Assembly (NCBI GenBank): GCA_944372095.1
Contig: CALVYG010000001.1
Coordinates: 1-64,000, forward strand
Direction of reading: 5' to 3'
Source: an uncultured Clostridia bacterium
Lineage (GTDB): Bacteria; Bacillota; Clostridia; Christensenellales; DTU072
DNA length: 64,000 bases
Part shown: positions 1-64,000 of the stretch, piece by piece
Layout: the number at the start of each line of letters is the position of its first letter
Numbering within the stretch: position 1 is the first letter of the stretch
The notes under the pieces: model-generated
Seen by the model: only the letters and a program-made list of their open reading frames with translations
Database searches by the model: none
What the model was told of the DNA's origin: nothing
Position numbers and translations under genes: made by a program

Positions 1-1797
1 TACGATATGTGTCACGGTCTTGCCAAAGCGCATCCCGAACTCGAATTCGTAGAAAAATTCAAAATCGTTAAGAAAGTCGATATAAACGACGATAAAGTAA
101 GCCTTATATCGGGCGGCGGTTCGGGTCACGAACCCGCTCATGCCGGCTTTGTCGGCAAAGGTATGCTCGACTGTGCGGTTTGCGGAGACGTCTTCGCTTC
201 CCCCAGCCAGGTTCAGGTTTATAACGCTATTAAAAAATGCGCTACCGATAAAGGCGTTCTGCTTATTATTAAGAATTATTCCGGCGACTGTATGAATTTC
301 AACAACGCCATGAGTGACGCTCAGGAAGACGGTATTAAAGTAGACGCAGTTTACGTTAACGACGATATCGCCGTTAAAGACAGCCTTTATACCGTAGGCC
401 GCCGCGGAGTTGCGGGTACCGTACTCGTTCATAAATGCGCCGGCGCCGCCGCCGAACAGGGCAAAGAACTCGACGAGGTTAAAGCCGTCGCAAATAAAGT
501 TATCGAAAACGTCAGAAGTTTCGGTTTCGCTTTCACATCCTGTACCGTTCCCGCCGCAGGTCACCCCACTTTCGAAATCGGCGACGACGAAATGGAATTC
601 GGTGTAGGTATCCACGGCGAACCCGGCAGATTCCGTGAAAAAATCGATTATTCCAAAGGTACGTTCTGCGACGATTTGTCCGCCAGAATCGTTAAAGACC
701 TCGAAGACGACCTCAAACTCAAAAAAGGCGAAGAAGTCGTTCTTCTTATAAACGGTTTCGGCGGAAGCCCGTTACAGGAACTTTATATCCTCAACAATTC
801 GGTAAACAAAGCTCTCGACGCCGACGGAATAAAAATTTACCGCACAATCGTAGGAAACTTCATGACTTCAATCGATATGGCGGGCGCGTCTGTCACGGTA
901 CTTCGAGTAGACGACGAACTGAAAAAACTTATCGACTATCCCGTAAGCACTCCCGCACTCACCTGGGGCGCGGCTATGGGCGCTCAGGCGGAAGCCGCCG
1001 TCGAAGCTATGAACGCTATCGCCAAAGCTCTCAATATCACTCCCGGCGCTGCCGCTCCCGCTGCTAAAAAGGCTAAAAAAGCCGCCGACGCGGAAGACGA
1101 CGCCAATGCTGTTTACGAGGTTGAAGGCAAACCCGTTATCAAAGAAACAATAAATACGGCTGCTTTCGTTAAAATCGTTGAAAAAATGGCTGACATCATA
1201 ATCGAAAACGAAGTTCCTTTCTGTGAAGCAGATAAAATGGGCGACGGCGACTTCGGTATGAGTATCGCAAAAGGTTTCAGACAACTCAAAGCCGACTGGG
1301 CTACGCGTAAAAAAGGCGACATCGGGCAGTTCCTCGTAAGCTGTTCGGAAATCATTAAAGAATACTGCGGCGGAGCCTCCGGTCCTATCTGGGGTTCGGC
1401 TTTCAAGTATGCGGGTAAAGCTATGCTCGGAAAGAAAGAAGTTTCTCTTAAAGACATTGCGTTCCTGTTCACGGAAGCTAACAGAGGAGTTTACGAAACC
1501 GGCAAGAAGAGTTTCGGTAAAGGTGCCGATATCGGCGACAAGACTCTCGTAGACGCATTGAAACCTTGCGCTATCGCGCTTACCAAAGCGGCGGAAGAAG
1601 GCAAAAAACTTCAAGCAGGTCTTGACCTCGGCGCAAAAGCCGCTCACGAAGGCGCGGAAGCTACCAAATCCCACGTTGCAACTCTCGGCAGAGCGGGCAC
1701 CGTCGGCGAACGCAGTATAGGATATCCCGACGCAGGCGCACACGGACTCGACGTTATCTTTAACGAACTCGCTAAATATATAAAGAATTTCAAATAA
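1..1797 (+). CDS. dhaKL: Dihydroxyacetone kinase, fused DhaK-DhaL (5' partial)
   Basis: Phosphorylates dihydroxyacetone to DHAP in the cytoplasm; the single-chain form is ATP-dependent in known families. The frame is open from base 1, and the first ATG (base 7) lies within the usual DhaK N-terminus, so about a dozen residues are missing upstream. The DhaK half shows GGGSGHEPAH and GIHGEPG (His41 and His203 counted from base 7), the substrate-binding and covalent histidines of the family. A Lys/Ala/Asp-rich linker lies near residues 345-370. The DhaL half follows with GDGDFG, GGASGPIWGS and GERSIGYPDAGA. The usual DhaL motif is GDGDHG, so Phe replaces His while the metal-binding aspartates remain. 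A hairpin terminator follows. The family call is secure. Confidence 0.95.
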   Translation, partial: YDMCHGLAKAHPELEFVEKFKIVKKVDINDDKVSLISGGGSGHEPAHAGFVGKGMLDCAVCGDVFASPSQVQVYNAIKKCATDKGVLLIIKNYSGDCMNFNNAMSDAQEDGIKVDAVYVNDDIAVKDSLYTVGRRGVAGTVLVHKCAGAAAEQGKELDEVKAVANKVIENVRSFGFAFTSCTVPAAGHPTFEIGDDEMEFGVGIHGEPGRFREKIDYSKGTFCDDLSARIVKDLEDDLKLKKGEEVVLLINGFGGSPLQELYILNNSVNKALDADGIKIYRTIVGNFMTSIDMAGASVTVLRVDDELKKLIDYPVSTPALTWGAAMGAQAEAAVEAMNAIAKALNITPGAAAPAAKKAKKAADAEDDANAVYEVEGKPVIKETINTAAFVKIVEKMADIIIENEVPFCEADKMGDGDFGMSIAKGFRQLKADWATRKKGDIGQFLVSCSEIIKEYCGGASGPIWGSAFKYAGKAMLGKKEVSLKDIAFLFTEANRGVYETGKKSFGKGADIGDKTLVDALKPCAIALTKAAEEGKKLQAGLDLGAKAAHEGAEATKSHVATLGRAGTVGERSIGYPDAGAHGLDVIFNELAKYIKNFK

Positions 1798-1830
1798 TCT
1801 ATAATCTCTCATTACTATAAACCAACAGGG

Positions 1831-1866
1831 AATCGGTTACGGGTTTACCGTAACCGATTTTCATTT
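1831..1866 (+). terminator. Rho-independent terminator after dhaKL
   Basis: A 12-bp stem (1831-1842 with 1848-1859) with a 5-nt loop is followed by a T-rich tract. It lies 34 nt after the stop codon of the dihydroxyacetone kinase gene. Confidence 0.8.
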
Positions 1867-1989
1867 TATCTGCTTGTCCCCGACCAATCGCATTCCCCTT
1901 CCGAAAAATCGTCTTACGTCAGACTGTTTTCCGATTTGCATTACTCCTTTTTTCTTAACCGATAACTCTTTCTTATAATTATATTCAAC

Positions 1990-2013
1990 AAAAAAAGGAA
2001 CCGCGAAATGCGG
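1990..2013 (-). terminator. Possible terminator of the lipoprotein operon
   Basis: Read on the minus strand, a short CCGC/GCGG stem with a 5-nt loop (2001-2013) is followed four bases later by seven T. A 17-bp palindrome (2033-2049) lies between it and the stop of the zinc-ribbon-repeat lipoprotein gene. The stem is only 4 bp, so this is tentative. Confidence 0.4.
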
Positions 2014-2073
2014 CCGCCTTTTCTTTTCCCCCGCGGATAAATTATCCGCTTTATCCGATGTATTACTTTTAGC

Positions 2074-3789
2074 TTATTCTGCCGTTTCGGTTAACTCAAA
2101 CTCGTAACTTTGAGTGTCGAAATTCTCAAATTCAACTTCATATCTTACCTTAACGGTTCCTTCCTGAGTCACCTCAACCTTGACAAATTTTCCGCTCTTT
2201 ATTTCGGTTACAATCTTACCGCAGCCGGCGCAGATTTTTGTTGCCGTGCATATAAGCGTATCGTCTTCCCAACTGTACATAAATATCGGTTCGGAATATT
2301 CGTGCGGTTTTACCGGAACGGTCACCTCGTATTTCTGTTCTTCGTACTCTCCGGAAAAATATGCGGTATACACGCCTTTCCCCGTTTCGGTACACGTTGC
2401 CGGTTTCGTTTCGGTATACGAGATTCTGTATGCTTCTGCCGTTGCAATTACTTCTTCGCATTCAGAACAATACTTCTCTGCCTTGCAGCTTGTGCGGCCT
2501 TCATTCCATGTCCATGTATATACGGTATTTCCTTCTTCATGGCTCATAGGAACGGTTATTTCTTTTATTTGCGTTTCGTATCCGTCACCGGAAAACTCAG
2601 CCGTATATCTTATCAGTCCGTTTTCCGTGCATGTCTTTTCCTTAACTACCGTTTTTACCGATTTGACTTTTTCGCTTATTTCGTCGCCGCATTCGTTACA
2701 AGTCTGTTTCGCGGTACAATAACCGTAATCGTTGCTCCATTCGTATTCGGGTTCGGCGTAGTCATGCCCGCCTTTATTCGGCAGTTCAACTTCTTTCAGG
2801 CTTGTTCCCATCGTCTCAAATACCGCTTTATACTTTATATATCCGTCTGTTATGCAATCGGCGTCTTTTTTATCCGATATACTTACCCTTCCGATTTCGG
2901 TTTCGTAACTGTCGCATTTCTCGCAATATTTCGTTGCGGTACAGGTAAATCCGCCTTCGCCGTTTTCTTCCCATTTATACTCGGCGGCGCCGTAAGTATG
3001 TCCTGCTTTTATAACCGCCTCTTCCGTCTGCGTTTCGTATAACGGGTTTTCAAAAATCGCCGTATATTTGCCTAATCCGTCGGTAGTACAGGTTTTTTCC
3101 CGTAAAACTTCATACCTTACTTCCGATGCCGTTTCCCTTTTCGCGTCACCGCAATTAATGCATTTCTGCGTTGCCGTACATTTATGGTTTACCCAACTGT
3201 AAGTAATTTCGTTTCCGTATATATGGTCAAGCTTTGCAAGCTCTACCGTTTTAGTCTGTCTGTCGAAATCTTTATCTGAAAACTTTGCGGTATATACGCC
3301 CTCTCCCGCACGCGAACATGTCGATTCTTTTTTAACAGAATAACTCGCTTTTACCTGTTCTTTAATCTCGTCTCCGCATACCGAACATTTTTTTGTCGCG
3401 GTACAATATTGTCCTCCCGACCTTGACGTCCATTTATATTCCGCTTCGCCGTACTTATGCCCCTGTGCGCTTATATCCTCTTCTTTCGTAAAAGTATTGA
3501 ACGTATTTCCGCCGATACTGACGGTTGCCGTCAGCACCGCTTTTCCGCCTTCTTCGCAGGTAGCCGCGGTTTTTTCTTCTGATTTCACGTCCGCTTCTTC
3601 CGTTATTGTCTCTCCGCAAACTTCGCATCTGACTATTACATACGCCGTACCGTCGTCGTTCCATACGCATTCCCCTACGGTAAACTCGTGCCTTGTCCGG
3701 CATTTTCCTTTTTCACTGCATCCGCTGAATGCAAATATGCAACATAGCGCAATCACGGCTATCGCCAATAATATGATTTTTCTTCTCAT
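2074..3789 (-). CDS. Lipoprotein with seven CxxC (zinc-ribbon-like) repeats
   Basis: 571 residues. The chosen start (3789) gives a classical lipoprotein signal with lipobox FSGC (Cys24) and follows a GGGAGGTAAAG ribosome site; an upstream ATG would add a basic stretch. The rest is about seven imperfect repeats of roughly 75 residues. Each has an aromatic/Trp segment, an xCTATxxC element, a second CxxCG pair, then a TCxxxGxxxYTAxF element. Similar arrays are known in clostridial surface proteins, but their function is not established. The cysteine spacing suggests small metal- or disulfide-stabilised modules on the cell surface. It is the second gene of an operon with the membrane protein upstream (47-nt gap), controlled from 4951-4979. 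Confidence 0.8.
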   Translation of the reverse strand: MRRKIILLAIAVIALCCIFAFSGCSEKGKCRTRHEFTVGECVWNDDGTAYVIVRCEVCGETITEEADVKSEEKTAATCEEGGKAVLTATVSIGGNTFNTFTKEEDISAQGHKYGEAEYKWTSRSGGQYCTATKKCSVCGDEIKEQVKASYSVKKESTCSRAGEGVYTAKFSDKDFDRQTKTVELAKLDHIYGNEITYSWVNHKCTATQKCINCGDAKRETASEVRYEVLREKTCTTDGLGKYTAIFENPLYETQTEEAVIKAGHTYGAAEYKWEENGEGGFTCTATKYCEKCDSYETEIGRVSISDKKDADCITDGYIKYKAVFETMGTSLKEVELPNKGGHDYAEPEYEWSNDYGYCTAKQTCNECGDEISEKVKSVKTVVKEKTCTENGLIRYTAEFSGDGYETQIKEITVPMSHEEGNTVYTWTWNEGRTSCKAEKYCSECEEVIATAEAYRISYTETKPATCTETGKGVYTAYFSGEYEEQKYEVTVPVKPHEYSEPIFMYSWEDDTLICTATKICAGCGKIVTEIKSGKFVKVEVTQEGTVKVRYEVEFENFDTQSYEFELTETAE

Positions 3790-3836
3790 GCCGCTCTTTA
3801 CCTCCCTTTCACTCAATAAGCAAAGTTCTTCGCGTA

Positions 3837-4892
3837 TCAGAAATAAAAATCTTCGTCGAAGTCGTCTGCATCCCCTCCGCAATTATCGTTCTTTCCTATA
3901 TTTGACGCGTTAATTGCACCGACCATAAGTTTCTGCCACGAATAAAAATGTCTTTGAGCCTTGCTCATCAACGCAGGGTCTTCTTCCTTCATTTCCGTTA
4001 TAATTCTTTTTGCCTGAGTCTTGATTCTGTCTTCCGGAGAAAATTTAAGTTTATTTTTCTTTGCTTTAAGAGAAGCGGCAATTATTGCAAATATTATTGC
4101 AAGTATTATACATAATGCCGTTATTATTGCCAGAGGCGGTATCACCGAATGTAAAAATCCGACTATAAAGCCGAGCGGTGCGCTCTCTGTGTCGTAGTAT
4201 ATATAATAGCGGTAATACGCGCTCTCTTCGTTTTCACTGTCATAATACGCTTTTTCGCATTTCAGAATAGCGATGTTCCCGTCTTCGTCAACTTCGATTT
4301 TTTCTTTCAGCTTTTCAAGGTCCTCGCTTATAAGCTGTCCGTCGTCGCCTATTTTATACGCCGCCGTAAGGTCGCCTTTTGCCGACACTACCGTTCCGGT
4401 TTCCCCCGCGTCCTTGTTTACTTCGGAATCTTTAACGTAATATCCGTCGCCGTAAAACAGCATTCCGTTTACGGTATCGCTTATATCGAACAGGATTTTC
4501 TTTATTCCCGTGTTCGCGTTATATTCCGCTATCGTCGTCGGCGCTTTCGGCACAAACGCGATTATCGCCGTTGCCAACGCTACTATAAGAAAAATTGCGA
4601 AAAACACCCACAGAACTCCTATTCCGCGGTATGTATGCGTTTCCCTGTCGTGTATATATTTCATATACTCGCTTTCAAGTGCGACAAGTTCGGCATTCAT
4701 TCCGAAACGCTTCCTGCGTCTTATGGCTTCGGTTTTCGTTTTATCGTCTTTCGGCGATAACGCTATTCCCATTGCCCGCCTGTCCGCCGCATCGCTCAGC
4801 TTATTTCTCGCTCTTACCCAGCCGAAATAAGTGTAATGCTCGGCAAGCCGCGACGGGACTCTTTTTTCGTCATAATTTTTCTCTCTCAGCAT
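3837..4892 (-). CDS. Membrane protein with extracytoplasmic domain, unknown function
   Basis: 351 residues; family not recognised. The ATG at 4892 is preferred over the upstream one because AGGAAGGAG lies just before it. A basic cytoplasmic N-terminus (about 95 residues) leads to a first membrane helix (VLWVFFAIFLIVALATAIIA), then an acidic, tyrosine-rich domain of about 125 residues. A second strong helix (PPLAIITALCIILAIIFAII) and a basic, then acidic, C-terminus follow. It is the first gene of a two-gene operon with the CxxC-repeat lipoprotein, so the two may form one surface assembly. The promoter is divergent from a small XRE regulator and overlaps palindromes. Confidence 0.75.
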   Translation of the reverse strand: MLREKNYDEKRVPSRLAEHYTYFGWVRARNKLSDAADRRAMGIALSPKDDKTKTEAIRRRKRFGMNAELVALESEYMKYIHDRETHTYRGIGVLWVFFAIFLIVALATAIIAFVPKAPTTIAEYNANTGIKKILFDISDTVNGMLFYGDGYYVKDSEVNKDAGETGTVVSAKGDLTAAYKIGDDGQLISEDLEKLKEKIEVDEDGNIAILKCEKAYYDSENEESAYYRYYIYYDTESAPLGFIVGFLHSVIPPLAIITALCIILAIIFAIIAASLKAKKNKLKFSPEDRIKTQAKRIITEMKEEDPALMSKAQRHFYSWQKLMVGAINASNIGKNDNCGGDADDFDEDFYF

Positions 4893-4924
4893 TGTTCTCT
4901 CCTTCCTTTTATACACTCTTATAT

Positions 4925-4943
4925 ATAACTACCATTTTGGTAG
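4925..4943. promoter_or_regulatory. Probable operator, perfect 8-bp inverted repeat
   Basis: AACTACCA-TTT-TGGTAGTT is a perfect inverted repeat between the -10 element of the divergent operon (4951-4956) and its start codon. A related core (ACCCTTTTGGTA, 4959-4970) lies inside the promoter spacer. Placement on and just downstream of the promoter suggests repression, most simply by the adjacent XRE protein (inference). Confidence 0.55.
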
Positions 4944-4950
4944 TTTATGA

Positions 4951-4979
4951 TTATTGTAGCACCCTTTTGGTATCTTGTC
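4951..4979 (-). promoter_or_regulatory. Sigma-A-type promoter of the membrane protein/lipoprotein operon
   Basis: On the minus strand the sequence is TTGACA (4974-4979), 17 bp, TACAAT (4951-4956). The start lies about 20 bp upstream of one palindrome, and the spacer contains a related half-palindrome. Confidence 0.75.
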
Positions 4980-5001
4980 AAGTAGTACAAAAAATTATTT
5001 T
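4973..5001 (+). promoter_or_regulatory. Promoter of the XRE regulator gene
   Basis: TTGTCA (4973-4978), 17 bp, TATTTT (4996-5001). The -35 shares bases with the -35 of the divergent operon, so the two promoters are back to back. The -10 lies inside a 22-bp inverted repeat. Confidence 0.55.
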
Positions 5002-5006
5002 TGTAC
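4985..5006. repeat. 22-bp inverted repeat over the XRE gene -10
   Basis: GTACAAAAA-ATTA-TTTTTGTAC is a perfect 9-bp inverted repeat covering the -10 of the regulator promoter. It could be an autoregulatory operator. Its sequence differs from the ACCA/TGGT palindromes nearby. Confidence 0.5.
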
Positions 5007-5029
5007 ATTCTAACCAAGAGAGGTGTGAT

Positions 5030-5248
5030 ATGTGCGAAAGGCAAAACAGGCTTCCGGAAAGGCTTCTTGGGCTCAGAAAAGAAGCAGGTCTTACGCAAAA
5101 GGAACTTGCGGAAAAATTAAAAATGAACAGCGTAACTTATCTGCATTATGAAAAGGGACAGCGTGAGCCGCCGATAGATACTTTGATGCTGTTTGCGGAT
5201 TTTTATTCGGTTACAGTTGATTTTCTTTTAGGCAGAACCGAATATTGA
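5030..5248 (+). CDS. Small XRE-family HTH transcriptional regulator
   Basis: 72 residues that are almost only a Cro/CI-type helix-turn-helix (LRKEAGLTQKELAEKL, then SVTYLHYEKGQREPP), ending in the common VDFLLGRTEY tail. The ATG at 5030 follows an AGAGGTG ribosome site; the reading frame continues upstream, but that part is promoter sequence. It is divergent from the membrane protein/lipoprotein operon across a 137-bp region with two sets of palindromes. The likely role is control of that operon and of itself. No sensor domain is present. Confidence 0.88.
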   Translation: MCERQNRLPERLLGLRKEAGLTQKELAEKLKMNSVTYLHYEKGQREPPIDTLMLFADFYSVTVDFLLGRTEY

Positions 5249-5292
5249 ACAAAATTAACGCCCAAAAAGATGTTTGTTCAAAATTGAACAAA
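5245..5292. repeat. TTGAACAAA repeats, direct copy plus inverted pair
   Basis: TTGAACAAA occurs at 5245-5253 and again at 5284-5292. The second copy forms a perfect 9-bp inverted repeat with 5273-5281 around a 2-bp centre. The region lies between convergent genes (XRE end, kinase end), so it is either a weak AT-rich bidirectional hairpin or a protein site. Confidence 0.5.
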
Positions 5293-5340
5293 TAGTTTAT
5301 TTTGCTCTTATATTGACGTTTTACTGACGGCATAACTTTT

Positions 5341-6414
5341 TCAATCTGCGAGAAAGGTAATTTTGCCGTAAAAAATTATGCTTAAAATGTCGTAAATCCA
5401 CATAAACGGCAACAGCAAAATACTGAGATTCGCTCCGATAAACGTTTTGATATAATGCGTTTCCGCGTATCGCTTTAACCTGTAAAAAGAACCGAATATA
5501 AATCCGAAACACACTGTTATCAGCAACTTGAAGAAAAAACCGTAAGAATTAAACCGTTCCGTTGCCGTTTGTACCGTATTGGTTTTAACGGGTAAATATA
5601 TAAGGAACGTACTCCCCTTTCCTTTTTTGCTTCTGACCTTTATTTCGCCGCCGTGTTCTTCCGTCAGTTCTTTTGCCACGTAAAGTCCGAGTCCGCTGCT
5701 TCCGCCTTTATGTTCACCTCTCGACTCGTCTTCCATAAAAAATCTGTCGAATACCCTCGAAAGATTTTCTTTCGCTATTCCCTCTCCGTAATCTTTTATC
5801 AATACGGTAAGCTTTCCTTTATTGATAAAATATTTTACTTTTATAACGGAATCTTTCGGACTGTATTTTACCGCGTTTGTAACGATATTCTGCACCACGC
5901 GCGAAATCTTCTTCCTGTCAATCACAAGATATACGTTTTTGGGAATACTTCCCGTTTTAATTTTAATTCCGCGCCCTTCGGCAAATGCTTTCTGCCGTAA
6001 AAATTCGTTTGTAAAAAATTCTCTTGCCTGTACGGTTTCCTTATAATCGTTTAATTCTCCCGAAATTTGTTTCGACGCGTCCGTAAGATTTCCGATAAGC
6101 TCGCTCATATACGACGCTTTTTCGCTGATTATCCCGAGATAATCCTTATCGTCCATTCCGTCTTTACAGCACTCCGCCGCGCCCATTATGACCGCAAGCG
6201 GCGTCTTCAAATCGTGCGCCACTCCCGCCGCTTCCACACTGTTCTTTATTTTCAGTTTTTTTACTTCTATCGCGCTTTTTTCTATTTTTTCTCTTATTTT
6301 TTCCAATAAATTAAGGTTTTCTTTCGATATATTACTGCTGTCTATTGCGGAATAATTTCCTTCGGAAAACTGCACCAATGCTCTTTCTAGCGCTCTCATC
6401 TCTTTTTTCTTCAT
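5341..6414 (-). CDS. Sensor histidine kinase with C-terminal membrane segments
   Basis: 357 residues. There is no N-terminal membrane anchor. A short helical region leads to the H-box AHDLKTPLAVI (His67), then N-box NIVTNAVKYSP, G1 DYGEGI and G2 SSGLGLYVAKEL, all canonical for a HisKA/HATPase_c kinase. After the ATPase domain (about residue 280) come roughly 75 residues with two hydrophobic segments (LLITVCFGFIFGSFY and IGANLSILLLPFMWIYDILSIIFY), an inverted order for this class. It starts 1 nt after the stop of the response regulator gene, so the two are co-expressed. The signal is unknown; it may be sensed through or near the membrane segments. Confidence 0.9.
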   Translation of the reverse strand: MKKKEMRALERALVQFSEGNYSAIDSSNISKENLNLLEKIREKIEKSAIEVKKLKIKNSVEAAGVAHDLKTPLAVIMGAAECCKDGMDDKDYLGIISEKASYMSELIGNLTDASKQISGELNDYKETVQAREFFTNEFLRQKAFAEGRGIKIKTGSIPKNVYLVIDRKKISRVVQNIVTNAVKYSPKDSVIKVKYFINKGKLTVLIKDYGEGIAKENLSRVFDRFFMEDESRGEHKGGSSGLGLYVAKELTEEHGGEIKVRSKKGKGSTFLIYLPVKTNTVQTATERFNSYGFFFKLLITVCFGFIFGSFYRLKRYAETHYIKTFIGANLSILLLPFMWIYDILSIIFYGKITFLAD

Positions 6415-6415
6415 C

Positions 6416-7093
6416 TTATTTTTTCCACCTGTATCCGATTCCCCACACGGTTTCCAATCCGTCGACGTTTGCTTTTTTTAATTTCTCGCGCAATCTGTTT
6501 ACCGTAACGGCAACCGTGTTCTCGTCTATAAAATATCCGACTCCCCACACTTCGTCCATAAGTTTCTGTTTTGAAAACACTCGTCCTGCGTTCAGCGTAA
6601 GAACGTCGAGCATCCTGAATTCTTTCGCCGTAAGCAAAAGTTCTTCGCCGCGGACTTTCGCTATCATATCCTCGGGATATATCGCAAGGTCCCCGTAGTT
6701 CCTTACTTCGGGTTTAGGCGCCGAGAAACTGAAATATCTTCTCATCTGCGCGTTCACTCTTCCCACCATTTCTTTGAACGAATACGGTTTCGTCATATAA
6801 TCGTCCGCACCCAGCGATAATAAATTCAATTTATCTTCCTCTCCCGAACGCGCGGAAATGACTATTATCGGTATGTTCTTTTCCATTCTCACGATTTTAC
6901 ATACTTCCGTCCCGTCGCATAGCGGCATCATTATGTCCAATAACAACAAGTCGGGCGACAGACTCCTCGTCATTTCTATCGCCTGTTTTCCGTCGAACGC
7001 CTGATAAACCGTATATCCTTCTTTCATCAGGTAATTCCGTGCCATATCCGATAATTCTACGTTGTCTTCCGCTATCAGTACTTTTCTGTTCAT
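6416..7093 (-). CDS. OmpR/PhoB-family response regulator
   Basis: 225 residues. The receiver domain has the acidic pair near the start (AEDN), the phospho-acceptor in LLLLDIMMP and the conserved lysine in MTKPYSF. The C-terminal winged helix (residues about 130-225) ends in the typical VWGIGYRWKK. It is directly followed by its histidine kinase. Regulators of this class bind direct repeats spaced about 11 bp. A perfect tandem 11-bp repeat lies at 11923-11944 in the same neighbourhood, a possible but untested target. Confidence 0.93.
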   Translation of the reverse strand: MNRKVLIAEDNVELSDMARNYLMKEGYTVYQAFDGKQAIEMTRSLSPDLLLLDIMMPLCDGTEVCKIVRMEKNIPIIVISARSGEEDKLNLLSLGADDYMTKPYSFKEMVGRVNAQMRRYFSFSAPKPEVRNYGDLAIYPEDMIAKVRGEELLLTAKEFRMLDVLTLNAGRVFSKQKLMDEVWGVGYFIDENTVAVTVNRLREKLKKANVDGLETVWGIGYRWKK

Positions 7094-7123
7094 TTCTATC
7101 CCTGCCGTTTCTTTGCTTTTTCC

Positions 7124-7152
7124 GAAAAACGCGCTTTCGTCTGAAAGCGCGT
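7124..7152 (-). terminator. Terminator after the metallophosphoesterase gene
   Basis: ACGCGCTTTC (7129-7138) pairs perfectly with 7143-7152 around a 4-nt loop. On the minus strand it is followed by TTTTT. It separates the phosphoesterase from the two-component genes downstream. Confidence 0.8.
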
Positions 7153-7174
7153 CCGTTAAGAAGTTTTGTTTTTT

Positions 7175-8461
7175 TTAATGCTTTTCAAATTGCGCTACAT
7201 ATTTATCCTGATAATAACCGGACGATTCGCAATTGAAACTGCCGTCGGTTTCCACCGTTATCAAAGTGCATCCGCGCTGAGATTTCTCGTTCCATATTCC
7301 CGCATACGCAAGATAATCCACGCTCATTCCGTATGTTAAACGTATTCCTTTATAAATAACCGAAAAGTTATTGTAATGGTCGTGTCCGCAAAAGACTCCC
7401 TGCAATCCTTTTTCCTTTCCGGTTTCGAAAAATTTATCCCTTCCGATTCCGCAATATACGCCGTACGTCTGCTGTCCGGAAGAATTTTCCTTCATCGATT
7501 CTCCCATTACTCCGTATACAAAAGTTACGTTTTCGGTATCCTTATTATCGTTTTCGACATATTCTCCCCATGCGTCACGGTATTCGGGAAGAGGGATATG
7601 GAAGAACGCGAGATTTTTAACGGGCTCGGCATTTGCGTCTATCGTTTTATTGTATTCGTTTATTTCGTCCATTTCTTTCGCGTACCAGTCAATCTGGTCC
7701 TGATGAATGTTGTCGTATTTCCAGAGTATCCCCATCGAGTCTCCGTCGGTATAACTGTGACTGTCGAGCATTACCAATGCCTGCGTCACCACACCCGCGG
7801 TATTTTTTACTTTTATAACGCTGTTTCCGAATCCCGATATATTTTCATCACCGCGCTGATACAGACAATATTTGAAATTGCTTTCTTCATAATAGTTATT
7901 TATATCTTCACGCGTATAATAACTGTATACTTCCGTATCGTGGTTTCCGTAAGTGAATATCCAGTATACTCCGAGTTTTTCCATCAACTCGGCAAATATT
8001 TTCGTTGCGTTAAGATTGTTGAAAGTTCCTGCCGAAAACGGTACCGGATAAGCAATATCACCCGTGACAACGACAAGGTCGGGTTTTTCCGCCGAAATCA
8101 TTGCCGCCACCGCGTTCATTGCCCACGCGTCGTTCTTCGTCGAAAACGACCCGCCGCCGATATGTACGTCCGTTAGCTGCATTATTTTGAATTCTCTGTC
8201 TGTCGTAAAACACCAATCTCCGCCAGCGTCTTTAACGGGAACAAGCTGTTCGCCTTCGGCATAGTTTACCTTTGAAAACTCTGACGCCTGGGTAATCATG
8301 GCGTCCACGCTCGCTCCGTTCGCCATTGCAACTATTGCCATAAACAATACGATAATGAGCGCAATCAATAATATTATACACCCCGCAAGCGCAAATCTTG
8401 CGCCTATCTGACTTTTGGTTAAAGGCAGTTTTTTACCTTTTTTCCCTTTTACTTCTCCCAT
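7175..8461 (-). CDS. Membrane-anchored calcineurin-like metallophosphoesterase
   Basis: 428 residues. One N-terminal membrane helix (ALAGCIILLIALIIVLFMAI) puts the catalytic domain outside. All metal-binding motifs of the family are visible in order: TDVHIG, VTGDIAYP, YGNHDTE, a distal FHIPLPEY and CGHDHYNN. The closest general type is the phosphodiesterase subgroup seen in DCR2/Sia1-like and secreted bacterial enzymes; the substrate is not predictable. It has its own promoter overlapping the end of the CDF gene and a strong terminator, so it can be expressed separately from the upstream genes. Confidence 0.88.
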   Translation of the reverse strand: MGEVKGKKGKKLPLTKSQIGARFALAGCIILLIALIIVLFMAIVAMANGASVDAMITQASEFSKVNYAEGEQLVPVKDAGGDWCFTTDREFKIMQLTDVHIGGGSFSTKNDAWAMNAVAAMISAEKPDLVVVTGDIAYPVPFSAGTFNNLNATKIFAELMEKLGVYWIFTYGNHDTEVYSYYTREDINNYYEESNFKYCLYQRGDENISGFGNSVIKVKNTAGVVTQALVMLDSHSYTDGDSMGILWKYDNIHQDQIDWYAKEMDEINEYNKTIDANAEPVKNLAFFHIPLPEYRDAWGEYVENDNKDTENVTFVYGVMGESMKENSSGQQTYGVYCGIGRDKFFETGKEKGLQGVFCGHDHYNNFSVIYKGIRLTYGMSVDYLAYAGIWNEKSQRGCTLITVETDGSFNCESSGYYQDKYVAQFEKH

Positions 8462-8497
8462 TGTACGCTCCTCCGCATTTTATCTTAATATAGTTAT

Positions 8498-8525
8498 ATT
8501 ATATTGTAAAAGTACTTTTTGTCAA
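8498..8525 (-). promoter_or_regulatory. Promoter of the metallophosphoesterase gene
   Basis: Minus strand TTGACA (8520-8525), 16 bp, TATAAT (8498-8503). The -35 overlaps the stop region of the CDF transporter gene. Confidence 0.75.
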
Positions 8526-9412
8526 GACGCAATTTCTCTGTTTTCCCCGCTTTTTTCCTCTGAAATTATAAAATCGATTTCCGCTCCCGTTTCTTCTTTT
8601 ATTTTCCTTTTAATTGTCTCTGCCGTTTCTTTTTTCTTCTCTTCTCCCGTACCGTCTTTATATACGATTTCGACCGTCCCGTGACATGCGCGGTACCCGT
8701 AATCGTGCAGGTTCATACGTTTTATCGCAGTTACTTCCGGAATTTCTTTACATATCCCGATAACCGCTTCTCTCTCTTCTTTGCAGCCTGCCGCACCCGT
8801 AAGTGTCCCCAGATTATCGGCTATCATCTTTACCGCGCAGACTGTCACAACGCAGCTTATTATAATACCGAATATCGAATCCACGGCATAATTTATCTGT
8901 GACGACAGCGTAAAAGACACCACCGTTGCAGAAGTGATGCCTACGTCCAGAAAACTGTCCACCGAAATCGCCCCGAGCGCTTTCGATTTCAATTTTTTTC
9001 CGTATGTTCTGTAAATTACAGCCATTCCGAGTTTTACCGGTATCCCGATTGAAATAAGAATACAACTTTCCAATCCGAACCAGACCGGTTCCGGCATAAA
9101 TATACGGCTGATAGAATCGAAAAAAAACAACACACCCATTACTGCCGCTGCCACGCTTACGGCAAATCCCGCCACGTATTCGCTCCTGCCCTTTCCGTAA
9201 GGGTATTTTTCGCTTTTAGGCATTGCGCATAACAGAAACGCCGTTACGGTTATCAACCCCGTTGCCGTATCGAAAAATCCGTTCATCGAGTCGAGCATTA
9301 TGCAAAGACTGTTTGTTCTTATTCCGACAAACAGCTTTATAAATGCAAGGACGGCATTTATCACTACTCCTCCTGCCGTAAGTAAAAGCGCGGTTTTCGT
9401 TCTTGCGGTCAT
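8522..9412 (-). CDS. Cation diffusion facilitator (CDF) family transporter
   Basis: 296 residues with about six membrane helices and a cytoplasmic C-terminal domain (residues about 205-290) of the CDF ferredoxin-like fold. The helix 2 motif appears as MLDSMNGFFD and the helix 5 motif as SVDSFLD, matching the paired Asp/His metal sites in degenerate form. Family members export Zn, Mn, Fe or Cd by proton exchange; the metal cannot be read here. An 18-nt gap from the EFR1 gene upstream, with GGAGG before the ATG, places it in the SDR-EFR1-CDF operon. Confidence 0.88.
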   Translation of the reverse strand: MTARTKTALLLTAGGVVINAVLAFIKLFVGIRTNSLCIMLDSMNGFFDTATGLITVTAFLLCAMPKSEKYPYGKGRSEYVAGFAVSVAAAVMGVLFFFDSISRIFMPEPVWFGLESCILISIGIPVKLGMAVIYRTYGKKLKSKALGAISVDSFLDVGITSATVVSFTLSSQINYAVDSIFGIIISCVVTVCAVKMIADNLGTLTGAAGCKEEREAVIGICKEIPEVTAIKRMNLHDYGYRACHGTVEIVYKDGTGEEKKKETAETIKRKIKEETGAEIDFIISEEKSGENREIAS

Positions 9413-9430
9413 AGTTTTATCCTCCGACCG

Positions 9431-10282
9431 CTATTTTACCATATCCTCCGCTTTTTGAAAATACTTTAAGTAAGTTTTCCCGAGGTATCTGCACACTTCA
9501 TCGTCCGTTGCGGGTTTATGCCCGAAATCGTATTTTCCGTTCACTCTCCAACAATTCAATACTCCCGTCCTTACGGCGTCTTTCGGACACGTAAACGCAC
9601 ATCCCATACAGCCTACGCAGTTCTTTCCGAATACGGGCTTTCCGTCTTTAAGATATATGTTTGCCTGCGGACATACTTTTTCACACGCTCCGCACCCTAT
9701 ACATTTATCCGTGGCGTAAAAATTTCTGCCTATTATCGGCATTGCCGCGTGTTCTATCCTGAATACGTTTCCGAGAATTCTCTTTATCCCGTTGATTTCC
9801 GTCACATCGCCGTCTTTCCCTTCGATTATCTTTTTTACGTCTCTTTCGATATTTTTCCGCGCCGCCAGCCACATTCTCGCCGCCATTCCTTCGCTGTGCC
9901 TGAATATTATGTTATACGGCATTACATAGCGGTATGTTCCGCTCAATTTCCAGCCTTTTTCTTCAAGCATTTTCCCTGTTTTTACGAAAGCGCAGTCATT
10001 GAGCGTAAGCGGCTCGCCCGACGTTGCGACAAGATACGCTTTTCTCCCTTTCCCTTCCGGAATCTCTTTTACAAATTCCGTCACCGGCGTCGGCGCGTTG
10101 AACGCATGCACGGGATACCCTATCACTACCGCGTCGGTTCTTACCGCGTCGGGATATTTTTCTCCTTTTCTGAACCTCCAATACTCGGTTTCCGCTCCGC
10201 TTTTTTCAAGCTTTCCTCTTATTTCTCTGCATACTTTATCGGTGTTGCCCGAACCGCTGAAAACATAAAACGTATATTTCAT
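9431..10282 (-). CDS. EFR1-type flavodoxin/ferredoxin fusion
   Basis: 283 residues. The ATG at 10282 is preferred because GGGAGGTGG precedes it at the right distance; it lies 1 nt after the stop of the upstream SDR, so translation is likely coupled. The N-terminal flavodoxin fold has the FMN phosphate loop FSGSGNTDK and YPVHAFNAP. The C-terminal half carries two 4Fe-4S motifs, CIGCGACEKVCP and CVGCMGCAFTCP. Such proteins are cytoplasmic electron carriers in anaerobes; the partner is not known. Co-transcription with an SDR suggests electron delivery to or from a dehydrogenase step (inference). Confidence 0.88.
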   Translation of the reverse strand: MKYTFYVFSGSGNTDKVCREIRGKLEKSGAETEYWRFRKGEKYPDAVRTDAVVIGYPVHAFNAPTPVTEFVKEIPEGKGRKAYLVATSGEPLTLNDCAFVKTGKMLEEKGWKLSGTYRYVMPYNIIFRHSEGMAARMWLAARKNIERDVKKIIEGKDGDVTEINGIKRILGNVFRIEHAAMPIIGRNFYATDKCIGCGACEKVCPQANIYLKDGKPVFGKNCVGCMGCAFTCPKDAVRTGVLNCWRVNGKYDFGHKPATDDEVCRYLGKTYLKYFQKAEDMVK

Positions 10283-10283
10283 T

Positions 10284-11858
10284 TTAAGCCACCTCCCTTG
10301 TTTCTTCACATTGCGGTATTCCTTTTTCGTCATAGTAGTAATTCATATTTTCGTCTTTTTCGTGCGTATCGTACCAAATCTGCGCTATAAACGGTGAAAA
10401 TTTTGCCTGTCTGTCGTAATCCCATTTACCTTCGCATTCCTCGCACCAATGCCCGCCTTTAAGTACCGTATACGGCGTCGCGCGAAATCTGTGTCCGTCG
10501 TGACATTCCCATTCGAGTTTCGTATATACGTCTCCTTTTACCATTGTCTCCGACAAACACTTCCCTCCTCTGAACTCCGCTGCCTTTTTCATATCCTCTA
10601 TATCCCATTCGCTCATAGGTTTGCTTTCGTCGTAGCCGTGGTCAAGCAACGTTTCCTTTATATTTATTAAACCGTCTTTCTTTTCGCCGTATCCCTTCTG
10701 TTTTGCCTCGATATATTCTGTTTCCCAGTTGCGCTTATCTTCTAATCCTTCTTTCCCGAAATAAGCGAAAACTTTCCCGTTTAATCCTCTTTTTCTCCAT
10801 TCGTTCGGCGCGTTTTCGTCTTTCAGAAGCGGACGGAATACTATTTCTTTTATTACTTCTGCCGGAATTATTTTTGCCAGTCCGTATAGAGGATGACGTT
10901 TTTTTATCTCTTTCCAATATTTTTCCGTCGTATCTCTTTCGTATCCGAACATTTCTTCAAGCTCGTCGTCACAGAACCACATTCCGTGAAAATTACGCGT
11001 TGCGTGCCAGGACGGTTCAAGATATTTTTCGGGCGTTCCTCCTATAATCGAGAATCCTTCTTCAAAAGTTTCGTAACCCGTAATCCTGTTTTTACTTCCT
11101 CCGCAGATATTGAAAACTCTTCTTGCGAATTTCTCCGTTTCTCCGTTTGCCACCGCTTCCGCTATCTTTTTTATAAGGTATCCGCTGTCTCTTGCGCTCA
11201 CCCATTCGAGCGGCGCATTGAACGGCGTATGAAACATAAGCCCGTCTTTTATATTGTTTTTCAGCATATTCGGATGCAGCATTGCAGTCTGCCTTAATAT
11301 GCACCACGATTCAAGCCCCGATTCCATTACGTATCTTTCCGCTATGCATTTATGCCTTGCATAGTTGTCGTACGGCGACGGTATTAGCGGGTCTCCCACT
11401 CTTCCGTAGGGATGTTTCATATCCCTGTTTCCGTACACCGCTACGCTCGATATATGCACGAACACCGCTTGCTTTTCCATTCCTTTTATCGCGTCCGTCA
11501 TATTCTTTGCTCCTTTTACGTTGCACGCAAAACTTTCTTCTTCGTTATGGTCGGATTTCGGCGGTATTACCGCTGCCATATTCACTACAAGCTCCGTTCC
11601 TTCCGTGAGCTTTTCGCACAACTTTTTTTCAGCTATATCTCCTCTCATTATTTCTATACGCGAACCGTATTTCTTTTTTAATTTTCTCGCATACACCGTA
11701 TTTCTCGGTTTTTCGGTAAGAAGTATTTTTACTTTTTTCACGCTTTCCGATTCAAGCGTCTGACGAAGCGCTTCTTTTCCCATATTTCCGCTTGTTCCGG
11801 TCATTGCTATAATTATCCCATGCTCGTTTATTCTTTTATTTGAGTTTTCGAGTTTCAT
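10284..11858 (-). CDS. Extended SDR (NAD-dependent epimerase/dehydratase) with zinc-binding tail
   Basis: 524 residues from the second ATG, which sits 7 nt from GGGAGG; the first ATG (11864) is too close to it. The Rossmann domain has TGTSGNMG for the cofactor and an active-site SSVAVYG ... YARHK (Tyr/Lys), as in nucleoside-sugar epimerases. Past residue about 330 the protein continues for roughly 190 residues. That part ends in a treble-clef-like module (WECHDGHRFRATPYTVLKGG followed by HWCEECE), as in DUF4379-type zinc domains. This fusion is unusual. It heads the operon with EFR1 and CDF genes. The substrate is unknown. Confidence 0.8.
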   Translation of the reverse strand: MKLENSNKRINEHGIIIAMTGTSGNMGKEALRQTLESESVKKVKILLTEKPRNTVYARKLKKKYGSRIEIMRGDIAEKKLCEKLTEGTELVVNMAAVIPPKSDHNEEESFACNVKGAKNMTDAIKGMEKQAVFVHISSVAVYGNRDMKHPYGRVGDPLIPSPYDNYARHKCIAERYVMESGLESWCILRQTAMLHPNMLKNNIKDGLMFHTPFNAPLEWVSARDSGYLIKKIAEAVANGETEKFARRVFNICGGSKNRITGYETFEEGFSIIGGTPEKYLEPSWHATRNFHGMWFCDDELEEMFGYERDTTEKYWKEIKKRHPLYGLAKIIPAEVIKEIVFRPLLKDENAPNEWRKRGLNGKVFAYFGKEGLEDKRNWETEYIEAKQKGYGEKKDGLINIKETLLDHGYDESKPMSEWDIEDMKKAAEFRGGKCLSETMVKGDVYTKLEWECHDGHRFRATPYTVLKGGHWCEECEGKWDYDRQAKFSPFIAQIWYDTHEKDENMNYYYDEKGIPQCEETREVA

Positions 11859-11922
11859 TTTCATGCCTCCCTTTCTTTCTTCGCTTTAATCTTATCAACC
11901 CTTATTTACGCTTTCCCGATTT

Positions 11923-11944
11923 TTTTCTTACAATTTTCTTACAA
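11923..11944. repeat. Perfect tandem 11-bp repeat, possible response-regulator site
   Basis: TTTTCTTACAA is repeated twice without a gap. A direct repeat with an 11-bp period puts two identical half-sites on one helix face, the pattern bound by OmpR/PhoB-family dimers. It lies between the divergent SDR operon and the symporter gene, about 70 bp upstream of the symporter -35. Confidence 0.55.
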
Positions 11945-12013
11945 AAATTCCGTCATTTCTTTTTTCCGCGTTTTTCGGATTTTTATTTGTATATGCTATA
12001 TTTCAAAGCGCTA

Positions 12014-12042
12014 TTGACTTACTCTTTTTCAACTTATATAAT
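12014..12042 (+). promoter_or_regulatory. Promoter of the GPH symporter gene
   Basis: TTGACT (12014-12019), 17 bp, TATAAT (12037-12042), followed by a leader of about 67 nt to the ATG. Confidence 0.78.
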
Positions 12043-12115
12043 TAAATAAATCAACCGCATACAAATAAAACTCAATGTCTTATATGCGATAACATAAATT
12101 TTCAACGGAGAACAA

Positions 12116-13882
12116 ATGACTGCTCAGACTTCTGCCGTTCCGATTAAGTCAACGGAACCGAATAAGCTTTATAACAAACGTAATTTCTGGTGCTTTTCTC
12201 TCGGCACTTTCGGAAGAGATTTCGCTTACAACCTTTTTGTAAACAATCTTCTTACGTTCATACTTTTTACCAAAACGCTGACCGACCTGCAATTTTCGTT
12301 CGTAAGCGTAATAATAATCGTCGCAAGAATTTTCGACGCATTCAACGACCCGATAATGGGGGGCATAGTGGAAAATACCCGTACGCGGTTCGGTAAGTTC
12401 CGTCCGTGGATTCTCATAGGCGGCGTGTCTACCTGTCTGATTATAGTTTTACTGTTTTCGGTTCCCGTGGACAACTGGGCGTTCATCGGGTTCCTTGCCG
12501 TTATGTATCTTACTTTCAGTATTACTTTCACGATGAACGACATATCGTACTGGGCGCTTCTTCCGCATCTGGCGAGAGGTACCCACGAAAGAAACAAACT
12601 TTCTTCTGTCACCCAGCTCGTCGTATCCGCCGGCGGCGGTCTTGCCATGATAAGCATTCCGGCTCTTACCACGACTTACTCGCGTTTTTTAGGCGGCAGC
12701 GCGCGCAGCGCTTATATGTGGATTTCCTTTATCTGCGCCGCTCTCTTTATAGCTTCCACTCTTCTCACTTTCTTCGGGGTTAAAGACCATACCGAGGTTA
12801 CAAAGAAAAACCGCTCGGATAAAACTTCTGTCAGCGACGATAAACTGTCTATCAAAGATATGTTCCGCGTTCTTAAAAACAACGACCAACTCCTTATCGC
12901 CGCCGTCATAATGATAATCTATACCGTCGGAACAAGCGTCGTTACTTCCGCTCTTATCACGACCTATATTTATTTTGCTTTCGGTTACGACGGACTTCTT
13001 ACCACCGTATTTTCGGCAATCGGCGGTATTATGACGGTTATATTTACCGCCGTATTCCCCGCTTTGATGAAAAAATTCGGCAGAACAAAACTCATTACCG
13101 CCGGCGGTCTATGCATAATCGGAGGATATGCCGTCGTTATGCTTATCGGTCTCGCCGTACCTGACGGCGAAGCTCTTTTTACCGTTCTCGGAATGAAATT
13201 CAACCTCAGATTCCTTCTTATGATGCTGCCGTACGGAATTGCTTGCCTCGGACAAAGCTGCTATTACAATATGATGTTTCTCAATATCTCCAACACAGTC
13301 GAATATAACGAATGGAAAACGGGTAAACGCGAAGAAAGTCTTATATTCTCGTTGCGTCCTTTCACCGCAAAACTCTCTTCCGCACTGCAACAGCTTCTCG
13401 TTACAATCGTCTATATCGCAATAGGCGTCATCGGCATAACCAACGGTATAAGCGACCTTGACAAGCAGGCAAGCCAGGGATTGATTTCCAACGAAGAAAT
13501 GCTTGCATCCGTAAACAGCCTTCTTAAAAGCGTCCCCGAAAGCAAAGTCAACGCGTTGCTTTGCTGTATGTGCATAATCCCCATCGTATTTATGCTCGGC
13601 GCTATGTTCCTTTACAAAAAGAAATTTATTCTCGACGACGCAACATACGAAAAAATCAAACTTGAAATTGCCGCACGCAAATCGGAAATTGCCGACGAAC
13701 CCGAACCTGAAAATTCTCTTCCCGAAAATGAATTTCCTCACATACGGGAAACATATCTTTCCCCCGTCGCCGCAACCGAAGACGACGAAACGGTTTTTGA
13801 ATTCACTTCGCAATCGGACGACGGCGGAACGGTTTCGGCGGATTCGGACGATGATAAAAAGAATTTATCCGATGCGCTTTAA
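12116..13882 (+). CDS. GPH-family (MFS) glycoside/cation symporter
   Basis: 588 residues with about twelve membrane helices. The early sequence RIFDAFNDPIMGGIVENTRT and the following GKFRPWILIG match the signature of the glycoside-pentoside-hexuronide:cation symporters, which import sugars with Na+ or H+. The C-terminal 80 residues form an acidic, low-complexity cytoplasmic tail that typical members lack. An ACGGAG ribosome site precedes the ATG. It stands alone behind its own promoter; no sugar-degrading enzyme is adjacent, so the substrate stays open. Confidence 0.87.
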   Translation: MTAQTSAVPIKSTEPNKLYNKRNFWCFSLGTFGRDFAYNLFVNNLLTFILFTKTLTDLQFSFVSVIIIVARIFDAFNDPIMGGIVENTRTRFGKFRPWILIGGVSTCLIIVLLFSVPVDNWAFIGFLAVMYLTFSITFTMNDISYWALLPHLARGTHERNKLSSVTQLVVSAGGGLAMISIPALTTTYSRFLGGSARSAYMWISFICAALFIASTLLTFFGVKDHTEVTKKNRSDKTSVSDDKLSIKDMFRVLKNNDQLLIAAVIMIIYTVGTSVVTSALITTYIYFAFGYDGLLTTVFSAIGGIMTVIFTAVFPALMKKFGRTKLITAGGLCIIGGYAVVMLIGLAVPDGEALFTVLGMKFNLRFLLMMLPYGIACLGQSCYYNMMFLNISNTVEYNEWKTGKREESLIFSLRPFTAKLSSALQQLLVTIVYIAIGVIGITNGISDLDKQASQGLISNEEMLASVNSLLKSVPESKVNALLCCMCIIPIVFMLGAMFLYKKKFILDDATYEKIKLEIAARKSEIADEPEPENSLPENEFPHIRETYLSPVAATEDDETVFEFTSQSDDGGTVSADSDDDKKNLSDAL

Positions 13883-14050
13883 TCCTTTTCTTCGTATTCC
13901 CTATCTTATTCCGGCAACAATTCGTTTCCCGTTTTTACCTATATAAAGGTTTCCGATAACGCTTTTACGGTTGCCCTTTTATTAAATTTTCATAATTGCG
14001 TATTGAAATACCGCCGTAGCTTTATCTATTCATAAAATTTTGCGCGCGCA

Positions 14051-14079
14051 TTGACAAAACGTAAAAATAGTTATATATT
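14051..14079 (+). promoter_or_regulatory. Promoter giving an apparently leaderless mRNA
   Basis: TTGACA (14051-14056), 17 bp, TATATT (14074-14079). The ATG of the downstream lipoprotein starts 7 nt after the -10, where transcription would normally begin. No ribosome site precedes it. Confidence 0.68.
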
Positions 14080-14086
14080 ATTAAAT

Positions 14087-17000
14087 ATGAGAACGGCAAA
14101 AGGTAAAAAAAGAATTTTTCTCACGGCATTCATCGCAGCCGCGGTTGCGGTTGCGGCTTTGTTTTTATTCAGCGCATGCGAGGACGGAACTTTTAACGAT
14201 AAGTCTTATATAGACGAAGATTATATCGAAGTCGAATCTTTACGCATTAACAACGGAAGCGCTGACGTCAGAATGTCCTCTAACGGCGACCCGAGTTTGT
14301 ATCAGCTGGACATTAAAACCGTTCCCTCCAACGCTACTAATAAAAAACTTTCTTATTATATCCCTTCCGATTACCATCAGTACGTTACCGTTTCCGAGTC
14401 GGGACTTTTGACGGCACATAAGGTATCGGACGGAATTACGATACCCGTCACCGTAAAAAGCACAACCAATCCGAAAGCCTCTCTCACCGTTTCGGTAATT
14501 GTGGAAGACGTGTCGGTTACGGGTATAAAATTCGCTCAGGAAAAAATTTCTCTTCTCTATAACGGAACAAGCGGACAGATAGACGTCATTTTCGTTCCGT
14601 CGCACGCAATAGACGGCAGAAGCGCAATATTCACTTCCCTTAACGAAAATATCTGTACGGTAAACAATTCGGGAACGGTAACCCCCGTAGGTGTCGGCAA
14701 CGCAACGGTAAAAGTTACCTGCTCGACAAGAACCGGCAAAGTCGTCGAAAATTTCATTTCCGTCATAGTGTCGTACGCAACCGGACAATACCAGCTCGAC
14801 GTATCGGGCTCTCCGAACTTCAATCAGGTTATAGGAAACTATTCTCCGATAGATTTCACTTTGCTTATTCTCGGAGAAAACGTTGACCCCGAACCCGACA
14901 TAGCCTGGTATGTAGATACCGAACGCGTAGCGGAAAATCAGGACAGGATTCAATATACCCATATCCCGAGCGCGACAACTCAGATTACTTATTACGTCTA
15001 CGCTTACGTTACGCCTTATCAAGGCGCTACCGTAACCTTGCGCAGCGACCCCATAACCGTTTACCGCGCGTTTAACGGATTTACTCTTACCTACGATAAT
15101 CTTTCTTCCGTATATACTCCTTACAGATACGGAGATACCGTGACGTTCGACCTCAGCGCGGGCGATTCTTCCGCGACAATCACAGAGTACTCCTGGGAAC
15201 TCTCGGAAGTCGCCAATCCCAAAAGCGCAACCGTCGTCGCAACCACTTATCCGTCTGACAGAAACCTCACAAGACGCATTAACGTTGCGGGTGATTATTC
15301 TCTCACCGCAAAAGGTCTTGACTCTTTCGGAAACCTCGTAAATCAAACAATGTTTACATTCTCTTCCGAAAAATTCGTCGAAGGCGATACGCTTATCGTC
15401 AGACCAGCCGTTCTCGAATACGGACTTCCTCCCGACAGCTATCACTGGTATATCGTCGAATGCGACGAAGAAGGTAATTATAACCCCGATACGAAAACTC
15501 TTTATTCGGATACCCCTTCGGACGAAGCTCTTTACTATCCGCTTTCCGAAGGAACTTTCCGTTTTCTCGTCACAGCGTCCATTAACGGCGTAGCCGCTAC
15601 CGTCCAATCCGACGGGAAAGACGTTCCCTATCAATTCGTCAGCGATATTATCCGCGTTTATTCCCCGGATTCGGTCGATAACGCTTATGCGGACGACCTG
15701 ATTGACATTTCCAATCCCGCACACGACCGTTTTTCGGTAGACTACTATTCTTCGATAGAAACCGTTTCCATCGAAGGTATAGGCAGAGAAAACCCGTATC
15801 AGGTTTACATTAAATGGAACAATGTAGACGCCAATCCGTCCTATATCGTTGAACTTACCTATTCCGACGGCACGGTAAGTATTATCGACAGCGCTGAACA
15901 GTCGGATAACCGTTTCGGCAGTAACTACGTTTACCTCTCGCAATCGGCGGCGACTCTTAACGATATTTTCTCCGTAAGAATAAAACAGAAAAAAGGACTG
16001 TTTTCCCGTACATATAACTACGGAATCGCAAACGACCGCGGAACCGGCGACGAAACTCATATCCTTACTTATCCGGAAAGTGTTTATACATATTTTTCCA
16101 CAATCGGTCTGAACAACGCCTCGCGTGAATATACCTTATCGGAAGCGGCTACTATGAACGCTCCCGCTCTTAACGCTTATATTTACGATATGGCGGATTT
16201 ACGCGACCTGGCAGCTTTTGTGCTTCTTTTCCGCCCTTCCGTCAATACTTATATCGAATATTCTTCCTCTATAATCGACAGTATTCTTTATGACTCGTAT
16301 TCTCTTGACATTTATATTCCGTTCACTCTTACAGACGCGGACAGAATTAAATACCCTTCTTTCCTTACCGATGAACAACTTGCCGCTTTCGGAAACTATT
16401 CCGACGTTGCGGAAATGATTTTCGGCGTTGTCAATTCTCTCGGATACGGATTTGATTTTCTTCTTTCCGTCGAAGACGCTTCACCCGGAATTAAAATAAC
16501 TTTCAATATTCCCGTAGGAACCGATACCGATTCCACTCTTAAAGCAACGGGTACGGAAGGATTAAAACCGACTTTATCTACGGCTTATACAATCAATAAG
16601 GCGGAAACCGTCGATTCGACTTATCTTCCCGTTGACTTCAAAGATTCGGTTACCGTGAGAAACTCCGACGAACTCGTTTACGCCGTTGAACAAGGCTATA
16701 AACCCGTTCCCTGGGGAAACGACACGCTTTCCAACCTCTACAAAATCATAAAAGACCTTGTCGTAAGGATAACCGAACCCGATTTTACCGATAAGCAAAA
16801 GATACTCGCTTTTTACGATTATCTCGCGCTTAACGTAACGATTGATTCTGAAATAGACGAAGTTAAAGAAGAAATAACTTCCGAATATGAGCTTTACCTT
16901 TACAAAGCGTACCGTCTCGAAGGCGTATTCACCGGAAATAAAACCGCGGTAGACGCAGGTATCGCAAAAGCGTTTACCGTAATGTGCGGTATAAGCGGAA

Positions 17001-17488
17001 TTCCCTGCTACACCGTCGTTGCCGACGTAAACGGACAGGAACGCACGCTTAATAAAGTTTTCTGTGAAAGTCAGTGGTTTATCGTCGATATTGCCGCAGG
17101 AATGCGCGTTATCAACGGTTATTCCGTTGTTTCTCACGATTTCTTTATGATAAGCGATTCCGATTATTCCGCTCTTATCGGAAACGGCAAAGTCGTTTTC
17201 TACGGCAATGCCCCGGTCGCAATCGGTTCGGCAAGCAAAAATACGGTTACGGTTTATTCCGAACAAGACTTATCGGATTTTCTCGCAACCGCGGTTTACA
17301 GACCTGCCGGGGTATACGGAATGGAATTGAACTTCGCAAAATCGGCGTTTGTCGACGAACAGGCCGTTAAGTCCGCTCTCTCTTCCGTTTCATTGCGGAA
17401 CCTCTCTGTCGCGAACGAAATTTCCGTTATTTCTTCCGACAGCACTTCTATAAGCGTTATTGTTCTTGTTACGGTTAAAGCGGAATAA
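14087..17488 (+). CDS. Large lipoprotein with Ig-like repeats and a transglutaminase-fold domain
   Basis: 1133 residues from the ATG, which gives a signal peptide ending in lipobox FSAC (Cys31). Residues about 45-240 look like two bacterial Ig-like (BIG2) modules (VTSVSESGLLTAHKVSDG-like pattern, then VTPVGVGNATVKV). More beta-rich modules follow to about 850. Residues about 890-1020 resemble a transglutaminase/cysteine-protease fold (KILAFYDYLALNVTID, AGIAKAF, GIPCYTVV, QWFIVDI). Where active members have GVCxGYA there is AVDAGIA (Asp956), and the HAWN histidine also seems missing, so the domain is probably non-catalytic (alignment by eye). It would be anchored outside the membrane. The feo genes follow after 54 nt. 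Confidence 0.8.
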   Translation: MRTAKGKKRIFLTAFIAAAVAVAALFLFSACEDGTFNDKSYIDEDYIEVESLRINNGSADVRMSSNGDPSLYQLDIKTVPSNATNKKLSYYIPSDYHQYVTVSESGLLTAHKVSDGITIPVTVKSTTNPKASLTVSVIVEDVSVTGIKFAQEKISLLYNGTSGQIDVIFVPSHAIDGRSAIFTSLNENICTVNNSGTVTPVGVGNATVKVTCSTRTGKVVENFISVIVSYATGQYQLDVSGSPNFNQVIGNYSPIDFTLLILGENVDPEPDIAWYVDTERVAENQDRIQYTHIPSATTQITYYVYAYVTPYQGATVTLRSDPITVYRAFNGFTLTYDNLSSVYTPYRYGDTVTFDLSAGDSSATITEYSWELSEVANPKSATVVATTYPSDRNLTRRINVAGDYSLTAKGLDSFGNLVNQTMFTFSSEKFVEGDTLIVRPAVLEYGLPPDSYHWYIVECDEEGNYNPDTKTLYSDTPSDEALYYPLSEGTFRFLVTASINGVAATVQSDGKDVPYQFVSDIIRVYSPDSVDNAYADDLIDISNPAHDRFSVDYYSSIETVSIEGIGRENPYQVYIKWNNVDANPSYIVELTYSDGTVSIIDSAEQSDNRFGSNYVYLSQSAATLNDIFSVRIKQKKGLFSRTYNYGIANDRGTGDETHILTYPESVYTYFSTIGLNNASREYTLSEAATMNAPALNAYIYDMADLRDLAAFVLLFRPSVNTYIEYSSSIIDSILYDSYSLDIYIPFTLTDADRIKYPSFLTDEQLAAFGNYSDVAEMIFGVVNSLGYGFDFLLSVEDASPGIKITFNIPVGTDTDSTLKATGTEGLKPTLSTAYTINKAETVDSTYLPVDFKDSVTVRNSDELVYAVEQGYKPVPWGNDTLSNLYKIIKDLVVRITEPDFTDKQKILAFYDYLALNVTIDSEIDEVKEEITSEYELYLYKAYRLEGVFTGNKTAVDAGIAKAFTVMCGISGIPCYTVVADVNGQERTLNKVFCESQWFIVDIAAGMRVINGYSVVSHDFFMISDSDYSALIGNGKVVFYGNAPVAIGSASKNTVTVYSEQDLSDFLATAVYRPAGVYGMELNFAKSAFVDEQAVKSALSSVSLRNLSVANEISVISSDSTSISVIVLVTVKAE

Positions 17489-17542
17489 AATTTACAAAAG
17501 AAATGCGGTATTTATACCGATATTACGGAGGAACTTTCAAGA

Positions 17543-17764
17543 TTGACTCTTAACGAACTGAAAGCGGGACAATCTGCTACAATCACAAAAGTAGGCGGCA
17601 GCGGCGAATTGCGTTGCCGTTTGTTGGATATGGGACTTATCCCTAAAACAAAGGTTAAAATCGTTAAATTCGCGCCGATGGGCGACCCTATGGAACTTTT
17701 CATCCGCGGGTACGAACTTACCATTCGCCTTGATGACGCCAAACTTATCGAGGTGGAATTATGA
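17543..17764 (+). CDS. feoA: FeoA, ferrous iron transport accessory protein
   Basis: 73 residues of the SH3-like FeoA domain (MTLNELKAGQSATITKVGG, then LLDMGLIPKTKVKIV). The start is TTG, supported by GGAGG 11 nt upstream and by family length. Its stop overlaps the feoB start (ATGA). The 54 bp upstream holds a small hairpin (CGGTAT/ATACCG, 17505-17518) just before the ribosome site, but I see no clear promoter and no Fur-like box. Transcription may read through from the lipoprotein gene. Confidence 0.95.
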   Translation: MTLNELKAGQSATITKVGGSGELRCRLLDMGLIPKTKVKIVKFAPMGDPMELFIRGYELTIRLDDAKLIEVEL

Positions 17765-19749
17765 TACTGGCTTTAATCGGCAATCAGAACTGCGGAAAAA
17801 CCACTCTCTTCAATCAGCTCACAGGCTCAAATCAACACGTCGGAAATTTCCCGGGCGTTACCGTTGACCAGAAGACGGGTTCGGTCCGCTCGGTTAAAAA
17901 CTGTTCGGTAGTCGACCTTCCCGGAATTTATTCTCTCAGACCTTATTCCACCGAAGAAATTGTTACTCGTGATTTTATTATAAACAATCACCCTGACGGC
18001 ATAATAAATATCGTTGACGCAACAAACATCGAACGTAATTTATATCTTACTTTGCAGTTACTCGAAATGCGCATTCCCACCGTTATCGCATTGAATATGA
18101 TGGACGAAGTTACGGGAAACGGCGGGAGTATAGACGTTTCCAAATTGTCCGAGTCCCTCGGAGTTCCGATAATCCCTATAAGCGCAATAAAAAACGAAGG
18201 CGTGGACGAACTTATAGGAGCCGCGGTAAAAACCGCAAAGGGAAAAATTTATCCGAAAGTATACGATTTCTGTGAAAGCGGCGCCATTCACCGTTGCATA
18301 CACGCCGTCACGCACATTGTGGAAGACCACGCTCAGAACGCTTCGCTGAATCCGCGTTTCGCCGCCACAAAGCTTATAGAAAACGATAAAATTATTACAG
18401 AAATGCTTGAACTTGACGAAAACGAACTCGAACTCGTCGAACACAGCATTATCGAAATGGAAACCGAACACGGTATGGACAGACACGCCGCGCTTGCGGA
18501 TATGCGCTATTCTTTTATCGAAAAAATATGCAAAGACACCGTAGTGAAATGTCATGAAAGCAAAGAACGCAGGCGTACTATTAAAATTGATAAAATCCTT
18601 ACCGATAAATATGCCGCCATTCCCATTTTTCTTCTGATAATGCTGACTATTTTTGCTCTGACTTTTGAAGTCATCGGTTATTACATCGGTCTCGGCATAG
18701 AACTCGGCGTGAATAAATTATCCGAATTAACGGAAAACGGACTGCGCTCTTTCGGTACGAACGAAGTGGTTATAAGCCTCGTCGTGGACGGTGTTTTTGC
18801 AGGCGTCGGAAGCGTTCTCAGTTTCCTTCCCTACATTGTCGTGCTGTTCTTCTTCCTTTCCGTTCTCGAAGATACGGGTTATATGGCGCGCGTCGCGTTC
18901 GTTATGGATAAACTTCTCCGTAAAATCGGCCTTTCGGGCAAAAGCATCGTTCCGATGCTTCTCGGGTTCGGTTGTTCCGTTCCCGCCGTTATGAGCGCGC
19001 GTACTCTTTCGAGCGAACGTGACAGAAAGATGACAATTCTGCTCGTTCCGTTTATGAGCTGCTCCGCTAAAATCCCCATTTATGCACTTTTTACCGCGGC
19101 TTTCTTTACTAAATACCGCGCCTTGATTATGTTTTCACTTTACGTTATAGGTATACTTCTCGGCATTATAGTCGCGCTTATTCTCAATAAAACGGCATTC
19201 AAAGGAAAACCCGTGCCTTTCGTTATGGAGTTACCGAACTACCGTTTTCCGTCACCTAAAAGCGTTATTCTGCTCATGTGGGAGAAAGCAAAAGACTTTG
19301 TCGTGAAAGCGTTTACAGTAATATTTATCGCAACGGTGGTTATATGGTTCCTGCAATCGTTCGATATAAGATTTAATTTCGTAACCGATTCCGCCGACAG
19401 TATGCTTGCCGCAATCGCAAGTTTCATCGCGCCCGTATTCAAGCCTCTCGGCTTTGCCGACTGGCGCGTATGCGCTTCTCTTATTGCCGGATTTTCCGCA
19501 AAAGAAGCGGTTGTGTCCACCATAGGTATCCTTATCCCGGGCGGAATTTCCACAGCCTTTACCGCGGCAAGCGCTTATTCGTTCCTTATTTTTACCTTGC
19601 TTTATACCCCCTGCGTCGCCGCTGTAACGGCTATACGAAAAGAACTTAAATCCGTTCCGCTTGCGGCGCTTGTAGTTGTTTTTCAGTGCCTGATTGCTTG
19701 GGTTATGGCTTGTATCGTTTACCAATTTATCGTTCTTTGCGGAGGTTGA
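17761..19749 (+). CDS. feoB: FeoB, ferrous iron transporter
   Basis: 662 residues. The N-terminal G domain has GNQNCGKTTLFNQL (G1), DLPGIYSL (G3) and NMMDE (G4); the usual Pro after GN is Gln here. A helical linker follows to about residue 275. The membrane part has the FeoB Gate repeats (GFGCSVPAVMSARTL, SCSAKIPIYALF). It moves Fe2+ inward across the cytoplasmic membrane in anaerobes. Overlap with feoA and the Cys-rich gene 1 nt downstream define a feoA-feoB-Cys-rich operon. Confidence 0.97.
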   Translation: MILALIGNQNCGKTTLFNQLTGSNQHVGNFPGVTVDQKTGSVRSVKNCSVVDLPGIYSLRPYSTEEIVTRDFIINNHPDGIINIVDATNIERNLYLTLQLLEMRIPTVIALNMMDEVTGNGGSIDVSKLSESLGVPIIPISAIKNEGVDELIGAAVKTAKGKIYPKVYDFCESGAIHRCIHAVTHIVEDHAQNASLNPRFAATKLIENDKIITEMLELDENELELVEHSIIEMETEHGMDRHAALADMRYSFIEKICKDTVVKCHESKERRRTIKIDKILTDKYAAIPIFLLIMLTIFALTFEVIGYYIGLGIELGVNKLSELTENGLRSFGTNEVVISLVVDGVFAGVGSVLSFLPYIVVLFFFLSVLEDTGYMARVAFVMDKLLRKIGLSGKSIVPMLLGFGCSVPAVMSARTLSSERDRKMTILLVPFMSCSAKIPIYALFTAAFFTKYRALIMFSLYVIGILLGIIVALILNKTAFKGKPVPFVMELPNYRFPSPKSVILLMWEKAKDFVVKAFTVIFIATVVIWFLQSFDIRFNFVTDSADSMLAAIASFIAPVFKPLGFADWRVCASLIAGFSAKEAVVSTIGILIPGGISTAFTAASAYSFLIFTLLYTPCVAAVTAIRKELKSVPLAALVVVFQCLIAWVMACIVYQFIVLCGG

Positions 19750-19750
19750 G

Positions 19751-19951
19751 TTGAAACCTGTCGATATTGTTATTCTCGCGCTTCTTGCCGTTTGGTTGAT
19801 TCTCTCTGTTTTTTACGTCGTTTCCGCACACAAAAAAGGCGGTACCTGTTGCCGCTGCTCAAAAGCCTGCCGAAACTTATGTAAAAATTGTTCTCATTCG
19901 CATAATTCTTCCGATACTAACTGTTCTGACAATTCTCATTCTCATAACTAG
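19751..19951 (+). CDS. FeoB-associated Cys-rich membrane protein
   Basis: 66 residues starting at TTG, 1 nt after the feoB stop, with GGAGG inside the feoB end. One membrane helix (VDIVILALLAVWLILSVFYV) is followed by a short tail with six or more cysteines (CCRCSKACRNLCKNC) and a histidine/serine/asparagine-rich end (HSHN twice). Small proteins of this layout follow feoB in many Firmicutes. A metal-handling role is assumed but not proven. The terminal His-rich part is an unusual addition. Confidence 0.85.
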   Translation: MKPVDIVILALLAVWLILSVFYVVSAHKKGGTCCRCSKACRNLCKNCSHSHNSSDTNCSDNSHSHN

Positions 19952-19981
19952 TCCTTTCTTTTATTCTTTTCTTCTCCACCG

Positions 19982-20010
19982 ACGCCGCAGTCGGCGTTTG
20001 ACTTATACTC
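19982..20010 (+). terminator. Possible terminator of the feo operon
   Basis: ACGCCG-CAGT-CGGCGT (19982-19997) is a 6-bp GC-rich hairpin followed by a moderately T-rich stretch. It abuts the next promoter (-35 at 19998). Confidence 0.5.
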
Positions 20011-20026
20011 TTTTATGTGTTATTAT
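19998..20026 (+). promoter_or_regulatory. Promoter of the O-antigen-ligase-like/M20 operon
   Basis: TTGACT (19998-20003), 17 bp, TATTAT (20021-20026). The leader RNA contains a hairpin (20051-20086) ending next to the GGAGG ribosome site. Confidence 0.7.
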
Positions 20027-20101
20027 ATAAAAATAGTATAAAATAATTATCGGACGTGTTTTGCATTCGGAATGCTCTTCCGTCCGGAGGTCGTTATATT
20101 T

Positions 20102-21535
20102 ATGGACAGTACTGCGAACAAAAGGTTAAAAACTTATAAGGAAAATCCTTTTTTTTATTCTTCCAGGTTTATTTTCGTTCTGTCGGCATTTGTATATCTT
20201 TTCTGGTTATTCGATTTAAGCGTATACGGAATAATGCTGATTCTTGTTCTGTGCGGCGTCTTATTTGCTTTATGCCGTGACCTGTCCCCTGTCGTTCCGC
20301 TCTTTTTCGTGTTTGTTCAAGTTATCGGGCAGAACCCCGACAACCTCGTTTCTTTGTATTCATTGTACTTTTATATAGCGGGTATATGCGTACTCGTCGC
20401 GGGACTCGTAATCCATTTTATCCGATTCAAACCGTTCAGAAATTACGGAAAAATAAAAGGTTTTGCCGTAGGCGTATGCTTTGCGTCGCTTGCAATGATG
20501 CTCGGCGGAATTTCCGTCACCGGCCGCGACGCTTTACCCGTAGTTTTAATCGTCGTTTTCGGACTTGTCAGCTGCGGCGCAGTGTTCTTCTTTATACCCG
20601 CTCTCGGCAGAGATTCTTCACGCAGACTTACGAAAACCGTTATGAACGCGGTTATCGCTTCGAGCGTTATCGCCATCGCTCAGCTTGTAACTCTGCTGAT
20701 TCAATCCGGCGACCCGATAGGAGCAGTCGCTTCCAAATACTCCCTCAACGCCGGTTACGCTCATCCGAATTACCTCGCCAATATCATTGCAAGAAGTATT
20801 CCTGTTGCAATTTGGTTATCCGTAAGTAATAAACGCTATTCTTTTTTATGGCTGTTTTTCGCCTATATATGCGGCGTAAGCATTCTCCTTACCTCTTCAC
20901 GCGCCACGCTTCTCGTTGCGGTAATCGTAAGCATTGTCTGCGTTGTTTATTATTTCCCGAAACTCGATTATAAACTTAACTGGATATGCACTTTCTGTAT
21001 TCTTCTCGGAATAACAATGACGGGAGCGGGACTTCTCAGCGATAAACTTTCCGCTCTTTTCCCCAATATTTTCAAGGGTATCAATTCGAACGGCAGAATC
21101 GATTTATGGAACCTCGGTATCGAAAGATTCCTTAAAAAACCGATTTTCGGCGTCGGACTTGACTTCGACCTCGGCGGAAGAACCGAGCTTAATCCCACCA
21201 ACTCGCCTTATACGCCTTTCTGGTACCATAATACCGTTGTTCAGATTCTTTGCTGTACCGGTATTTTCGGTTTACTTGCTTTTATTCCCTATTTTTATCA
21301 CCAATACCGTACAATGCTTATCGGGAAAAAACCGGCAATTATTTCATTATTGTTTGTTATAGTCACCATTCAGGCAATTTCTCTGCTGGACGTTTTCTTC
21401 TTTACTCCTCAGGAATTCCTGCAAATGATTATAATCACCGTCGCCGGCATTAAAGCTTTACCCGAAGATAAAGGCAATTCTCATATTTACGATTTAATTA
21501 AATTTATAAAATTAAAAAAAAATAAGGAGGTTTGA
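20102..21535 (+). CDS. O-antigen ligase/polymerase-like membrane protein (Wzy_C type)
   Basis: 477 residues from the ATG at 20102, which follows GGAGG; an upstream in-frame ATG lacks a site. There are about twelve membrane helices. A large extracytoplasmic loop near residues 310-380 has NSNGRIDLWNLGIERFLKKP, then FGVGLDFDLG and YHNTVVQILCCTG. That pattern (R...W...P..G.G, H.....) is typical of O-antigen ligase-like GT-C enzymes. These join undecaprenyl-linked glycans to an acceptor outside the membrane. It is followed after 6 nt by an M20 peptidase gene whose ribosome site lies inside this gene's end. The acceptor is unknown. Confidence 0.8.
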   Translation: MDSTANKRLKTYKENPFFYSSRFIFVLSAFVYLFWLFDLSVYGIMLILVLCGVLFALCRDLSPVVPLFFVFVQVIGQNPDNLVSLYSLYFYIAGICVLVAGLVIHFIRFKPFRNYGKIKGFAVGVCFASLAMMLGGISVTGRDALPVVLIVVFGLVSCGAVFFFIPALGRDSSRRLTKTVMNAVIASSVIAIAQLVTLLIQSGDPIGAVASKYSLNAGYAHPNYLANIIARSIPVAIWLSVSNKRYSFLWLFFAYICGVSILLTSSRATLLVAVIVSIVCVVYYFPKLDYKLNWICTFCILLGITMTGAGLLSDKLSALFPNIFKGINSNGRIDLWNLGIERFLKKPIFGVGLDFDLGGRTELNPTNSPYTPFWYHNTVVQILCCTGIFGLLAFIPYFYHQYRTMLIGKKPAIISLLFVIVTIQAISLLDVFFFTPQEFLQMIIITVAGIKALPEDKGNSHIYDLIKFIKLKKNKEV

Positions 21536-21541
21536 TACCTT

Positions 21542-22993
21542 ATGGGTCTTTACATATTATACGCAATTCTTATCGCCATTGGACTGCTGTTCGTTTTCAT
21601 GATTATAAGAACATTGATTGCACGCCCGAAAAAAATTCCTTCGGCCGTTCCTCAGCCTGAAATAAACGAAAGTGAAATAGTAAATATTTTATCGGAAGCA
21701 ATCAAAATTCCGACTGTCACCAAATACAAAGACGGCGACGACCAATCTTCCTTTCCCGTTTTTCACGAATTTCTTAAAAAGACTTTCCCCGAAATATTTT
21801 CGCGCGCAAAAGTAACGGTTATAAACAAATACAGCCTTGTAATCGTTATCGAAGGAAAAGATAAAACATTGATGCCCGGATGCTTTCTTGCACATCAGGA
21901 CGTTGTTCCGGCAACGCCGGAAGGCTGGGAAACCGACCCGTTCGGAGGAACTATAAAAGACGGATACGTCTACGGCAGAGGCAGTCAGGATATGAAAAGT
22001 CAACTCGTTACCGCCCTCTACGGACTTGAAATTCTTTTAAGGGACGGCAAAGAACCTTTGCGCACGGTTTATTATTGCTTCGGACACGACGAAGAAGCAA
22101 CGGGTAAAGACGGCGCCCGCAATATCGTAGCTTACCTCAAAGAACAAGGTATCCGTTTTGCGTTCGTTATCGACGAAGGAGGAACTATTCTCGACGGAAA
22201 ACTTTTGGGAATAAAAAATAAACTTTGCCTTATAGGAACATGCGAGAAAGGATATTCGGACTTTATCCTCACATCTGTAAAAGACGGCGGACACGCGTCC
22301 AGCCCGAAGAAAAAAAGCTCGGTTGACGCCATTGCCGACGCAATACACGATTTACGCCGTTCGCCTATGAAAACCACCTGGTCCGAACCGCTTAAACTGC
22401 TTTTCAAAACAATTGCTCCTTATATGAATCCCCTTTACAAATTCCTTTTCGTAAACAGAGATATCCTTTCGCCTTTAATGAAATTTATACTTTCGGCGGT
22501 AAATCCGATGACTAACAGTATTCTCCGCACGACGTTTGCTTTTACGCAGATACAAGGCTCGGACGCACCGAATGTCATTCCCGTTAAGTCTACCGCTATC
22601 GTCAACACGCGTATTAACATCGGCGAAACCCAGCAACAGGTTAAAGAGCATATCCAAAAAGTTGTGGGAAAAGAAATTTCCGTCGAAACGTACGGATTCG
22701 GATTCGACCCTACTCCCGTCAGTAAAACCGTCGGTTCGGAAATTTACGATACTCTCGTTAAATCAATTGAAGAAGTGTTTGACGGATTTATCGTTGCGCC
22801 GTATCCGTTTATCGCCGCAACCGACGCCAAATACTACTATGCCGTCAGCGATAACGTATACCGCTTTACTCCTTTCGAAATAACCGTAGACGACCAGAAA
22901 CGTCTCCACGCTCTCAACGAACGTTGCGAAATAAAGTCGCTTCCGAAAGCGGTTGCTTTTTTCAGAACCTTTCTCGAAAAAACCTGTTATTGA
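21542..22993 (+). CDS. Membrane-anchored M20 family metallopeptidase
   Basis: 483 residues. An N-terminal helix (YILYAILIAIGLLFVFMII) anchors it. The catalytic domain has AHQDVVP, GRGSQDMK, the general base in FGHDEEATG and DEGG, and a late histidine (KRLHALNERC). These are the zinc ligands and catalytic acids of the carboxypeptidase S/PM20D1-like branch. The lid domain lies at about 230-350. It probably hydrolyses amide bonds of small acyl-amino acids or dipeptides. It is the second gene behind the O-antigen-ligase-like gene and ends at a strong terminator. Confidence 0.88.
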   Translation: MGLYILYAILIAIGLLFVFMIIRTLIARPKKIPSAVPQPEINESEIVNILSEAIKIPTVTKYKDGDDQSSFPVFHEFLKKTFPEIFSRAKVTVINKYSLVIVIEGKDKTLMPGCFLAHQDVVPATPEGWETDPFGGTIKDGYVYGRGSQDMKSQLVTALYGLEILLRDGKEPLRTVYYCFGHDEEATGKDGARNIVAYLKEQGIRFAFVIDEGGTILDGKLLGIKNKLCLIGTCEKGYSDFILTSVKDGGHASSPKKKSSVDAIADAIHDLRRSPMKTTWSEPLKLLFKTIAPYMNPLYKFLFVNRDILSPLMKFILSAVNPMTNSILRTTFAFTQIQGSDAPNVIPVKSTAIVNTRINIGETQQQVKEHIQKVVGKEISVETYGFGFDPTPVSKTVGSEIYDTLVKSIEEVFDGFIVAPYPFIAATDAKYYYAVSDNVYRFTPFEITVDDQKRLHALNERCEIKSLPKAVAFFRTFLEKTCY

Positions 22994-23018
22994 TTTTACT
23001 TGATATTTTTTATAAAAA

Positions 23019-23050
23019 AAACCGCGGCAATATTCCGCGGTTTATTTTTT
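23019..23050. terminator. Bidirectional terminator between convergent genes
   Basis: AAACCGCGG (23019-23027) pairs with 23035-23043 around a 7-nt loop, with A-rich sequence before and T-rich after. It can stop both the M20 gene and the minus-strand surface protein gene. Confidence 0.88.
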
Positions 23051-23081
23051 TACGTTTCGCATTACGCAATTACTTTATATT

Positions 23082-24479
23082 TTATCTCCTGTTATTTCTG
23101 TATCGGTCAGCTTCTTTCTCAGCCGCACGGTAATAAAACAACTGCGTGTTGTATTTCTGCTTGCTTTTGAAAATCACCAGCAAGGTAATTACAAGCACTA
23201 AAAACAAAACTATTCCTATTATAAGAAGCACGGTGTAATCGTTATAAATAACGATAGCACCGTCGAAATCGGTAGGAACGGTTACGCTCAGTACCCCGTC
23301 GTTAAATACGAAACCGCCAGTTCTTTCCGTATTCCCGTCCTTGTCCGCAAGACACACCGCAAGCATAAAAGGCGAAATAGTATCGTCTTCTATATTCAGG
23401 GTAAACGTTTCCCCGTCGGCCCCGCCCGTCGGAAATTCTGTCGTGTATATACTTTTTATGCTTTTCAAAAAAGTAAATCCTTTTATGTTCAATTCCGTTT
23501 CTTTGACGGTCATTGTAGTACCCGGACGGAAAGAGCCTCCCGCCGTTCCTTCTATGCCGCTTATGCTGCCGCCTTCAAGCGTTCCTTCGTTAACGTAAAG
23601 TTTAGCAGGTTCATAGACAATATAATAATTCTCCGTCTCTTCTTTTCCGGTACAGGTCACTTCATACACGCCGGCAACCGTCAATCCGTAATATCTTGAA
23701 GGAACTTCGGGAGTAAAATCAAGTACGCTTTCGTCGTCCGTTCCTTTGAATCCGTCGTATTCAATCTCAAATTCGTAATCTCTGCCTGCTCTTACTCCTA
23801 CTTCTTTTATCTTTATAACGAGCTTTGCTTTGTTTATCGAAAAACTCAGCGTTTCATCTCCGTTTACCTTATACTGAGGATTATCCAGCCTTATTTTCCC
23901 GGAGTAGGTTCCTGCATTTTTCGTTGTCTTTTCGGTTTCCAAATATGCATTTACGGTGTCCCCTTTCACAATTTCGGCATCATCTATAACTAATTCGGGC
24001 GACTGCCATTCTTCGTTATACGTAAGTTCCGTCGTTTTCGCTTTTACGTTTACCGGTTTCGGCGAAATATTTACCTTTGCCTTTTCCGATACGAGATTTA
24101 CCCCGTATGCCTGCCCGTCATAACTTACCGACGTAACCGCACAGTAATAATATCCCGAATCCGTCGCATACCTGACTTCCGCAGACGGATTTATTCCTTC
24201 TCCCTCCGATACTTTTACTCCTACGGAATCTTCTCTTTCGCTTTTATACCAAACATATGTAGCTACGGCATTCGGTACGCTTAATTTTATTTCAAGCTTA
24301 TATTTTCCGTCTCCGTAAACTCCCGTAATTCCTTTCGGCTGGGTAATTATCTCTATCGGGTCTAAGGCGTATGCGTTTGTTCCGATTTTGCCTGCCGTCA
24401 ATCCCGCCGACGCGGCGATAATTATCATTACGGCAAATAATACGGCAATTACAATCACTTCCTTCTTATACTTACTCAC
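23082..24479 (-). CDS. Surface protein with Ig-like/MBG-type modules and two membrane anchors
   Basis: 465 residues. The start is taken as GTG at 24479, because GCGGAGG sits 6 nt upstream; the ATG at 24494 would place that site inside the gene. It overlaps the upstream gene as GTGAGTAA. An N-terminal hydrophobic segment (VIVIAVLFAVMIIIAASAG) leads to an Ig-like module (YVWYK ... SGYYYCAVTS) and then MBG-like modules (KPVNVKAKTTELTYN, AKLVIKIKEVGVRAG). A C-terminal helix (VLLIIGIVLFLVLVITLLVI) is followed by a basic tail. Function unknown. The tight overlap suggests a complex with the upstream protein. Confidence 0.75.
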   Translation of the reverse strand: MSKYKKEVIVIAVLFAVMIIIAASAGLTAGKIGTNAYALDPIEIITQPKGITGVYGDGKYKLEIKLSVPNAVATYVWYKSEREDSVGVKVSEGEGINPSAEVRYATDSGYYYCAVTSVSYDGQAYGVNLVSEKAKVNISPKPVNVKAKTTELTYNEEWQSPELVIDDAEIVKGDTVNAYLETEKTTKNAGTYSGKIRLDNPQYKVNGDETLSFSINKAKLVIKIKEVGVRAGRDYEFEIEYDGFKGTDDESVLDFTPEVPSRYYGLTVAGVYEVTCTGKEETENYYIVYEPAKLYVNEGTLEGGSISGIEGTAGGSFRPGTTMTVKETELNIKGFTFLKSIKSIYTTEFPTGGADGETFTLNIEDDTISPFMLAVCLADKDGNTERTGGFVFNDGVLSVTVPTDFDGAIVIYNDYTVLLIIGIVLFLVLVITLLVIFKSKQKYNTQLFYYRAAEKEADRYRNNRR

Positions 24480-25698
24480 CGTTATCCTCCGCATTATCGT
24501 TTTCTATTATAATTATATACGAAATAAGTTTTTTACCGTCCTTTGACAAAGCGTCAATAGTTACTTCTCTTCCGTCTGTGGACTTTAACAATCTGAACGC
24601 TTCTTCGCCGTCCACGACAATTTTTTCCATATATCCGTTATATTCGGTGTCCACACTTGCAATATTGTCGTGATAACCGAATCTGTAAAGCTCGGATACT
24701 AAAATAACTTCCCCGACGTACGGATTTCTTGAATTTGTTTCGATGTCGGCATAATAATTAACTTTTGCGGTTTCAACGTTCAGTTTTATTGAATAATATT
24801 CCGTCCCGTTTTCCGCTATACACGCAATGGTTATCTGCGCCGTTCCTACGTTTTCCGTCTTAACCGTTCCATCCTGATAAACCTTTGCGACGCTCGTGTC
24901 CGACGATTCGTAATACACAAAACCGCTTCCCGAAAAATTAAATTCGTCAATTTGCATGTCCGTACCCACTGTTATATTTTCGGTTGACGTAATATTCGGT
25001 TTATCGTAAAACTCATTGTTTCCGGTAGTAAATTCGTAGTCAGACGGATAAAATTTATCTTTTTCCGTATAATCAGCATTAACAAATATGGATACAACCA
25101 TAACGTCAACGCCGTCTACCGAGTAATAAATCATACTCATTCCTTCCTGCTTTGCTCGGTAATACATAACGCCTTCGTTGATTTCGGTATTAAAAACTTC
25201 CGTATTGTGATTCATAACCCCGTTTACGTTATTGAAAACAGCGTCTGCAAAATCATCCACTTCTTCCGCAAGAACCAAATCGCCTACGCCGAGTCTCCAC
25301 GTCGAGGCATACGGCGAAACGGTAATTATCATTTCTTTACTTTGACTGCCGTTGCTTACCACGAGTTTTCCCGTTCCTTCCTTCTTTGCGAACAGTACGT
25401 TATTTTTCAGACTCATAATATCTTCGTATCCGGATGCTACATAGTAAGACGCTTTTTCCTGCCCGACGTAATTGCTTAATTTGTAATAAGAAAGCGGAGC
25501 TATCGTTATTTCGGAATATTCGAGTTCGAAATCTTTTTCTGCGTCAAAATATCCCATCGCGCCGCACCAACCGAGTATTCCTCCTATAAGAACGGGTATT
25601 ACTACGAACCAATACCAATAGCGTTTGAAAAAAGCGCGCGCTTTTACGCTGCGCGCCGATTGTACTTTCTTTTCTTTTTTGAGCTTTTTCTTTGACAT
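24472..25698 (-). CDS. Membrane-anchored Ig-like (BIG2) surface protein
   Basis: 408 residues. A lysine-rich cytoplasmic start precedes one membrane helix (YWYWFVVIPVLIGGILGWCG). The rest is outside and beta-rich, with a BIG2-type element (YYESSDTSVAKVYQDGTVKT, then NVGTAQITI). No enzyme motif is seen. The ATG at 25698 has no good ribosome site and lies about 17 nt from the expected transcription start. It is the first gene of a two-gene operon with the anchored surface protein downstream. Confidence 0.72.
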   Translation of the reverse strand: MSKKKLKKEKKVQSARSVKARAFFKRYWYWFVVIPVLIGGILGWCGAMGYFDAEKDFELEYSEITIAPLSYYKLSNYVGQEKASYYVASGYEDIMSLKNNVLFAKKEGTGKLVVSNGSQSKEMIITVSPYASTWRLGVGDLVLAEEVDDFADAVFNNVNGVMNHNTEVFNTEINEGVMYYRAKQEGMSMIYYSVDGVDVMVVSIFVNADYTEKDKFYPSDYEFTTGNNEFYDKPNITSTENITVGTDMQIDEFNFSGSGFVYYESSDTSVAKVYQDGTVKTENVGTAQITIACIAENGTEYYSIKLNVETAKVNYYADIETNSRNPYVGEVILVSELYRFGYHDNIASVDTEYNGYMEKIVVDGEEAFRLLKSTDGREVTIDALSKDGKKLISYIIIIENDNAEDNGE

Positions 25699-25722
25699 CA
25701 ATACGGTACCGTTACTGTTAAT

Positions 25723-25751
25723 ATGTTATCATACGATAACATAAATGTCAA
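25723..25751 (-). promoter_or_regulatory. Promoter of the two-gene surface protein operon, overlapping a palindrome
   Basis: Minus strand TTGACA (25746-25751), 17 bp, TAACAT (25723-25728). A 22-bp inverted repeat TATGTTATC-ATAC-GATAACATA (25722-25743) covers the -10 and most of the spacer, which is suitable for repressor binding. Confidence 0.6.
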
Positions 25752-25837
25752 GAACGGCGTTTTTTACACTTAAAACTAATTAAAAGCTTTTTCACAAAAA
25801 CCGGGTTTAATTTAAATCTGCCAAACGAGGATTGAAT

Positions 25838-26578
25838 TTATTTCTCGTATTCGGCGTAAACCGTATCTATATCTCCGTCGATGTAAATTTTTCTGTTTTT
25901 AATAAATACGGCTCGTTCGCACAACATTTTAACCGCCGCTTTGCTGTGTGAAACTATTACGAAAGTAACGCCCGATTGTTGGAGTTCCTTCATTTTATCT
26001 CTGCATTTTGCGCTGAATTTCGCGTCGCCCACCGCCAATACTTCGTCCACTATTATTATATCGGGTTTGCTGTTTACGGCAATCGCAAATCCCAGTCGCG
26101 CCGTCATTCCCGCGCTGTAATTCTTTATCGGGACTTCCATAAAATCTTCAAGCTCCGCGAATTTTACTATTTCGTCGTATTTTTCGAGCATCTCTTTTTT
26201 CGTATACCCGAGAATGGCTCCGTTCAAAAATACGTTTTCTTTTCCCGTTGCGTCGTAATCGAATCCCGCTCCTATATGCAGCATGGGAACCATAGTTCCG
26301 TTTATGGTAACCTTTCCCGCCGTAGGCGGTATTATTCCCGCTATTATCCTTAACAGCGTACTCTTTCCCGCTCCGTTCCGTCCCACTATCGCCACCGATT
26401 CGCCTCGGTATATATTCAGCGATACGTTATTAAGCACGTTAAAATCCTTATATTTTAATTGTCCTTTCAAAAATCTTATTACGAATTCTTTCAGACTGTC
26501 TACTTTCTGCGTAGGCATTCTGTAATTCATCGTTATTTTTTCTACTTTTATCAGTATATCTTTTTCGTTGTGTTCCAT
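25838..26578 (-). CDS. Polysaccharide ABC exporter, ATP-binding subunit (Wzt/TagH type)
   Basis: 246 residues. Walker A GRNGAGKST, signature NYSAGMTARLGFA and Walker B IIIVDEVLAVGD are typical for ABC transporters that export lipid-linked glycans. It ends soon after the ATPase domain, so there is no C-terminal carbohydrate-binding domain; recognition of a modified glycan end is not expected. It lies 15 nt after its permease and is the last gene of the galU-glf operon. I saw no convincing terminator behind it. Confidence 0.93.
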   Translation of the reverse strand: MEHNEKDILIKVEKITMNYRMPTQKVDSLKEFVIRFLKGQLKYKDFNVLNNVSLNIYRGESVAIVGRNGAGKSTLLRIIAGIIPPTAGKVTINGTMVPMLHIGAGFDYDATGKENVFLNGAILGYTKKEMLEKYDEIVKFAELEDFMEVPIKNYSAGMTARLGFAIAVNSKPDIIIVDEVLAVGDAKFSAKCRDKMKELQQSGVTFVIVSHSKAAVKMLCERAVFIKNRKIYIDGDIDTVYAEYEK

Positions 26579-26593
26579 TATGTCGTCCTCGTA

Positions 26594-27409
26594 TCAGAGA
26601 TGGAATATAAACGTCTTTTTGCTGTGCGTTATGAACATATATCCGAACGCATATACAAATATTCCCATTCCGTATATAAGAAGATGCGCTTCCCAGCCCG
26701 GAACGTGCCCCATTATGATTTCCCTGAAATAGTCTACGTAGTAGTACATCGGATTGAATTGAAGCAATTCCGTAAATAACGGATTATTCAATGCGTTTAT
26801 CGTATAAAAAATCGGCGTCGCATACATCAGCAAAGTCACAAACACGTTATATATGTTTTTTATATCGCGAAAATATACATAAACGACAGACAATACAAAA
26901 CTTACCCCCATCGTAATCATCGTCAGCGCAGGGATAAGTATTAACGTCATAAGAAGCGTCGGTTCAAAAGGCTGCTTATAAATTAACATAACTATAAACA
27001 ACGCTACAAGTGCAAACACAAAGTTGACAAGCGCGGTATACACCGGTATTCTCGGATAACACGCCACGGGAATTCTGGTCTGCAACACAAGCGACCGCCT
27101 GCTCACTATGCTCGTAAGACCCATCTGCGTTCCCGAACGGAATACCGTGTTGTATATAAGCATTCCGCTTAAAACGTAAACCGGGTATTTTATTTCCACC
27201 ATATCTCTTCCGAACAGCTGGCTGTATACAAACGACAACACGAACATCGTAAGCAACGGATTCAGTACCGTCCATACTATTCCAAGCACCGAGTCACGAT
27301 AAGTCGTTTTGACGTTCCTGATAACCATTGTCGCCAAAAGATTTATATTTTTCTTCCTTTCGTGCCAAAATTCGGCTTTTTTAGCTTCTTTTACTTCTTT
27401 GTTATTCAT
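26594..27409 (-). CDS. Polysaccharide ABC exporter, permease (Wzm/TagG type)
   Basis: 271 residues with six membrane helices and the ABC-2 pattern (VIRNVKTTYRDSVLGIVWTV, LNPLLTMFVLSFVYSQLFG, FNPMYYYVDYFREIIM). It forms the channel for glycan export with the ATPase gene 15 nt downstream. Its first 8 nt overlap the end of the sugar transferase gene, so translation is probably coupled. Confidence 0.93.
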   Translation of the reverse strand: MNNKEVKEAKKAEFWHERKKNINLLATMVIRNVKTTYRDSVLGIVWTVLNPLLTMFVLSFVYSQLFGRDMVEIKYPVYVLSGMLIYNTVFRSGTQMGLTSIVSRRSLVLQTRIPVACYPRIPVYTALVNFVFALVALFIVMLIYKQPFEPTLLMTLILIPALTMITMGVSFVLSVVYVYFRDIKNIYNVFVTLLMYATPIFYTINALNNPLFTELLQFNPMYYYVDYFREIIMGHVPGWEAHLLIYGMGIFVYAFGYMFITHSKKTFIFHL

Positions 27410-28052
27410 TTTCTTCGTCTGTTTCCGCAGGGGAATATTTCCTTTCCATTTCTTTTATTTGCTCTTCCGGTACGTTTTTAAGGCAATACTCCTCTCCTTT
27501 CAGTATGACCAAAAACGTCTTGAAAAACAGCTTAACGTCCAATTTGAACGAAATATTTTCGGCATAATACACGTCATAATAACTTCTGCCTTTCTTTTCG
27601 AGATACCCGTTACCCGACACTTGCGCAAGTCCGCTCAATCCGGGTTTCACGTCGAATTTATGCTTTTCCCATTCTTCGTATTCTTCCAGATAAACCGGCA
27701 TAAGCGGCCTCGGACCTATAAAACTCATATCACCTTTAAGTATGTTGAATAATTGCGGAGTTTCGTCAATTTTCAATTTTCGCAGAATTTTCCCGACGGC
27801 GGTTACGCTCGGATTGTCGTCTTCGATTACGGCGTGGTCGGTATCGAATGCCACGTCCGTAGATTTCATTGTACGGAATTTATATATCATAAAAATTTTC
27901 CCGTCCTTGCCGACGCGTTCCTGCTTAAAAAACGCTTTCCCGTGCCTGTCCGCTCTGATAAGTATCGCGGATATCAAAAATACCGGAGACATTACCACTA
28001 TCCCGATAAGCGCGAAAAATCTGTCCAGAAACCCTTTTATCCTCTTGTACAT
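27402..28052 (-). CDS. Priming sugar transferase (undecaprenyl-phosphate sugar phosphotransferase)
   Basis: 216 residues, the short form with a single N-terminal membrane segment (FFALIGIVVMSPVFLISAIL). The catalytic core is seen as FFKQERVGKDGKIFMIYKFR, LRKLKIDETPQLFNILKGDM and FIGPRPL, as in WcaJ/WbaP-like enzymes. It transfers a sugar phosphate to undecaprenyl phosphate to start glycan synthesis. An AAAGGAAAG ribosome site precedes it. It sits between the lipid-kinase-like gene and the exporter. Confidence 0.93.
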   Translation of the reverse strand: MYKRIKGFLDRFFALIGIVVMSPVFLISAILIRADRHGKAFFKQERVGKDGKIFMIYKFRTMKSTDVAFDTDHAVIEDDNPSVTAVGKILRKLKIDETPQLFNILKGDMSFIGPRPLMPVYLEEYEEWEKHKFDVKPGLSGLAQVSGNGYLEKKGRSYYDVYYAENISFKLDVKLFFKTFLVILKGEEYCLKNVPEEQIKEMERKYSPAETDEENE

Positions 28053-28077
28053 TTCTACTTTCCTTTCTTACTTTTCG

Positions 28078-28929
28078 TCATTGCTGCATAATAAAAAGTC
28101 TCGGTTTTATGTTAAGCTTTTCGACGTGCATGAATCCGCCGTATTCCCGCTGTTCGCCGTCAACGCAGAACAACTGTTTTTCTTCCAGATTTATTTCCAC
28201 GTTCTTTACGGGAAGAAAATCTATTTTCTTGGAATGATATTCTTTTCTGAACCCCATAAAAAATGCCCTGAAAAACGGGAAAAACATCCTTATTTTCCCC
28301 CATAAATTGTTTTTTCCGGTGCTTTTAATAAGTAAAAGGTGCATTATTTTATCGTCGGGACGGTACGCTTTATTGAATTTGAATCCGAAACATCTGTCCG
28401 AATCGATTATCATTATAAGCGAATAGTTTCCGCCGTACGTTTCGTTATCCGTTACGATTTCAGCTTTTATGTTGAAAACTTTATATGCGGATAGCACTTT
28501 GGCAACATACGCAAGCGCTTTGAATTTCTTCTTTGCTCCCGATTTCGCCCTGTAACCTATTTCCGTAAAGGACCCTGCCGCTATAACGTAAGAAAACAGA
28601 TTCTTATTTACCATTCCCATACACGGCAGCCGTCTCGACCTCTTTAATCCTTCGCTCGTCGATTTTGCCCTTTCGTTCAATGTTCCGTAAGGAAAATAGA
28701 ATATGTCTATTGCCATATCCTTACACTTATTCACGGCGTTGTTTATCGTCCCGTCTCCGCCGCAAACTATCAGTTTGTTAAATCCGCTTACGTCGTAATC
28801 CTGATCAGGCGAAAATAACCTCAGTTCGTGAATATCGTCGTTTTTCGCACACACGAAACGTATTACGTCAACATCCACGCCTTCAGAATTTCCGCTCATA
28901 TCGTTTACGACTATCAACGTTTTCTTCAT
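28078..28929 (-). CDS. Diacylglycerol kinase-like lipid kinase
   Basis: 283 residues. The nucleotide site is VCGGDGTINNAVN and the second loop is FPYGTLNERA, where most members have GTxND, so Glu replaces Asp. The C-terminal beta domain ends in CVDGEQRE, the usual product-side motif. The family phosphorylates diacylglycerol, sphingoid bases or undecaprenol at the membrane. Placement inside a glycan operon suggests that it makes a lipid acceptor or recycles diacylglycerol released during anchoring (inference). Confidence 0.82.
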   Translation of the reverse strand: MKKTLIVVNDMSGNSEGVDVDVIRFVCAKNDDIHELRLFSPDQDYDVSGFNKLIVCGGDGTINNAVNKCKDMAIDIFYFPYGTLNERAKSTSEGLKRSRRLPCMGMVNKNLFSYVIAAGSFTEIGYRAKSGAKKKFKALAYVAKVLSAYKVFNIKAEIVTDNETYGGNYSLIMIIDSDRCFGFKFNKAYRPDDKIMHLLLIKSTGKNNLWGKIRMFFPFFRAFFMGFRKEYHSKKIDFLPVKNVEINLEEKQLFCVDGEQREYGGFMHVEKLNIKPRLFIMQQ

Positions 28930-28942
28930 TCAGTCCGACCCG

Positions 28943-30043
28943 TTATTTTAATTCCTTTTCCGCTGCTTCCAGAGCACGGGATATTACTTTGTCCATATCG
29001 TAATATTTATACTCGCCCAACCTTCCTCCGAAAATCACGTTTTTTTCTTCTTTACTCTTTTTTTCGTATAACGCGTATATTTCACCGTTTCTTTCGTCGT
29101 TTATCGGATAATACGCCTCTTTCCCTTCCGTCCATTCCGTCGGATACTCCCTGCTTATTACCGTTTTCGGACATTTCGTAAATTCGAAATGTTTATGCTC
29201 GATTATTCTCGTATACGGAATTTCGTACTCGGTATAGTTTATTACGGCATTTCCCTGATAATCTTCGATATCGAGAATTTCGTCTTCGAATCTTACCGTC
29301 CTGTATTCGAGTTTTCCGTACTTATATCCGAAAAATTCGTCTATTTTCCCGGTAAAAACAATCTTTCCGAACTTATCGTCCGTGTTCTTTATAAATTCAA
29401 AATAATCGACTCCCGTTCTTACTTCCGCGCCTTCCAACATTTTTTTCACCATTTCGGTATATCCGCCGATAGGAATCCCCTGGTATTTGGCGTCAAAGTA
29501 ATTGTTGTCATACGTAAACCTCAACGGCAACCGCTTGATTATAAACGCAGGTAAATCCTTACATCTTCTTCCCCACTGCTTTTCGGTATATCCCTTAACA
29601 AGAGTTTCGAATACGTCTTTTCCGACAAGTTTAAGAGCTTGTTCTTCCAGGTTCGCCGGCTCGCCTATATTCAGTTCGGCAATCTGAGAATTTATCTTTT
29701 CTTTTGCTTCTTCCGCAGTGGTCACTCCCCAAAGCTGGTGAAAAGTGTTCATATTGAACGGCATATTGTATCTTTTACCCTTATACACGGCTATCGGGCT
29801 GTTGATGAAGTTATTGAACGAAGCAAATCTGTTTGCGTATTCCCATATTTTGTCGTCGTTGGTATGAAAAATATGAGCGCCGTAACGGTGTACGTTTATT
29901 CCTTCCACTTTTTCACAATAGATATTTCCCGCAATATGATTTCTCTTATCTATGACAAGGCAGGTTTTCCCTGCGTCCGTCGCTTCCCTTGCAAATACCG
30001 CCCCGAAAAGTCCGGCTCCCACTATCAGATAATCGTATCTCAT
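28943..30043 (-). CDS. glf: UDP-galactopyranose mutase
   Basis: 366 residues. The FAD motif VGAGLFGAVFAREA is followed by VIDKRNHIAGN, and the family segments EKQWGRRCKDLPAFIIKRLP and YPINDERN are present. It converts UDP-galactopyranose to UDP-galactofuranose in the cytoplasm, so the exported glycan probably contains galactofuranose. It starts 1 nt after galU. No galactofuranosyl transferase is in the operon. Confidence 0.96.
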   Translation of the reverse strand: MRYDYLIVGAGLFGAVFAREATDAGKTCLVIDKRNHIAGNIYCEKVEGINVHRYGAHIFHTNDDKIWEYANRFASFNNFINSPIAVYKGKRYNMPFNMNTFHQLWGVTTAEEAKEKINSQIAELNIGEPANLEEQALKLVGKDVFETLVKGYTEKQWGRRCKDLPAFIIKRLPLRFTYDNNYFDAKYQGIPIGGYTEMVKKMLEGAEVRTGVDYFEFIKNTDDKFGKIVFTGKIDEFFGYKYGKLEYRTVRFEDEILDIEDYQGNAVINYTEYEIPYTRIIEHKHFEFTKCPKTVISREYPTEWTEGKEAYYPINDERNGEIYALYEKKSKEEKNVIFGGRLGEYKYYDMDKVISRALEAAEKELK

Positions 30044-30044
30044 T

Positions 30045-30896
30045 TTATTTCACCGTCCTTTTGAGGTATTCGGAAAATTTTTCACCGAACAATTCGGAAC
30101 GAAGCGCATACTCGACGTTTGCCTGACAAAATCCGAATTTATTTCCGAGGTCGTATCTTTTACCTTCGAATTCGTAAGCATACCCCCCCTTCGCCGAAAG
30201 AATATTTCTTATTGCCACGGTAAGGTAAAGTTCGTCCATAAACAACGGCGCTTCCTCCAATGCGCGGAAAATATCGGGCGTAAGCACGAATCTCCCAAGG
30301 CTTACCAAATCCGACGGAAGTTCGTCAACCGGCGGTTTCTCTTTTATATCCTTTGCTTCCGTAAATCTGCCCTCGCTTTTTCCGGGAACGATAACTCCGC
30401 ATCTTGCAGCAATTTCTTTTTCGCAACGCTGTACTCCTATTATGGTTTTCCCCGTAAGTTCGAAAGCGTCGCAAAGCTGCCCTATCGCGGGGCGGTTTTC
30501 GGTATATATAACGTCGTCTCCGAACATTACCGCAAAAGGTTCGTCTCCCACCGCTTTTTTCGTCACCAACACCGCGTCGCCGTTTCCTCTCATCGGCTCC
30601 TGTAACACAAACGTTATTTTCGCTCTGTCAAGAATTTCGTCAACCGATTTCAAAAGCGTCCTGTCTTTCAGATTGTCGTAAATCTCGCTTTCGGAAAAAT
30701 AATTTTCTATCGCCTGCTTACCCCTGCTTACCACTATTATGATTTCCGTTATACCGGAATTTACCGCCTCTTCGATTACGTACTGAATGGCGGGCTTATC
30801 TACTATCGGCAGCATTTCCTTAGGTACGCCTTTCGTTATCGGCAAGAATCGCGTCCCGTATCCTGCCGCAGGTATTACGGCTTTTTTTATTTTCAT
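30045..30896 (-). CDS. galU: UTP-glucose-1-phosphate uridylyltransferase
   Basis: 283 residues. The nucleotidyltransferase start AAGYGTRFLPITKGVPKEML is textbook, with VMFGDDVIY for metal binding and EDK-type lysines (KDIKEKP). It makes UDP-glucose, the precursor of UDP-galactose and, through Glf, of galactofuranose donors. AGGAGGG precedes the ATG. It is the first gene of the glycan operon behind a consensus promoter. Confidence 0.97.
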   Translation of the reverse strand: MKIKKAVIPAAGYGTRFLPITKGVPKEMLPIVDKPAIQYVIEEAVNSGITEIIIVVSRGKQAIENYFSESEIYDNLKDRTLLKSVDEILDRAKITFVLQEPMRGNGDAVLVTKKAVGDEPFAVMFGDDVIYTENRPAIGQLCDAFELTGKTIIGVQRCEKEIAARCGVIVPGKSEGRFTEAKDIKEKPPVDELPSDLVSLGRFVLTPDIFRALEEAPLFMDELYLTVAIRNILSAKGGYAYEFEGKRYDLGNKFGFCQANVEYALRSELFGEKFSEYLKRTVK

Positions 30897-30949
30897 CTGT
30901 TTCCCTCCTAATTTGTCTATTTATATTTAGTATTTATCAGTTGTTTTTA

Positions 30950-30978
30950 ATTATAATTTAGGGAACCCTTTTTGTCAA
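30950..30978 (-). promoter_or_regulatory. Consensus promoter of the galU glycan operon
   Basis: Minus strand TTGACA (30973-30978), 17 bp, TATAAT (30950-30955), a full sigma-A consensus. The leader to galU is about 48 nt and includes AGGAGGG. Confidence 0.85.
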
Positions 30979-31146
30979 TGTTTTTAACTCCACAAAACGC
31001 CACGGTAAAAAAACTAAATTTTAATTCAATATTTTTATCGGAATTAAAGTATCATAATATCCATTTTCGGAATCCCAAAATTCCTTCTAATTATAAATAA
31101 AGTCTTTTTATATCCTGTCCCTCTTTTAACAGTCACAAACACCGTA
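30979..31146. other. AT-rich spacer between two divergent consensus promoters
   Basis: The 318-bp gap between galU and the small lipoprotein gene holds the two promoters at its ends. In the middle part I see only AT-rich sequence, with no open frame with a ribosome site, no strong hairpin and no riboswitch-like structure. Confidence 0.5.
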
Positions 31147-31175
31147 TTGACAACGGCGCGAAAAACGGATATAAT
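31147..31175 (+). promoter_or_regulatory. Consensus promoter of the small lipoprotein gene
   Basis: TTGACA (31147-31152), 17 bp, TATAAT (31170-31175), a perfect sigma-A consensus. With a good ribosome site and a strong terminator, this is likely a highly expressed single gene. Confidence 0.85.
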
Positions 31176-31214
31176 TGTTTTAACAAAATAAATCCTTAAA
31201 GGAGTGAACGGATT

Positions 31215-31580
31215 ATGAAAAAAGCATTGAAAATAATTGTTGCGGTTGCTTTGATAGCCGCATTCGCTTGCATTTTATTTGCGTGCGTACCCACTAACCT
31301 CGAAAAGGCAAAAGAAAAAATGGAAAATGAAGGCTTTTCCGTTTTATCCGCTTCGTTCAACTATGAAGGAATGGAAGGTGCGTTTAGTGCCACAAAAGTA
31401 AGCATTTCCGAAGGTTCCGGAACGCTCACCGCTATTTACTTCGAAAGCATTTCCGCGGCAAAAGAAGCTTATGAAACGATTGTCGGAGAAGAAAACAAAG
31501 ATAAAGATAATGCCGTCAAACAGAGCGGCAGATGGGTTTACTTCGGTACTTCTGCCGGAATTAAAGCTTTCGAAGGCTGA
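31215..31580 (+). CDS. Small lipoprotein of unknown function
   Basis: 121 residues. The signal peptide ends in lipobox LFAC (Cys24). The mature part is about 97 residues with alternating helix and strand, a segment ESISAAKEAYETIV and the end WVYFGTSAGIKAF. It resembles small extracytoplasmic alpha/beta lipoproteins of gut Firmicutes, but I do not recognise a family. AAAGGAGTG lies 10 nt upstream of the ATG. The perfect promoter and immediate terminator suggest an abundant monocistronic product. Confidence 0.8.
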   Translation: MKKALKIIVAVALIAAFACILFACVPTNLEKAKEKMENEGFSVLSASFNYEGMEGAFSATKVSISEGSGTLTAIYFESISAAKEAYETIVGEENKDKDNAVKQSGRWVYFGTSAGIKAFEG

Positions 31581-31604
31581 ACCGATATCGGATAATTTTT
31601 CAAA

Positions 31605-31632
31605 AGAGAACCTTATCGGTTCTCTTTTTTTC
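31605..31632 (+). terminator. Terminator after the small lipoprotein gene
   Basis: AGAGAACC (31605-31612) pairs perfectly with 31618-31625 around a 5-nt loop and is followed by T7. Confidence 0.92.
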
Positions 31633-31659
31633 TGAAAAAATTTTTTAATCGTTCGGGTG

Positions 31660-31688
31660 TTCATAAAGGCGCGATTACTTCATAGAAT
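31660..31688 (+). promoter_or_regulatory. Possible promoter of dat-alr, leaderless type
   Basis: TTCATA (31660-31665), 17 bp, TAGAAT (31683-31688), then only 6 nt to the ATG of the aminotransferase gene. No ribosome site precedes that ATG. Confidence 0.5.
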
Positions 31689-31694
31689 TTAAGT

Positions 31695-32534
31695 ATGAAA
31701 AATCTCGCTTATTATAACGGAGCGGTAGGCGAACTCACCGATATGTCAATCCCGATGTGCGACAGAGTATGTTTTTTCGGTGACGGCGTTTATGACGCTA
31801 CCTACGCAAGAAACAAAAAAGTTTTTACACTCACAGAACACGTCGACAGACTTTTTTTCAGCGCGGAATCCGTCGGAATCGTTCCGCCCGTTCAGAAAGA
31901 AAAACTTTGTCAGCTTGTACGCTCACTCGTCACCCGCTGTGACGAAAACGAAACGTTCGTTTACGTTCAGTTTACCCGGGGCATATGCGTTCCGCGCAAT
32001 CATATACATATCGGCGGCGACGCCAATTTATGGATTACCGTAACGCCGAAAAAAATCACTCCGAAAGAAAAACGTCTTACTCTTATGACTTACCCCGACG
32101 AAAGGTATAATCTTTGCTATGTAAAAACTTTGAATCTTTTGCCAAACGTACAGGCTTCAAATCTCGCGGCGAAAAACGGCTGTGACGAAGCTCTTTTCGT
32201 GGAGAACGGAACGGTTAACGAATGCGCGCACAGCAACGTGCATATTCTCTCCGACGGCGTGTTGATTTCCCCTCCGCCCGGGAACCGCGTTCTCGGCGGT
32301 ATTGCCCGCAATCATCTTTTGTCCGCATGCAAAAAACTCGCCGTTCCCGTCGAAGAAAGACATTTTTCTCTTGACGAAGCAATGGGCGCCGACGAGGTTT
32401 ACATTACCAGTGCGGGGACTTTTCTCGCTCCCTGTCGCGCCATTGACGGAAAAGAAGTCGGCGGCGGTAATATCGGTCTGACCAATGCTCTTCAAAACGA
32501 GCTTTACGGGGAATTTTATGCTTTTACCGACTGA
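31695..32534 (+). CDS. dat: D-amino-acid aminotransferase (class IV aminotransferase)
   Basis: 279 residues of the PLP fold-type IV family. The lysine that binds PLP is in YVKTLNLLPN (Lys144), followed by ASNLAAKNGCDEALF and VNECAHSNVHI, the usual cofactor and substrate segments. It interconverts D-alanine and D-glutamate, the D-amino acids of peptidoglycan. A branched-chain aminotransferase is less likely, because the length and neighbour fit D-AAT: it overlaps alanine racemase by 17 nt. The ATG lacks a ribosome site and sits 6 nt from a -10-like element. Confidence 0.82.
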   Translation: MKNLAYYNGAVGELTDMSIPMCDRVCFFGDGVYDATYARNKKVFTLTEHVDRLFFSAESVGIVPPVQKEKLCQLVRSLVTRCDENETFVYVQFTRGICVPRNHIHIGGDANLWITVTPKKITPKEKRLTLMTYPDERYNLCYVKTLNLLPNVQASNLAAKNGCDEALFVENGTVNECAHSNVHILSDGVLISPPPGNRVLGGIARNHLLSACKKLAVPVEERHFSLDEAMGADEVYITSAGTFLAPCRAIDGKEVGGGNIGLTNALQNELYGEFYAFTD

Positions 32535-33585
32535 CAGAACTTATGCCGACGTAAACGTAAAACAATTTATCGGCAACGTAAATTTTTTCCGCAATAAATG
32601 TAAAAATAAAAAAATCATCGCCGTTCTGAAAGCGTCCTGCTACGGACACGGCGACAGACTTGCAGAATTTGTTTATAACAATGTTGATGCTTTGGGTGTC
32701 GCTACTCTCGATGAAGGTATCCGATTGCGCAGATTTTGTCCGAATATCCCTATTTTAATTCTCGGTTACGTTCCTTTCGGGTCGGTATTCGCTTTGGATA
32801 AATACGCTTTATCCGTTTCGGTGTTTTCTCTTTCGTACGCTCAGACTCTGAACGCTCAGGCGGGAAAATACGGTATTAAATTAAAAGCCCATCTTAAAAT
32901 AAATTCCGGTATGGACAGACTCGGTTTTTCTTACGATAAAGAACAAGACTTAATTTCGGTCCTGTCTCTCGGGAACATTATATTCGAAGGCATTTTCAGC
33001 CACTACGCGGCAAGCGAAAAAGAATCTCCCGATTTTTTCCTCGAACAAACCCGGAGATTTGAATATGCGCTAAATATTTGTCGCGGGTTATATGATAAAT
33101 TCGATTTCATACATATAGCAAACACATCTGCCGCCGACGAAAACTCATTCGGCAATACGGTAAGAATCGGTTACGGCCTTTACGGATACGGGTTAGAGGA
33201 AGTTACGCCAGTACTTAATTGGAAAGCGCGCGTAATACAGGTTCACCGCGCAAATAAAGGCGAAACCGTAGGATACGGCAGAACCTATATAGTCGAGAAG
33301 CCTGCGCTTATCGCCACTCTCGCCGTAGGATACGGCGACGGCTATCCGCGCATTATGTCAAATTGCGGAAAAGTTATTTTTAACGGAAAATTTTTACCGG
33401 TTGTCGGCAGAGTCTGTATGGATATGATGATGGTAAACGCATCGGGAAGCGGCATTAAGCCGGGAGATTACGTCACTCTTTTAGGTTCGGATAACAATTT
33501 ATCCATAAGTGCGGAAGAACTCGGTTTCGGCTATGAAGTCCTTTGCGGAATTTCGCCGAGAGTAAAAAAATACTATATTACGTAA
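32518..33585 (+). CDS. alr: Alanine racemase
   Basis: 355 residues from the internal ATG at 32518, which follows GGGGA; the longer frame would overlap dat even more. The PLP lysine is Lys38 in AVLKASCYGHG, where most enzymes have AVVKANAYGHG. HLKINSGMDRLGF, TLAVGYGDGYPR and GRVCMDMMMV are conserved, including the tyrosine-bearing C-terminal part. It makes D-alanine for the cell wall. The overlap with the D-amino-acid aminotransferase gives a compact D-Ala/D-Glu operon. It ends 4 nt from the convergent channel gene. Confidence 0.94.
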   Translation: MLLPTDRTYADVNVKQFIGNVNFFRNKCKNKKIIAVLKASCYGHGDRLAEFVYNNVDALGVATLDEGIRLRRFCPNIPILILGYVPFGSVFALDKYALSVSVFSLSYAQTLNAQAGKYGIKLKAHLKINSGMDRLGFSYDKEQDLISVLSLGNIIFEGIFSHYAASEKESPDFFLEQTRRFEYALNICRGLYDKFDFIHIANTSAADENSFGNTVRIGYGLYGYGLEEVTPVLNWKARVIQVHRANKGETVGYGRTYIVEKPALIATLAVGYGDGYPRIMSNCGKVIFNGKFLPVVGRVCMDMMMVNASGSGIKPGDYVTLLGSDNNLSISAEELGFGYEVLCGISPRVKKYYIT

Positions 33586-33589
33586 AATT

Positions 33590-34252
33590 TTAATCGTCGT
33601 TTTTAACGCCCTCTATTTCAAGGTGAGGAAGATTGAGGTGCAAGGCGGCCGCAAGCATTCTGATAAGGAAAACCGCCGCCGTACTCACGCCGAACGCCCA
33701 GGCTTCCCCCGTATTGCACAAAATCATAAAATAACAAATAATGCTTCCCGCAAGCGCCGCAACGGCATAAATTCTTTTCCGGAATACCATAGGAATGGAT
33801 TTACTCATAACGTCGCGCAGAATTCCTCCGCCGCATCCGGTTGTAAAACCTACGAATATGCAAAGAAATCCGTTTTCTCCGTATCCGTAATTCACCGAAA
33901 GAATAACTCCTACCGCTGCAAAAATCCCCAATCCCAATGCGTCGAATATATTAAAAATATTGTTTACAACCCGCCTGTGGCTTGCATACCGGCTTCTGAA
34001 AATTGCTATAACGATAAAAATAATAATCGTTGCTGCTCCTGCCGCCATAAGATACGAATAATCTTCAAACATCGCAGGCGGAGTTTTCCCGAGTATCAGG
34101 TCTCTTACCACTCCGCCGCCCAGCGCGGTTACCACGCCCAGAAACAATACGCCGAATAAGTCAAGTTTTCTTTCGATTGCGACTATTCCGCCGGTTACGG
34201 CAAACGCAACCGTTCCTATCATTTCAAGAACGTATATCGCATTGTCTGACAT
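33590..34252 (-). CDS. TRIC-type cation channel family protein (UPF0126)
   Basis: 220 residues with seven hydrophobic helices in two related halves. Each half has the glycine-rich signature: TALGGGVVRDLILG and TGCGGGILRDVMS. These are the repeats of the bacterial trimeric intracellular cation channel family. It probably forms a potassium-permeable channel in the cytoplasmic membrane. GGAGGG precedes the ATG. It is a single gene with its own promoter (34282-34311). Confidence 0.92.
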   Translation of the reverse strand: MSDNAIYVLEMIGTVAFAVTGGIVAIERKLDLFGVLFLGVVTALGGGVVRDLILGKTPPAMFEDYSYLMAAGAATIIIFIVIAIFRSRYASHRRVVNNIFNIFDALGLGIFAAVGVILSVNYGYGENGFLCIFVGFTTGCGGGILRDVMSKSIPMVFRKRIYAVAALAGSIICYFMILCNTGEAWAFGVSTAAVFLIRMLAAALHLNLPHLEIEGVKNDD

Positions 34253-34281
34253 ATTCCCTCCGACATTTTGTTTGCTTTGTT

Positions 34282-34311
34282 ATTATAATCCCCTTTTTTA
34301 TTTATTGTCAA
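34282..34311 (-). promoter_or_regulatory. Promoter of the TRIC-family gene
   Basis: Minus strand TTGACA (34306-34311), 18 bp, TATAAT (34282-34287). Confidence 0.78.
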
Positions 34312-34360
34312 CCTAAACCGTAAGTTTGGTTTTTTTATACTTTTTGCTCATACTACCGTT

Positions 34361-35065
34361 ATGAATTTGTACAATTTCTTACGTGCAACTGCGCGGAAAT
34401 TCACTAAAAAAGTTAAATTTACCGAAACCGTTCCCGTCGAACCTGCGCCATTCATCGTTACAAACCATACGGGAATTTCCGCTCCCGCTATGTTTCTGCT
34501 TCATTATCCCGCACCTTTAAGAACCTGGTCGCATTATGCCTTTCTCGATAAAAAAACAACAATTTTTCACTTGAAAAACAACGTTCTAAAACGCCGTAAA
34601 GCCGGATTTTTGCTTTATCCTTTCGCACGCATATTCGTTTCGGTTATAGTCTGGTTTTTCCGTCAGGCTAACCCCGTTCCCGTGTGGCGCGGCAGTAAAA
34701 AAATTGTCGACACTCTGAACATTTCCGTAGAAACGAAATTACAAGGCATCACTCAGGTTGTGTTTCCCGAAAAACTCGACAGCAACGATATTTCCCTCGT
34801 TAATCCTTATTTGTTCCGCCTTAACCGCGGCTTTGTCTACGCCGCTAAAACTTATTATGAAAAGACGGGCAAATTATTGAAATTTTATCCTGCTTACAGC
34901 TGTCCGTCTCTCTCAACGGTAGTTATCGGCGAACCTGTCTGCTACAACCCCGATTATCCCATACACGAACAAAAAGAAAGCGTTTGCCAATATCTGGAAA
35001 ACAAAATCCATTCCCTGGCTTTAACGCTTCCTCCGCATAAAATAGTCTTACCAGTTCAAAAATAG
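34361..35065 (+). CDS. PlsC-like acyltransferase homologue, probably divergent
   Basis: 234 residues. The start resembles a glycerolipid acyltransferase: a basic/hydrophobic N-terminus, then VTNHTGISAPAMF in place of the NHxSxxD box, a membrane-associated stretch (LLYPFARIFVSVIVWFF), VPVWRGSKK and VFPEKLDSND in place of FPEGTRS. The catalytic Asp of the HX4D motif is absent, so activity is uncertain. No ribosome site is seen. A TATACT element lies 19 nt upstream (34336-34341), giving a very short leader. It may be a lipid acyltransferase or an inactive relative. Confidence 0.6.
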   Translation: MNLYNFLRATARKFTKKVKFTETVPVEPAPFIVTNHTGISAPAMFLLHYPAPLRTWSHYAFLDKKTTIFHLKNNVLKRRKAGFLLYPFARIFVSVIVWFFRQANPVPVWRGSKKIVDTLNISVETKLQGITQVVFPEKLDSNDISLVNPYLFRLNRGFVYAAKTYYEKTGKLLKFYPAYSCPSLSTVVIGEPVCYNPDYPIHEQKESVCQYLENKIHSLALTLPPHKIVLPVQK

Positions 35066-35075
35066 TTTAATTATC

Positions 35076-36029
35076 TTACCCGTCTATTTTTCCCGTCTCC
35101 GCATCTTGGAAAAACAGCCAATATCCGTCGTATCCGTCCATTCCGCTTAAAGGAAACCATTGCGCTATTCCGTCGGCGGCTTTCGGCGGTTTTACCGATT
35201 CTTTCCCCGGTACGCCGTATCCGAGAAACCTTACTTTCCCGTTATCTTTGAGTCTTCCTACTACATAATAATCTTCTCCGTCGTAATTTACCTTTACCCA
35301 TTCCGAGTCGGGTATCGCTTCGCTCAATCCCTTTTCGGCAGGATATACGACGAAAAGTTCGTCTATCCTGTCGCTTATCCCGAGATAATATCCGGTCTTT
35401 TCTTCTCCCAATCTTCTGAGCATATCGGTTTCTTCGTTGACGGCTTCTTCTTCCTTTTTCGGGTATTCATTGAGTGTTCCCTTATCTTTTACGTTTTCCT
35501 TACTTTCTTTTTCATCGATTTCGACTTCGTTTTCTTTTATGGTTTGCGGCAAAATATCACCGGAACGTTCCGCTTGCTCCGATTCGGAATTCATTATTTC
35601 TTTTTCTTCCGACATATCGGTAATTACCGTTTGAGAAGTTTCCTCGTTCTTTTCCGTGCGTACGCTTCTCAGAACTTCTTCCGTGTCTTCGGATTTTTGT
35701 TCTTCCGATTGAATGTTTCCGCTTAAAATCGCCTGTTTTTCTCTTTCGGAAAGTTCTTTCCCGCCGGTGGCGATTATTTCTTTTCCATCAAATACCATAC
35801 AGCTCATATTATCGGTATTCGTCAGAGAAAGTCCTATTTCCGCCTCGGTTCGTTTCCCTGTTAACGTTATAATCTCGAACTTCTGTCCCGATTTCACATA
35901 CGCTTTCATTCCGGACTTGAAATTTTCTCCCACAATTTTTGCTCCCGATTCGTTTCCTACGCGTACAAAAGTAACGTATCCTTTCGGGGTTCTGTCGCTA
36001 AGTACAAATGTCCTTTTAACCAAACTCAT
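35076..36029 (-). CDS. Conserved-looking protein with acidic linker, unknown function
   Basis: 317 residues; I do not assign a function. The N-terminal about 85 residues are beta-rich (GYVTFVRVGNESGAKIVG). A long Glu/Lys/Ser-rich disordered stretch follows (about 95-205). The C-terminal domain (about 210-317) has GYYLGISDRIDELFVVYPAE, a DGEDYYVVGRL element and WFPLSGMDGYDGYWLFFQD. There is no signal peptide or membrane helix, so it should be cytoplasmic. Domains of this kind occur in Clostridia as uncharacterised proteins. AAAGGAAA precedes the ATG. It converges on the PlsC-like gene with a 10-nt gap. Confidence 0.7.
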   Translation of the reverse strand: MSLVKRTFVLSDRTPKGYVTFVRVGNESGAKIVGENFKSGMKAYVKSGQKFEIITLTGKRTEAEIGLSLTNTDNMSCMVFDGKEIIATGGKELSEREKQAILSGNIQSEEQKSEDTEEVLRSVRTEKNEETSQTVITDMSEEKEIMNSESEQAERSGDILPQTIKENEVEIDEKESKENVKDKGTLNEYPKKEEEAVNEETDMLRRLGEEKTGYYLGISDRIDELFVVYPAEKGLSEAIPDSEWVKVNYDGEDYYVVGRLKDNGKVRFLGYGVPGKESVKPPKAADGIAQWFPLSGMDGYDGYWLFFQDAETGKIDG

Positions 36030-36109
36030 AAATTTCCTTTTTTTAATTTTTATGCTTTTAATTACTGCGTTATGTATATAAACCGATAATCAAGGGAAAA
36101 CTTTGTGAT

Positions 36110-36907
36110 ATGAAAACAGCTCTTATAATCGGCGCATCCGACGGTATAGGTTACGCTACCGCAAAACTGTTCCTGAAATCGGGATACAGAGTTATCAACG
36201 TTTCACGCACCGAATGCGACCTTTCGGGAGTTGAAAATATGCTTTGCGACGTTACGGTCAGGGAAAAATTCGACGAAATTTTGCAATTATTATCGTCGGG
36301 TCGAATCGACTGCTTCATATATTCCGCCGGATTTTCAATGGCTGCGCCGCTAGAATATTGTCTTGAAGGCGATTACAGGTATCTGTTCGAAGTTAACTTG
36401 TTTTCCTTTATCCACGCCTTACACGTGCTTATTCCCGCCTTGCGCCTGTCCGAAGGCGTCGTATGCGCCGTAAGCAGCCTTGCCGCTCTTCTTCCCATTC
36501 CCTTCGACTCCTACTATTCCGCTTCAAAATCGGCTCTCAATTCTCTTTGCGAGTCTCTTTCCTACGAACTTGAACCCGAAGGTATCAAAATTTACTCGGT
36601 TATGCCGGGCGGAACCAAAACTAAATTTACTTCTAAAAGAAAAATCTATCCCCCGTCGTCTGTCGACGGATACTCAAAACAACTTACTTTATCTGCCGAC
36701 AGCCTTGCAAAAACCGAACAAAACGGTCTCTCTCCCGATAAAGTCGCTCTCGGTATTTTCAAAATCTGCACGGAACAAACGGCTGAATCGGTATGCTGCC
36801 CGCATATCTTCAATAAAATTTTTCATATCACCGCAAAACTTATGCCGGCTAAATTAAAAAAATTCTTAATTAAGTCAAAATATTTTTCCGAATCCGACGA
36901 ACAATAA
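36110..36907 (+). CDS. Short-chain dehydrogenase/reductase (SDR)
   Basis: 265 residues. The cofactor loop GASDGIGYATA and active-site YYSASKSALNSL (Tyr/Lys), with the catalytic serine in AVSSLAAL, define a classical SDR. VMPGGTKTKF follows as usual. The C-terminus is basic and slightly hydrophobic (KIFHITAKLMPAKLKKFLIK), as in SDRs that act on lipid or long-chain substrates near the membrane. The substrate is unknown. It stands alone and ends at a strong terminator. Confidence 0.87.
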   Translation: MKTALIIGASDGIGYATAKLFLKSGYRVINVSRTECDLSGVENMLCDVTVREKFDEILQLLSSGRIDCFIYSAGFSMAAPLEYCLEGDYRYLFEVNLFSFIHALHVLIPALRLSEGVVCAVSSLAALLPIPFDSYYSASKSALNSLCESLSYELEPEGIKIYSVMPGGTKTKFTSKRKIYPPSSVDGYSKQLTLSADSLAKTEQNGLSPDKVALGIFKICTEQTAESVCCPHIFNKIFHITAKLMPAKLKKFLIKSKYFSESDEQ

Positions 36908-36924
36908 ATTTCTGACAAAAATAT

Positions 36925-36951
36925 AAAACCGGGTCATATTGACCCGGTTTT
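36925..36951. terminator. Bidirectional terminator, SDR and giant LRR gene
   Basis: A perfect 12-bp stem (36925-36936 with 40-51) with a 3-nt loop begins with AAAA and ends with TTTT. It lies 17 nt after the SDR stop and 20 nt beyond the stop of the giant gene on the other strand. Confidence 0.9.
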
Positions 36952-36971
36952 GATATTTACTCTGTACTTTA

Positions 36972-39900
36972 TCAGCCTGCTGCCGAAAGCATCGTTAAGA
37001 CTACTTCGTCATAGTCCGCTATCAGGAACACATACGTCGTATCGTTATACACATAAGACTGATTCTTATATGCGGCGATATCTCCCGTTCTGGTTCCGAT
37101 TGTTCCGTCTTTCTGCGTCAAAGATTTATACTGCCAACTGCTGATTTCTCCCGTTCCGAAGTTAACCGACGGATTTACGATTACGTCCGCTTCTCTTTCA
37201 ACGGTTACGCCCGCGGAATTCTCAAATTTTACCGTCGGTAAATCTCCGCGTTCGTAAATATAACTTCCGCAACCGTCCCAAGCGGAACTCCACTTGTCAA
37301 CGTATTCCTGTTTTATAAGTCCGGCTTCGTCGCCTTGTACATATACGCGCAGTCTGTAATTGTTTTCGGATAAATTCCCGAACGTTGTTCCCGTTATCGA
37401 AGGTGCCGTTGCTCCGCGCATTTCAACCTTTGCAAGATTTACGCAACCGCTGAATACGTCTTCTCCTATCGAATAAAGATTATGTCCGAAACTTATTCCC
37501 CACATCCCGGAACAGTTCATAAACGCTCCGTATCCGATGCTGACAAGGCTGTTGGGCATTTCCACCGTAAGAAGGTCGGGATTTTCCACGTCGAGTACGC
37601 TTCCGAGTTTTGCACATCCGGTGAACGCCTGGTTCTCTATTTTCGTAAGTTTACTGCTTCTTACAAATTCTACGCTTACAAGCGACGAACATCCTTCAAA
37701 CGTGCTTTCTTTAATAACCGTTATGCCTTCCGGTATTTTTATCTGAGCAAGATTTTTCGCGTTAAGGAATGCACTCGCCCCGAGCTCAGTCAGACCGCTG
37801 AGTTTTGTTTCGTCCAGAATTCCCGTAACAGAATCGTATCCGTCAAACGTTACCGTAGTTAATGCGCTGCAACCGTTAAACGCATTTTCTCCCACTGTTT
37901 TCAGACTGTACGGCAGACGCAGCGTCACCAGTGATGTTGCCTGTGCAAACGCGCTGTCTCCGATTGTGGCAAGCGTGCTGTTTATCGTATCGATATTCAC
38001 CGTCGTGAGATTCTTACAAGCCATAAACGCCCCGTTACCGATTGTCGTTACGCTGTTCGGTATCGTAACTTCTACCAAATCGACACAGCCGTAGAATGCG
38101 TTGTCTCCGATGCTTACTACGCTGTCAGGGATTACCACTCTCGATATCTGCGAACCTCTGAAGGCGTTTGACGATATTGCTATCGTATCGTTTCTTATCT
38201 GCGAACTGTCATCCGCATTCTCCCATTTTATCAGTATCTTTCCGACATACAATCCGTTTGTTGACTGATTATTATTGTAATAATCGGTCGAATTGAACAC
38301 GTTGCTCGCTATTTCTCTGAGTCTTGCATAGCCGTCCGCGTTAAGAACGTCTTTGAAGTTTATGCCGCTGAACGCGTCGCTGTTTATTCTTGCAAGATTT
38401 GTCGGCAGCGTAAGTACGCTTGCGTTTATTTCGCCGCCCGCGTTTATTTCGCTTGCAAGCACGGTTATGTCTATTCCGTTCACAGTGCTCGGCATTACAA
38501 ATCCTTCCTGTCCGAGATATTCGAGTATCTCCGAACTGTATCCTGTCAATACGTTTGCTATTGCAGAGAATTCTCCGTAATTACCGTATTTATATAACAG
38601 TCCCGTAATTTCGATATAATCGGTTGTCGTCGTTTGCGTTCCCGATTCTTTCTTCATTATAGGCGCATCCGACGGTATTGCGTTGCGGGTTACGTTTATA
38701 AGGTTTATTTTCTTTGAAACTCTTAATGTCGTCAGCGTATCTCCGAACGCATTATCTCCTATCGCCGTAAGCGTCGACGGCAGAGATACGGTCTTAAATC
38801 CGGCATTTACCATTGCTTCCGAATATATTTCGGTCACTCCTTCCGGAACGTTGAATACAAAGTCAAGCGCTTCCTCTCCTTCGTATCCGTTTTCTTTTGC
38901 AAGTTCCGTAGCGGCTTCTACGTTTCCTATCACCGCTATGAGTTTTGTTCCGTAGTTGGTTCCGCTCGCCGTATCGTTGGAGTAAACCGCATAGAACGTA
39001 GCTGTATATTCTTTTTCACCGTATGTTGCCGTAAGCACAACGGGTTCTACCTTGAAGTCTGCCGCCTGATAATTTGCATATCGAAGCTCTATTTTTTCCA
39101 ATGCAACGAACTCGCTGAATATATTGTTCGTCATTCCGTTGAAGTTCGCCGCGTTCGTAAGTATCAGCGTCTTCACTACTTCATTTTCAGGTACGGATAT
39201 AGCCGTTACGGTTCTCGGGCCTATCTTGTTGGGAATATAAAGTACTTCCTGATTTTCTCCCGAAATTCCCGTTATCGATACGATTGTATCGCTGTTTTCA
39301 CCGGTAAACGTAATTCCGTTCACGTCAGGAGTATTTTCGTCGATTTCGTTCGTATAGAATTTTGCGTCTATCGTAATGTCTTCCGTAACTACATAAGGAT
39401 AAGTAATTCTCGTTTCCTTTCCTTCGTCCACCACTACCCAATACATAAACGTATAGGTTTTTCCGCTGCTATCCGTACTGTGCGGCGGTTCGGGAATATC
39501 CCCTTCCTTGATATATTCGCTGTTGAACGGCGCAAGGTTATACCCTTGGTTAAGCGGCGTTACCGTAGGCAATGCTCCGTTTTCGTAGAATATCCAACCG
39601 TACGTTATCCATGCGCTCGAATATGTGAATCTCGTTGCGTCGTCTATATATTCTTTTGTCGCGGCATCGGTGTAGAATCTGATATTCATTCCGCTTACGA
39701 ATATTCTGCTTCCCTGTCCTCCGTTTGAAATATTTTCTGCAAGTATCTCTATCGGAGCAAGTCCCGTCGCTTCTCCGTTCATCGGTCTGTTGATATCGAG
39801 CGTCCAGTTGACTTTGTATAAATTGCCGTTTCCTGCGTTGAACGCACGCGCGCCGATTTTTACAAGCGAGGAACCGAGATTTATTATCGTAAGCGTTGTC

Positions 39901-42900
39901 ACTCCGTTAAATGCATCCGCTCCGATTTCGGTCACCGTCGAAGGAACGGTATATCCGTCGTCCGCTATTCTTACGCCTTCCGCGTCATATTGTACGCTCG
40001 TTAACGAAGTTTCGTAAAACGCGCTGTCGCCTATCGTAAGCAATCCCACCGGCAATACGGCGTTTTTAAGGGTCTTTAATCCGTAAAACGCTCTGTTTCC
40101 TATTGCGGTAACTCCGCTTCCTATCTGAACGGTTATAAGATTGCTGCACCCTTCAAATGCCGAATCTCCTATGCTTACCACGCTGTCGGGTATGACTATT
40201 TCGGTTATATACTGCGCCGTCGTATCGGAAAACGCCTTATACGCTATCATTGTTATTCCCGCGGGAATTTCAACCGTCAACGCATTCGTTTCTTCGAACA
40301 CGGCTTTTGACTGAGTTCCTACTATATATTTAACGAGGACGTTACCGAGTCTTATAATGCTGTCTTCTTCCGCATTTCCCGCTTCCGAAGCCTTATACCA
40401 TTCGGTATCTGCCAATCCGCTCTCAAATCTGTTATCTTTGACCGAAAGTTCCGCTATTCCGTCCGCTACTATCGAACTGAGTTTCGTACATCCGCTCAAC
40501 GCGTCTTTTCCGAGTTTCGTAACGGTCTTAGGCATCGTAACTGCTCCCAGCGCGCTGTTATCCTTGAACGCTTCGTCGGGCAGTTCCGTTATTGCCGTTT
40601 CGGACAGATTTATTCCGGTTAGCGATTTACATTCCGCAAATACTCCGCGACCGAGTTTTTCCAACGATTTAGGTATGCTTACCGATGAAATGCTGCTGCC
40701 TTTGAACGCAAACGCTCCGATTTCTTTCAACGTTGACGAACTTACGGTTACCGACGTAAGCGGCGCGCTTCTGAATGCTCCGTCCGCTATCTTCGTTACG
40801 CTTTCCGTTATCGTAAGCGATTGGGTCCCCGATACGTTGTTATATTTAAGGAATATCGTTCCCAATATTACTTTTTCCGTCTTATACCATGCCGTGTTCT
40901 TGAACGCGTCCGTTCCGATTTCTTTTATGGACGAAACGTATTGTTCGCTGTTTGTCGCTCCGTATCTTACAGAAGTCAATCCCGATTCGGCAAACGCTTC
41001 GTTTCCTATCGTGACGAGTTCCTTGTTGATTATCAGTGTTTTAAGCGTCGTATTGTTTTTGAATATTCCGTCTGAAAGCTTCGTTACTCCCGAAGGTATC
41101 GTTACTTCGCTGTCGCTTACCGAAGCTATCGACAAGGCGATTCCGTCTTCCGGCGCGGAATTGAGAATAAACAGATTTCTCCCGACCGTATACGTCCAAT
41201 CCGCCGAATCCGTCGTATTCAACGCAAACTCGGCGCTTATTCCGAGCGTTGTCGCTTCTATAACGTATCTGTACACTCCGTCGTTTTCAATTTCGGCCTG
41301 CACGCTTACGCTTTCTTTAACGATTGTTCCGTCATCCTTATATAACGTTACCGTGATGTCTATTTCTTCCGTACTTTCGGGGAATCCGAATTTTTTGGTT
41401 ACTACGGTTTCCTTTTCTGCCGGCAAAAGCAGTACGTCTGCCGTTCCGACAAATTTGATTGCAGTATTCCCCGCAATAATAAACCCGCCGTTTTGGCTTG
41501 CGTTTTCAAGCTGACCGCTCCACCACTTGCTTCCGAAGAACGCTTTTTCCGACACTTCCGAAAGTAAACTGCCTTCTTCAAAAATAATTTCTTCCACGTT
41601 TGCGTCCGTAAATACGCCGTCGGCGATATATTCGACTCCCGCCGGAACGGTAACGTATTTAAGCGCCTCACCGAATGTCGTACCTTTAATAAAGCTTACA
41701 AATTCGTCGTTCGTCGTTCCATTACCCGTGAGTATAGCCTTGACATATTCGGGTATAAAGAATTCTTCGGGTATGCAGCCCTTGAACGCTCCCGCATAAA
41801 CAACTATTATTTCATCCGAACCGTTTGTTCCGTCATCGTAAACGTTCGGGATACTCATTCTGCTCGGATTGGTTCCCGAATATCCGACAATCGCGTATCC
41901 GGTATCACCGAGATTATCGTATTCTTCGCTCATTACGACGCCGAAAGAATTTTCAACGGTAAGGATTACTTTGAATATGTCTCCTTTATTCGCCTGTACA
42001 ACCAGAGGCAACTCGGTTATTTCAATCTGATTTCCGCCGTTCACGGTATAATACCACCTTGCGGTTTCTCCCGAATCGAGGCTTACCGACGGCGTACGTC
42101 CGAGATAATAAACGTATTTTACGTCGGTGGACGCGTCTACCGAACCTTGTCTTTCATCATAATATTTCGCGTATAACGTACAGTTTTCTCTTATTACAAT
42201 CGGGAATTCCACCGCCGTGTATTCTCCCGAATCGAGATACCAGCCTGCAAACGTATATCCTGCAAATACGGGCGCGGTCAAATCCGATTCTCTGATAAGG
42301 ATTTTCGTCGTTATATCCGTCATAGAGAAGTTTATCGCCATTTCTTTGCTGTCATCGGACAATTTAAATCCGATAATCGGATACGTAGCGCTGTGGTTGC
42401 CGCCGGTAAATAAATCCGACCCTGCGGTATCTACTGCCTGGCTTATAAAGAAGAACGTCCCCGTTTCGGGGAAAGCATTTTCTCCGATTACGGCGTCTTC
42501 GTATAGTCCGCCGTTATCGTAGCTTAATTCCACGGTAAGATTTGTACATCTGCTAAATGCATACGCTCCTACGCTTGTCACGCTCGAACCCAGCTGAACG
42601 TATCTTAACGCCGAACAGCTGCTGAACGCTTCCTGACCTATTGTCGTAAGACTTGAAGAAGTCAGTATCGCATATTTGAGTCCGCTTCCGCTGAAAGCTC
42701 CCTGAGGTATTTCTTTGCCTATAAATTTAGTAAAATCGAATTCGGACAGGCTTTCGCAACCATTAAACGCATTCGATACTCCGTCTTTCTTTTCAAATTC
42801 GTTTATTTTTTCAAGCGTCAAATCGCTTAACTTCGCACATCCGAAGAATGTCGAAACGGGAAGCGAATAATATACCGTACCTTCCTTATAGTCTTTATTC

Positions 42901-45900
42901 ACTTCACCGTAAATTGCCGCTTCCGCAAGCGAAGTGCAGCCTGAAAAGACTTCTTCGTACATCACCGCCGCTGTTCCGCTAAAATTAAGCACCGCTTTAA
43001 GAAGCGAAGTACAGCCTTTGAATGCGCGCGCTCCTACAAGCGTAAGTTCGACAGCCGTGAATTCTTCTAAATATTCGCATCCGTTGAATGCGTCTTCGTT
43101 AATAATTTTCACCGACGCGGGTAAATTTATAGAGGTAAGATTGCTGTCCTTGAAGAATCCTGCGGGAATTCCGCCTGCAAAATATTCGGCGGCTTCGTCT
43201 TCGTCTACGGTTGTGATTGCCCTTCCGCCGATTGAAGCGTTATTGTTGTATCCGATTAAAACTCCGCCGACCTTAATTATGTTATGGCGGCTGAACCATC
43301 CGTTCCCCTCAAAATCGGTAAGTTCGGGTTTATAGCTACCGCTCCAACCTTTAACCGAAAGCGTTCTGAGCGAATCCGTTCCGTTAAGTATTCCGCTGTT
43401 CCAACCTTTAAGCGTTGCAAGCACGGTCAGTTCTTCGAGGTATTCAAACGAAGCAAACGCTCCGCTCGCAATTTCAGTCACATTGTATCCGCCTAGTTTT
43501 TCGGGAACGGTAATGCTTTCCGCTTGCCTGTAACCTTTTACAACAGTCGCGGTAGTAGTCGAGGTTTCGCCCGATTTTACGGTTACGAGTTTATATATGA
43601 GTCTGCTGTCTTCGTCGTAAGCGAAATCGGCCTCCTGAGCGTCGGTAACAACCGCCGCGCCCGTAAACGCGTCCTCTGCCGAATCTTTATAACTTTCCGC
43701 AACTACAACGGCATAAACCGAATTCGTCGTTTCTGAAAATCCCAATCCGGCAACAGAAGACAAATCCAATACGGCAACGGTAGCGTTTGCAAATGCGCCG
43801 GCATTTACGATAAGCGAAGCTCCTTCCGGTAAAACCGCTTTATAACTTCCCGTTTTGTCGTTAGGATAATAAATCAGATTATAATTGTTTCCGGATACGG
43901 CATAAAGTACTCCGCCGTCGGAATAATATGTTTCGCTTCCTTCCGATACGGTTATGGAATCAAGGTTTTTCAGACTTGCAAACACCGTTTCGTCGGGTTC
44001 GATATTGCTTACGCCGGCTCCGAACGAAACGGACTCAATATTCACGCAACCCGTCAGAGCGTTAACGTTAAATACAAGTTCGTCCGCGGGAACTCCGTTC
44101 GTTCCGATTAAAAGTTTGGTAAGCGCTCCGTTATCGGCAAACGCACATATTCCTATTGCTTCCGCTTCGGGTAAATCTATTACTGTAAGATTTGTTCCCG
44201 CAAACGCATAATCACCCACGGTTTTTATTCCCGCAAGAGAAGTAATTACCGAAAGAGCGGTGTTATAGAACGCATAGTCTCCGACTGTTACAACCGTTCC
44301 GGGCAAAGTGACCGAAATAAGTCCCTGCGCTCCGTTAAAGGTATCATCTCCCACTCCCGTGAGCACGGAACCGAGATTGATTTGCAGTCCGTCCGCTTTA
44401 ACGTCTTTGAAAGCGGCAGTCCCGAGAGCTTTCAAAACGGGAAATTCCATTTTCTCCGCGGAAACGGTCGCGCCTTCAAACGCGTTGTTTCCGATAGTCT
44501 GTAAAGCGGGAAGAACCACGTCTCCGTAAACCGTAGCGCCTTTAAGCGCGCCGCTTTCTATCGTAACGAGGTTGGACGACAGTCTCGTAACGTTTTTACC
44601 CGCAAGAGCGTTTGCTTTTATTGTCGTCACGGGCAGATTGTCGTAGGTATCGGGTATAAATATATTTTCGTTATTGTAATCGCTGCCGAGTCCCGCAACC
44701 GCATATGCCGTCGTTCCCAGCTTCTCCCACGTTATTCCCGTCGTTGCCGCGGAAATGCTTACGGTAAACTCGACGGAAGACGCGTTTATGAGTTTCGCTC
44801 CGCCGGGAACAAGCACCGTCTGCTCCACGTTGACTACGGTTATTCCGTATAAAGCGGCTTTCCCGAGCGCAGTTTCTCTTATTCTGCTGCTGTTGTCTCT
44901 TACGTTTCTTACAACTTCGGAATTGCTTACCGATTGTCCGTTGAGGAGTTTTATGTAATCGTTTTTATTGTCGGATATATTAGTGAGGAGGTTGTCGATA
45001 TATTGATACGTCACCGCGTCGCCGATGGCAAACGCGTCGCTTACCGTAAGCGTTAAACGGTAGTTTTCCGTATTGTTATCGGGAAGTTTGTCGTCTTTGA
45101 AATCAAAGCTGAAAATCACAGGCACCGTCAGTGAGGCGTATACGGGCGTAATTTCCACACTGAGTCCGTAGTCTTTTGTTACCGTCCATTTGTTTTCCAA
45201 TATTGAAATTTCTTCCGAACCGAGTTCTCCGCTTACTTTCCAACCGCTGAGAGCGTATCCGCTTACCGTTGCGGCACTGCTCGGGAATGTTATTACCGTT
45301 CCGATTTTCATCGGCGACTGATACCCGGGTACAAGCGTATTTTTATCGGCGTCGTTATATACTTTTATCTGAACGCTGGCGTCTTTTACTATGTAGATGA
45401 ACTCTACCATACCGCTTTGCGTTATTGTCGTGCTCTGCGAAGGTTTTTTCGCTATTTCGTATCCCGCGTTTTTAAGGAAACTTTCCATTTTCTGCGCCGT
45501 CGCGCTTACATCCGTGCCGTACTTTACCGTTGTGCCGTAGTCTTTCACATACGTATACGACGTAGGATTGGATTCGAGCGCATATCCGAACATTACCGCG
45601 CAGGTTTTGTACTCGGGCACCATTTTTACCGTAATATCGGAAGTCACTTCAAACGGGAATTTTTCGCTCCAGGTAAAACTCGAAAGTTCGGGATAAGAAG
45701 AAAGATTAACTCTCGGGGCATTGGATTCGGTGATTTTACTCCCCGCGTTAACCGAATCGCTTTGAAGCTCTTTCCCGTTATAGTCGGCAAACTTAACCGT
45801 GTAGCTTGCCTGCGCTACGGAATAAGACGCCGTAACGGTAATCGAACCGGTAACGGCGGACAAATCGACGATATTGCCTTTTGAATCAACCCAGCCGACA

Positions 45901-46373
45901 AACTTCTGCCCGTCGACCGCCGGCGCGGTCACCGCTTCGACCGACCCGCCCACAAGAGTATATTTTTTGGCAAGTTCGTTCCCTCCGTTATCGTTAAACG
46001 TAACGCACGCTATCTGCGCTCCGTCTTCGACGAGGAAAATCTTTACTACGGCAGTTTTTCCTTTGTAGTTTATGGTCAGATTTTTTTCTCCCGGTTCTTT
46101 GAGAGAATTTGCCGCTTCGGTTGTGAGCATCGATTTTGTCGCGTTAATCTGATTTACGTCGCCGCCCTCGTAAGTCACGTCCAGAAGAATCGACGTAATG
46201 TCGAATTCTCCGACGACATAGTAACCTTTAACGGAATCTTCTTTCACGGAAATCCCCGTTACCACGCCGTCGTCGCCGCTGCACGCGGTGAACGCCATTA
46301 CGGAAAAGACGATAATCAGAGCAGCTGTCAAAAGTTTCATTGCTCCGAATCTTCCTGTGCCCGTTTTTTTCAT
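36972..46373 (-). CDS. Giant BspA-type leucine-rich-repeat lipoprotein (3133 aa)
   Basis: The signal peptide ends in lipobox FTAC (Cys31), so it is anchored in the outer leaflet of the membrane. The first about 500 residues contain InlB-B/Listeria-Bacteroides-type repeats (VGWVDSKGNIVDL, YALSGWKVSG). Most of the rest is LRR_5 repeats of the pattern IGxxAFxGCxxLxxVxIP, in several blocks separated by further beta modules (YTFAGWYLDSGEY, TFMYWVVVDEGKE). LRR repeats of this kind often mediate adhesion or host binding. No sortase motif or enzyme domain is visible. The ATG follows GGAGG by 10 nt and a roughly 120-nt GC-rich leader. The reading frame is intact over 9.4 kb. Confidence 0.93.
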   Translation of the reverse strand: MKKTGTGRFGAMKLLTAALIIVFSVMAFTACSGDDGVVTGISVKEDSVKGYYVVGEFDITSILLDVTYEGGDVNQINATKSMLTTEAANSLKEPGEKNLTINYKGKTAVVKIFLVEDGAQIACVTFNDNGGNELAKKYTLVGGSVEAVTAPAVDGQKFVGWVDSKGNIVDLSAVTGSITVTASYSVAQASYTVKFADYNGKELQSDSVNAGSKITESNAPRVNLSSYPELSSFTWSEKFPFEVTSDITVKMVPEYKTCAVMFGYALESNPTSYTYVKDYGTTVKYGTDVSATAQKMESFLKNAGYEIAKKPSQSTTITQSGMVEFIYIVKDASVQIKVYNDADKNTLVPGYQSPMKIGTVITFPSSAATVSGYALSGWKVSGELGSEEISILENKWTVTKDYGLSVEITPVYASLTVPVIFSFDFKDDKLPDNNTENYRLTLTVSDAFAIGDAVTYQYIDNLLTNISDNKNDYIKLLNGQSVSNSEVVRNVRDNSSRIRETALGKAALYGITVVNVEQTVLVPGGAKLINASSVEFTVSISAATTGITWEKLGTTAYAVAGLGSDYNNENIFIPDTYDNLPVTTIKANALAGKNVTRLSSNLVTIESGALKGATVYGDVVLPALQTIGNNAFEGATVSAEKMEFPVLKALGTAAFKDVKADGLQINLGSVLTGVGDDTFNGAQGLISVTLPGTVVTVGDYAFYNTALSVITSLAGIKTVGDYAFAGTNLTVIDLPEAEAIGICAFADNGALTKLLIGTNGVPADELVFNVNALTGCVNIESVSFGAGVSNIEPDETVFASLKNLDSITVSEGSETYYSDGGVLYAVSGNNYNLIYYPNDKTGSYKAVLPEGASLIVNAGAFANATVAVLDLSSVAGLGFSETTNSVYAVVVAESYKDSAEDAFTGAAVVTDAQEADFAYDEDSRLIYKLVTVKSGETSTTTATVVKGYRQAESITVPEKLGGYNVTEIASGAFASFEYLEELTVLATLKGWNSGILNGTDSLRTLSVKGWSGSYKPELTDFEGNGWFSRHNIIKVGGVLIGYNNNASIGGRAITTVDEDEAAEYFAGGIPAGFFKDSNLTSINLPASVKIINEDAFNGCEYLEEFTAVELTLVGARAFKGCTSLLKAVLNFSGTAAVMYEEVFSGCTSLAEAAIYGEVNKDYKEGTVYYSLPVSTFFGCAKLSDLTLEKINEFEKKDGVSNAFNGCESLSEFDFTKFIGKEIPQGAFSGSGLKYAILTSSSLTTIGQEAFSSCSALRYVQLGSSVTSVGAYAFSRCTNLTVELSYDNGGLYEDAVIGENAFPETGTFFFISQAVDTAGSDLFTGGNHSATYPIIGFKLSDDSKEMAINFSMTDITTKILIRESDLTAPVFAGYTFAGWYLDSGEYTAVEFPIVIRENCTLYAKYYDERQGSVDASTDVKYVYYLGRTPSVSLDSGETARWYYTVNGGNQIEITELPLVVQANKGDIFKVILTVENSFGVVMSEEYDNLGDTGYAIVGYSGTNPSRMSIPNVYDDGTNGSDEIIVVYAGAFKGCIPEEFFIPEYVKAILTGNGTTNDEFVSFIKGTTFGEALKYVTVPAGVEYIADGVFTDANVEEIIFEEGSLLSEVSEKAFFGSKWWSGQLENASQNGGFIIAGNTAIKFVGTADVLLLPAEKETVVTKKFGFPESTEEIDITVTLYKDDGTIVKESVSVQAEIENDGVYRYVIEATTLGISAEFALNTTDSADWTYTVGRNLFILNSAPEDGIALSIASVSDSEVTIPSGVTKLSDGIFKNNTTLKTLIINKELVTIGNEAFAESGLTSVRYGATNSEQYVSSIKEIGTDAFKNTAWYKTEKVILGTIFLKYNNVSGTQSLTITESVTKIADGAFRSAPLTSVTVSSSTLKEIGAFAFKGSSISSVSIPKSLEKLGRGVFAECKSLTGINLSETAITELPDEAFKDNSALGAVTMPKTVTKLGKDALSGCTKLSSIVADGIAELSVKDNRFESGLADTEWYKASEAGNAEEDSIIRLGNVLVKYIVGTQSKAVFEETNALTVEIPAGITMIAYKAFSDTTAQYITEIVIPDSVVSIGDSAFEGCSNLITVQIGSGVTAIGNRAFYGLKTLKNAVLPVGLLTIGDSAFYETSLTSVQYDAEGVRIADDGYTVPSTVTEIGADAFNGVTTLTIINLGSSLVKIGARAFNAGNGNLYKVNWTLDINRPMNGEATGLAPIEILAENISNGGQGSRIFVSGMNIRFYTDAATKEYIDDATRFTYSSAWITYGWIFYENGALPTVTPLNQGYNLAPFNSEYIKEGDIPEPPHSTDSSGKTYTFMYWVVVDEGKETRITYPYVVTEDITIDAKFYTNEIDENTPDVNGITFTGENSDTIVSITGISGENQEVLYIPNKIGPRTVTAISVPENEVVKTLILTNAANFNGMTNNIFSEFVALEKIELRYANYQAADFKVEPVVLTATYGEKEYTATFYAVYSNDTASGTNYGTKLIAVIGNVEAATELAKENGYEGEEALDFVFNVPEGVTEIYSEAMVNAGFKTVSLPSTLTAIGDNAFGDTLTTLRVSKKINLINVTRNAIPSDAPIMKKESGTQTTTTDYIEITGLLYKYGNYGEFSAIANVLTGYSSEILEYLGQEGFVMPSTVNGIDITVLASEINAGGEINASVLTLPTNLARINSDAFSGINFKDVLNADGYARLREIASNVFNSTDYYNNNQSTNGLYVGKILIKWENADDSSQIRNDTIAISSNAFRGSQISRVVIPDSVVSIGDNAFYGCVDLVEVTIPNSVTTIGNGAFMACKNLTTVNIDTINSTLATIGDSAFAQATSLVTLRLPYSLKTVGENAFNGCSALTTVTFDGYDSVTGILDETKLSGLTELGASAFLNAKNLAQIKIPEGITVIKESTFEGCSSLVSVEFVRSSKLTKIENQAFTGCAKLGSVLDVENPDLLTVEMPNSLVSIGYGAFMNCSGMWGISFGHNLYSIGEDVFSGCVNLAKVEMRGATAPSITGTTFGNLSENNYRLRVYVQGDEAGLIKQEYVDKWSSAWDGCGSYIYERGDLPTVKFENSAGVTVEREADVIVNPSVNFGTGEISSWQYKSLTQKDGTIGTRTGDIAAYKNQSYVYNDTTYVFLIADYDEVVLTMLSAAG

Positions 46374-46502
46374 TGTTGCGAAACCTCCATTTTACGCATT
46401 TCGTTTGCTTGCGGCGAACGCACGTGCGCCGCGGCCGCCTTGTATATATGCGTGCGCGCGCTTTTCGGCGCACCTCTCCCATATTACAAAACAGTTATAT
46501 AT

Positions 46503-46531
46503 AATATAACATATCCGCACGCTTATTGCAA
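46503..46531 (-). promoter_or_regulatory. Promoter of the giant LRR gene
   Basis: Minus strand TTGCAA (46526-46531), 17 bp, TATATT (46503-46508). The transcript would have a leader of about 120 nt with strong GC-rich self-complementary elements (46400-46480). Confidence 0.65.
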
Positions 46532-46583
46532 GGGGGTAATCCCAAAAAAAAGCGCCCTCCCTTCAACCCCGTAAAAATCCGAT

Positions 46584-46620
46584 AAAAAAATCACACCGTT
46601 TTTCGGTGCGATTTTTTATT
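46584..46620. terminator. Bidirectional terminator after the YcxB-like gene
   Basis: TCACACCG (46591-46598) pairs with 46604-46611, with one mismatch, around T5. It is flanked by A7 before and T6 after, so it works for the YcxB-like gene on the minus strand and possibly on the other strand too. Confidence 0.8.
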
Positions 46621-46670
46621 TTTTGCATATTCCCCGATTGAATTTTTTATAAAAAATTATGAAAAATAAC

Positions 46671-47273
46671 TCAATCCTCTTCCAACGTAAGTTTCTTCTT
46701 TTTTGGCAAAGCGCGCACTTTTTTCTTGATTTTGAAAACCTCTGGTTTCATCGTTTTTTTCAGAAATGCCGCTACTTCTTCACATACTCCCGGCTCTTGT
46801 TTTTTCGCAATAATGTAGTAAAATACCGACACCTGCGCATAAATGTAAACCCTTTTTCTTTTCACAGATACTTTCTCAATCCTGTCATAAGGATGCGTTT
46901 CGATGTAAATAGGGTTCCCTTTTGCATCGATATTGGTCACTATAATCGCGTCTTCGTTGAATTCCAGTTTCTGTTTCGCTATCCCGCGCTTTTCCATATC
47001 GACTTTATATCCGCCGATTGAAGTAATGAGGAACAAAATAAACGCTATCAGTATAAGCACTACGCATACGCCGAAAAGTATCAATATGAAAGTCTGCGCC
47101 ATTGCAAAAAACAAAACAAGTCCGACTATAACCAAAATTGCAAGAATAAGTATTTCTCTGAGCCCGAAAAATCGGCGCATATAGTACATACTGCAATTAA
47201 AATAATCTTTCTTGTCCGCCGTGACGTAAACCGTCATTGCGGGAGTAGTTTCCGTAAAATTGTCTTTATCCAT
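46671..47273 (-). CDS. YcxB-like membrane protein
   Basis: 200 residues. Two adjacent helices (ILILAILVIVGLVLFFAMA and TFILILFGVCVVLILIAFIL) are followed by a cytoplasmic domain with the YcxB-type pattern (YKVDMEKRGIAKQKLEF, PYDRIEKVSVKRKRVYIYA). It ends in a lysine-rich tail. Function is unknown in this family. The ATG lies 7 nt from a TATAAT element and has no ribosome site, so the mRNA may be leaderless. It stands alone between the ABC exporter and the giant LRR gene. Confidence 0.75.
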   Translation of the reverse strand: MDKDNFTETTPAMTVYVTADKKDYFNCSMYYMRRFFGLREILILAILVIVGLVLFFAMAQTFILILFGVCVVLILIAFILFLITSIGGYKVDMEKRGIAKQKLEFNEDAIIVTNIDAKGNPIYIETHPYDRIEKVSVKRKRVYIYAQVSVFYYIIAKKQEPGVCEEVAAFLKKTMKPEVFKIKKKVRALPKKKKLTLEED

Positions 47274-47280
47274 AGAATCA

Positions 47281-47308
47281 ATTATATCTTATTAAGACTG
47301 TTTGTCAA
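47281..47308 (-). promoter_or_regulatory. Promoter giving an apparently leaderless YcxB-like mRNA
   Basis: Minus strand TTGACA (47303-47308), 16 bp, TATAAT (47281-47286), then 7 nt to the ATG (47273). Confidence 0.75.
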
Positions 47309-47310
47309 GT

Positions 47311-49272
47311 CTATTCGAGTTCGACCGCACCCGTATACAGAGCATAATACGTGCCTTTAAGCGCGAGAAGCTCGTCGTGGCTGCCTCTTTCGATAACTCT
47401 GCCGTTTTCAAGCACCATAATCGTATCCGAGTTTCTGACCGTGGAAAGCCTGTGCGCAATCACAAATACCGTTCTCCCTTTCATAAGCCTGTCCGTACCT
47501 TCCTGAACGAGAAGTTCGGTTCTGGTATCGATGGATGAAGTCGCTTCGTCCATAATCATAACGGGCGCGTCCGCCACCGCCGCACGCGCAATGGCAAGCA
47601 ACTGCCTTTGTCCTTGCGAAAGGTTCGAACCGTCGTTAGTCAGCATCGTGTCGTATCCTTGCGGTAAACGCGTTATAAAATCGTGTGCGTTAGCTATCTT
47701 CGCCGCTTCGTACACCTGTTCGTCCGTCGCGTCCAGTCTGCCGTATCGGATGTTTTCCATTATCGTTCCTGTAAACAGATTCGTATCCTGCAACACCATG
47801 CCGAGAGACTTTCTTAAATCGGATTTTTTGATTTTGTTGATATTTATTCCGTCGTATCGGATTTTTCCGTCTGCTATATCGTAAAACCTGTTAAGCAGAT
47901 TCGTGATAGTCGTTTTCCCTGCGCCGGTCGCTCCGACAAAAGCATATTTTTCCCCCGGTTTTGCGTGAAGAGATACGTCGTGCAATACGATTTTTTCGGG
48001 CACGTATCCGAAATCCACTTCGCGCATTTCGATATCGCCCCGTAACGGTACGTACGTTATCGTTCCCTCCGCTCTGTGAGGATGTTTCCACGCCCATAAG
48101 CCCGTTCTCTCTTCCGTTTCGCAAAGTTCGCCGTTTTCGTTGTATTTTGCGTGGACAAGAGTTACGTATCCGTTATCTTCCTCGGGTTTTTCGTCCATAA
48201 GCTCAAACACCCTCTGCGCTCCTGCAAGCGCCATTACCACAGCGTTTAACTGCTGGGACGCCTGACCTATCTGTACGGAGAATTGTCTTCCCATAGTCAG
48301 AAACCCTACGACTACCGGTATTATTTCCGCAGCGGTACGGGATACCCCCGAAAGCCCCACGTTTATCCCTTCGTATACTATTATCATCGAACCCACAAAC
48401 GCCAATAACACATACATTATATTGCCTACGTTTCCGAGAATGGGCATAAGCATATTCGCATATGTGTGCGCCGTTTTTGAATCGTTATAAAGTTCTTCGT
48501 TGACTTTGTCGAATTCTTTTTTTATTTCCTCTTCGTGGTTAAATACTTTTATGACTTTCTGCCCGTGCATCGTTTCTTCCATAAACCCTTCCGCACGCGC
48601 GGTGGATTTCTGTTGCCTGATAAAATATTTGGCGCTCCGTCCGCCGACGTTTTTCGTAACGAAAAGCATTATCACGCTGAATCCCATTACTATCATTGCA
48701 AGCCATAAACTGTATGTGAGCATTATAATAAATATGGTTACGAGCATTATGAACGAATTGAAAATATTCGGCAGCGACTGACTCACCATTTCTCTTATCG
48801 CGTCGATATCGTTCGTATAATGGCTCATTATGTCGCCGTGCGTATGCGTATCGAAATATTTTACGGGCAGATTCTGCATTCCGTTAAACATTTTCTTTCT
48901 CGTTTCGTCCAGGAATTTCTGCGTGACGACAGCCATAATTCTGCTCCGCAGAAACTGAGCTATTATTCCTAGAAGATAGATAAACGCCATTACGATTACG
49001 CCGGTAATCAGTGATTTCAATATCTCGTCGCGTACTTTACCCGAGTCGAACAGCGTTCCCACCATATTGATAATATAAATGCTCGCGCCGCTCGTGGCTA
49101 TCGCCGCAACCACAAGGCATACCGCCACCACAATCAGCCTTTTTCCGTTTGCTTCAAACAACTCCTTCATTATCCGCCCGAATGCGTGAGCGGCGTCTTT
49201 CATATTTATTACCGGACGTTTAATATGATTATTTGCAGCGGTCTTTCCGCTTTTTTTCGTTGCAGCATCCAT
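47311..49272 (-). CDS. Heterodimeric ABC exporter, subunit with canonical ATP site
   Basis: 653 residues: about 60 N-terminal cytoplasmic residues, six membrane helices, then the ATPase domain from about 400. Walker A is VGATGAGKTT, Walker B VMIMDEATSSID with the catalytic Glu, and the H-loop is IAHRLSTV. The signature is NLSQGQRQ rather than LSGGQ. An insertion of about 40 residues (ERTGLWAWKHPHRAEGTITY) lies just before the ATPase core. It pairs with the subunit 1 nt upstream; GGAGGAGG precedes its ATG. Exporters of this class remove drugs, lipids or peptides. Confidence 0.92.
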   Translation of the reverse strand: MDAATKKSGKTAANNHIKRPVINMKDAAHAFGRIMKELFEANGKRLIVVAVCLVVAAIATSGASIYIINMVGTLFDSGKVRDEILKSLITGVIVMAFIYLLGIIAQFLRSRIMAVVTQKFLDETRKKMFNGMQNLPVKYFDTHTHGDIMSHYTNDIDAIREMVSQSLPNIFNSFIMLVTIFIIMLTYSLWLAMIVMGFSVIMLFVTKNVGGRSAKYFIRQQKSTARAEGFMEETMHGQKVIKVFNHEEEIKKEFDKVNEELYNDSKTAHTYANMLMPILGNVGNIMYVLLAFVGSMIIVYEGINVGLSGVSRTAAEIIPVVVGFLTMGRQFSVQIGQASQQLNAVVMALAGAQRVFELMDEKPEEDNGYVTLVHAKYNENGELCETEERTGLWAWKHPHRAEGTITYVPLRGDIEMREVDFGYVPEKIVLHDVSLHAKPGEKYAFVGATGAGKTTITNLLNRFYDIADGKIRYDGININKIKKSDLRKSLGMVLQDTNLFTGTIMENIRYGRLDATDEQVYEAAKIANAHDFITRLPQGYDTMLTNDGSNLSQGQRQLLAIARAAVADAPVMIMDEATSSIDTRTELLVQEGTDRLMKGRTVFVIAHRLSTVRNSDTIMVLENGRVIERGSHDELLALKGTYYALYTGAVELE

Positions 49273-49273
49273 A

Positions 49274-51097
49274 TTATTCCTCCTCCTTTATCTGTGAATC
49301 GTATACTTCCCTGTAAATACGGCTTCTTTCCATAAGCTCTTCGTGCGTGCCGATATCGCTTATCCTGCCGCCGTCCATTACGATTATTTTATCCGCGTCC
49401 ATTACAGACGCTATTCTTTGCGCTATTATAAATTTTGTTATATGCGGAATTTCTTCTTTGAAAGATTTTCTTATTTCCGCATCGGTACGGGTATCTACCG
49501 CACTCGTGGAATCGTCGAGAATAATTATTTTAGGGTTCTTTAACAACGCTCTTGCGATACACAAACGCTGCCTTTGTCCTCCGCTTACGTTGGTTCCTCC
49601 CTGTTCGATGTAAGTATCGTACCCGTCGGGAAAACTCCTTATAAATCCGTCCGCGCAGGCAAGCGTCGCGGCATGGACGAGTTCTTCGTCCGTTGCGTCC
49701 TTATTTCCCCAACGCAGGTTTTCTTTTATCGTTCCGCTGAAAAGCAAGTTCTTTTGCAGCACCATCGAAACCGAATCGCGCAGCACCACAAGGTCATATT
49801 CTCTTACGTCTCTTCCGCCGACCAGAACTCTTCCTTCGGTAACGTCGTAAAGCCTCGGTATAAGCTGAACAAGACTTGTTTTCGCCGCTCCGGTTCCACC
49901 TATTATCCCGATTGTTTCTCCGCTTTTTATCGAAAGATTTATTCCTTCCAATGCAAATTTCTCCGCTTTATCGGAATATTTGAAACTTACGTTATCGAAT
50001 ACCACGCTTCCGTCGTCAACATGTTTTACCGCATTTTCGGGAGACGCAAGCGTGCTTTTTTCTTCAAGCACTTCGTAGAGTCGTCTTGACGATTCCACAG
50101 CCATTGTGCACATCACCAATATCATCGACAGCATCATAAGCGATGCAAGCGATTGCATTGAGTATGTCAATAAACTCGTTATTTCTCCTATTTGTATTTT
50201 ATCCCCCAACGGATGAGTTACGTCCATTATTATCAGCGACCCGAGGAATATTACGGTAAGCATTACCATATACATCATTCCCATCATCAGCGGGTTTGCA
50301 AATGCTATGATTTTTTCGGCACGCGTAAAATCGTTTCTTATCTCTCCGCTTGATTTCGCAAATTTTTCCTTTTCGTACTCCTCTCTGACATAAGCTTTCA
50401 CAACTCTCATTGCCTTGACGTTCTCCTGTACGGATTCGTTCATTTTGTCGTATTTCTTGAACACCTTATTAAAGATAGGAATAACTTTTACGAAAATGAA
50501 TACGCATCCTACCGCCATAATAAACATAAGTCCGAGCGAAATAAGCGCAATGGACTTGCTTATCTGGAAAGACATAACAAGTGAAATCACCAGCATAAGC
50601 GGCGCTCTTACGCCTACCCTTATGAACATCATATATGCGTTCTGTACGTTTGTTATATCGGTGGTAAGACGGGTAACCAATCCCGGCGCGCTGAACTTGT
50701 CTATGTTCGCAAAGGAAAATGTCTGTACGTTGTAATAAACGTCTTTTCTTAAATTCTTTGCAAATCCGGCGCTTGCGCTAGCAACGGTTTTTCCTGCCAT
50801 AGCCCCGCAGAACAGACTTAAAAACGCTATTATCAACAGCAGTATGCCGTGGATAATAATACAGTTAAGCGTATCTCCGTCCGAAAGACCGTACATAAAC
50901 GTCTGTATTCCGTGAATTATACCCGTGCTGGATTCCCCTGCTCCGCCCGCAAAATCTTCTATCGTATTTATCAGACTTGACGTAAACAACGGCAATATAC
51001 ATTCAAGCAGAACTTCGAATACGATAAGAACAGGCGTCAGTATACTGTCTTTCTTGTATTCTCTTATACATTTTGAAAGCCTTTTTATTATTTTCAT
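49274..51097 (-). CDS. Heterodimeric ABC exporter, subunit with degenerate ATP site
   Basis: 607 residues from ATG 51097, which follows GGGAAGGAA. Six membrane helices and an ATPase domain are present. The Walker A is GGTGAAKTS (Ala for the Gly before Lys), Walker B ends LDDSTS (Asp in place of the catalytic Glu) and the H-loop is IAQRIASV (Gln for His), while the signature NVSGGQRQ is intact. Together with NLSQGQ in the partner this makes one degenerate and one active ATP site, as in known asymmetric exporters. It is co-transcribed with the MarR gene 47 nt upstream. Confidence 0.93.
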   Translation of the reverse strand: MKIIKRLSKCIREYKKDSILTPVLIVFEVLLECILPLFTSSLINTIEDFAGGAGESSTGIIHGIQTFMYGLSDGDTLNCIIIHGILLLIIAFLSLFCGAMAGKTVASASAGFAKNLRKDVYYNVQTFSFANIDKFSAPGLVTRLTTDITNVQNAYMMFIRVGVRAPLMLVISLVMSFQISKSIALISLGLMFIMAVGCVFIFVKVIPIFNKVFKKYDKMNESVQENVKAMRVVKAYVREEYEKEKFAKSSGEIRNDFTRAEKIIAFANPLMMGMMYMVMLTVIFLGSLIIMDVTHPLGDKIQIGEITSLLTYSMQSLASLMMLSMILVMCTMAVESSRRLYEVLEEKSTLASPENAVKHVDDGSVVFDNVSFKYSDKAEKFALEGINLSIKSGETIGIIGGTGAAKTSLVQLIPRLYDVTEGRVLVGGRDVREYDLVVLRDSVSMVLQKNLLFSGTIKENLRWGNKDATDEELVHAATLACADGFIRSFPDGYDTYIEQGGTNVSGGQRQRLCIARALLKNPKIIILDDSTSAVDTRTDAEIRKSFKEEIPHITKFIIAQRIASVMDADKIIVMDGGRISDIGTHEELMERSRIYREVYDSQIKEEE

Positions 51098-51144
51098 ATT
51101 TTCTATTCCTTCCCTTTCCGCCACTCCCGGCGGTTCGTTTTTCC

Positions 51145-51591
51145 TTATTTCCCTTTTTCTTCATTTCCCGACAGCATTTTCTTCAACAGCTTCACCATAA
51201 CGGCTTTCTCTTCTTCGCTTAAAACGCCTGTCGCTTTTTCGTCTATGCTGTCAACGAGGTCTTTTATTTTTTCGGTCAGACCCTTTCCTTTTTCGGTAAG
51301 CGTCAGAAAATACTCTCTTCCGTCAAGCGGATTGGATTTTTTTTCAATCAATCCGTTTTTCTGCATCGTCCCTATAAGGCTCGTCACGCTCGAACCTTTT
51401 AATTTCATTCTTTCGCACACCGCTTTCTGATTTACATCCCTGCCTTCGTTTTCTTTCAGAAACCCCAGCACTATCATCTGCGGAAAGCTCAGCCCCGCTC
51501 TTCCGAGTATTTCTTCCTTTGCGATAAACATCATATGATTTACCGAATGCAAAAGATACACGAGCGAATCTTCTCTCCCTACGGATTTCAT
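51145..51591 (-). CDS. MarR-family regulator of the ABC exporter
   Basis: 148 residues with the winged-helix core (LSFPQMIVLGFL, AVCERMKLKGSSVTSLIGTM, LIEKKSNPLDGREYFLTLTEKG). It leads the operon with the two exporter subunits. A 16-bp palindrome lies at the expected transcription start. The simplest model is a repressor released by an exported compound (inference from many MarR-exporter operons). Confidence 0.94.
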   Translation of the reverse strand: MKSVGREDSLVYLLHSVNHMMFIAKEEILGRAGLSFPQMIVLGFLKENEGRDVNQKAVCERMKLKGSSVTSLIGTMQKNGLIEKKSNPLDGREYFLTLTEKGKGLTEKIKDLVDSIDEKATGVLSEEEKAVMVKLLKKMLSGNEEKGK

Positions 51592-51615
51592 AAGTCTTTT
51601 CTCCCGAAAAAAAAT

Positions 51616-51631
51616 AGTTAGATGTCTAACT
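51616..51631. promoter_or_regulatory. Probable MarR operator
   Basis: AGTTAGA-TG-TCTAACT is a perfect 7-bp inverted repeat covering about +1 to +16 of the MarR-exporter promoter. Length and TTAGA/TCTAA core fit MarR-family sites. Confidence 0.7.
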
Positions 51632-51638
51632 TGTTTAT

Positions 51639-51666
51639 ATTATACCACATCAATTTTTATTGTCAA
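51639..51666 (-). promoter_or_regulatory. Promoter of the MarR-ABC exporter operon
   Basis: Minus strand TTGACA (51661-51666), 16 bp, TATAAT (51639-51644). Confidence 0.78.
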
Positions 51667-51822
51667 AGATTTTACACAAGAAATATCCGTAGTTTTCACA
51701 GTTTTTTTATCTTCATTTTCCGTATTACGTTAGTGCCGAAAACGGGCCTTCATCCGAGAATGACCCGTTCGACAAACATATTTTAATATTATAATGAATG
51801 GTTATTGAAAAAAAACCGGCAA

Positions 51823-52518
51823 TCAGCTGTTTTCAAAATATGCGACAACTCCGTCGTAGAGCGAATAGACGAATTTATCCAGGTAATCCTTATTACATAA
51901 AAGTTCTTCGTCCTGAGGATTGCTCAAAAAGCCGCATTCGACGATAACCGAAGGCGCGTGGGTGCAGTTAAGCATAAAATATTCGCCCGGCAACGCGTCG
52001 AACACTCTCCCTACGTTCGCGGCATTAAGCGAGTTTATGCAGCCTTGAAGAATATCCGCAAGTATTCTTCCCTCTTCGCTCAAATCGTTGAAGAACACCT
52101 GAGCACCTCTTCTGTCCGACGACGGGAACTTATTACAATGAATACTTAAAACCATATCGGGTTCGGATTTTTCTATAATATTTTTTCTTCTCGTAAAATC
52201 TTCCTGCTTAAAACTTCCCGCTTCATCCGCTCCGTCGTCCGTCGTACGCGTCATAACGACGAAAAATCCGGCGTCTTCAAGCAAATCTTTCAGCATAAAA
52301 GAAATTTCGAGATTCTTATCCGCTTCCTCTGTGCCGTTTTTCCCGACGACGCCCCTGTCGCTTCCGCCGTGCCCGGCGTCAATTACTATCACTTTCTGCC
52401 CGACGGAAGCCGTTTTGCTTTCCGCGACGCAAATCCCGCCCGCTATTGCGCACACCGCTACCGCCGCTATGATAATCAATGCTATTATTATCGTTTTTTT
52501 CTTCAAAACTATAAACAT
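51823..52518 (-). CDS. N-acetylmuramoyl-L-alanine amidase (Amidase_3, CwlD-like)
   Basis: 231 residues with one N-terminal membrane/signal segment (TIIIALIIIAAVAVCAIAGG). The zinc ligands and catalytic Glu appear as VIDAGHGGSDRG, a Glu in EADKNLEIS, SIHCN and VIVECGFLSN. The enzyme cuts the amide between muramic acid and the peptide stem outside the membrane. The size resembles CwlD, which makes spore-cortex muramic lactam. No other sporulation gene is nearby, so a vegetative role is possible. GGAGGG precedes the ATG. Confidence 0.92.
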   Translation of the reverse strand: MFIVLKKKTIIIALIIIAAVAVCAIAGGICVAESKTASVGQKVIVIDAGHGGSDRGVVGKNGTEEADKNLEISFMLKDLLEDAGFFVVMTRTTDDGADEAGSFKQEDFTRRKNIIEKSEPDMVLSIHCNKFPSSDRRGAQVFFNDLSEEGRILADILQGCINSLNAANVGRVFDALPGEYFMLNCTHAPSVIVECGFLSNPQDEELLCNKDYLDKFVYSLYDGVVAYFENS

Positions 52519-52991
52519 TTCACCCTCCGATTTTCGGCATTTGCCGCCGATTTTTATTTCACTTTATTTTTTCCGCTTTACCCGCTCCCGTTTTTAAGCC
52601 TCTGCGTTCAATTCCCGCTCCGTTTTTCCCTCTTGCCTTTTCCTCTTCCTACCCTGTTAGGGGTTCCTTTTTGCTGTCTGAAAACGGTTTTTTTACATTT
52701 GTAACAATTTTCAACAGAGTTATCCACAAAGTTATCCACATTAAATTTATTGCTTGTTTTTTGCGTAATTCTTGCATATTTATGCGAATTTATGCTTATT
52801 TTCGGTTTACTCTTCCTCTCTTGTCTTTTAATATTGTGGATAACTTCTCTCTTATTCACATTTTTTGCAACTTTGGTCGATTTTTGTCGAACGTACTTTT
52901 TGCCTTATCCGTTTTCTGCGGCTTTACCGTACACCCAAAACGCCTTGCACGGCTACCTTTACATACTTCCGTTTCGGGATATTGCGCATTT
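52519..52991. other. 473-bp non-coding region with four DnaA boxes around an AT-rich core
   Basis: TTATCCACA occurs at 52720-52728 and 52732-52740 (plus strand) and at 52835-52843 (minus strand). TTATTCACA, which also fits the TTATNCACA consensus, is at 52852-52860. The roughly 95 bp between the pairs is AT-rich (TTAAATTTATT, TTTATGCGAATTTATGC). The first 150 bp is a pyrimidine-rich stretch without features. This looks like an origin-type or DnaA-titrating region. There is no dnaA, dnaN or rpmH nearby, so the assignment is open. Confidence 0.6.
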
Positions 52992-53747
52992 TTATGCACC
53001 CTTTATTAAGAAAAATGCCGCAATTCCGAGTATGGCGGTATATATCGAAAACCACGCCGCTTTGTCTTTTTTCAACACCGCCACAAACGTCTTTATGGCG
53101 GCAATCCCGACGCAGAACGCCACCGCCATTCCCAGAAATACTCCGCCGTTTACGGCTGTTCTTTCCGTATTCGTGATTATCTCCACCGCGCTTGAAGCTA
53201 TTATCACGGGGATTGACAGTAAAAACGACATTTCCGCGCTCTCTTCCGCATTGACTCCGCAAAGCCTCAACGCCGTTACCGTCGTTCCGCTGCGCGATAT
53301 TCCGTTTATGCACGCTATTCCCTGCGCCAGTCCCACTATCGTGCTCTTTAATCCGGTTTTATTATCAAGCGCGCTCTCTTTCGGCTTGATTATTTTAGGC
53401 AGAATTAAAATCATAGACGTGAGTATAAAGCAAAAAGGCAAGGCGTTTGCCGTCTGGTCGGTAAAATATCTTACCAACGCGGCGATTATCCCCGTAGGGA
53501 TACTCGCTATCAATATCATCTTCACGCGCGCGTCAAGCGGGTGCCTGATAAGATACAGAAGCCGTTTGCGATATACCGCTATTACCGCCGCAAGCGTTGC
53601 AAGGTGCAACATCAGATTCGTCATAAGGTCGGGTTTTCCTACCCCGAGCGATTCGAGAAGCATCAGATGTCCGCTGCTCGATATCGGCAGAAATTCGGTA
53701 AGTCCCTGTACCAGTCCCAATATAAATCCGCTTAAATATTCGTTCAT
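52992..53747 (-). CDS. uppP: Undecaprenyl-diphosphatase
   Basis: 251 residues with about eight membrane helices. The two active-site motifs are EFLPISSSGHL and INGISRSGTT, diagnostic for UppP/BacA. It recycles undecaprenyl diphosphate for peptidoglycan and glycan synthesis and gives bacitracin tolerance. It is divergent from ychF with 85 bp between. No strong ribosome site is seen. Confidence 0.96.
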   Translation of the reverse strand: MNEYLSGFILGLVQGLTEFLPISSSGHLMLLESLGVGKPDLMTNLMLHLATLAAVIAVYRKRLLYLIRHPLDARVKMILIASIPTGIIAALVRYFTDQTANALPFCFILTSMILILPKIIKPKESALDNKTGLKSTIVGLAQGIACINGISRSGTTVTALRLCGVNAEESAEMSFLLSIPVIIASSAVEIITNTERTAVNGGVFLGMAVAFCVGIAAIKTFVAVLKKDKAAWFSIYTAILGIAAFFLIKGA

Positions 53748-53765
53748 TTTACTTTATTATTTATC

Positions 53766-53794
53766 TTTACAATCTTATTGTTTTGATGTATACT
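53766..53794 (+). promoter_or_regulatory. Promoter of ychF
   Basis: TTTACA (53766-53771), 17 bp, TATACT (53789-53794). Confidence 0.65.
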
Positions 53795-53832
53795 TTATGC
53801 ACGAAATCAAAGGAAAAGGCAGGTAAAATTTT

Positions 53833-54915
53833 ATGAAACTCGGCGTAGTGGGATTGCCTAACGTAGGTAAAAGCACACTGTTCAACGCATTGACAAAGGG
53901 AAAAGCAATGGCCGCCAACTACCCGTTCTGCACCATTGACCCGAACGTCGGCGTGGTAAAAGTCAAAGACGAACGTATCGACACTCTTTCCCGTCTTTAC
54001 AACAGTAAAAGTACGGTCTATACGACGATTGAATTCGTCGATATTGCGGGACTGGTAAAAGGCGCGTCGAAAGGCGAAGGTCTCGGGAACAAATTCCTTT
54101 CCCATATCCGAGAAGTGGACGCCATTGTTCACGTCGTAAGATGTTTCGACGACGAGAACATTACTCACGTGGACGGAAGCGTAGACCCCGTACGCGATAT
54201 TGAAACCATATCTTTGGAACTCGTTTTTGCCGATATCGAGACCCTGAACAGAAGAATCGACCGTACGAAAGTCGCTATGAAAAGCGGCGATAAGAAGTAC
54301 GTTTTCGAAATGGACGTTCTGAAAAAACTCATGGCAGTGCTTGAAAACGGCAAACCCGTAAGAAGCCTTTCTCTCGATAAAGAGGAAGAAGAGTTCGTCA
54401 AAAGTCTGTTCCTTCTCACGGATAAGAAAGTCATCTACTGCGCAAACGTAAAAGAGGGCGAAGAAAACTGCGAATATGCCCGCAAAGTAGCCGATTATGC
54501 CGCGGAAGAAGGCAGCGAGTCCGTCGCTTTATGCGTTAAACTCGAAGAAGAATTGAGCGAACTCGAAGATGACGAACGCGAATTGTTTATGGCTGACCTC
54601 GGTATGACGGAAAGCGGTCTGGATAAGCTTGTCAAAAAATGTTATTCTCTTCTCGGACTTATAAGTTTTCTTACCGCGGGAGAAAAAGAAACCCGCGCCT
54701 GGACGATTGAGAAAGGAACGAAAGCTCCTCAGGCGGCAGGTAAGATACATTCCGATTTCGAAAAAGGCTTTATCCGCGCGGAAATAGTGGATTACGATAC
54801 TCTGGTGGAATGCGGCTCGTTCAACGCCGCAAAAGAAAAAGGCAAAATGCGTTCGGAAGGCAAAGATTACGTATTCAAGGACGGCGACGTCGTGATTTTC
54901 AGATTTAACGTTTAA
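53833..54915 (+). CDS. ychF: YchF/Ola1-family P-loop ATPase/GTPase
   Basis: 360 residues. G1 is GLPNVGKST; the G2/G3 region is [11 protein letters not shown] and [33 protein letters not shown] follows, then a coiled-coil insertion (about 130-200) and a C-terminal TGS domain ([20 protein letters not shown]). It is a ribosome-associated, ATP-preferring member of the Obg-related proteins. It stands alone with its own promoter and a strong terminator. Confidence 0.97.
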
Positions 54916-54934
54916 TCTGAATAAAAACAAAATT

Positions 54935-54964
54935 AAAAGCGTCCTTTGGGGGACGCTTTTTTAT
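54935..54964. terminator. Bidirectional terminator after ychF
   Basis: AAAAGCGTCC (54935-54944) pairs with 54951-54960 around a 6-nt loop and is followed by T on both strands. It also lies behind the convergent acyl-CoA synthetase gene. Confidence 0.88.
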
Positions 54965-55016
54965 TTAATTTTTTTCTTTTGTCTATCCTATGAAATTTCT
55001 GTTTTTATCACAGAAA

Positions 55017-56660
55017 TTATTTATGCTGATTTCTTATATCGGCACGTTTGATTTTACCGCTGATAGTTTTCGGCAATTCGGCGACGAACTCCACAAGTCT
55101 CGGGTATTTATAAGGCGCGGTGGTACGTTTAACGTGGGTTTGCAGTTCTTTAACCAATTCTTCCGACGGTTCATACCCCTTTGCAAGCACTATCGTGGCT
55201 TTGATTATCTGTCCGCGCTGTTCGTCGGGAACTCCCGTAATCGCACATTCGAGAACAGCGGGATGCTCCATAAGCGCGCTTTCGACTTCAAACGGTCCTA
55301 TTCTGTATCCGCTGCTTTTTATTACGTCGTCCGTTCTGCCGATAAACCAGAAATATCCGTCTTCGTCGTAATATGCCAAATCTCCCGTGTTGTGATAACC
55401 GTCCCCCAGTCTTTCTTTCGTAAGCTCGGGACTGTTATGATATTTATATACCAAACTGCATTGGGGTTTTTGAATTTTAATCACTATTTCCCCCACTACT
55501 CCCGGCTGAACGTCGTTCATATTTTCGTCCACAAGATGTAAATCGTACAAAGGAGAAGGTTTTCCCATACTCCCCTCTTTTATGTCCATCATCGAAAACG
55601 TACCGAGAATTATACTCGTTTCGGTCTGTCCGTATCCTTCGTAAATTTTTTGCCCGGTAGCCGCGTAAAATTGCCTGAAAACTTCGGGATTCAGCGCTTC
55701 CCCCGCCGTAGAACAATGCGTAAGCGACGAAAGATTGTATTTCGATAAATCCTCTTTTATAAGATAACGGTATATCGTAGGCGGCGCGCAGAAGGTGTCT
55801 ATTCCGTATTTTTCAATCCTTTCAAGCAAATCGGTAGGTTTGAATTTGTGCAGATAATCGTATATAAACAGACACGCGCCCGCTATCCACTGTCCGTAAA
55901 GTTTTCCCCAACTGCATTTCGCCCAGCCCGATTCGGATGCCGTAAAATGCAGTCCGTCGTCTTTTACCTTGTGCCAGAACACGGCATTGTATATAAATCC
56001 GAGCGGATAAAGGAAATTATGCGCAACCATTTTAGGATATCCGGTTGTTCCGGAAGTGAAATAAACCATACTTTCGTCGTCAAGTGACGTTTCCACTCTT
56101 TCCCATTCCGTACTCGCATTTTCCATTTCCGAAGTATAATCCGCATACCCGTCGCGTTTCCCCGTCGTAAAATATATTATATCCGACGGAAGGTCGGGTT
56201 TCGTCTTATCGATGTTTTCAAGCACCGTTTCTTCGTTGGTCGCTATAAGGCATTTCGCCCCCGCTCCCTTTATGCGGTATTCTATGTCTTTCGGGGTAAG
56301 CAGGAAAGTTGCGGGGATTATTACTATACCGGCTTTATGGCACGCTATAACCGTAACCCAATATTCCCATCTGCGGTTGAGCATCGTCATAACGATGTCG
56401 CCTTTTTTCAATCCGCGGCTTTTAAGTACGTTTGCCGCCTGATTTGCCATAACCGACAGTTCTTTGAACGTTATCGTCTTTTCTTCACCTTTGTCGTTGC
56501 ACCACAGTATCGCTTTCTTTTCCGGCGCAAGTTTCGCATATTCGTCTATTACGTCGTAAGCAAAATTAAATTTCTCAGGTACTTTCAGTTTTCCGTTCTT
56601 TCTGAAATCTTCATAATCGGCATATTCCGTTCTTTCAAGAAATCTGTTTACTAAATTCAT
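55017..56660 (-). CDS. AMP-forming acyl-CoA synthetase (short/branched or medium-chain type)
   Basis: 547 residues of the ANL adenylate-forming family. The P-loop is VYFTSGTTGYPKMV, followed by YEGYGQTETS, NTGDLAYYDEDGYFWFIGR, the hinge region DDVIKSSGYRIGPFEVE and the catalytic lysine in PKTISGKIKR. It forms acyl-AMP, then acyl-CoA, in the cytoplasm. The length and N-terminus fit the acetyl/medium-chain branch (ACSM-like), of which an archaeal member is known to favour branched short-chain acids. The gene starts behind a valine-rich leader peptide and attenuator (56679-56807), so the preferred hypothesis is activation of isobutyrate or 2-methylbutyrate. GGGAG precedes the ATG. Confidence 0.9.
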   Translation of the reverse strand: MNLVNRFLERTEYADYEDFRKNGKLKVPEKFNFAYDVIDEYAKLAPEKKAILWCNDKGEEKTITFKELSVMANQAANVLKSRGLKKGDIVMTMLNRRWEYWVTVIACHKAGIVIIPATFLLTPKDIEYRIKGAGAKCLIATNEETVLENIDKTKPDLPSDIIYFTTGKRDGYADYTSEMENASTEWERVETSLDDESMVYFTSGTTGYPKMVAHNFLYPLGFIYNAVFWHKVKDDGLHFTASESGWAKCSWGKLYGQWIAGACLFIYDYLHKFKPTDLLERIEKYGIDTFCAPPTIYRYLIKEDLSKYNLSSLTHCSTAGEALNPEVFRQFYAATGQKIYEGYGQTETSIILGTFSMMDIKEGSMGKPSPLYDLHLVDENMNDVQPGVVGEIVIKIQKPQCSLVYKYHNSPELTKERLGDGYHNTGDLAYYDEDGYFWFIGRTDDVIKSSGYRIGPFEVESALMEHPAVLECAITGVPDEQRGQIIKATIVLAKGYEPSEELVKELQTHVKRTTAPYKYPRLVEFVAELPKTISGKIKRADIRNQHK

Positions 56661-56678
56661 CTGCGTCTCCCGTATATT

Positions 56679-56733
56679 AAAAAAGGTATCTTGCTTGTAA
56701 GATACCTCCTGTATTAAATGTCGCTTACAAGCA
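56679..56733 (-). promoter_or_regulatory. Attenuator: terminator hairpin with competing antiterminator
   Basis: On the minus strand GGTATCTT-ACAAGC-AAGATACC (56685-56706) is a perfect 8-bp hairpin followed by six T (56679-56684), a complete terminator 19 nt before the acyl-CoA synthetase start. Just upstream, TGCTTGTAAG (56724-56733) is perfectly complementary over 10 bases to the 5' arm and loop (56692-56701), so the two structures exclude each other. Codons 3-5 and 7-8 of the leader frame contain ACAAGCA and CTTACA, which can pair with that same 10-base segment. This gives a 1:2, 2:3, 3:4 set as in amino acid operon leaders. Confidence 0.85.
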
Positions 56734-56747
56734 CGGTTTATCGAACG

Positions 56748-56807
56748 TCATCTTACGACGTTTACGACTACCACTCCTACGACTGTAAGTATTCTGCTTG
56801 TTTTCAT
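56748..56807 (-). CDS. Valine-rich leader peptide (MKTSRILTVVGVVVVNVVR)
   Basis: A 19-codon frame with AGGAAGG ending 5 nt before its ATG. It contains eight valine codons in positions 9-18 plus one Ile and one Leu. Composition and size resemble the ilvGMEDA and ilvB leader peptides of enteric bacteria, where translation of regulatory codons senses charged tRNA. The stop lies 14 nt before the antiterminator segment. A ribosome finishing the peptide would therefore reach towards that segment, while one stalled on the valine codons would uncover it. The sequence features are direct; the sensing role is inferred by analogy. Confidence 0.85.
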   Translation of the reverse strand: MKTSRILTVVGVVVVNVVR

Positions 56808-56835
56808 AATACCTTCCTGCGTTTTTGTAATTATT

Positions 56836-56864
56836 ATGCTAGCACAATTTTCACCGTCGGTCAA
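56836..56864 (-). promoter_or_regulatory. Promoter of the leader/acyl-CoA synthetase transcript
   Basis: Minus strand TTGACC (56859-56864), 17 bp, TAGCAT (56836-56841). The -35 overlaps the metH stop codon. Predicted start near 56829 gives a 22-nt leader before the leader peptide ATG. Confidence 0.65.
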
Positions 56865-59224
56865 CGTTTTGCAAAAAGTTTTTCCAAAATTTTTACGTTG
56901 GTTTGAGCGTCTTTGGAATAAATTGCTCCTATTCCGTCCGCATACGTCTTAGTTACGACCGCACCGCCCACTATTACGGGAATCTTCGGATATCTCTCCT
57001 TTAACAGGCGTACGGTGTCCGTCATATTGTCTATCGTTGTGGTCATAAGCGCGCTGAGTCCGACCGCGTCGGGCAGGTATTTTTCCGCCGCTCTCAGTAT
57101 TTCTTCGGGCGGCACGTCTTTTCCGAGGTCGATTATTCTGTATCCGTAATTTGCAGTAACGGCTTTGACTATGTTTTTTCCTATATCGTGTACGTCCCCT
57201 TTTACCGTTGCAAGTATAACGGTTCCTTTATTGCTTTCCCCTTTTTCTCCTATATATTTTTCCTTTATATAATCCAGTGCCGCTTTCGCCGCTTCGCTCC
57301 CCGCTATGAGCTGCGGCAGGAACGCCTCGCCTTTTTCGTACATTGCCCCGAGTTCGTTCAGTCCTTTTATTATTCCGCTTTCTATTATTTCCGAATAGTT
57401 TTCTTCCGTTGCTTCTTCTTTTACCGCGCGCACGGCTTCCGACGTCTGCCCTTTCTTTATGCAATAACAAATATCGTGTTTCAAACTCTGCGTTTCGCGC
57501 TTTATTTCCTTTCCCGAGTTAAGCGCAATATATTCCCTGCACGCTTCGTCTTCCCCTTTAAGAAGTTTTACCGCCGCAGGGTCGTCTCCCTCTTTCAATA
57601 CGGGATTTATTATAACCGCCGTAACTCCTTCTTCCGTAACCATTTTCAAAAACGCGGCGTTTATTTTTGCCCTGTCGGGCAACCCGAAACTTATATTCGA
57701 TAACCCTAACGCCGTTTTTACGCCGAGTTCCGACCTCAGTCGTTTTATCGATTCGAGCACCTTTATACCGTTTGAAACATCGACGCTTACCGCCATCGTT
57801 AACGGGTCGAATATGAGTTTTTCTTTGCCCACTCCGTATTTCTCGGCAAGAGCTATGATTTTTTTTGCCGCGGCGATTCTGCCTTCCGTATCGCTCGGTA
57901 TCCCCTTTTCGTCCATACATAACGCTATTATGTACGAACCGTATTTTTTCGCTACGGGAAACACTTTTTCCGCCGATTTTTCGTCGGCGCTTACGGAGTT
58001 TATCACGCAGATTCCGTCGGTTACTCTCACCGCGCTTTCAAGCGCTTCCTTTTTCGACGTGTCGATAACGAGAGGCAAATCGGCAACGCCCTGAATATGC
58101 GCGACCGCGGATACCAGTTTTTCTCTTTCGTCAATCCCGGTCATTCCGAGATTTATATCGAGCAAATCCGCTCCCTGCTCCGCCTGTTCCACGCACATCG
58201 ATAAAATATAATCGTAATTATCGTCGATAATAGCTTGTTTCAGAAGCGGTTTATTTGTCGGATTTACTCTTTCTCCAATCACTATCGGTTGTTTTTCACC
58301 GAAATTAACCACCCTTGAATAAGAACACACGGCGTCGGTATAATTCTTGTTTTCAACCGCGGGAATATCCGCCGTCGCCCTAACCGTACAAGCTATATAC
58401 TTTTCGTCCGTTCCGCAGCAACCGCCGAGAATTCCCGCCCCGGCAAAGGCAAGTTCTCTCATCTGCAATCCGAAAGTTTCAGCGTCCACGTCGTAAACCG
58501 TCCGTCCGTTTTCATATCTCGGCAACCCTGCATTCGGTTTTGCGAAAACCGGCACGCGGGCGTGCCTTACAAGCGAATCAACCGCCTTTTTCATACCTGC
58601 CGCACCCGTTCCGCAGTTAGCTCCGATTGCCGCCGCTCCCAGCGCCTGCGCGCATAAAGCGAAACTCTCTGCCGACACTCCCGCAAACGTTCTGCCCGTT
58701 TCTTCAAACGTCATACTGCATATTACGGGCAGATTCGTTATTTCTTTGAACGCAAGTATCGCCGCACGCATTTCCTGCAAATCCGAAACGGTCTCTATAA
58801 CCACTCCGTCGGCTCCGCTGTCTTTTACAATCTCCGCCTGTTCGGCAAACAAGCAATACGCTTCTTCAAAACTCATCCGTCCGTACGGATATAACAGCTC
58901 GCCCGTAGGTCCGCAATCGTAAAGTACGTATCCGCCGTATTTTTCCGCCGATTCCTTTGCGTTTCTTATCCCCGCTTCAATCAGTTCTTTAAGCGTGTAT
59001 TTCGTTAAATCCGCTTTTCTGCGGTTGCATCCGAACGTATTAGTGTAAATCACGTCGCTGCCGGCGGCAAGATACTTTTCGTGAATTTCTCTTACCAATT
59101 CCGGACGCTCTATGTTGAGAACTTCCGCATGCAATGTAGGCACTCCGTATTTTACAAGCTCGCTGCCAGTTCCTCCGTCCAGATATACTCTTCCTTTAAT
59201 AAATTCGGTGAATTCCTTTTTCAT
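56861..59224 (-). CDS. metH: Cobalamin-dependent methionine synthase without activation domain
   Basis: 787 residues in three domains. The homocysteine-binding barrel (1-280) has its zinc cysteines in GANCGTG and GGCCGTD. The folate-binding barrel (about 300-550) has IGERVNPTNKPLLKQAI and DINLGMTG. The cobalamin part (about 590-787) has GDVHDIGKN, whose His ligates cobalt. Full-length MetH (about 1200 residues) ends with a SAM-dependent reactivation domain. Here that domain is a separate gene immediately upstream, overlapping by 4 nt. It methylates homocysteine with 5-methyl-THF supplied by MetF, encoded two genes upstream. Confidence 0.95.
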   Translation of the reverse strand: MKKEFTEFIKGRVYLDGGTGSELVKYGVPTLHAEVLNIERPELVREIHEKYLAAGSDVIYTNTFGCNRRKADLTKYTLKELIEAGIRNAKESAEKYGGYVLYDCGPTGELLYPYGRMSFEEAYCLFAEQAEIVKDSGADGVVIETVSDLQEMRAAILAFKEITNLPVICSMTFEETGRTFAGVSAESFALCAQALGAAAIGANCGTGAAGMKKAVDSLVRHARVPVFAKPNAGLPRYENGRTVYDVDAETFGLQMRELAFAGAGILGGCCGTDEKYIACTVRATADIPAVENKNYTDAVCSYSRVVNFGEKQPIVIGERVNPTNKPLLKQAIIDDNYDYILSMCVEQAEQGADLLDINLGMTGIDEREKLVSAVAHIQGVADLPLVIDTSKKEALESAVRVTDGICVINSVSADEKSAEKVFPVAKKYGSYIIALCMDEKGIPSDTEGRIAAAKKIIALAEKYGVGKEKLIFDPLTMAVSVDVSNGIKVLESIKRLRSELGVKTALGLSNISFGLPDRAKINAAFLKMVTEEGVTAVIINPVLKEGDDPAAVKLLKGEDEACREYIALNSGKEIKRETQSLKHDICYCIKKGQTSEAVRAVKEEATEENYSEIIESGIIKGLNELGAMYEKGEAFLPQLIAGSEAAKAALDYIKEKYIGEKGESNKGTVILATVKGDVHDIGKNIVKAVTANYGYRIIDLGKDVPPEEILRAAEKYLPDAVGLSALMTTTIDNMTDTVRLLKERYPKIPVIVGGAVVTKTYADGIGAIYSKDAQTNVKILEKLFAKR

Positions 59225-59763
59225 TTTACTCCGATTAACGCTATTACGCTTTTATTTGGCGTAAGCATATAACATTCGTTGATTTTTACCCCTATCCTTG
59301 CCCCGTCCGTAACGTCGAACAATTTTTTCTGAACCGATATGTCCAAATCCCCGTAACCGCAACTTATTCTGCCTGTTATATTCCCGTATTTTTCCGATAA
59401 CTCTTGTTCGGTTTTATCGAGAAATTCTTCGATTTTTGCAGTATACACGGCATCGAGAACCACGGCTTTCGCCGCATTTGTCGCAAAAACTTTCTTTAAT
59501 AAAATCTCGCTTTTCAATCCGAGAGTCGCAATAACGGAAATTATTTTTTTACACCCGTAAAAGTGATTTTCCGCCAGTTTTCCTTCAAGCACAATATCCG
59601 TTCCTTCGAGTTTTATGCCTCTTTCCTCTTTAACTGCGGTAAAACACGCGCTTATATAAGCAGGCACGATAACGGAAGCTTCTTTTTCCGCTTCTTCGAT
59701 ATATTTTGCCGTTATTTCGTCAACTTCCTTAATACCGAGATATCTTGCCGCTTCTTTCGTCAA
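59221..59763 (-). CDS. Methionine synthase activation-domain-like protein
   Basis: 180 residues resembling the C-terminal SAM-binding activation domain of MetH as a stand-alone protein. An N-terminal helical part (AARYLGIKEVDEITAKYIEE) leads to KIISVIATLGLKSE, ATNAAKAVVLDAVYTAKIEE, RISCGYGDLDISVQKKLF and MLTPNKSVIALIGVK. The last segment is the part where domain members end the SAM site. It would assist reductive reactivation of cobalamin in the MetH encoded just downstream, or in another corrinoid protein. The 4-nt overlap supports the MetH link. Confidence 0.85.
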   Translation of the reverse strand: MTKEAARYLGIKEVDEITAKYIEEAEKEASVIVPAYISACFTAVKEERGIKLEGTDIVLEGKLAENHFYGCKKIISVIATLGLKSEILLKKVFATNAAKAVVLDAVYTAKIEEFLDKTEQELSEKYGNITGRISCGYGDLDISVQKKLFDVTDGARIGVKINECYMLTPNKSVIALIGVK

Positions 59764-59793
59764 TTTCCGTTCCCTTGCCTTTAAGGTAAATTT

Positions 59794-60621
59794 TTACAAC
59801 AAATCACTTATCCCGCCGAAAATTTCCCTCGTAACGTCGGCTCTGCACATCGTGTAAAGATGAATGTGTCCGCACCCTTCCTTTACAAGGTTCCTTATCT
59901 GATTAACGGCATATTCTTCCCCCGCTTTTCTCATATCGGCGGGATTGTTTCCGTACCGTGAAAGAATATTCTTCATTTCGTCGGTAAGTCCTGCGCCGCT
60001 TAACGTAATCATACGGTAAACCGAATTAAGCGACAAAACGGGCATTATTCCCGCGCAGAATTCCGCGTCCGAACAGATTTTTACTCCTTTGTCACGCATT
60101 CTCAGAAAATCGGCGTTGTCAAGAAACAACTGGCTTACGAAACTCCTCACTCCGAGGTCGTATTTAAGTTTAATCACGCTTAAATCGTCATAAAAACTTC
60201 CGCTTTCGACGTGCCCTTCGGGGTAACATGCCGCCATCACGTTAAACCCTCCGACGGCGTTTACGGCCTTTATAAGGTCGGTTGCGTGCCGATACTCTCC
60301 GAGAGGTTTTTCAGGCGTAACGTCGCCTCTTAACGCAAGTATGGTGTCTACTTTTAATTCTTTAAGTAACCCTAACTCAGCTTTTATACTCTCGCTCGTC
60401 GCACCTGTACAGGTAAGATGCGACACGGCTGGAATTTTATAATTATCGTATATGTATCCGCAAACTTCTCCGGTAAGCCCTTTCTTTGCGTTGCCCGCAC
60501 TGTACGTTACGCTTATAAAACAAGGGTTCATCCCGGACAGTTCGTCAAGACACCCGTATATTTTCTTTATTCCGTCGCTTGTCTTCGGCGGAAACACCTC
60601 AAAGCTGAGTTCGGTTTTCAT
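59794..60621 (-). CDS. metF: Methylenetetrahydrofolate reductase
   Basis: 275 residues of the FAD TIM-barrel family. SFEVFPPKT starts it with the conserved Glu; VTYSAGN, HLTCTG, ILALRGD and the FVSQLFLDN element follow. It makes 5-methyl-THF, the methyl donor for the MetH gene in the same operon. Its first 4 nt overlap the tcdA stop and a 30-nt gap separates it from the activation-domain gene. Confidence 0.96.
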   Translation of the reverse strand: MKTELSFEVFPPKTSDGIKKIYGCLDELSGMNPCFISVTYSAGNAKKGLTGEVCGYIYDNYKIPAVSHLTCTGATSESIKAELGLLKELKVDTILALRGDVTPEKPLGEYRHATDLIKAVNAVGGFNVMAACYPEGHVESGSFYDDLSVIKLKYDLGVRSFVSQLFLDNADFLRMRDKGVKICSDAEFCAGIMPVLSLNSVYRMITLSGAGLTDEMKNILSRYGNNPADMRKAGEEYAVNQIRNLVKEGCGHIHLYTMCRADVTREIFGGISDLL

Positions 60622-61352
60622 TTATTTTCTCCTTTCCGTAAGGTCAAATCAAGTATTACTTCCCCTGCCGCAATCAAACCCGCTACTCCCGTCACATACG
60701 CGAGACTTCCGATTTTTTTTGCGTATTTTTCTTCTCCGTTTTCACTTTCTTCCGTTCTTACGGCAACGTACGGCGCTTCGTCGCTCCATACGGTTTTCAG
60801 TTTCTTCACCCCGCGTTCTTTAAGTTTTTTCCTCATTACCCGCGCGAGCGGACACACGCTTGTGGAATATATATCTCCCACTCTGAAACGCGTTGCGTCG
60901 AGTTTGTTCCCCGCAGACAGACAGCTTATTATCGGAATTCCTTCTTTTTCCGCTTTCTCCGCAAGATAAATTTTCGAAGAAACGCTGTCTATCGCGTCCA
61001 CTATATAATCATATTTTTTTATGTCTATTTTTGAATTTTCGTCAAAATATTCGTCGTAGGTTTCAATTTCGATTTTCGGATTAACCGAAAGAAATCTTTC
61101 TTTTGCCGCAAGCGTTTTTTTCATCGAAACCGTATTTTCCGTCGCAATAAGCTGTCTGTTGATATTGCTCGGAACAACCGTATCGGAATCGACAAGAGCA
61201 ATTCTGCCTATGCCCGTTCTTACCAATGCTTCCGCGGTATAACTTCCTACTCCGCCCAACCCGAAAACTATAACGGACGAGCGCGAAAGAAGTTCCGTCT
61301 GTTCTTTCCCCAATATCATTTCGGTTCTCGAAAATATGCCGTCTTTATCCAA
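60618..61352 (-). CDS. tcdA: tRNA threonylcarbamoyladenosine dehydratase (TcdA-like)
   Basis: 244 residues of the E1-like/ThiF family. GLGGVGSYTAEALVRTGIG is the nucleotide site, NINRQLIAT and SMKK the downstream residues, and DAIDSVSSK the substrate loop. The CPLARVMRKKLKERG segment fits the TcdA/CsdL group, which forms the cyclic form of t6A in tRNA. It overlaps metF by 4 nt. No folate link is known, so co-location may just reflect shared expression. Confidence 0.9.
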   Translation of the reverse strand: MDKDGIFSRTEMILGKEQTELLSRSSVIVFGLGGVGSYTAEALVRTGIGRIALVDSDTVVPSNINRQLIATENTVSMKKTLAAKERFLSVNPKIEIETYDEYFDENSKIDIKKYDYIVDAIDSVSSKIYLAEKAEKEGIPIISCLSAGNKLDATRFRVGDIYSTSVCPLARVMRKKLKERGVKKLKTVWSDEAPYVAVRTEESENGEEKYAKKIGSLAYVTGVAGLIAAGEVILDLTLRKGENK

Positions 61353-61367
61353 ACTTTCTCCCTTAAT

Positions 61368-61946
61368 TTATCCGTTGCTTTTGAATAATACGCTTAAATC
61401 AATCGGATTATTGGAATACATAAGATAGAAAAAGCTGTTTCCGCTTTCTTCCATTTCTTTAAGCACGGTGCCGACCGATTCCACGTCGGTAAGAAGCGCC
61501 ATTACCGCCATTACGAGATATACCGTCAAAACGAATGCCGCGCCTAAAAGCAACATTCCCAATACGCGGTTTACGGCGTTCCTTACGCCGTAAAGTTTAG
61601 AATCCTTGTCTTTCGGCGTAAAAATTCTTCCTATGAGCTTGACTATGATTATTCTTACAATTTGTACTACCAAAAAAAGCACAACATAATATATCCACGT
61701 CGCCACGTTCAGTTTTGCCAGAATTTCCGCAATAGAACCGAAATACGCGTTACCTTTGTCGATAAGTTCGGCTACAAAATCGATATTCGCTATTATTCCG
61801 CCGAACATCACGCAGAAGATTATCGAACACACGAACCCGACGATACCGCCCGTAACGAATTTAAGCGTCCTTCCGAATCCCAATAAAAATCCCAACAGAA
61901 GGCTTACCGCAAATCCGACTATTATTACTATACTGTATATATCCAT
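61368..61946 (-). CDS. CvpA-family membrane protein
   Basis: 192 residues with four membrane helices (IVIIVGFAVSLLLGFLLGF first). A central YYVVLFLVVQIVRIIIVKLIG segment and a glycine-rich start fit the colicin V production protein family, whose role is not clear. It is the first gene of the operon running tcdA-metF-activation protein-metH (15-nt gap to tcdA). Its promoter is at 61998-62026. I saw no SAM or cobalamin riboswitch in the leader. Confidence 0.72.
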   Translation of the reverse strand: MDIYSIVIIVGFAVSLLLGFLLGFGRTLKFVTGGIVGFVCSIIFCVMFGGIIANIDFVAELIDKGNAYFGSIAEILAKLNVATWIYYVVLFLVVQIVRIIIVKLIGRIFTPKDKDSKLYGVRNAVNRVLGMLLLGAAFVLTVYLVMAVMALLTDVESVGTVLKEMEESGNSFFYLMYSNNPIDLSVLFKSNG

Positions 61947-61997
61947 AACTCCCTTACAATCCTTATATCCTATGCAGAATTTTGCACCTCGGTTTTG

Positions 61998-62026
61998 ATT
62001 TTAACACATTATTTCCTTTTTAACAA
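61998..62026 (-). promoter_or_regulatory. Promoter of the cvpA-like/tcdA/metF/metH operon
   Basis: Minus strand TTGTTA (62021-62026), 17 bp, TAAAAT (61998-62003), followed by a leader of about 45 nt. Confidence 0.6.
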
Positions 62027-62118
62027 GCATTTATAGGTTTATATACTTCTTGCCGTATTTCTCTCCCTGTTTTTCAATATTCGTTTTTCGTTTATAGCGG
62101 AAAATAATGTTCAGGCTA

Positions 62119-62147
62119 TTTACTTTTCGGGTCGGATATAGTATTAT
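62119..62147 (+). promoter_or_regulatory. Promoter of the DUF5058 two-gene operon
   Basis: TTTACT (62119-62124), 17 bp, TATTAT (62142-62147). AAGGAGAAAG lies before the ATG. Confidence 0.55.
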
Positions 62148-62185
62148 GTTTATTAAAGTAATCTTAAATATATCAAGGAGAAAGT

Positions 62186-62935
62186 ATGGTTGAAAGCTAT
62201 CCGATTATCTATATTATCGGTGCGGTAATTGCCGCAATCATCATTGCTATGAGCGTGTTTTTCATAATCAAAAGCGTAAAACGCGCGAAAAAAATCGGCA
62301 TGGATATGTCAAAAATTAAAAAAACGGTCGTTTCAAGCGCGGTTTTTTCGATTGTTCCCAGTATTCCGATAGTAATAGGTGTCGGGATTATGATGTCGAG
62401 TCTGGGACTCGCCATACCGTGGATTCGTCTTACCGTCATCGGCGCGCTTCAATACGAACTTATAGCGTATAATACCGCAAACGAGGCTCTTATAGGAACC
62501 GGAGCAAGCACGGAAGTTATCGTCGCTACCGCCGTTACCGTTATGACTCTGTCCATTTTATCGGGCCCGCTCTTTAACGCTATCGTTTATAAAAAATATC
62601 AAGGCAAACTTGCCGATTTGCAGAAGAAAAACGGTAAACTTATGAACACCGTTACCGGAGCGTTGCTCGGCGGACTCCTTGCCGGTATGCTCAGCGCGTT
62701 GCTCGTAGGCGGTATTTTCTCCGTCGGCTCTCCCTCAACGGAGGAAGCTACCGGAATAAAAACTTACGGCGAAATTACGCTTATAACTCTTGCCGCAAGC
62801 CTTGTCATTATGGGCATTTGCGGCGCAATCATTAAACTCGGTAAACAAAAATGGCTGGAAAATTACGCTCTGCCGATTACCATTCTCGGCGCTCTCGCCA
62901 TTGCTTACGGGTTTACTTTCGTTTTTAATTTCTAA
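62186..62935 (+). CDS. DUF5058-type membrane protein
   Basis: 249 residues with six to seven membrane helices. A glycine-rich internal part (VTGALLGGLLAGMLSALLVG) and VPSIPIVIGVGIMMSSLGLA are visible. It matches the layout of the DUF5058 family, which is uncharacterised. It is followed after 12 nt by a second membrane protein with AAGGAGG before its ATG, so the two probably form one transporter or channel. No ATPase or binding protein is linked. Confidence 0.75.
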   Translation: MVESYPIIYIIGAVIAAIIIAMSVFFIIKSVKRAKKIGMDMSKIKKTVVSSAVFSIVPSIPIVIGVGIMMSSLGLAIPWIRLTVIGALQYELIAYNTANEALIGTGASTEVIVATAVTVMTLSILSGPLFNAIVYKKYQGKLADLQKKNGKLMNTVTGALLGGLLAGMLSALLVGGIFSVGSPSTEEATGIKTYGEITLITLAASLVIMGICGAIIKLGKQKWLENYALPITILGALAIAYGFTFVFNF

Positions 62936-62947
62936 GGAGGCGCGGTA

Positions 62948-63652
62948 ATGAAAAAATCAGATAAAGTCAAAGAAACTCCCGTACTTACCGAAAGAGACAT
63001 TTATAACAATCAGATGCACAATTACGGACGATTGTTCACCTGGATTTCTCTCGGTCTTATATGCCTCGTTCCCGTGCTTTACTGCGTCGCGGCAGGTACT
63101 CTCCCCGATTGGGAAGCTTTGGGTAAATGCGTTCCCTTCCTTCTAGGTTACGTCGCAATCGGTCTTATAGAAGCGGTAAGCTATGCGCCGCTCCTCGGCA
63201 CCGGCGGGCAATATATGTCATTTATTACAGGAAACGTAAGCAATCTTAAACTCCCCTGCGCGCTCAACGCACAAAATATTACGGGAGTCGAAAAAGGCAG
63301 CGAAGAACAGGAAATAGTCACTACGATTTCCATCGCCGTAAGCAGTATCGTAACTACGTTGGTTATAATTATCGGGCTTATTCCCCTTCTCATTTTCCAG
63401 GAACAGATTGTGGAAGTGCTTAAACCCGTTTCTCCTTACGTTATTCCCGCTATTTTCGGCGGACTTACGCTTGTACTGATTGCTCAGTACTTCAAAATAG
63501 CAATCATTCCGTTCGTAGCCTGTATCCTTATCTGCGTCGTCGGAAACCTTATAGGATACGGCGACGCGCTTTCACAATCGACTATGGTTATCGTAGGTAT
63601 GGCCGTAAGCGGTATCAGTACCACTGTCCTTTATAAACTGAAAAAGATATAA
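62948..63652 (+). CDS. Membrane protein, partner of the DUF5058 protein
   Basis: 234 residues. A charged N-terminus (about 30 residues) precedes about six membrane helices. A re-entrant-like segment between helices reads GTGGQYMSFITGNVSNLKLP and carries the only polar conserved-looking residues (QYMSFITGN). No family was recognised with certainty. It is translated from a strong ribosome site and closes a two-gene operon. A weak hairpin (63661-63694, AAAAACAG/CTGTTTTT) follows. Confidence 0.65.
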   Translation: MKKSDKVKETPVLTERDIYNNQMHNYGRLFTWISLGLICLVPVLYCVAAGTLPDWEALGKCVPFLLGYVAIGLIEAVSYAPLLGTGGQYMSFITGNVSNLKLPCALNAQNITGVEKGSEEQEIVTTISIAVSSIVTTLVIIIGLIPLLIFQEQIVEVLKPVSPYVIPAIFGGLTLVLIAQYFKIAIIPFVACILICVVGNLIGYGDALSQSTMVIVGMAVSGISTTVLYKLKKI

Positions 63653-63719
63653 ATTCACGTAAAAACAGCGTTTTTTGCACCGTTTCCTGTTTTTGCTATA
63701 AGTTTAATGAGAAATTCTC

Positions 63720-63748
63720 TTGCAAAAAACGCGCGCGCGTAATATAAT
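63720..63748 (+). promoter_or_regulatory. Promoter of the last gene
   Basis: TTGCAA (63720-63725), 17 bp including an alternating GC run, TATAAT (63743-63748), followed by a leader of about 67 nt with GGGAGGAAG. Confidence 0.68.
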
Positions 63749-63821
63749 TGTTTTGTATAAGTATAATTACCGAATACAAAACCCCGCGCTCTGTGCGCAA
63801 ACCAAACTCCGGGAGGAAGTA

Positions 63822-64000
63822 ATGGCGGTAAAAGTAAGTAACGTCAATAATTCGCGTAAATCGCGCTTATGGAGCGAGCAGGACGACGCCCAACTCGCCA
63901 TATTGCTTAAACGCAAAATCAAAGACACTGCCGTGGCAATCCGCGAAAGCGAAACGCCTTACGAGCGGTCGAGACTCAAAGCGCAACGCGCCCGCTATAA
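63822..64000 (+). CDS. Basic protein of unknown function (3' partial)
   Basis: The first 59 codons before the window end, starting at an ATG 5 nt after GGGAGGAAG. The visible part is hydrophilic and strongly charged (SRLWSEQDDAQLAILLKRKI, ERSRLKAQRARY) and mostly helical. There is no signal peptide. The family cannot be called from this fragment. The promoter and ribosome site make it a real gene start. Confidence 0.65.
   Translation, partial: MAVKVSNVNNSRKSRLWSEQDDAQLAILLKRKIKDTAVAIRESETPYERSRLKAQRARY

Follow-up and report, generated by a model that had tools for sequence, protein, structure and literature searches.

Clustered DnaA boxes upstream of a CwlD-like amidase gene in the order Christensenellales suggest a link between chromosome replication and cell-wall cutting

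A cluster of DnaA boxes in an uncultured Clostridia bacterium was found upstream of a CwlD-like amidase gene, and across much of its order the same boxes are concentrated directly 5′ of this gene. In our view, the cluster probably serves as a regulatory region at which DnaA binds and sets the transcription of the amidase gene according to the state of replication. Such a cluster before the gene of a wall-cutting enzyme suggests that these bacteria tie cell-wall cutting to chromosome replication. How Gram-positive bacteria coordinate replication with the growth of their wall and the separation of their cells is an open question, and order-wide boxes before one peptidoglycan amidase are a candidate direct wire from the replication initiator to a wall hydrolase.

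The DnaA-box cluster and its neighbouring genes

The window, i.e., the whole stretch of 64,000 nucleotides that was analyzed, contains the four DnaA boxes that an earlier sequence-only reading had noted, all within 141 bp between uppP and the amidase gene, which are oriented in the same direction (Table 1). Read towards the amidase, the double box is TGTGGATAACTTTGTGGATAA. There are six TTATNCACA sites in the window, four of them inside the 141 bp, whereas 100 dinucleotide-preserving shuffles of the window had 1.37 on average and never more than 5. The whole genome (1.81 Mb in 55 contigs) has 75 TTATNCACA sites, from which a Poisson estimate gives about 2 × 10^-6 chance clusters of four in 141 bp; the density is thus above chance, as had been claimed. 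The motif TTATCCACA occurs 28 times in the genome and the reversed motif 4 times. The AT-rich core noted earlier is also real, the GC content of the 2-kb bins of the window being 0.40 to 0.48. A second non-origin cluster was observed on another contig of the same genome (G000:C14, L004 7745-7794). It consists of three direct TTATCCACA with spacings of 20 and 21 bp between two divergent genes, and it lies upstream of one that we take to be phenylacetate-CoA-ligase-like.

Table 1. Features of the uppP-amidase region (positions in the 64,000-nucleotide window)
Feature	Position	Strand	Remarks
CwlD-like N-acetylmuramoyl-L-alanine amidase gene (Amidase_3, 231 aa), presumed target	51823..52518	-	domain/family match
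Double DnaA box, two direct TTATCCACA	52720-52728, 52732-52740 (span 52720..52740)	+	gap 3 bp
AT-rich spacer, double box to inverted box	52741..52834	.	94 bp, GC 0.27
Inverted DnaA box TTATCCACA	52835-52843	-	103 bp from 52732, start to start
DnaA box TTATTCACA	52852-52860	+	as TTATNCACA, in this genome alone among 9 genus loci
TTTGTCGAA, match to Spo0A (0A) box TGTCGAA, candidate second regulator site	52883..52891	+	sequence match
uppP (undecaprenyl-diphosphatase)	52992..53747	-	upstream neighbour of the cluster in host genus and sister genus

The best NCBIfam match of the window amidase is TIGR02883 (CwlD, a germination-specific amidase), with which it also has the Amidase_3 domain in common. 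The score of 172.4 bits is below the curated cut-off of 221.55 for this equivalog, and we call the protein CwlD-like. Its DxGHG motif is located about 45 residues from the start. The sequence-only reading had named the amidase gene and uppP, and not dnaA, as the neighbours of the cluster. This is borne out by the genome, in which dnaA and dnaN are located on another contig (G000:C13), and their junction carries three TTATCCACA. The DnaA of the genome has both the PF00308 domain and the C-terminal DNA-binding domain PF08299.

Conservation in the genus and family

The uppP gene was found in nine of the ten genomes of the genus, and all nine loci carry a box cluster beside it. In seven of the nine, the start-to-start spacing of the inverted pair is 102-104 bp; G001 has six boxes, and G003 has a different box order. 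The UppP proteins of the other eight genomes are 46-52% identical to the window copy, which indicates that the boxes were kept while the remaining intergenic DNA drifted. Among 40 genomes of the family, the pattern TTATCCACA-N(84-106)-TGTGGATAA was found in nine, always at this locus, and control matches numbered 0. Two of the three genomes of the sister genus have a longer spacing or a variant box that falls outside this pattern.

In the family as a whole, uppP was found in 13 of the 40 genomes, and boxes are present at 12 of these 13 loci. The 13th (G039) has neither a TTATNCACA downstream of uppP nor, beside this gene, an amidase of the cluster. All 17 amidase loci examined in the family of the window have boxes. 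Several loci of the family f1 (L047-L049 and the genus loci) also have in common a motif like TTAGGGATACCTT between the boxes and the amidase start, shortly before the latter.

Association of the boxes with the amidase gene across the order

When named genomes were scanned with an exact three-box pattern, 104 loci were obtained, of which 32 have dnaA in the same stretch, seven are the uppP-amidase locus, and one is an amidase without uppP beside the boxes. At this last locus, L123 (Clostridiales bacterium SIG375), six boxes stand directly before an Amidase_3-like gene with a plain DAGHGG motif, and no uppP was found in the stretch. The amidase was then searched for in the order with TIGR02883, which matched in 133 of 151 genomes at E <= 1e-30 and not in the remaining 18; none of the 151 passed the curated cut-off. 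The best amidase locus was read in each of the 133 genomes (33 families), with second copies, present in 11 genomes, set aside. The DNA on either side of the DxGHG codons (-2000 to +2000) was divided into successive 500-bp bins, in which TTATNCACA numbered 0, 1, 2, 149, 1, 3, 7, and 2. The peak of 149 is in the -500 to 0 bin, upstream of DxGHG, where four permuted control motifs gave 0. For TTATCCACA alone, the same bins held 0, 0, 2, 125, 0, 1, 4, and 0. One box or more was found within 600 bp upstream in 71 of the 133 genomes, representing 21 of the 33 families.

The remaining 62 amidase loci have no TTATNCACA within 600 bp upstream, and they include all sampled members of f11, f15, f18, f22, f28, and f31. 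Sites matching looser motifs numbered 17 in these 62 loci, with 7.4 expected. On a quick amidase tree, the box trait is clustered, with 21 changes compared with 44.2 in shuffles, and strongly supported branches force at least 7 changes. The trait is therefore old, with repeated loss or gain. In G066 (L203, f28), four TTATCCACA in the same direction were seen 1.2-1.4 kb downstream, not upstream, of the amidase.

The upstream neighbour of the amidase varies, forming 43 sequence clusters among 69 loci. Together with the boxes at the amidase of L123, where no uppP was found, this indicates that the boxes track the amidase and that uppP is incidental. We had considered uppP as the linked gene, and it was rejected on these grounds, on its having been found in 13 of the 40 family genomes, and on the box-less uppP locus of G039. 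The upstream neighbour is divergent in 45 of the 69 loci, and in single genomes the boxes could also serve that gene. The suggestion of the sequence-only reading that the cluster may be a DnaA-controlled promoter for the amidase is strongly supported by this order-wide association, the regulation itself being predicted.

A class-wide sample gave 51 genomes with an amidase match, of which the 30 best-scoring loci were read. Among these 30, only two had boxes, one each, which is not above background. The sample takes in true CwlD genes, with 19 of 60 genomes above the TIGR02883 cut-off.

Resemblance of the sites to DnaA boxes

In an unbiased 8-mer enrichment of the regions upstream of the amidase, the top words were GTGGATAA (140 observed, 2.3 expected) and TATCCACA (128 observed, 2.8 expected), both of which are pieces of TTATCCACA. 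One-mismatch variants were enriched at position 3 (T 32 vs. 10 and G 22 vs. 2, the second figure of each pair being from a flank 6.2 times larger) and were tolerated at position 5. This degeneracy is as expected of a DnaA box. Direct pairs with a 3-bp gap were found in one orientation in 12 families and in the other in 3, and the pair at 52720/52732 of the window is such a double box. Box pairs 2-3 bp apart are described as preferred by Escherichia coli DnaA in vivo (PMC11317965). Order-wide, 39 of the 151 genomes carry the exact double box, at 45 places in all, and 23 of the 45, with coordinates compared by eye, are at this amidase. Of 11 other places examined, six are at dnaA and two are beside genes that we take, from the look of the sequence, to be recG-like. 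The exact double boxes beside a recG-like gene in G112 and G146 (L409 and L410) belong to f32, a family mostly without boxes at the amidase; the gene is perhaps another lineage-specific DnaA target.

These results also bear on whether TTATCCACA is read by a regulator other than DnaA or whether the inverted boxes form an RNA structure, which we consider quite improbable. In favour of these readings, 17 of 30 genomes are without consensus DnaA boxes near dnaA, another word, TTTATGCA, is enriched as well upstream of the amidase (36 vs. 2.5 in shuffles), and in the host genus pairing of the inverted boxes over about 94 nt would be possible. Against another protein reader, the variability seen at positions 3 and 5 fits DnaA, as do the 3-bp double box and the clustered form, the same TTATCCACA is found at the dnaA-dnaN junction of the genome itself, and six of the 11 non-amidase double-box loci examined are at dnaA. 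As to RNA, the orientation of the boxes differs among genomes, which leaves no common hairpin, and a search of the window with Rfam gave 0 hits, so a non-coding RNA was rejected.

The spacing of boxes on the same strand was analyzed for helical phasing with 17 family-spacing pairs (spacings above 12 bp). The Rayleigh test gave p of about 0.003 at a period of 10.5 bp and 0.0001 at 10.0 bp; this is suggestive only, because periods were scanned and the families are related. Curved DNA was rejected as a feature of the spacer. Of the 11 spacers, 7 had an AA/TT periodicity of 10-11 bp at p < 0.05, but 11 of 22 flanks of the same length had it too, compared with 12 of 150 low-GC background pieces. 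It is thus a property of the whole intergenic region and not of the spacer between the inverted boxes. The amidase upstream regions of the 21 families provide a motif-rich natural data set on DnaA-box spacing in promoters.

Possible roles as a displaced origin or in DnaA titration

A strong cluster of DnaA boxes distant from dnaA need not be an origin. The sequence-only reading had suggested a displaced chromosomal origin, with which the arrangement of boxes around AT-rich DNA would agree. Of the two marks of an oriC that we considered, a box cluster with AT-rich DNA was found at the locus, and a switch in the sign of the GC skew was absent. The skew is negative in all thirty 4-kb bins of the 117,785-base contig, with no switch at 52.7 kb, nor is there a switch at the orthologous loci of G008 and G009 or at the amidase loci of G071, G103, and G114. 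In six relatives (G071, G103, G114, G008, G010, and G003), the skew switches sign at dnaA or close to it, and on C13 a weak skew minimum was seen about 10 kb upstream of this gene. The amidase of G071 is 579 kb away from dnaA. A displaced origin was rejected on the skew, and we give it next to no probability. The earlier reading had also stated that its case would fall if the skew minimum and a denser box cluster lay next to dnaA and the region was not conserved in relatives. The part concerning skew came true, and the part concerning conservation proved false, given the boxes at nearly all uppP loci of the family.

The dnaA loci of the order were inspected as well (L307-L332, L001, L029, L032, and L033). 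At 17 of these 30, the DnaA ATPase match has no exact TTATNCACA closer than about 1.5 kb, which could be taken in favour of an origin elsewhere. It also means that the consensus of the box was not borne out at most origins of the order, a point against the reading as DnaA-controlled promoter. The boxes of those origins may be degenerate or some kb away, and the skew places the origin near dnaA where it was read.

Another explanation is that the cluster titrates DnaA or switches its nucleotide, and in this manner times initiation, while the amidase merely adjoins it. The locus does resemble titrating clusters in having dense consensus boxes outside the origin, and deletion of six such clusters in Bacillus subtilis is described as leading to early initiation (PMC5295017). 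Eleven of 30 genomes have the amidase and dnaA on a single contig, and in eight of these the locus is 8-75 kb from dnaA. However, the distance varies: the ten values at hand are about 8-10 kb (three genomes), 24-25 kb (three), 59 kb, 73 kb, 206 kb (G103), and the 579 kb of G071. Some lineages keep the locus near the origin, like the known origin-proximal DnaA-box clusters, and others do not, and the link to the gene persists. Titration would not require a site to remain beside one particular gene, yet the boxes stay with the amidase while its neighbours change, and in many genomes their number is down to one. We therefore regard titration as the main function as unlikely, although it deserves to be kept in mind. 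The DnaA reservoir of the sequence-only reading may coexist with a promoter role; what it leaves unexplained is the tie of the boxes to one gene.

Predicted control of the amidase gene by DnaA

The locus has three features expected of a DnaA-regulated promoter, i.e., boxes above chance upstream of the gene, conservation of the boxes with the gene, and a DnaA with its DNA-binding domain. DnaA, probably best in its ATP form, would bind the double box and the nearby inverted boxes cooperatively. The bound protein would set amidase transcription according to the state of replication, and the outcome would be a coupling of replication to peptidoglycan hydrolysis. The reading predicts occupancy of the boxes by DnaA in vivo and a response of transcription, and its purpose would presumably be to time peptidoglycan cutting to replication.

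In the window, the boxes precede the start codon, at 52518, by about 200-340 bp. Order-wide, the median distance from the beginning of the nearest box to the DxGHG codons downstream of it is 239 bp, which, if the position of DxGHG in the window protein is taken for all, puts this box about 100 bp before the start codon in a typical genome, closer than in the window. These distances are consistent with either activation or repression. In B. subtilis, DnaA is described as a direct activator of sda and an apparent repressor of ywlC, vpr, and three operons (PMC4447404). As most direct targets reported there are repressed, we lean slightly to repression at the amidase, by analogy.

A CwlD-type amidase is a sporulation enzyme in other Clostridia. 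We see about an even chance that, in much of the order, DnaA directly times peptidoglycan hydrolysis; the CwlD-type amidase would have become a cell-cycle gene under DnaA, and perhaps Spo0A, and the DnaA-binding sites in its promoter would be among the best that the chromosome has.

Promoters controlled by DnaA are already known, and it is the amidase target and the breadth that appear new. The B. subtilis targets described in PMC4447404 (sda, ywlC, vpr, yyzF-yydD, trmE-noc, and ywcI-sacT) likewise have non-origin box clusters upstream of genes. The target here is a wall amidase, linked to the boxes in 21 families of one order; the words 'cwlD' and 'amidase' are absent from the main text of that study. 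The double boxes of E. coli (for example, those of mutH/DARS2, polA, and purH) are similar in having two boxes with a 2-3-bp gap, and there they are bound in vivo. The regulon outlined in that report comprises nucleotide synthesis, replication, repair, and RNA metabolism, and the outline names no wall amidase (PMC11317965). The DnaA-box clusters of B. subtilis and the datA and DARS sites of E. coli are also off-origin and, as described in PMC5295017, can bind much DnaA; the present clusters differ in being tied to one gene through much of the order. In Staphylococcus aureus, WalKR couples wall hydrolases with dnaA. As presented in PMC10746227, WalR regulates dnaA and autolysins, whereas in the present case it is DnaA that would control the hydrolase. 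In the open-licence PubMed Central literature, our searches brought up no study that connects DnaA with CwlD or with this amidase.

Putative Spo0A boxes and other words upstream of the amidase

A putative Spo0A box is located between the DnaA boxes and uppP (Table 1). It matches the consensus TGTCGAA given in PMC5295017. The word TTGTCGAA is enriched upstream of the amidase order-wide (18 vs. 1.5 in shuffles), TGTCGAA was found there in 25 genomes of 14 families, and a Spo0A gene is present in 17 of 18 genomes searched, including this one. Spo0A may therefore act at the amidase promoter too. In the oriC of B. subtilis, Spo0A boxes are described as overlapping DnaA boxes in part (PMC5295017), which makes dual control of the amidase promoter by Spo0A and DnaA plausible by analogy.

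The word TATAAT was not enriched over shuffles upstream of the amidase across the order. A promoter scan of the window gave one promoter-like site, with 1.1 expected, and no -35/-10 elements were placed. The second enriched word, TTTATGCA, is present upstream of the amidase in 13 families, and in the window it lies at about 52780-52795.

Follow-up and report, generated by a model that had tools for sequence, protein, structure and literature searches.

The gene of an acyl-CoA synthetase on the minus strand of the window (the whole stretch of 64,000 nucleotides analyzed here, which comes from an uncultured, anaerobic member of the Clostridia) is preceded by a putative promoter, a short valine-rich reading frame, mutually exclusive RNA helices, and an intrinsic terminator. 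Very likely, this element is a classical ribosome-mediated valine attenuator, which controls a route from isobutyrate through isobutyryl-CoA and 2-oxoisovalerate to valine (and leucine). The mechanism is of a known kind, and its target and wiring appear to be new. The elements in the window are listed below.

Minus strand, between metH (stop at 56861) and the synthetase gene (start at 56660): intergenic gap of 200 bp
56836 to 56864, minus strand: putative promoter, with the -35 TTGACC at 56864-56859, a 17-nt spacer, and an extended -10 (TGcTAGCAT; hexamer TAGCAT at 56841-56836)
56812 to 56818, minus strand: Shine-Dalgarno sequence of the leader peptide, AGGAAGG
56748 to 56807, minus strand: leader peptide reading frame, MKTSRILTVVGVVVVNVVR and stop (ATG at 56807 to TGA at 56748), 8 Val in 19 codons
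56795 to 56801, minus strand: segment 1, ACAAGCA, codons 3-5 of the leader, pairs with segment 2 to form the protector 1:2
56724 to 56733, minus strand: segment 2, TGCTTGTAAG, common to the protector 1:2 and the antiterminator 2:3
56692 to 56701, minus strand: segment 3, CTTACAAGCA, comprising the loop and the upper part of the terminator's 5' arm; partner of segment 2
56679 to 56710, minus strand: intrinsic terminator 3:4, with a 12-bp stem, a 6-nt loop, and six T
55017 to 56660, minus strand: presumed controlled gene, an MbcS-like short branched-chain acyl-CoA synthetase of 547 aa

A preliminary description of this DNA had claimed the promoter TTGACC-17-TAGCAT, a ribosome site, a 19-codon frame with eight Val codons, and a 10-base segment followed by a terminator with six T. 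All of them were located, and the promoter additionally carries the TG of an extended -10. The claimed pairing of the 10-base segment with the terminator's loop and 5' arm (its upper part) was also recovered as a helix of 10 bp. Codons 3-8 of the leader had been proposed to pair with the same segment; the pairing does lie inside that range, but its best stretch is narrower (codons 3-5). The -35 of the leader promoter overlaps the stop codon of metH, and the first control codons of the leader are codons 9 and 10 (56783-56778). By direct folding, the stem of the terminator has an energy of -12.8 kcal/mol; this terminator had been overlooked by a mechanical terminator scan. When the 200-bp gap was shuffled with its dinucleotides preserved, an ATG frame with at least eight Val codons arose in 6 of 20,000 shuffles (0.03%). 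The folding z-score of the window RNA is -3.85, and none of 200 shuffles was equally stable. The synthetase gene is apparently a single-gene unit facing ychF, a gene that was named from its sequence. The MetH protein on the other side of the gap (56861-59763) is 787 aa long and ends after the cobalamin domain, and a separate 180-aa ORF adjoining MTHFR has a weak match to the C terminus of the MetH model.

Among the ten genomes compared within the genus (G000 is that of the window), seven carry the synthetase gene. The gene is full or nearly full in six of the ten, and the seventh copy (G002) consists of the first codons at a contig end. The synthetases of five relatives are 73-83% identical to that of the window. 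The promoter, the Val-rich leader, segment 2, and the terminator are present in all seven gene-carrying genomes, each with a -35 of TTGAC(A/C) and a matching -10. The leaders contain 8, 8, 9, 9, 10, 10, and 11 Val, and in four genomes Val first appears at codon 9. The peptides diverge (for example, MNFAGMEKVVRIVVVNVVVSMSI, MTKQSNSGFNVNVVVDVVLVVVAV, and MKRSNVKNIVVSIVVVVVLAVVTVCG), with differing flanking residues, and their Val codons vary synonymously. GTA or GTC is used for 61 of the 65 Val codons of these leaders, unlike in the genes of the window, where GTG and GTT make up about half. The preliminary description had proposed to look among relatives for the Val codons and the complementarity, and both are retained in 7/7 gene-carrying members of the genus. 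The gene metH lies upstream in only the window genome, G007, and G009; in the four other genomes the element was found without metH upstream. With metH upstream in just three of the seven, the element is to be assigned to the synthetase gene. Chance, or a reading of the region as only the 3' end of metH, which the preliminary description had set against its own interpretation, is rejected given the conservation of the element without metH: the leader follows the synthetase gene and not metH.

The terminator stems are almost entirely different between genomes, and segments 2 and 3 remain complementary; a 9-mer of segment 2 is nearly identical across genomes. Both sides of the 2:3 helix are altered together in G002 (GCTTGCGAG/CTTGCAAGC, one double change), and each arm has a one-base insertion in G008. 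Covariation was counted on hand-cut segments, with G008 (one-base insertions) and G009 (which equals G007) left out. The covariation in this count is thin: 96% of the cells are paired with one double change, and 87 of 500 shuffles reached an equally high value. When the helix is slid out of register, pairing falls to 18-50%. Segment 1 is kept as a pairing, in that nucleotides ~5-20 of the leaders (to 27 in G006), covering codons 2-6, match segment 2 best. The individual p-values for this pairing range from 0.003 to 0.15 (0.074 in the window), and the combined p-value is 1.4e-5 over six distinct leaders treated without correction for relatedness. As a control, the Val-codon part of the leaders shows no excess pairing with segment 2. 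In G001, G008, and G006 (L006, L007, and L008), the ATG of the leader is located exactly 6 nt past the -10 hexamer. Therefore, transcription may begin at the A of the ATG, and the leader peptide of these three genomes is possibly translated from a leaderless mRNA.

For model folding, the ribosome was taken to cover positions -14 to +15 relative to the P site. In this model, the terminator of the window RNA forms at 0.98 without a ribosome and at 0.88 with the ribosome at the stop codon; when Val codon 9 or 10 occupies the A site, the antiterminator forms at 0.95. The comparison of the 2:3 and 3:4 structures suggested in the preliminary description gave mutually exclusive folds, with the modeled stall at Val9/10 shifting the window RNA from terminator to antiterminator. 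The energy of the 2:3 helix is -12.1 to -16.4 kcal/mol in 7/7 genomes. In the modeled full-length equilibrium with a stalled ribosome, the fold flips clearly in G000 and G006 and partly in G008, and the terminator is more stable despite the stalled ribosome in G001, G002, G007, and G009. The switch in the latter four would have to be kinetic, with 2:3 forming before the 3' arm of the terminator. When the ribosome was placed at early codons of the Val run before completion of the terminator, the modeled 2:3 helix reached 0.92-1.00 in these four genomes; the isolated Val at codon 6 of G002 does not give such an early 2:3 in the model. In G001, G006, and G008, only 0-2 nt separate the stop codon from the downstream segment 2 (in its definition for these genomes), and a ribosome at the stop would therefore cover segment 2 and abolish 2:3. 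The model values of 2:3 in these genomes are 0.93, 0.91, and 0.82 upon an early stall and 0.01, 0.00, and 0.07 with the ribosome at the stop. Because the stop codon of the window leader is 14 nt from segment 2, a ribosome waiting there would not cover it.

In the proposed mechanism, the device would be a ribosome-mediated transcription attenuator on an isobutyryl-CoA-forming synthetase, and it would sense charged tRNA-Val. When valine is ample, the ribosome would pass the Val codons and depart, and segment 2 would be taken up by pairing with codons 3-5; the ribosome at the stop codon would itself mask it in three relatives. The 3:4 terminator would form, and transcription would end before the synthetase gene. 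When valine is short, the ribosome would stall at the first Val codons and mask segment 1, which would free segment 2 for segment 3. The 2:3 helix would then block the terminator, and the synthetase would be made. The synthetase is predicted to activate isobutyrate to isobutyryl-CoA, and VorABC would carboxylate the latter to 2-oxoisovalerate, which would be converted to valine by the branched-chain transaminase and to leucine by the products of the leu genes.

The best NCBIfam model of the synthetase is MbcS (NF047394), with a score of 488.7 bits against a curated cut-off of 850. Because this score is under the equivalog cut-off, we call the protein "MbcS-like" and do not assign it as an equivalog. 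The same model agrees with the preliminary description, which had placed an acyl-CoA synthetase gene, and not an ilv gene, downstream of the attenuator. Among solved structures, the AMP-binding protein 3etc, an acyl-CoA synthetase of Methanosarcina acetivorans, is the best relative. The gene product is probably an isobutyrate-activating enzyme. MbcS of Staphylococcus aureus activates isobutyrate and 2-methylbutyrate (PMC10026030). For an MbcS-like short branched-chain acyl-CoA synthetase, control by valine is therefore logical.

The genes ilvC and ilvD are absent from exactly the seven genomes of the genus that carry the synthetase gene and present in exactly the three without it, a split of 1 in 120 by simple counting that is not corrected for kinship. 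The search controls for ilvC and ilvD were positive in 14/14 well-known genomes. The association with ilvC loss is less strict at the family level, where some genera keep both. The window genome carries VorABC (2-oxoisovalerate:ferredoxin oxidoreductase; VorB scores 542 bits against a cut-off of 399), a branched-chain transaminase, leuC, leuB, and a LeuD-like subunit adjoining leuA. The gene set for the reductive carboxylation of isobutyrate to valine (acyl-CoA synthetase, Vor, and branched-chain transaminase) is present, and IlvC and IlvD are absent. The MbcS-like gene, the missing ilvC and ilvD, and the presence of Vor and the transaminase together provide a reason for valine control. Rumen anaerobes have been known since 1971 to form valine from isobutyrate (Allison and Peel 1971, cited in PMC7356843).

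In G003, vorB-vorA-vorC, a cupin-like ORF, and an MbcS-like synthetase form a cluster (L176:7947-12587, G003 C7), in which the cupin-like label of the short ORF rests on the look of its sequence. An MbcS-like paralogue is directly preceded by a T-box, the specifier of which was read as AUC (Ile) in five genomes. This paralogue is fused to an N-terminal cupin-looking extension (792 aa) and immediately follows an Ile-type T-box at L174:5868-8246 (G000 C21) and similar loci. In Faecalibacterium sp. UBA1771, a T-box (L090:5692-5940) with a specifier read as GUA (Val) precedes an MbcS homologue by 60 nt. It seems reasonably likely that two paralogous synthetases divide the work, one from isobutyrate to valine (and leucine) under the Val attenuator and the other from 2-methylbutyrate to isoleucine under the Ile T-box, and that both, jointly with Vor, take the place of the lost Ilv pathway. 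Such an arrangement would make these bacteria dependent on acids from their neighbours. Among other T-boxes, L103:2230-2876 holds two in divergent orientation, about 180 nt apart, and one that is apparently for Trp lies ahead of a TrpB-like gene (L230:10019-11678, G000 C25), its Rfam match slightly overlapping the mechanical ORF start.

The conserved element might also be read as a terminator that alone matters, either ending metH transcription or fixing a constant read-through, with the Val run being incidental. The leader promoter does overlap the end of metH, and the terminator is downstream of metH in the window, G007, and G009, but the element stands without metH upstream in four genomes and has kept its own promoter and the complementarity of segment 2. 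Retention of 8-11 Val in 7/7 leaders despite codon changes also speaks against this reading, which we consider highly improbable. Because TGCTTGTAAG is nearly invariant, segments 2 and 3 could instead be a site where a protein or small RNA binds, with leader translation only modulating access to it. We give little credence to such a site: its 9-mer is indeed nearly identical where the terminator stems differ completely, but G002 alters both sides together, each arm in G008 is longer by one inserted base, and the letters change in G002 and G006 while pairing mostly persists. In searches for its exact pattern, the motif was found at the synthetase leader locus only.

A different purpose of the enzyme is also conceivable, in which the Val attenuator is real and the synthetase feeds branched-chain fatty acid synthesis, salvaging isobutyrate for membrane lipids when valine, from which isobutyryl-CoA can be derived, is short. 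MbcS has that role in S. aureus (PMC10026030), and an AMP-forming ligase yields the CoA ester under either purpose. However, the loss of ilvC and ilvD coincides exactly with the presence of the synthetase gene, Vor and the branched-chain transaminase are present with a paralogue clustered with vorABC in G003, and the rumen precedent concerns amino-acid synthesis. Fatty-acid salvage, which we regard as rather unlikely, remains a rival for the purpose of the synthetase and not for the switch itself.

Outside the genus, the leader and terminator were not found at the 15 orthologues from the rest of the family whose available upstream sequence suffices. Their 5' regions are short, and the leader is missing even in cases with ilvC absent. 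No Val-rich leader was found at 77 homologues. The exact 2:3 pattern occurs in this genus only among 396 genomes of the order, in a search that also misses diverged copies such as those of G002 and G008. The motif occurs once in the genome of the window, and 0 times in reversed-pattern controls. Because no such element was found at the family orthologues, at the 77 homologues, or, by exact pattern, in other genera of the order, the switch appears to have arisen within this genus. A crude scan of the 1.8-Mb genome (about 1.808 Mb) for attenuators gave 15 candidate rows, of which the synthetase leader is by far the strongest, and a second comparable Val leader with a terminator was not found. 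A Leu-rich candidate of the scan (L279) was rejected as a gene-end terminator, and no attenuator was seen upstream of the leuA operon. There is no Rfam match at the gathering score in the window and none at the element at E values up to 0.1; no covariance-model match to a T-box (RF00230) was found at the synthetase locus.

We found no literature report of leader-peptide valine attenuation on an acyl-CoA synthetase in a search that left most subscription journals outside. Attenuators normally precede biosynthesis operons that make the amino acid, and here the annotation as an acyl-CoA synthetase would hide a biosynthetic role. The attenuator points to the synthetase and therefore to a likely substrate for an uncharacterised gene of uncultured anaerobes. 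A Val attenuator and an Ile T-box on two paralogues would offer a direct means of matching each ligase to its acid, and cross-feeding on branched short-chain acids is predicted.

Among known systems, MbcS of S. aureus is the closest NCBIfam model for the synthetase, here with a score under the equivalog cut-off, and its role is in branched-chain fatty acid synthesis, with attenuation not mentioned (PMC10026030). The S. aureus ilv-leu leader, an attenuator with an Ile/Leu-rich peptide before the ilvD operon (PMC5794164), is similar as a Firmicute leader peptide with a terminator and with control by a branched-chain amino acid, which is predicted for the present element. It differs in its Ile/Leu codons, ilvD operon, and antiterminator logic. 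In Actinobacteria, the candidate ilvB leader peptides are likewise encoded by short ORFs, in which Ile, Val, and Leu codons form runs, and are accompanied by terminators; their target is ilvB, and further attenuator elements were reported to be missing or the mode of regulation unclear (PMC1262725). T-box leaders (RF00230) also act by antitermination, sense uncharged tRNA, and govern the paralogous synthetase here, apparently with Ile, but they have no leader peptide, and none is present at the synthetase locus with the Val leader. The enteric ilvB and ilvGMEDA attenuators comprise a Val-rich leader peptide, 1:2, 2:3, and 3:4 helices, and an intrinsic terminator. The present element shares with them the Val-rich leader, the alternative helices, and the terminator before the gene, whereas it belongs to another phylum, is unrelated in sequence, has a single acyl-CoA synthetase as its target, and contains a Val run only, with no Ile/Leu run. 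The comparison with an enteric ilv-type attenuator in the preliminary description thus does not hold in terms of homology but holds for the logic.
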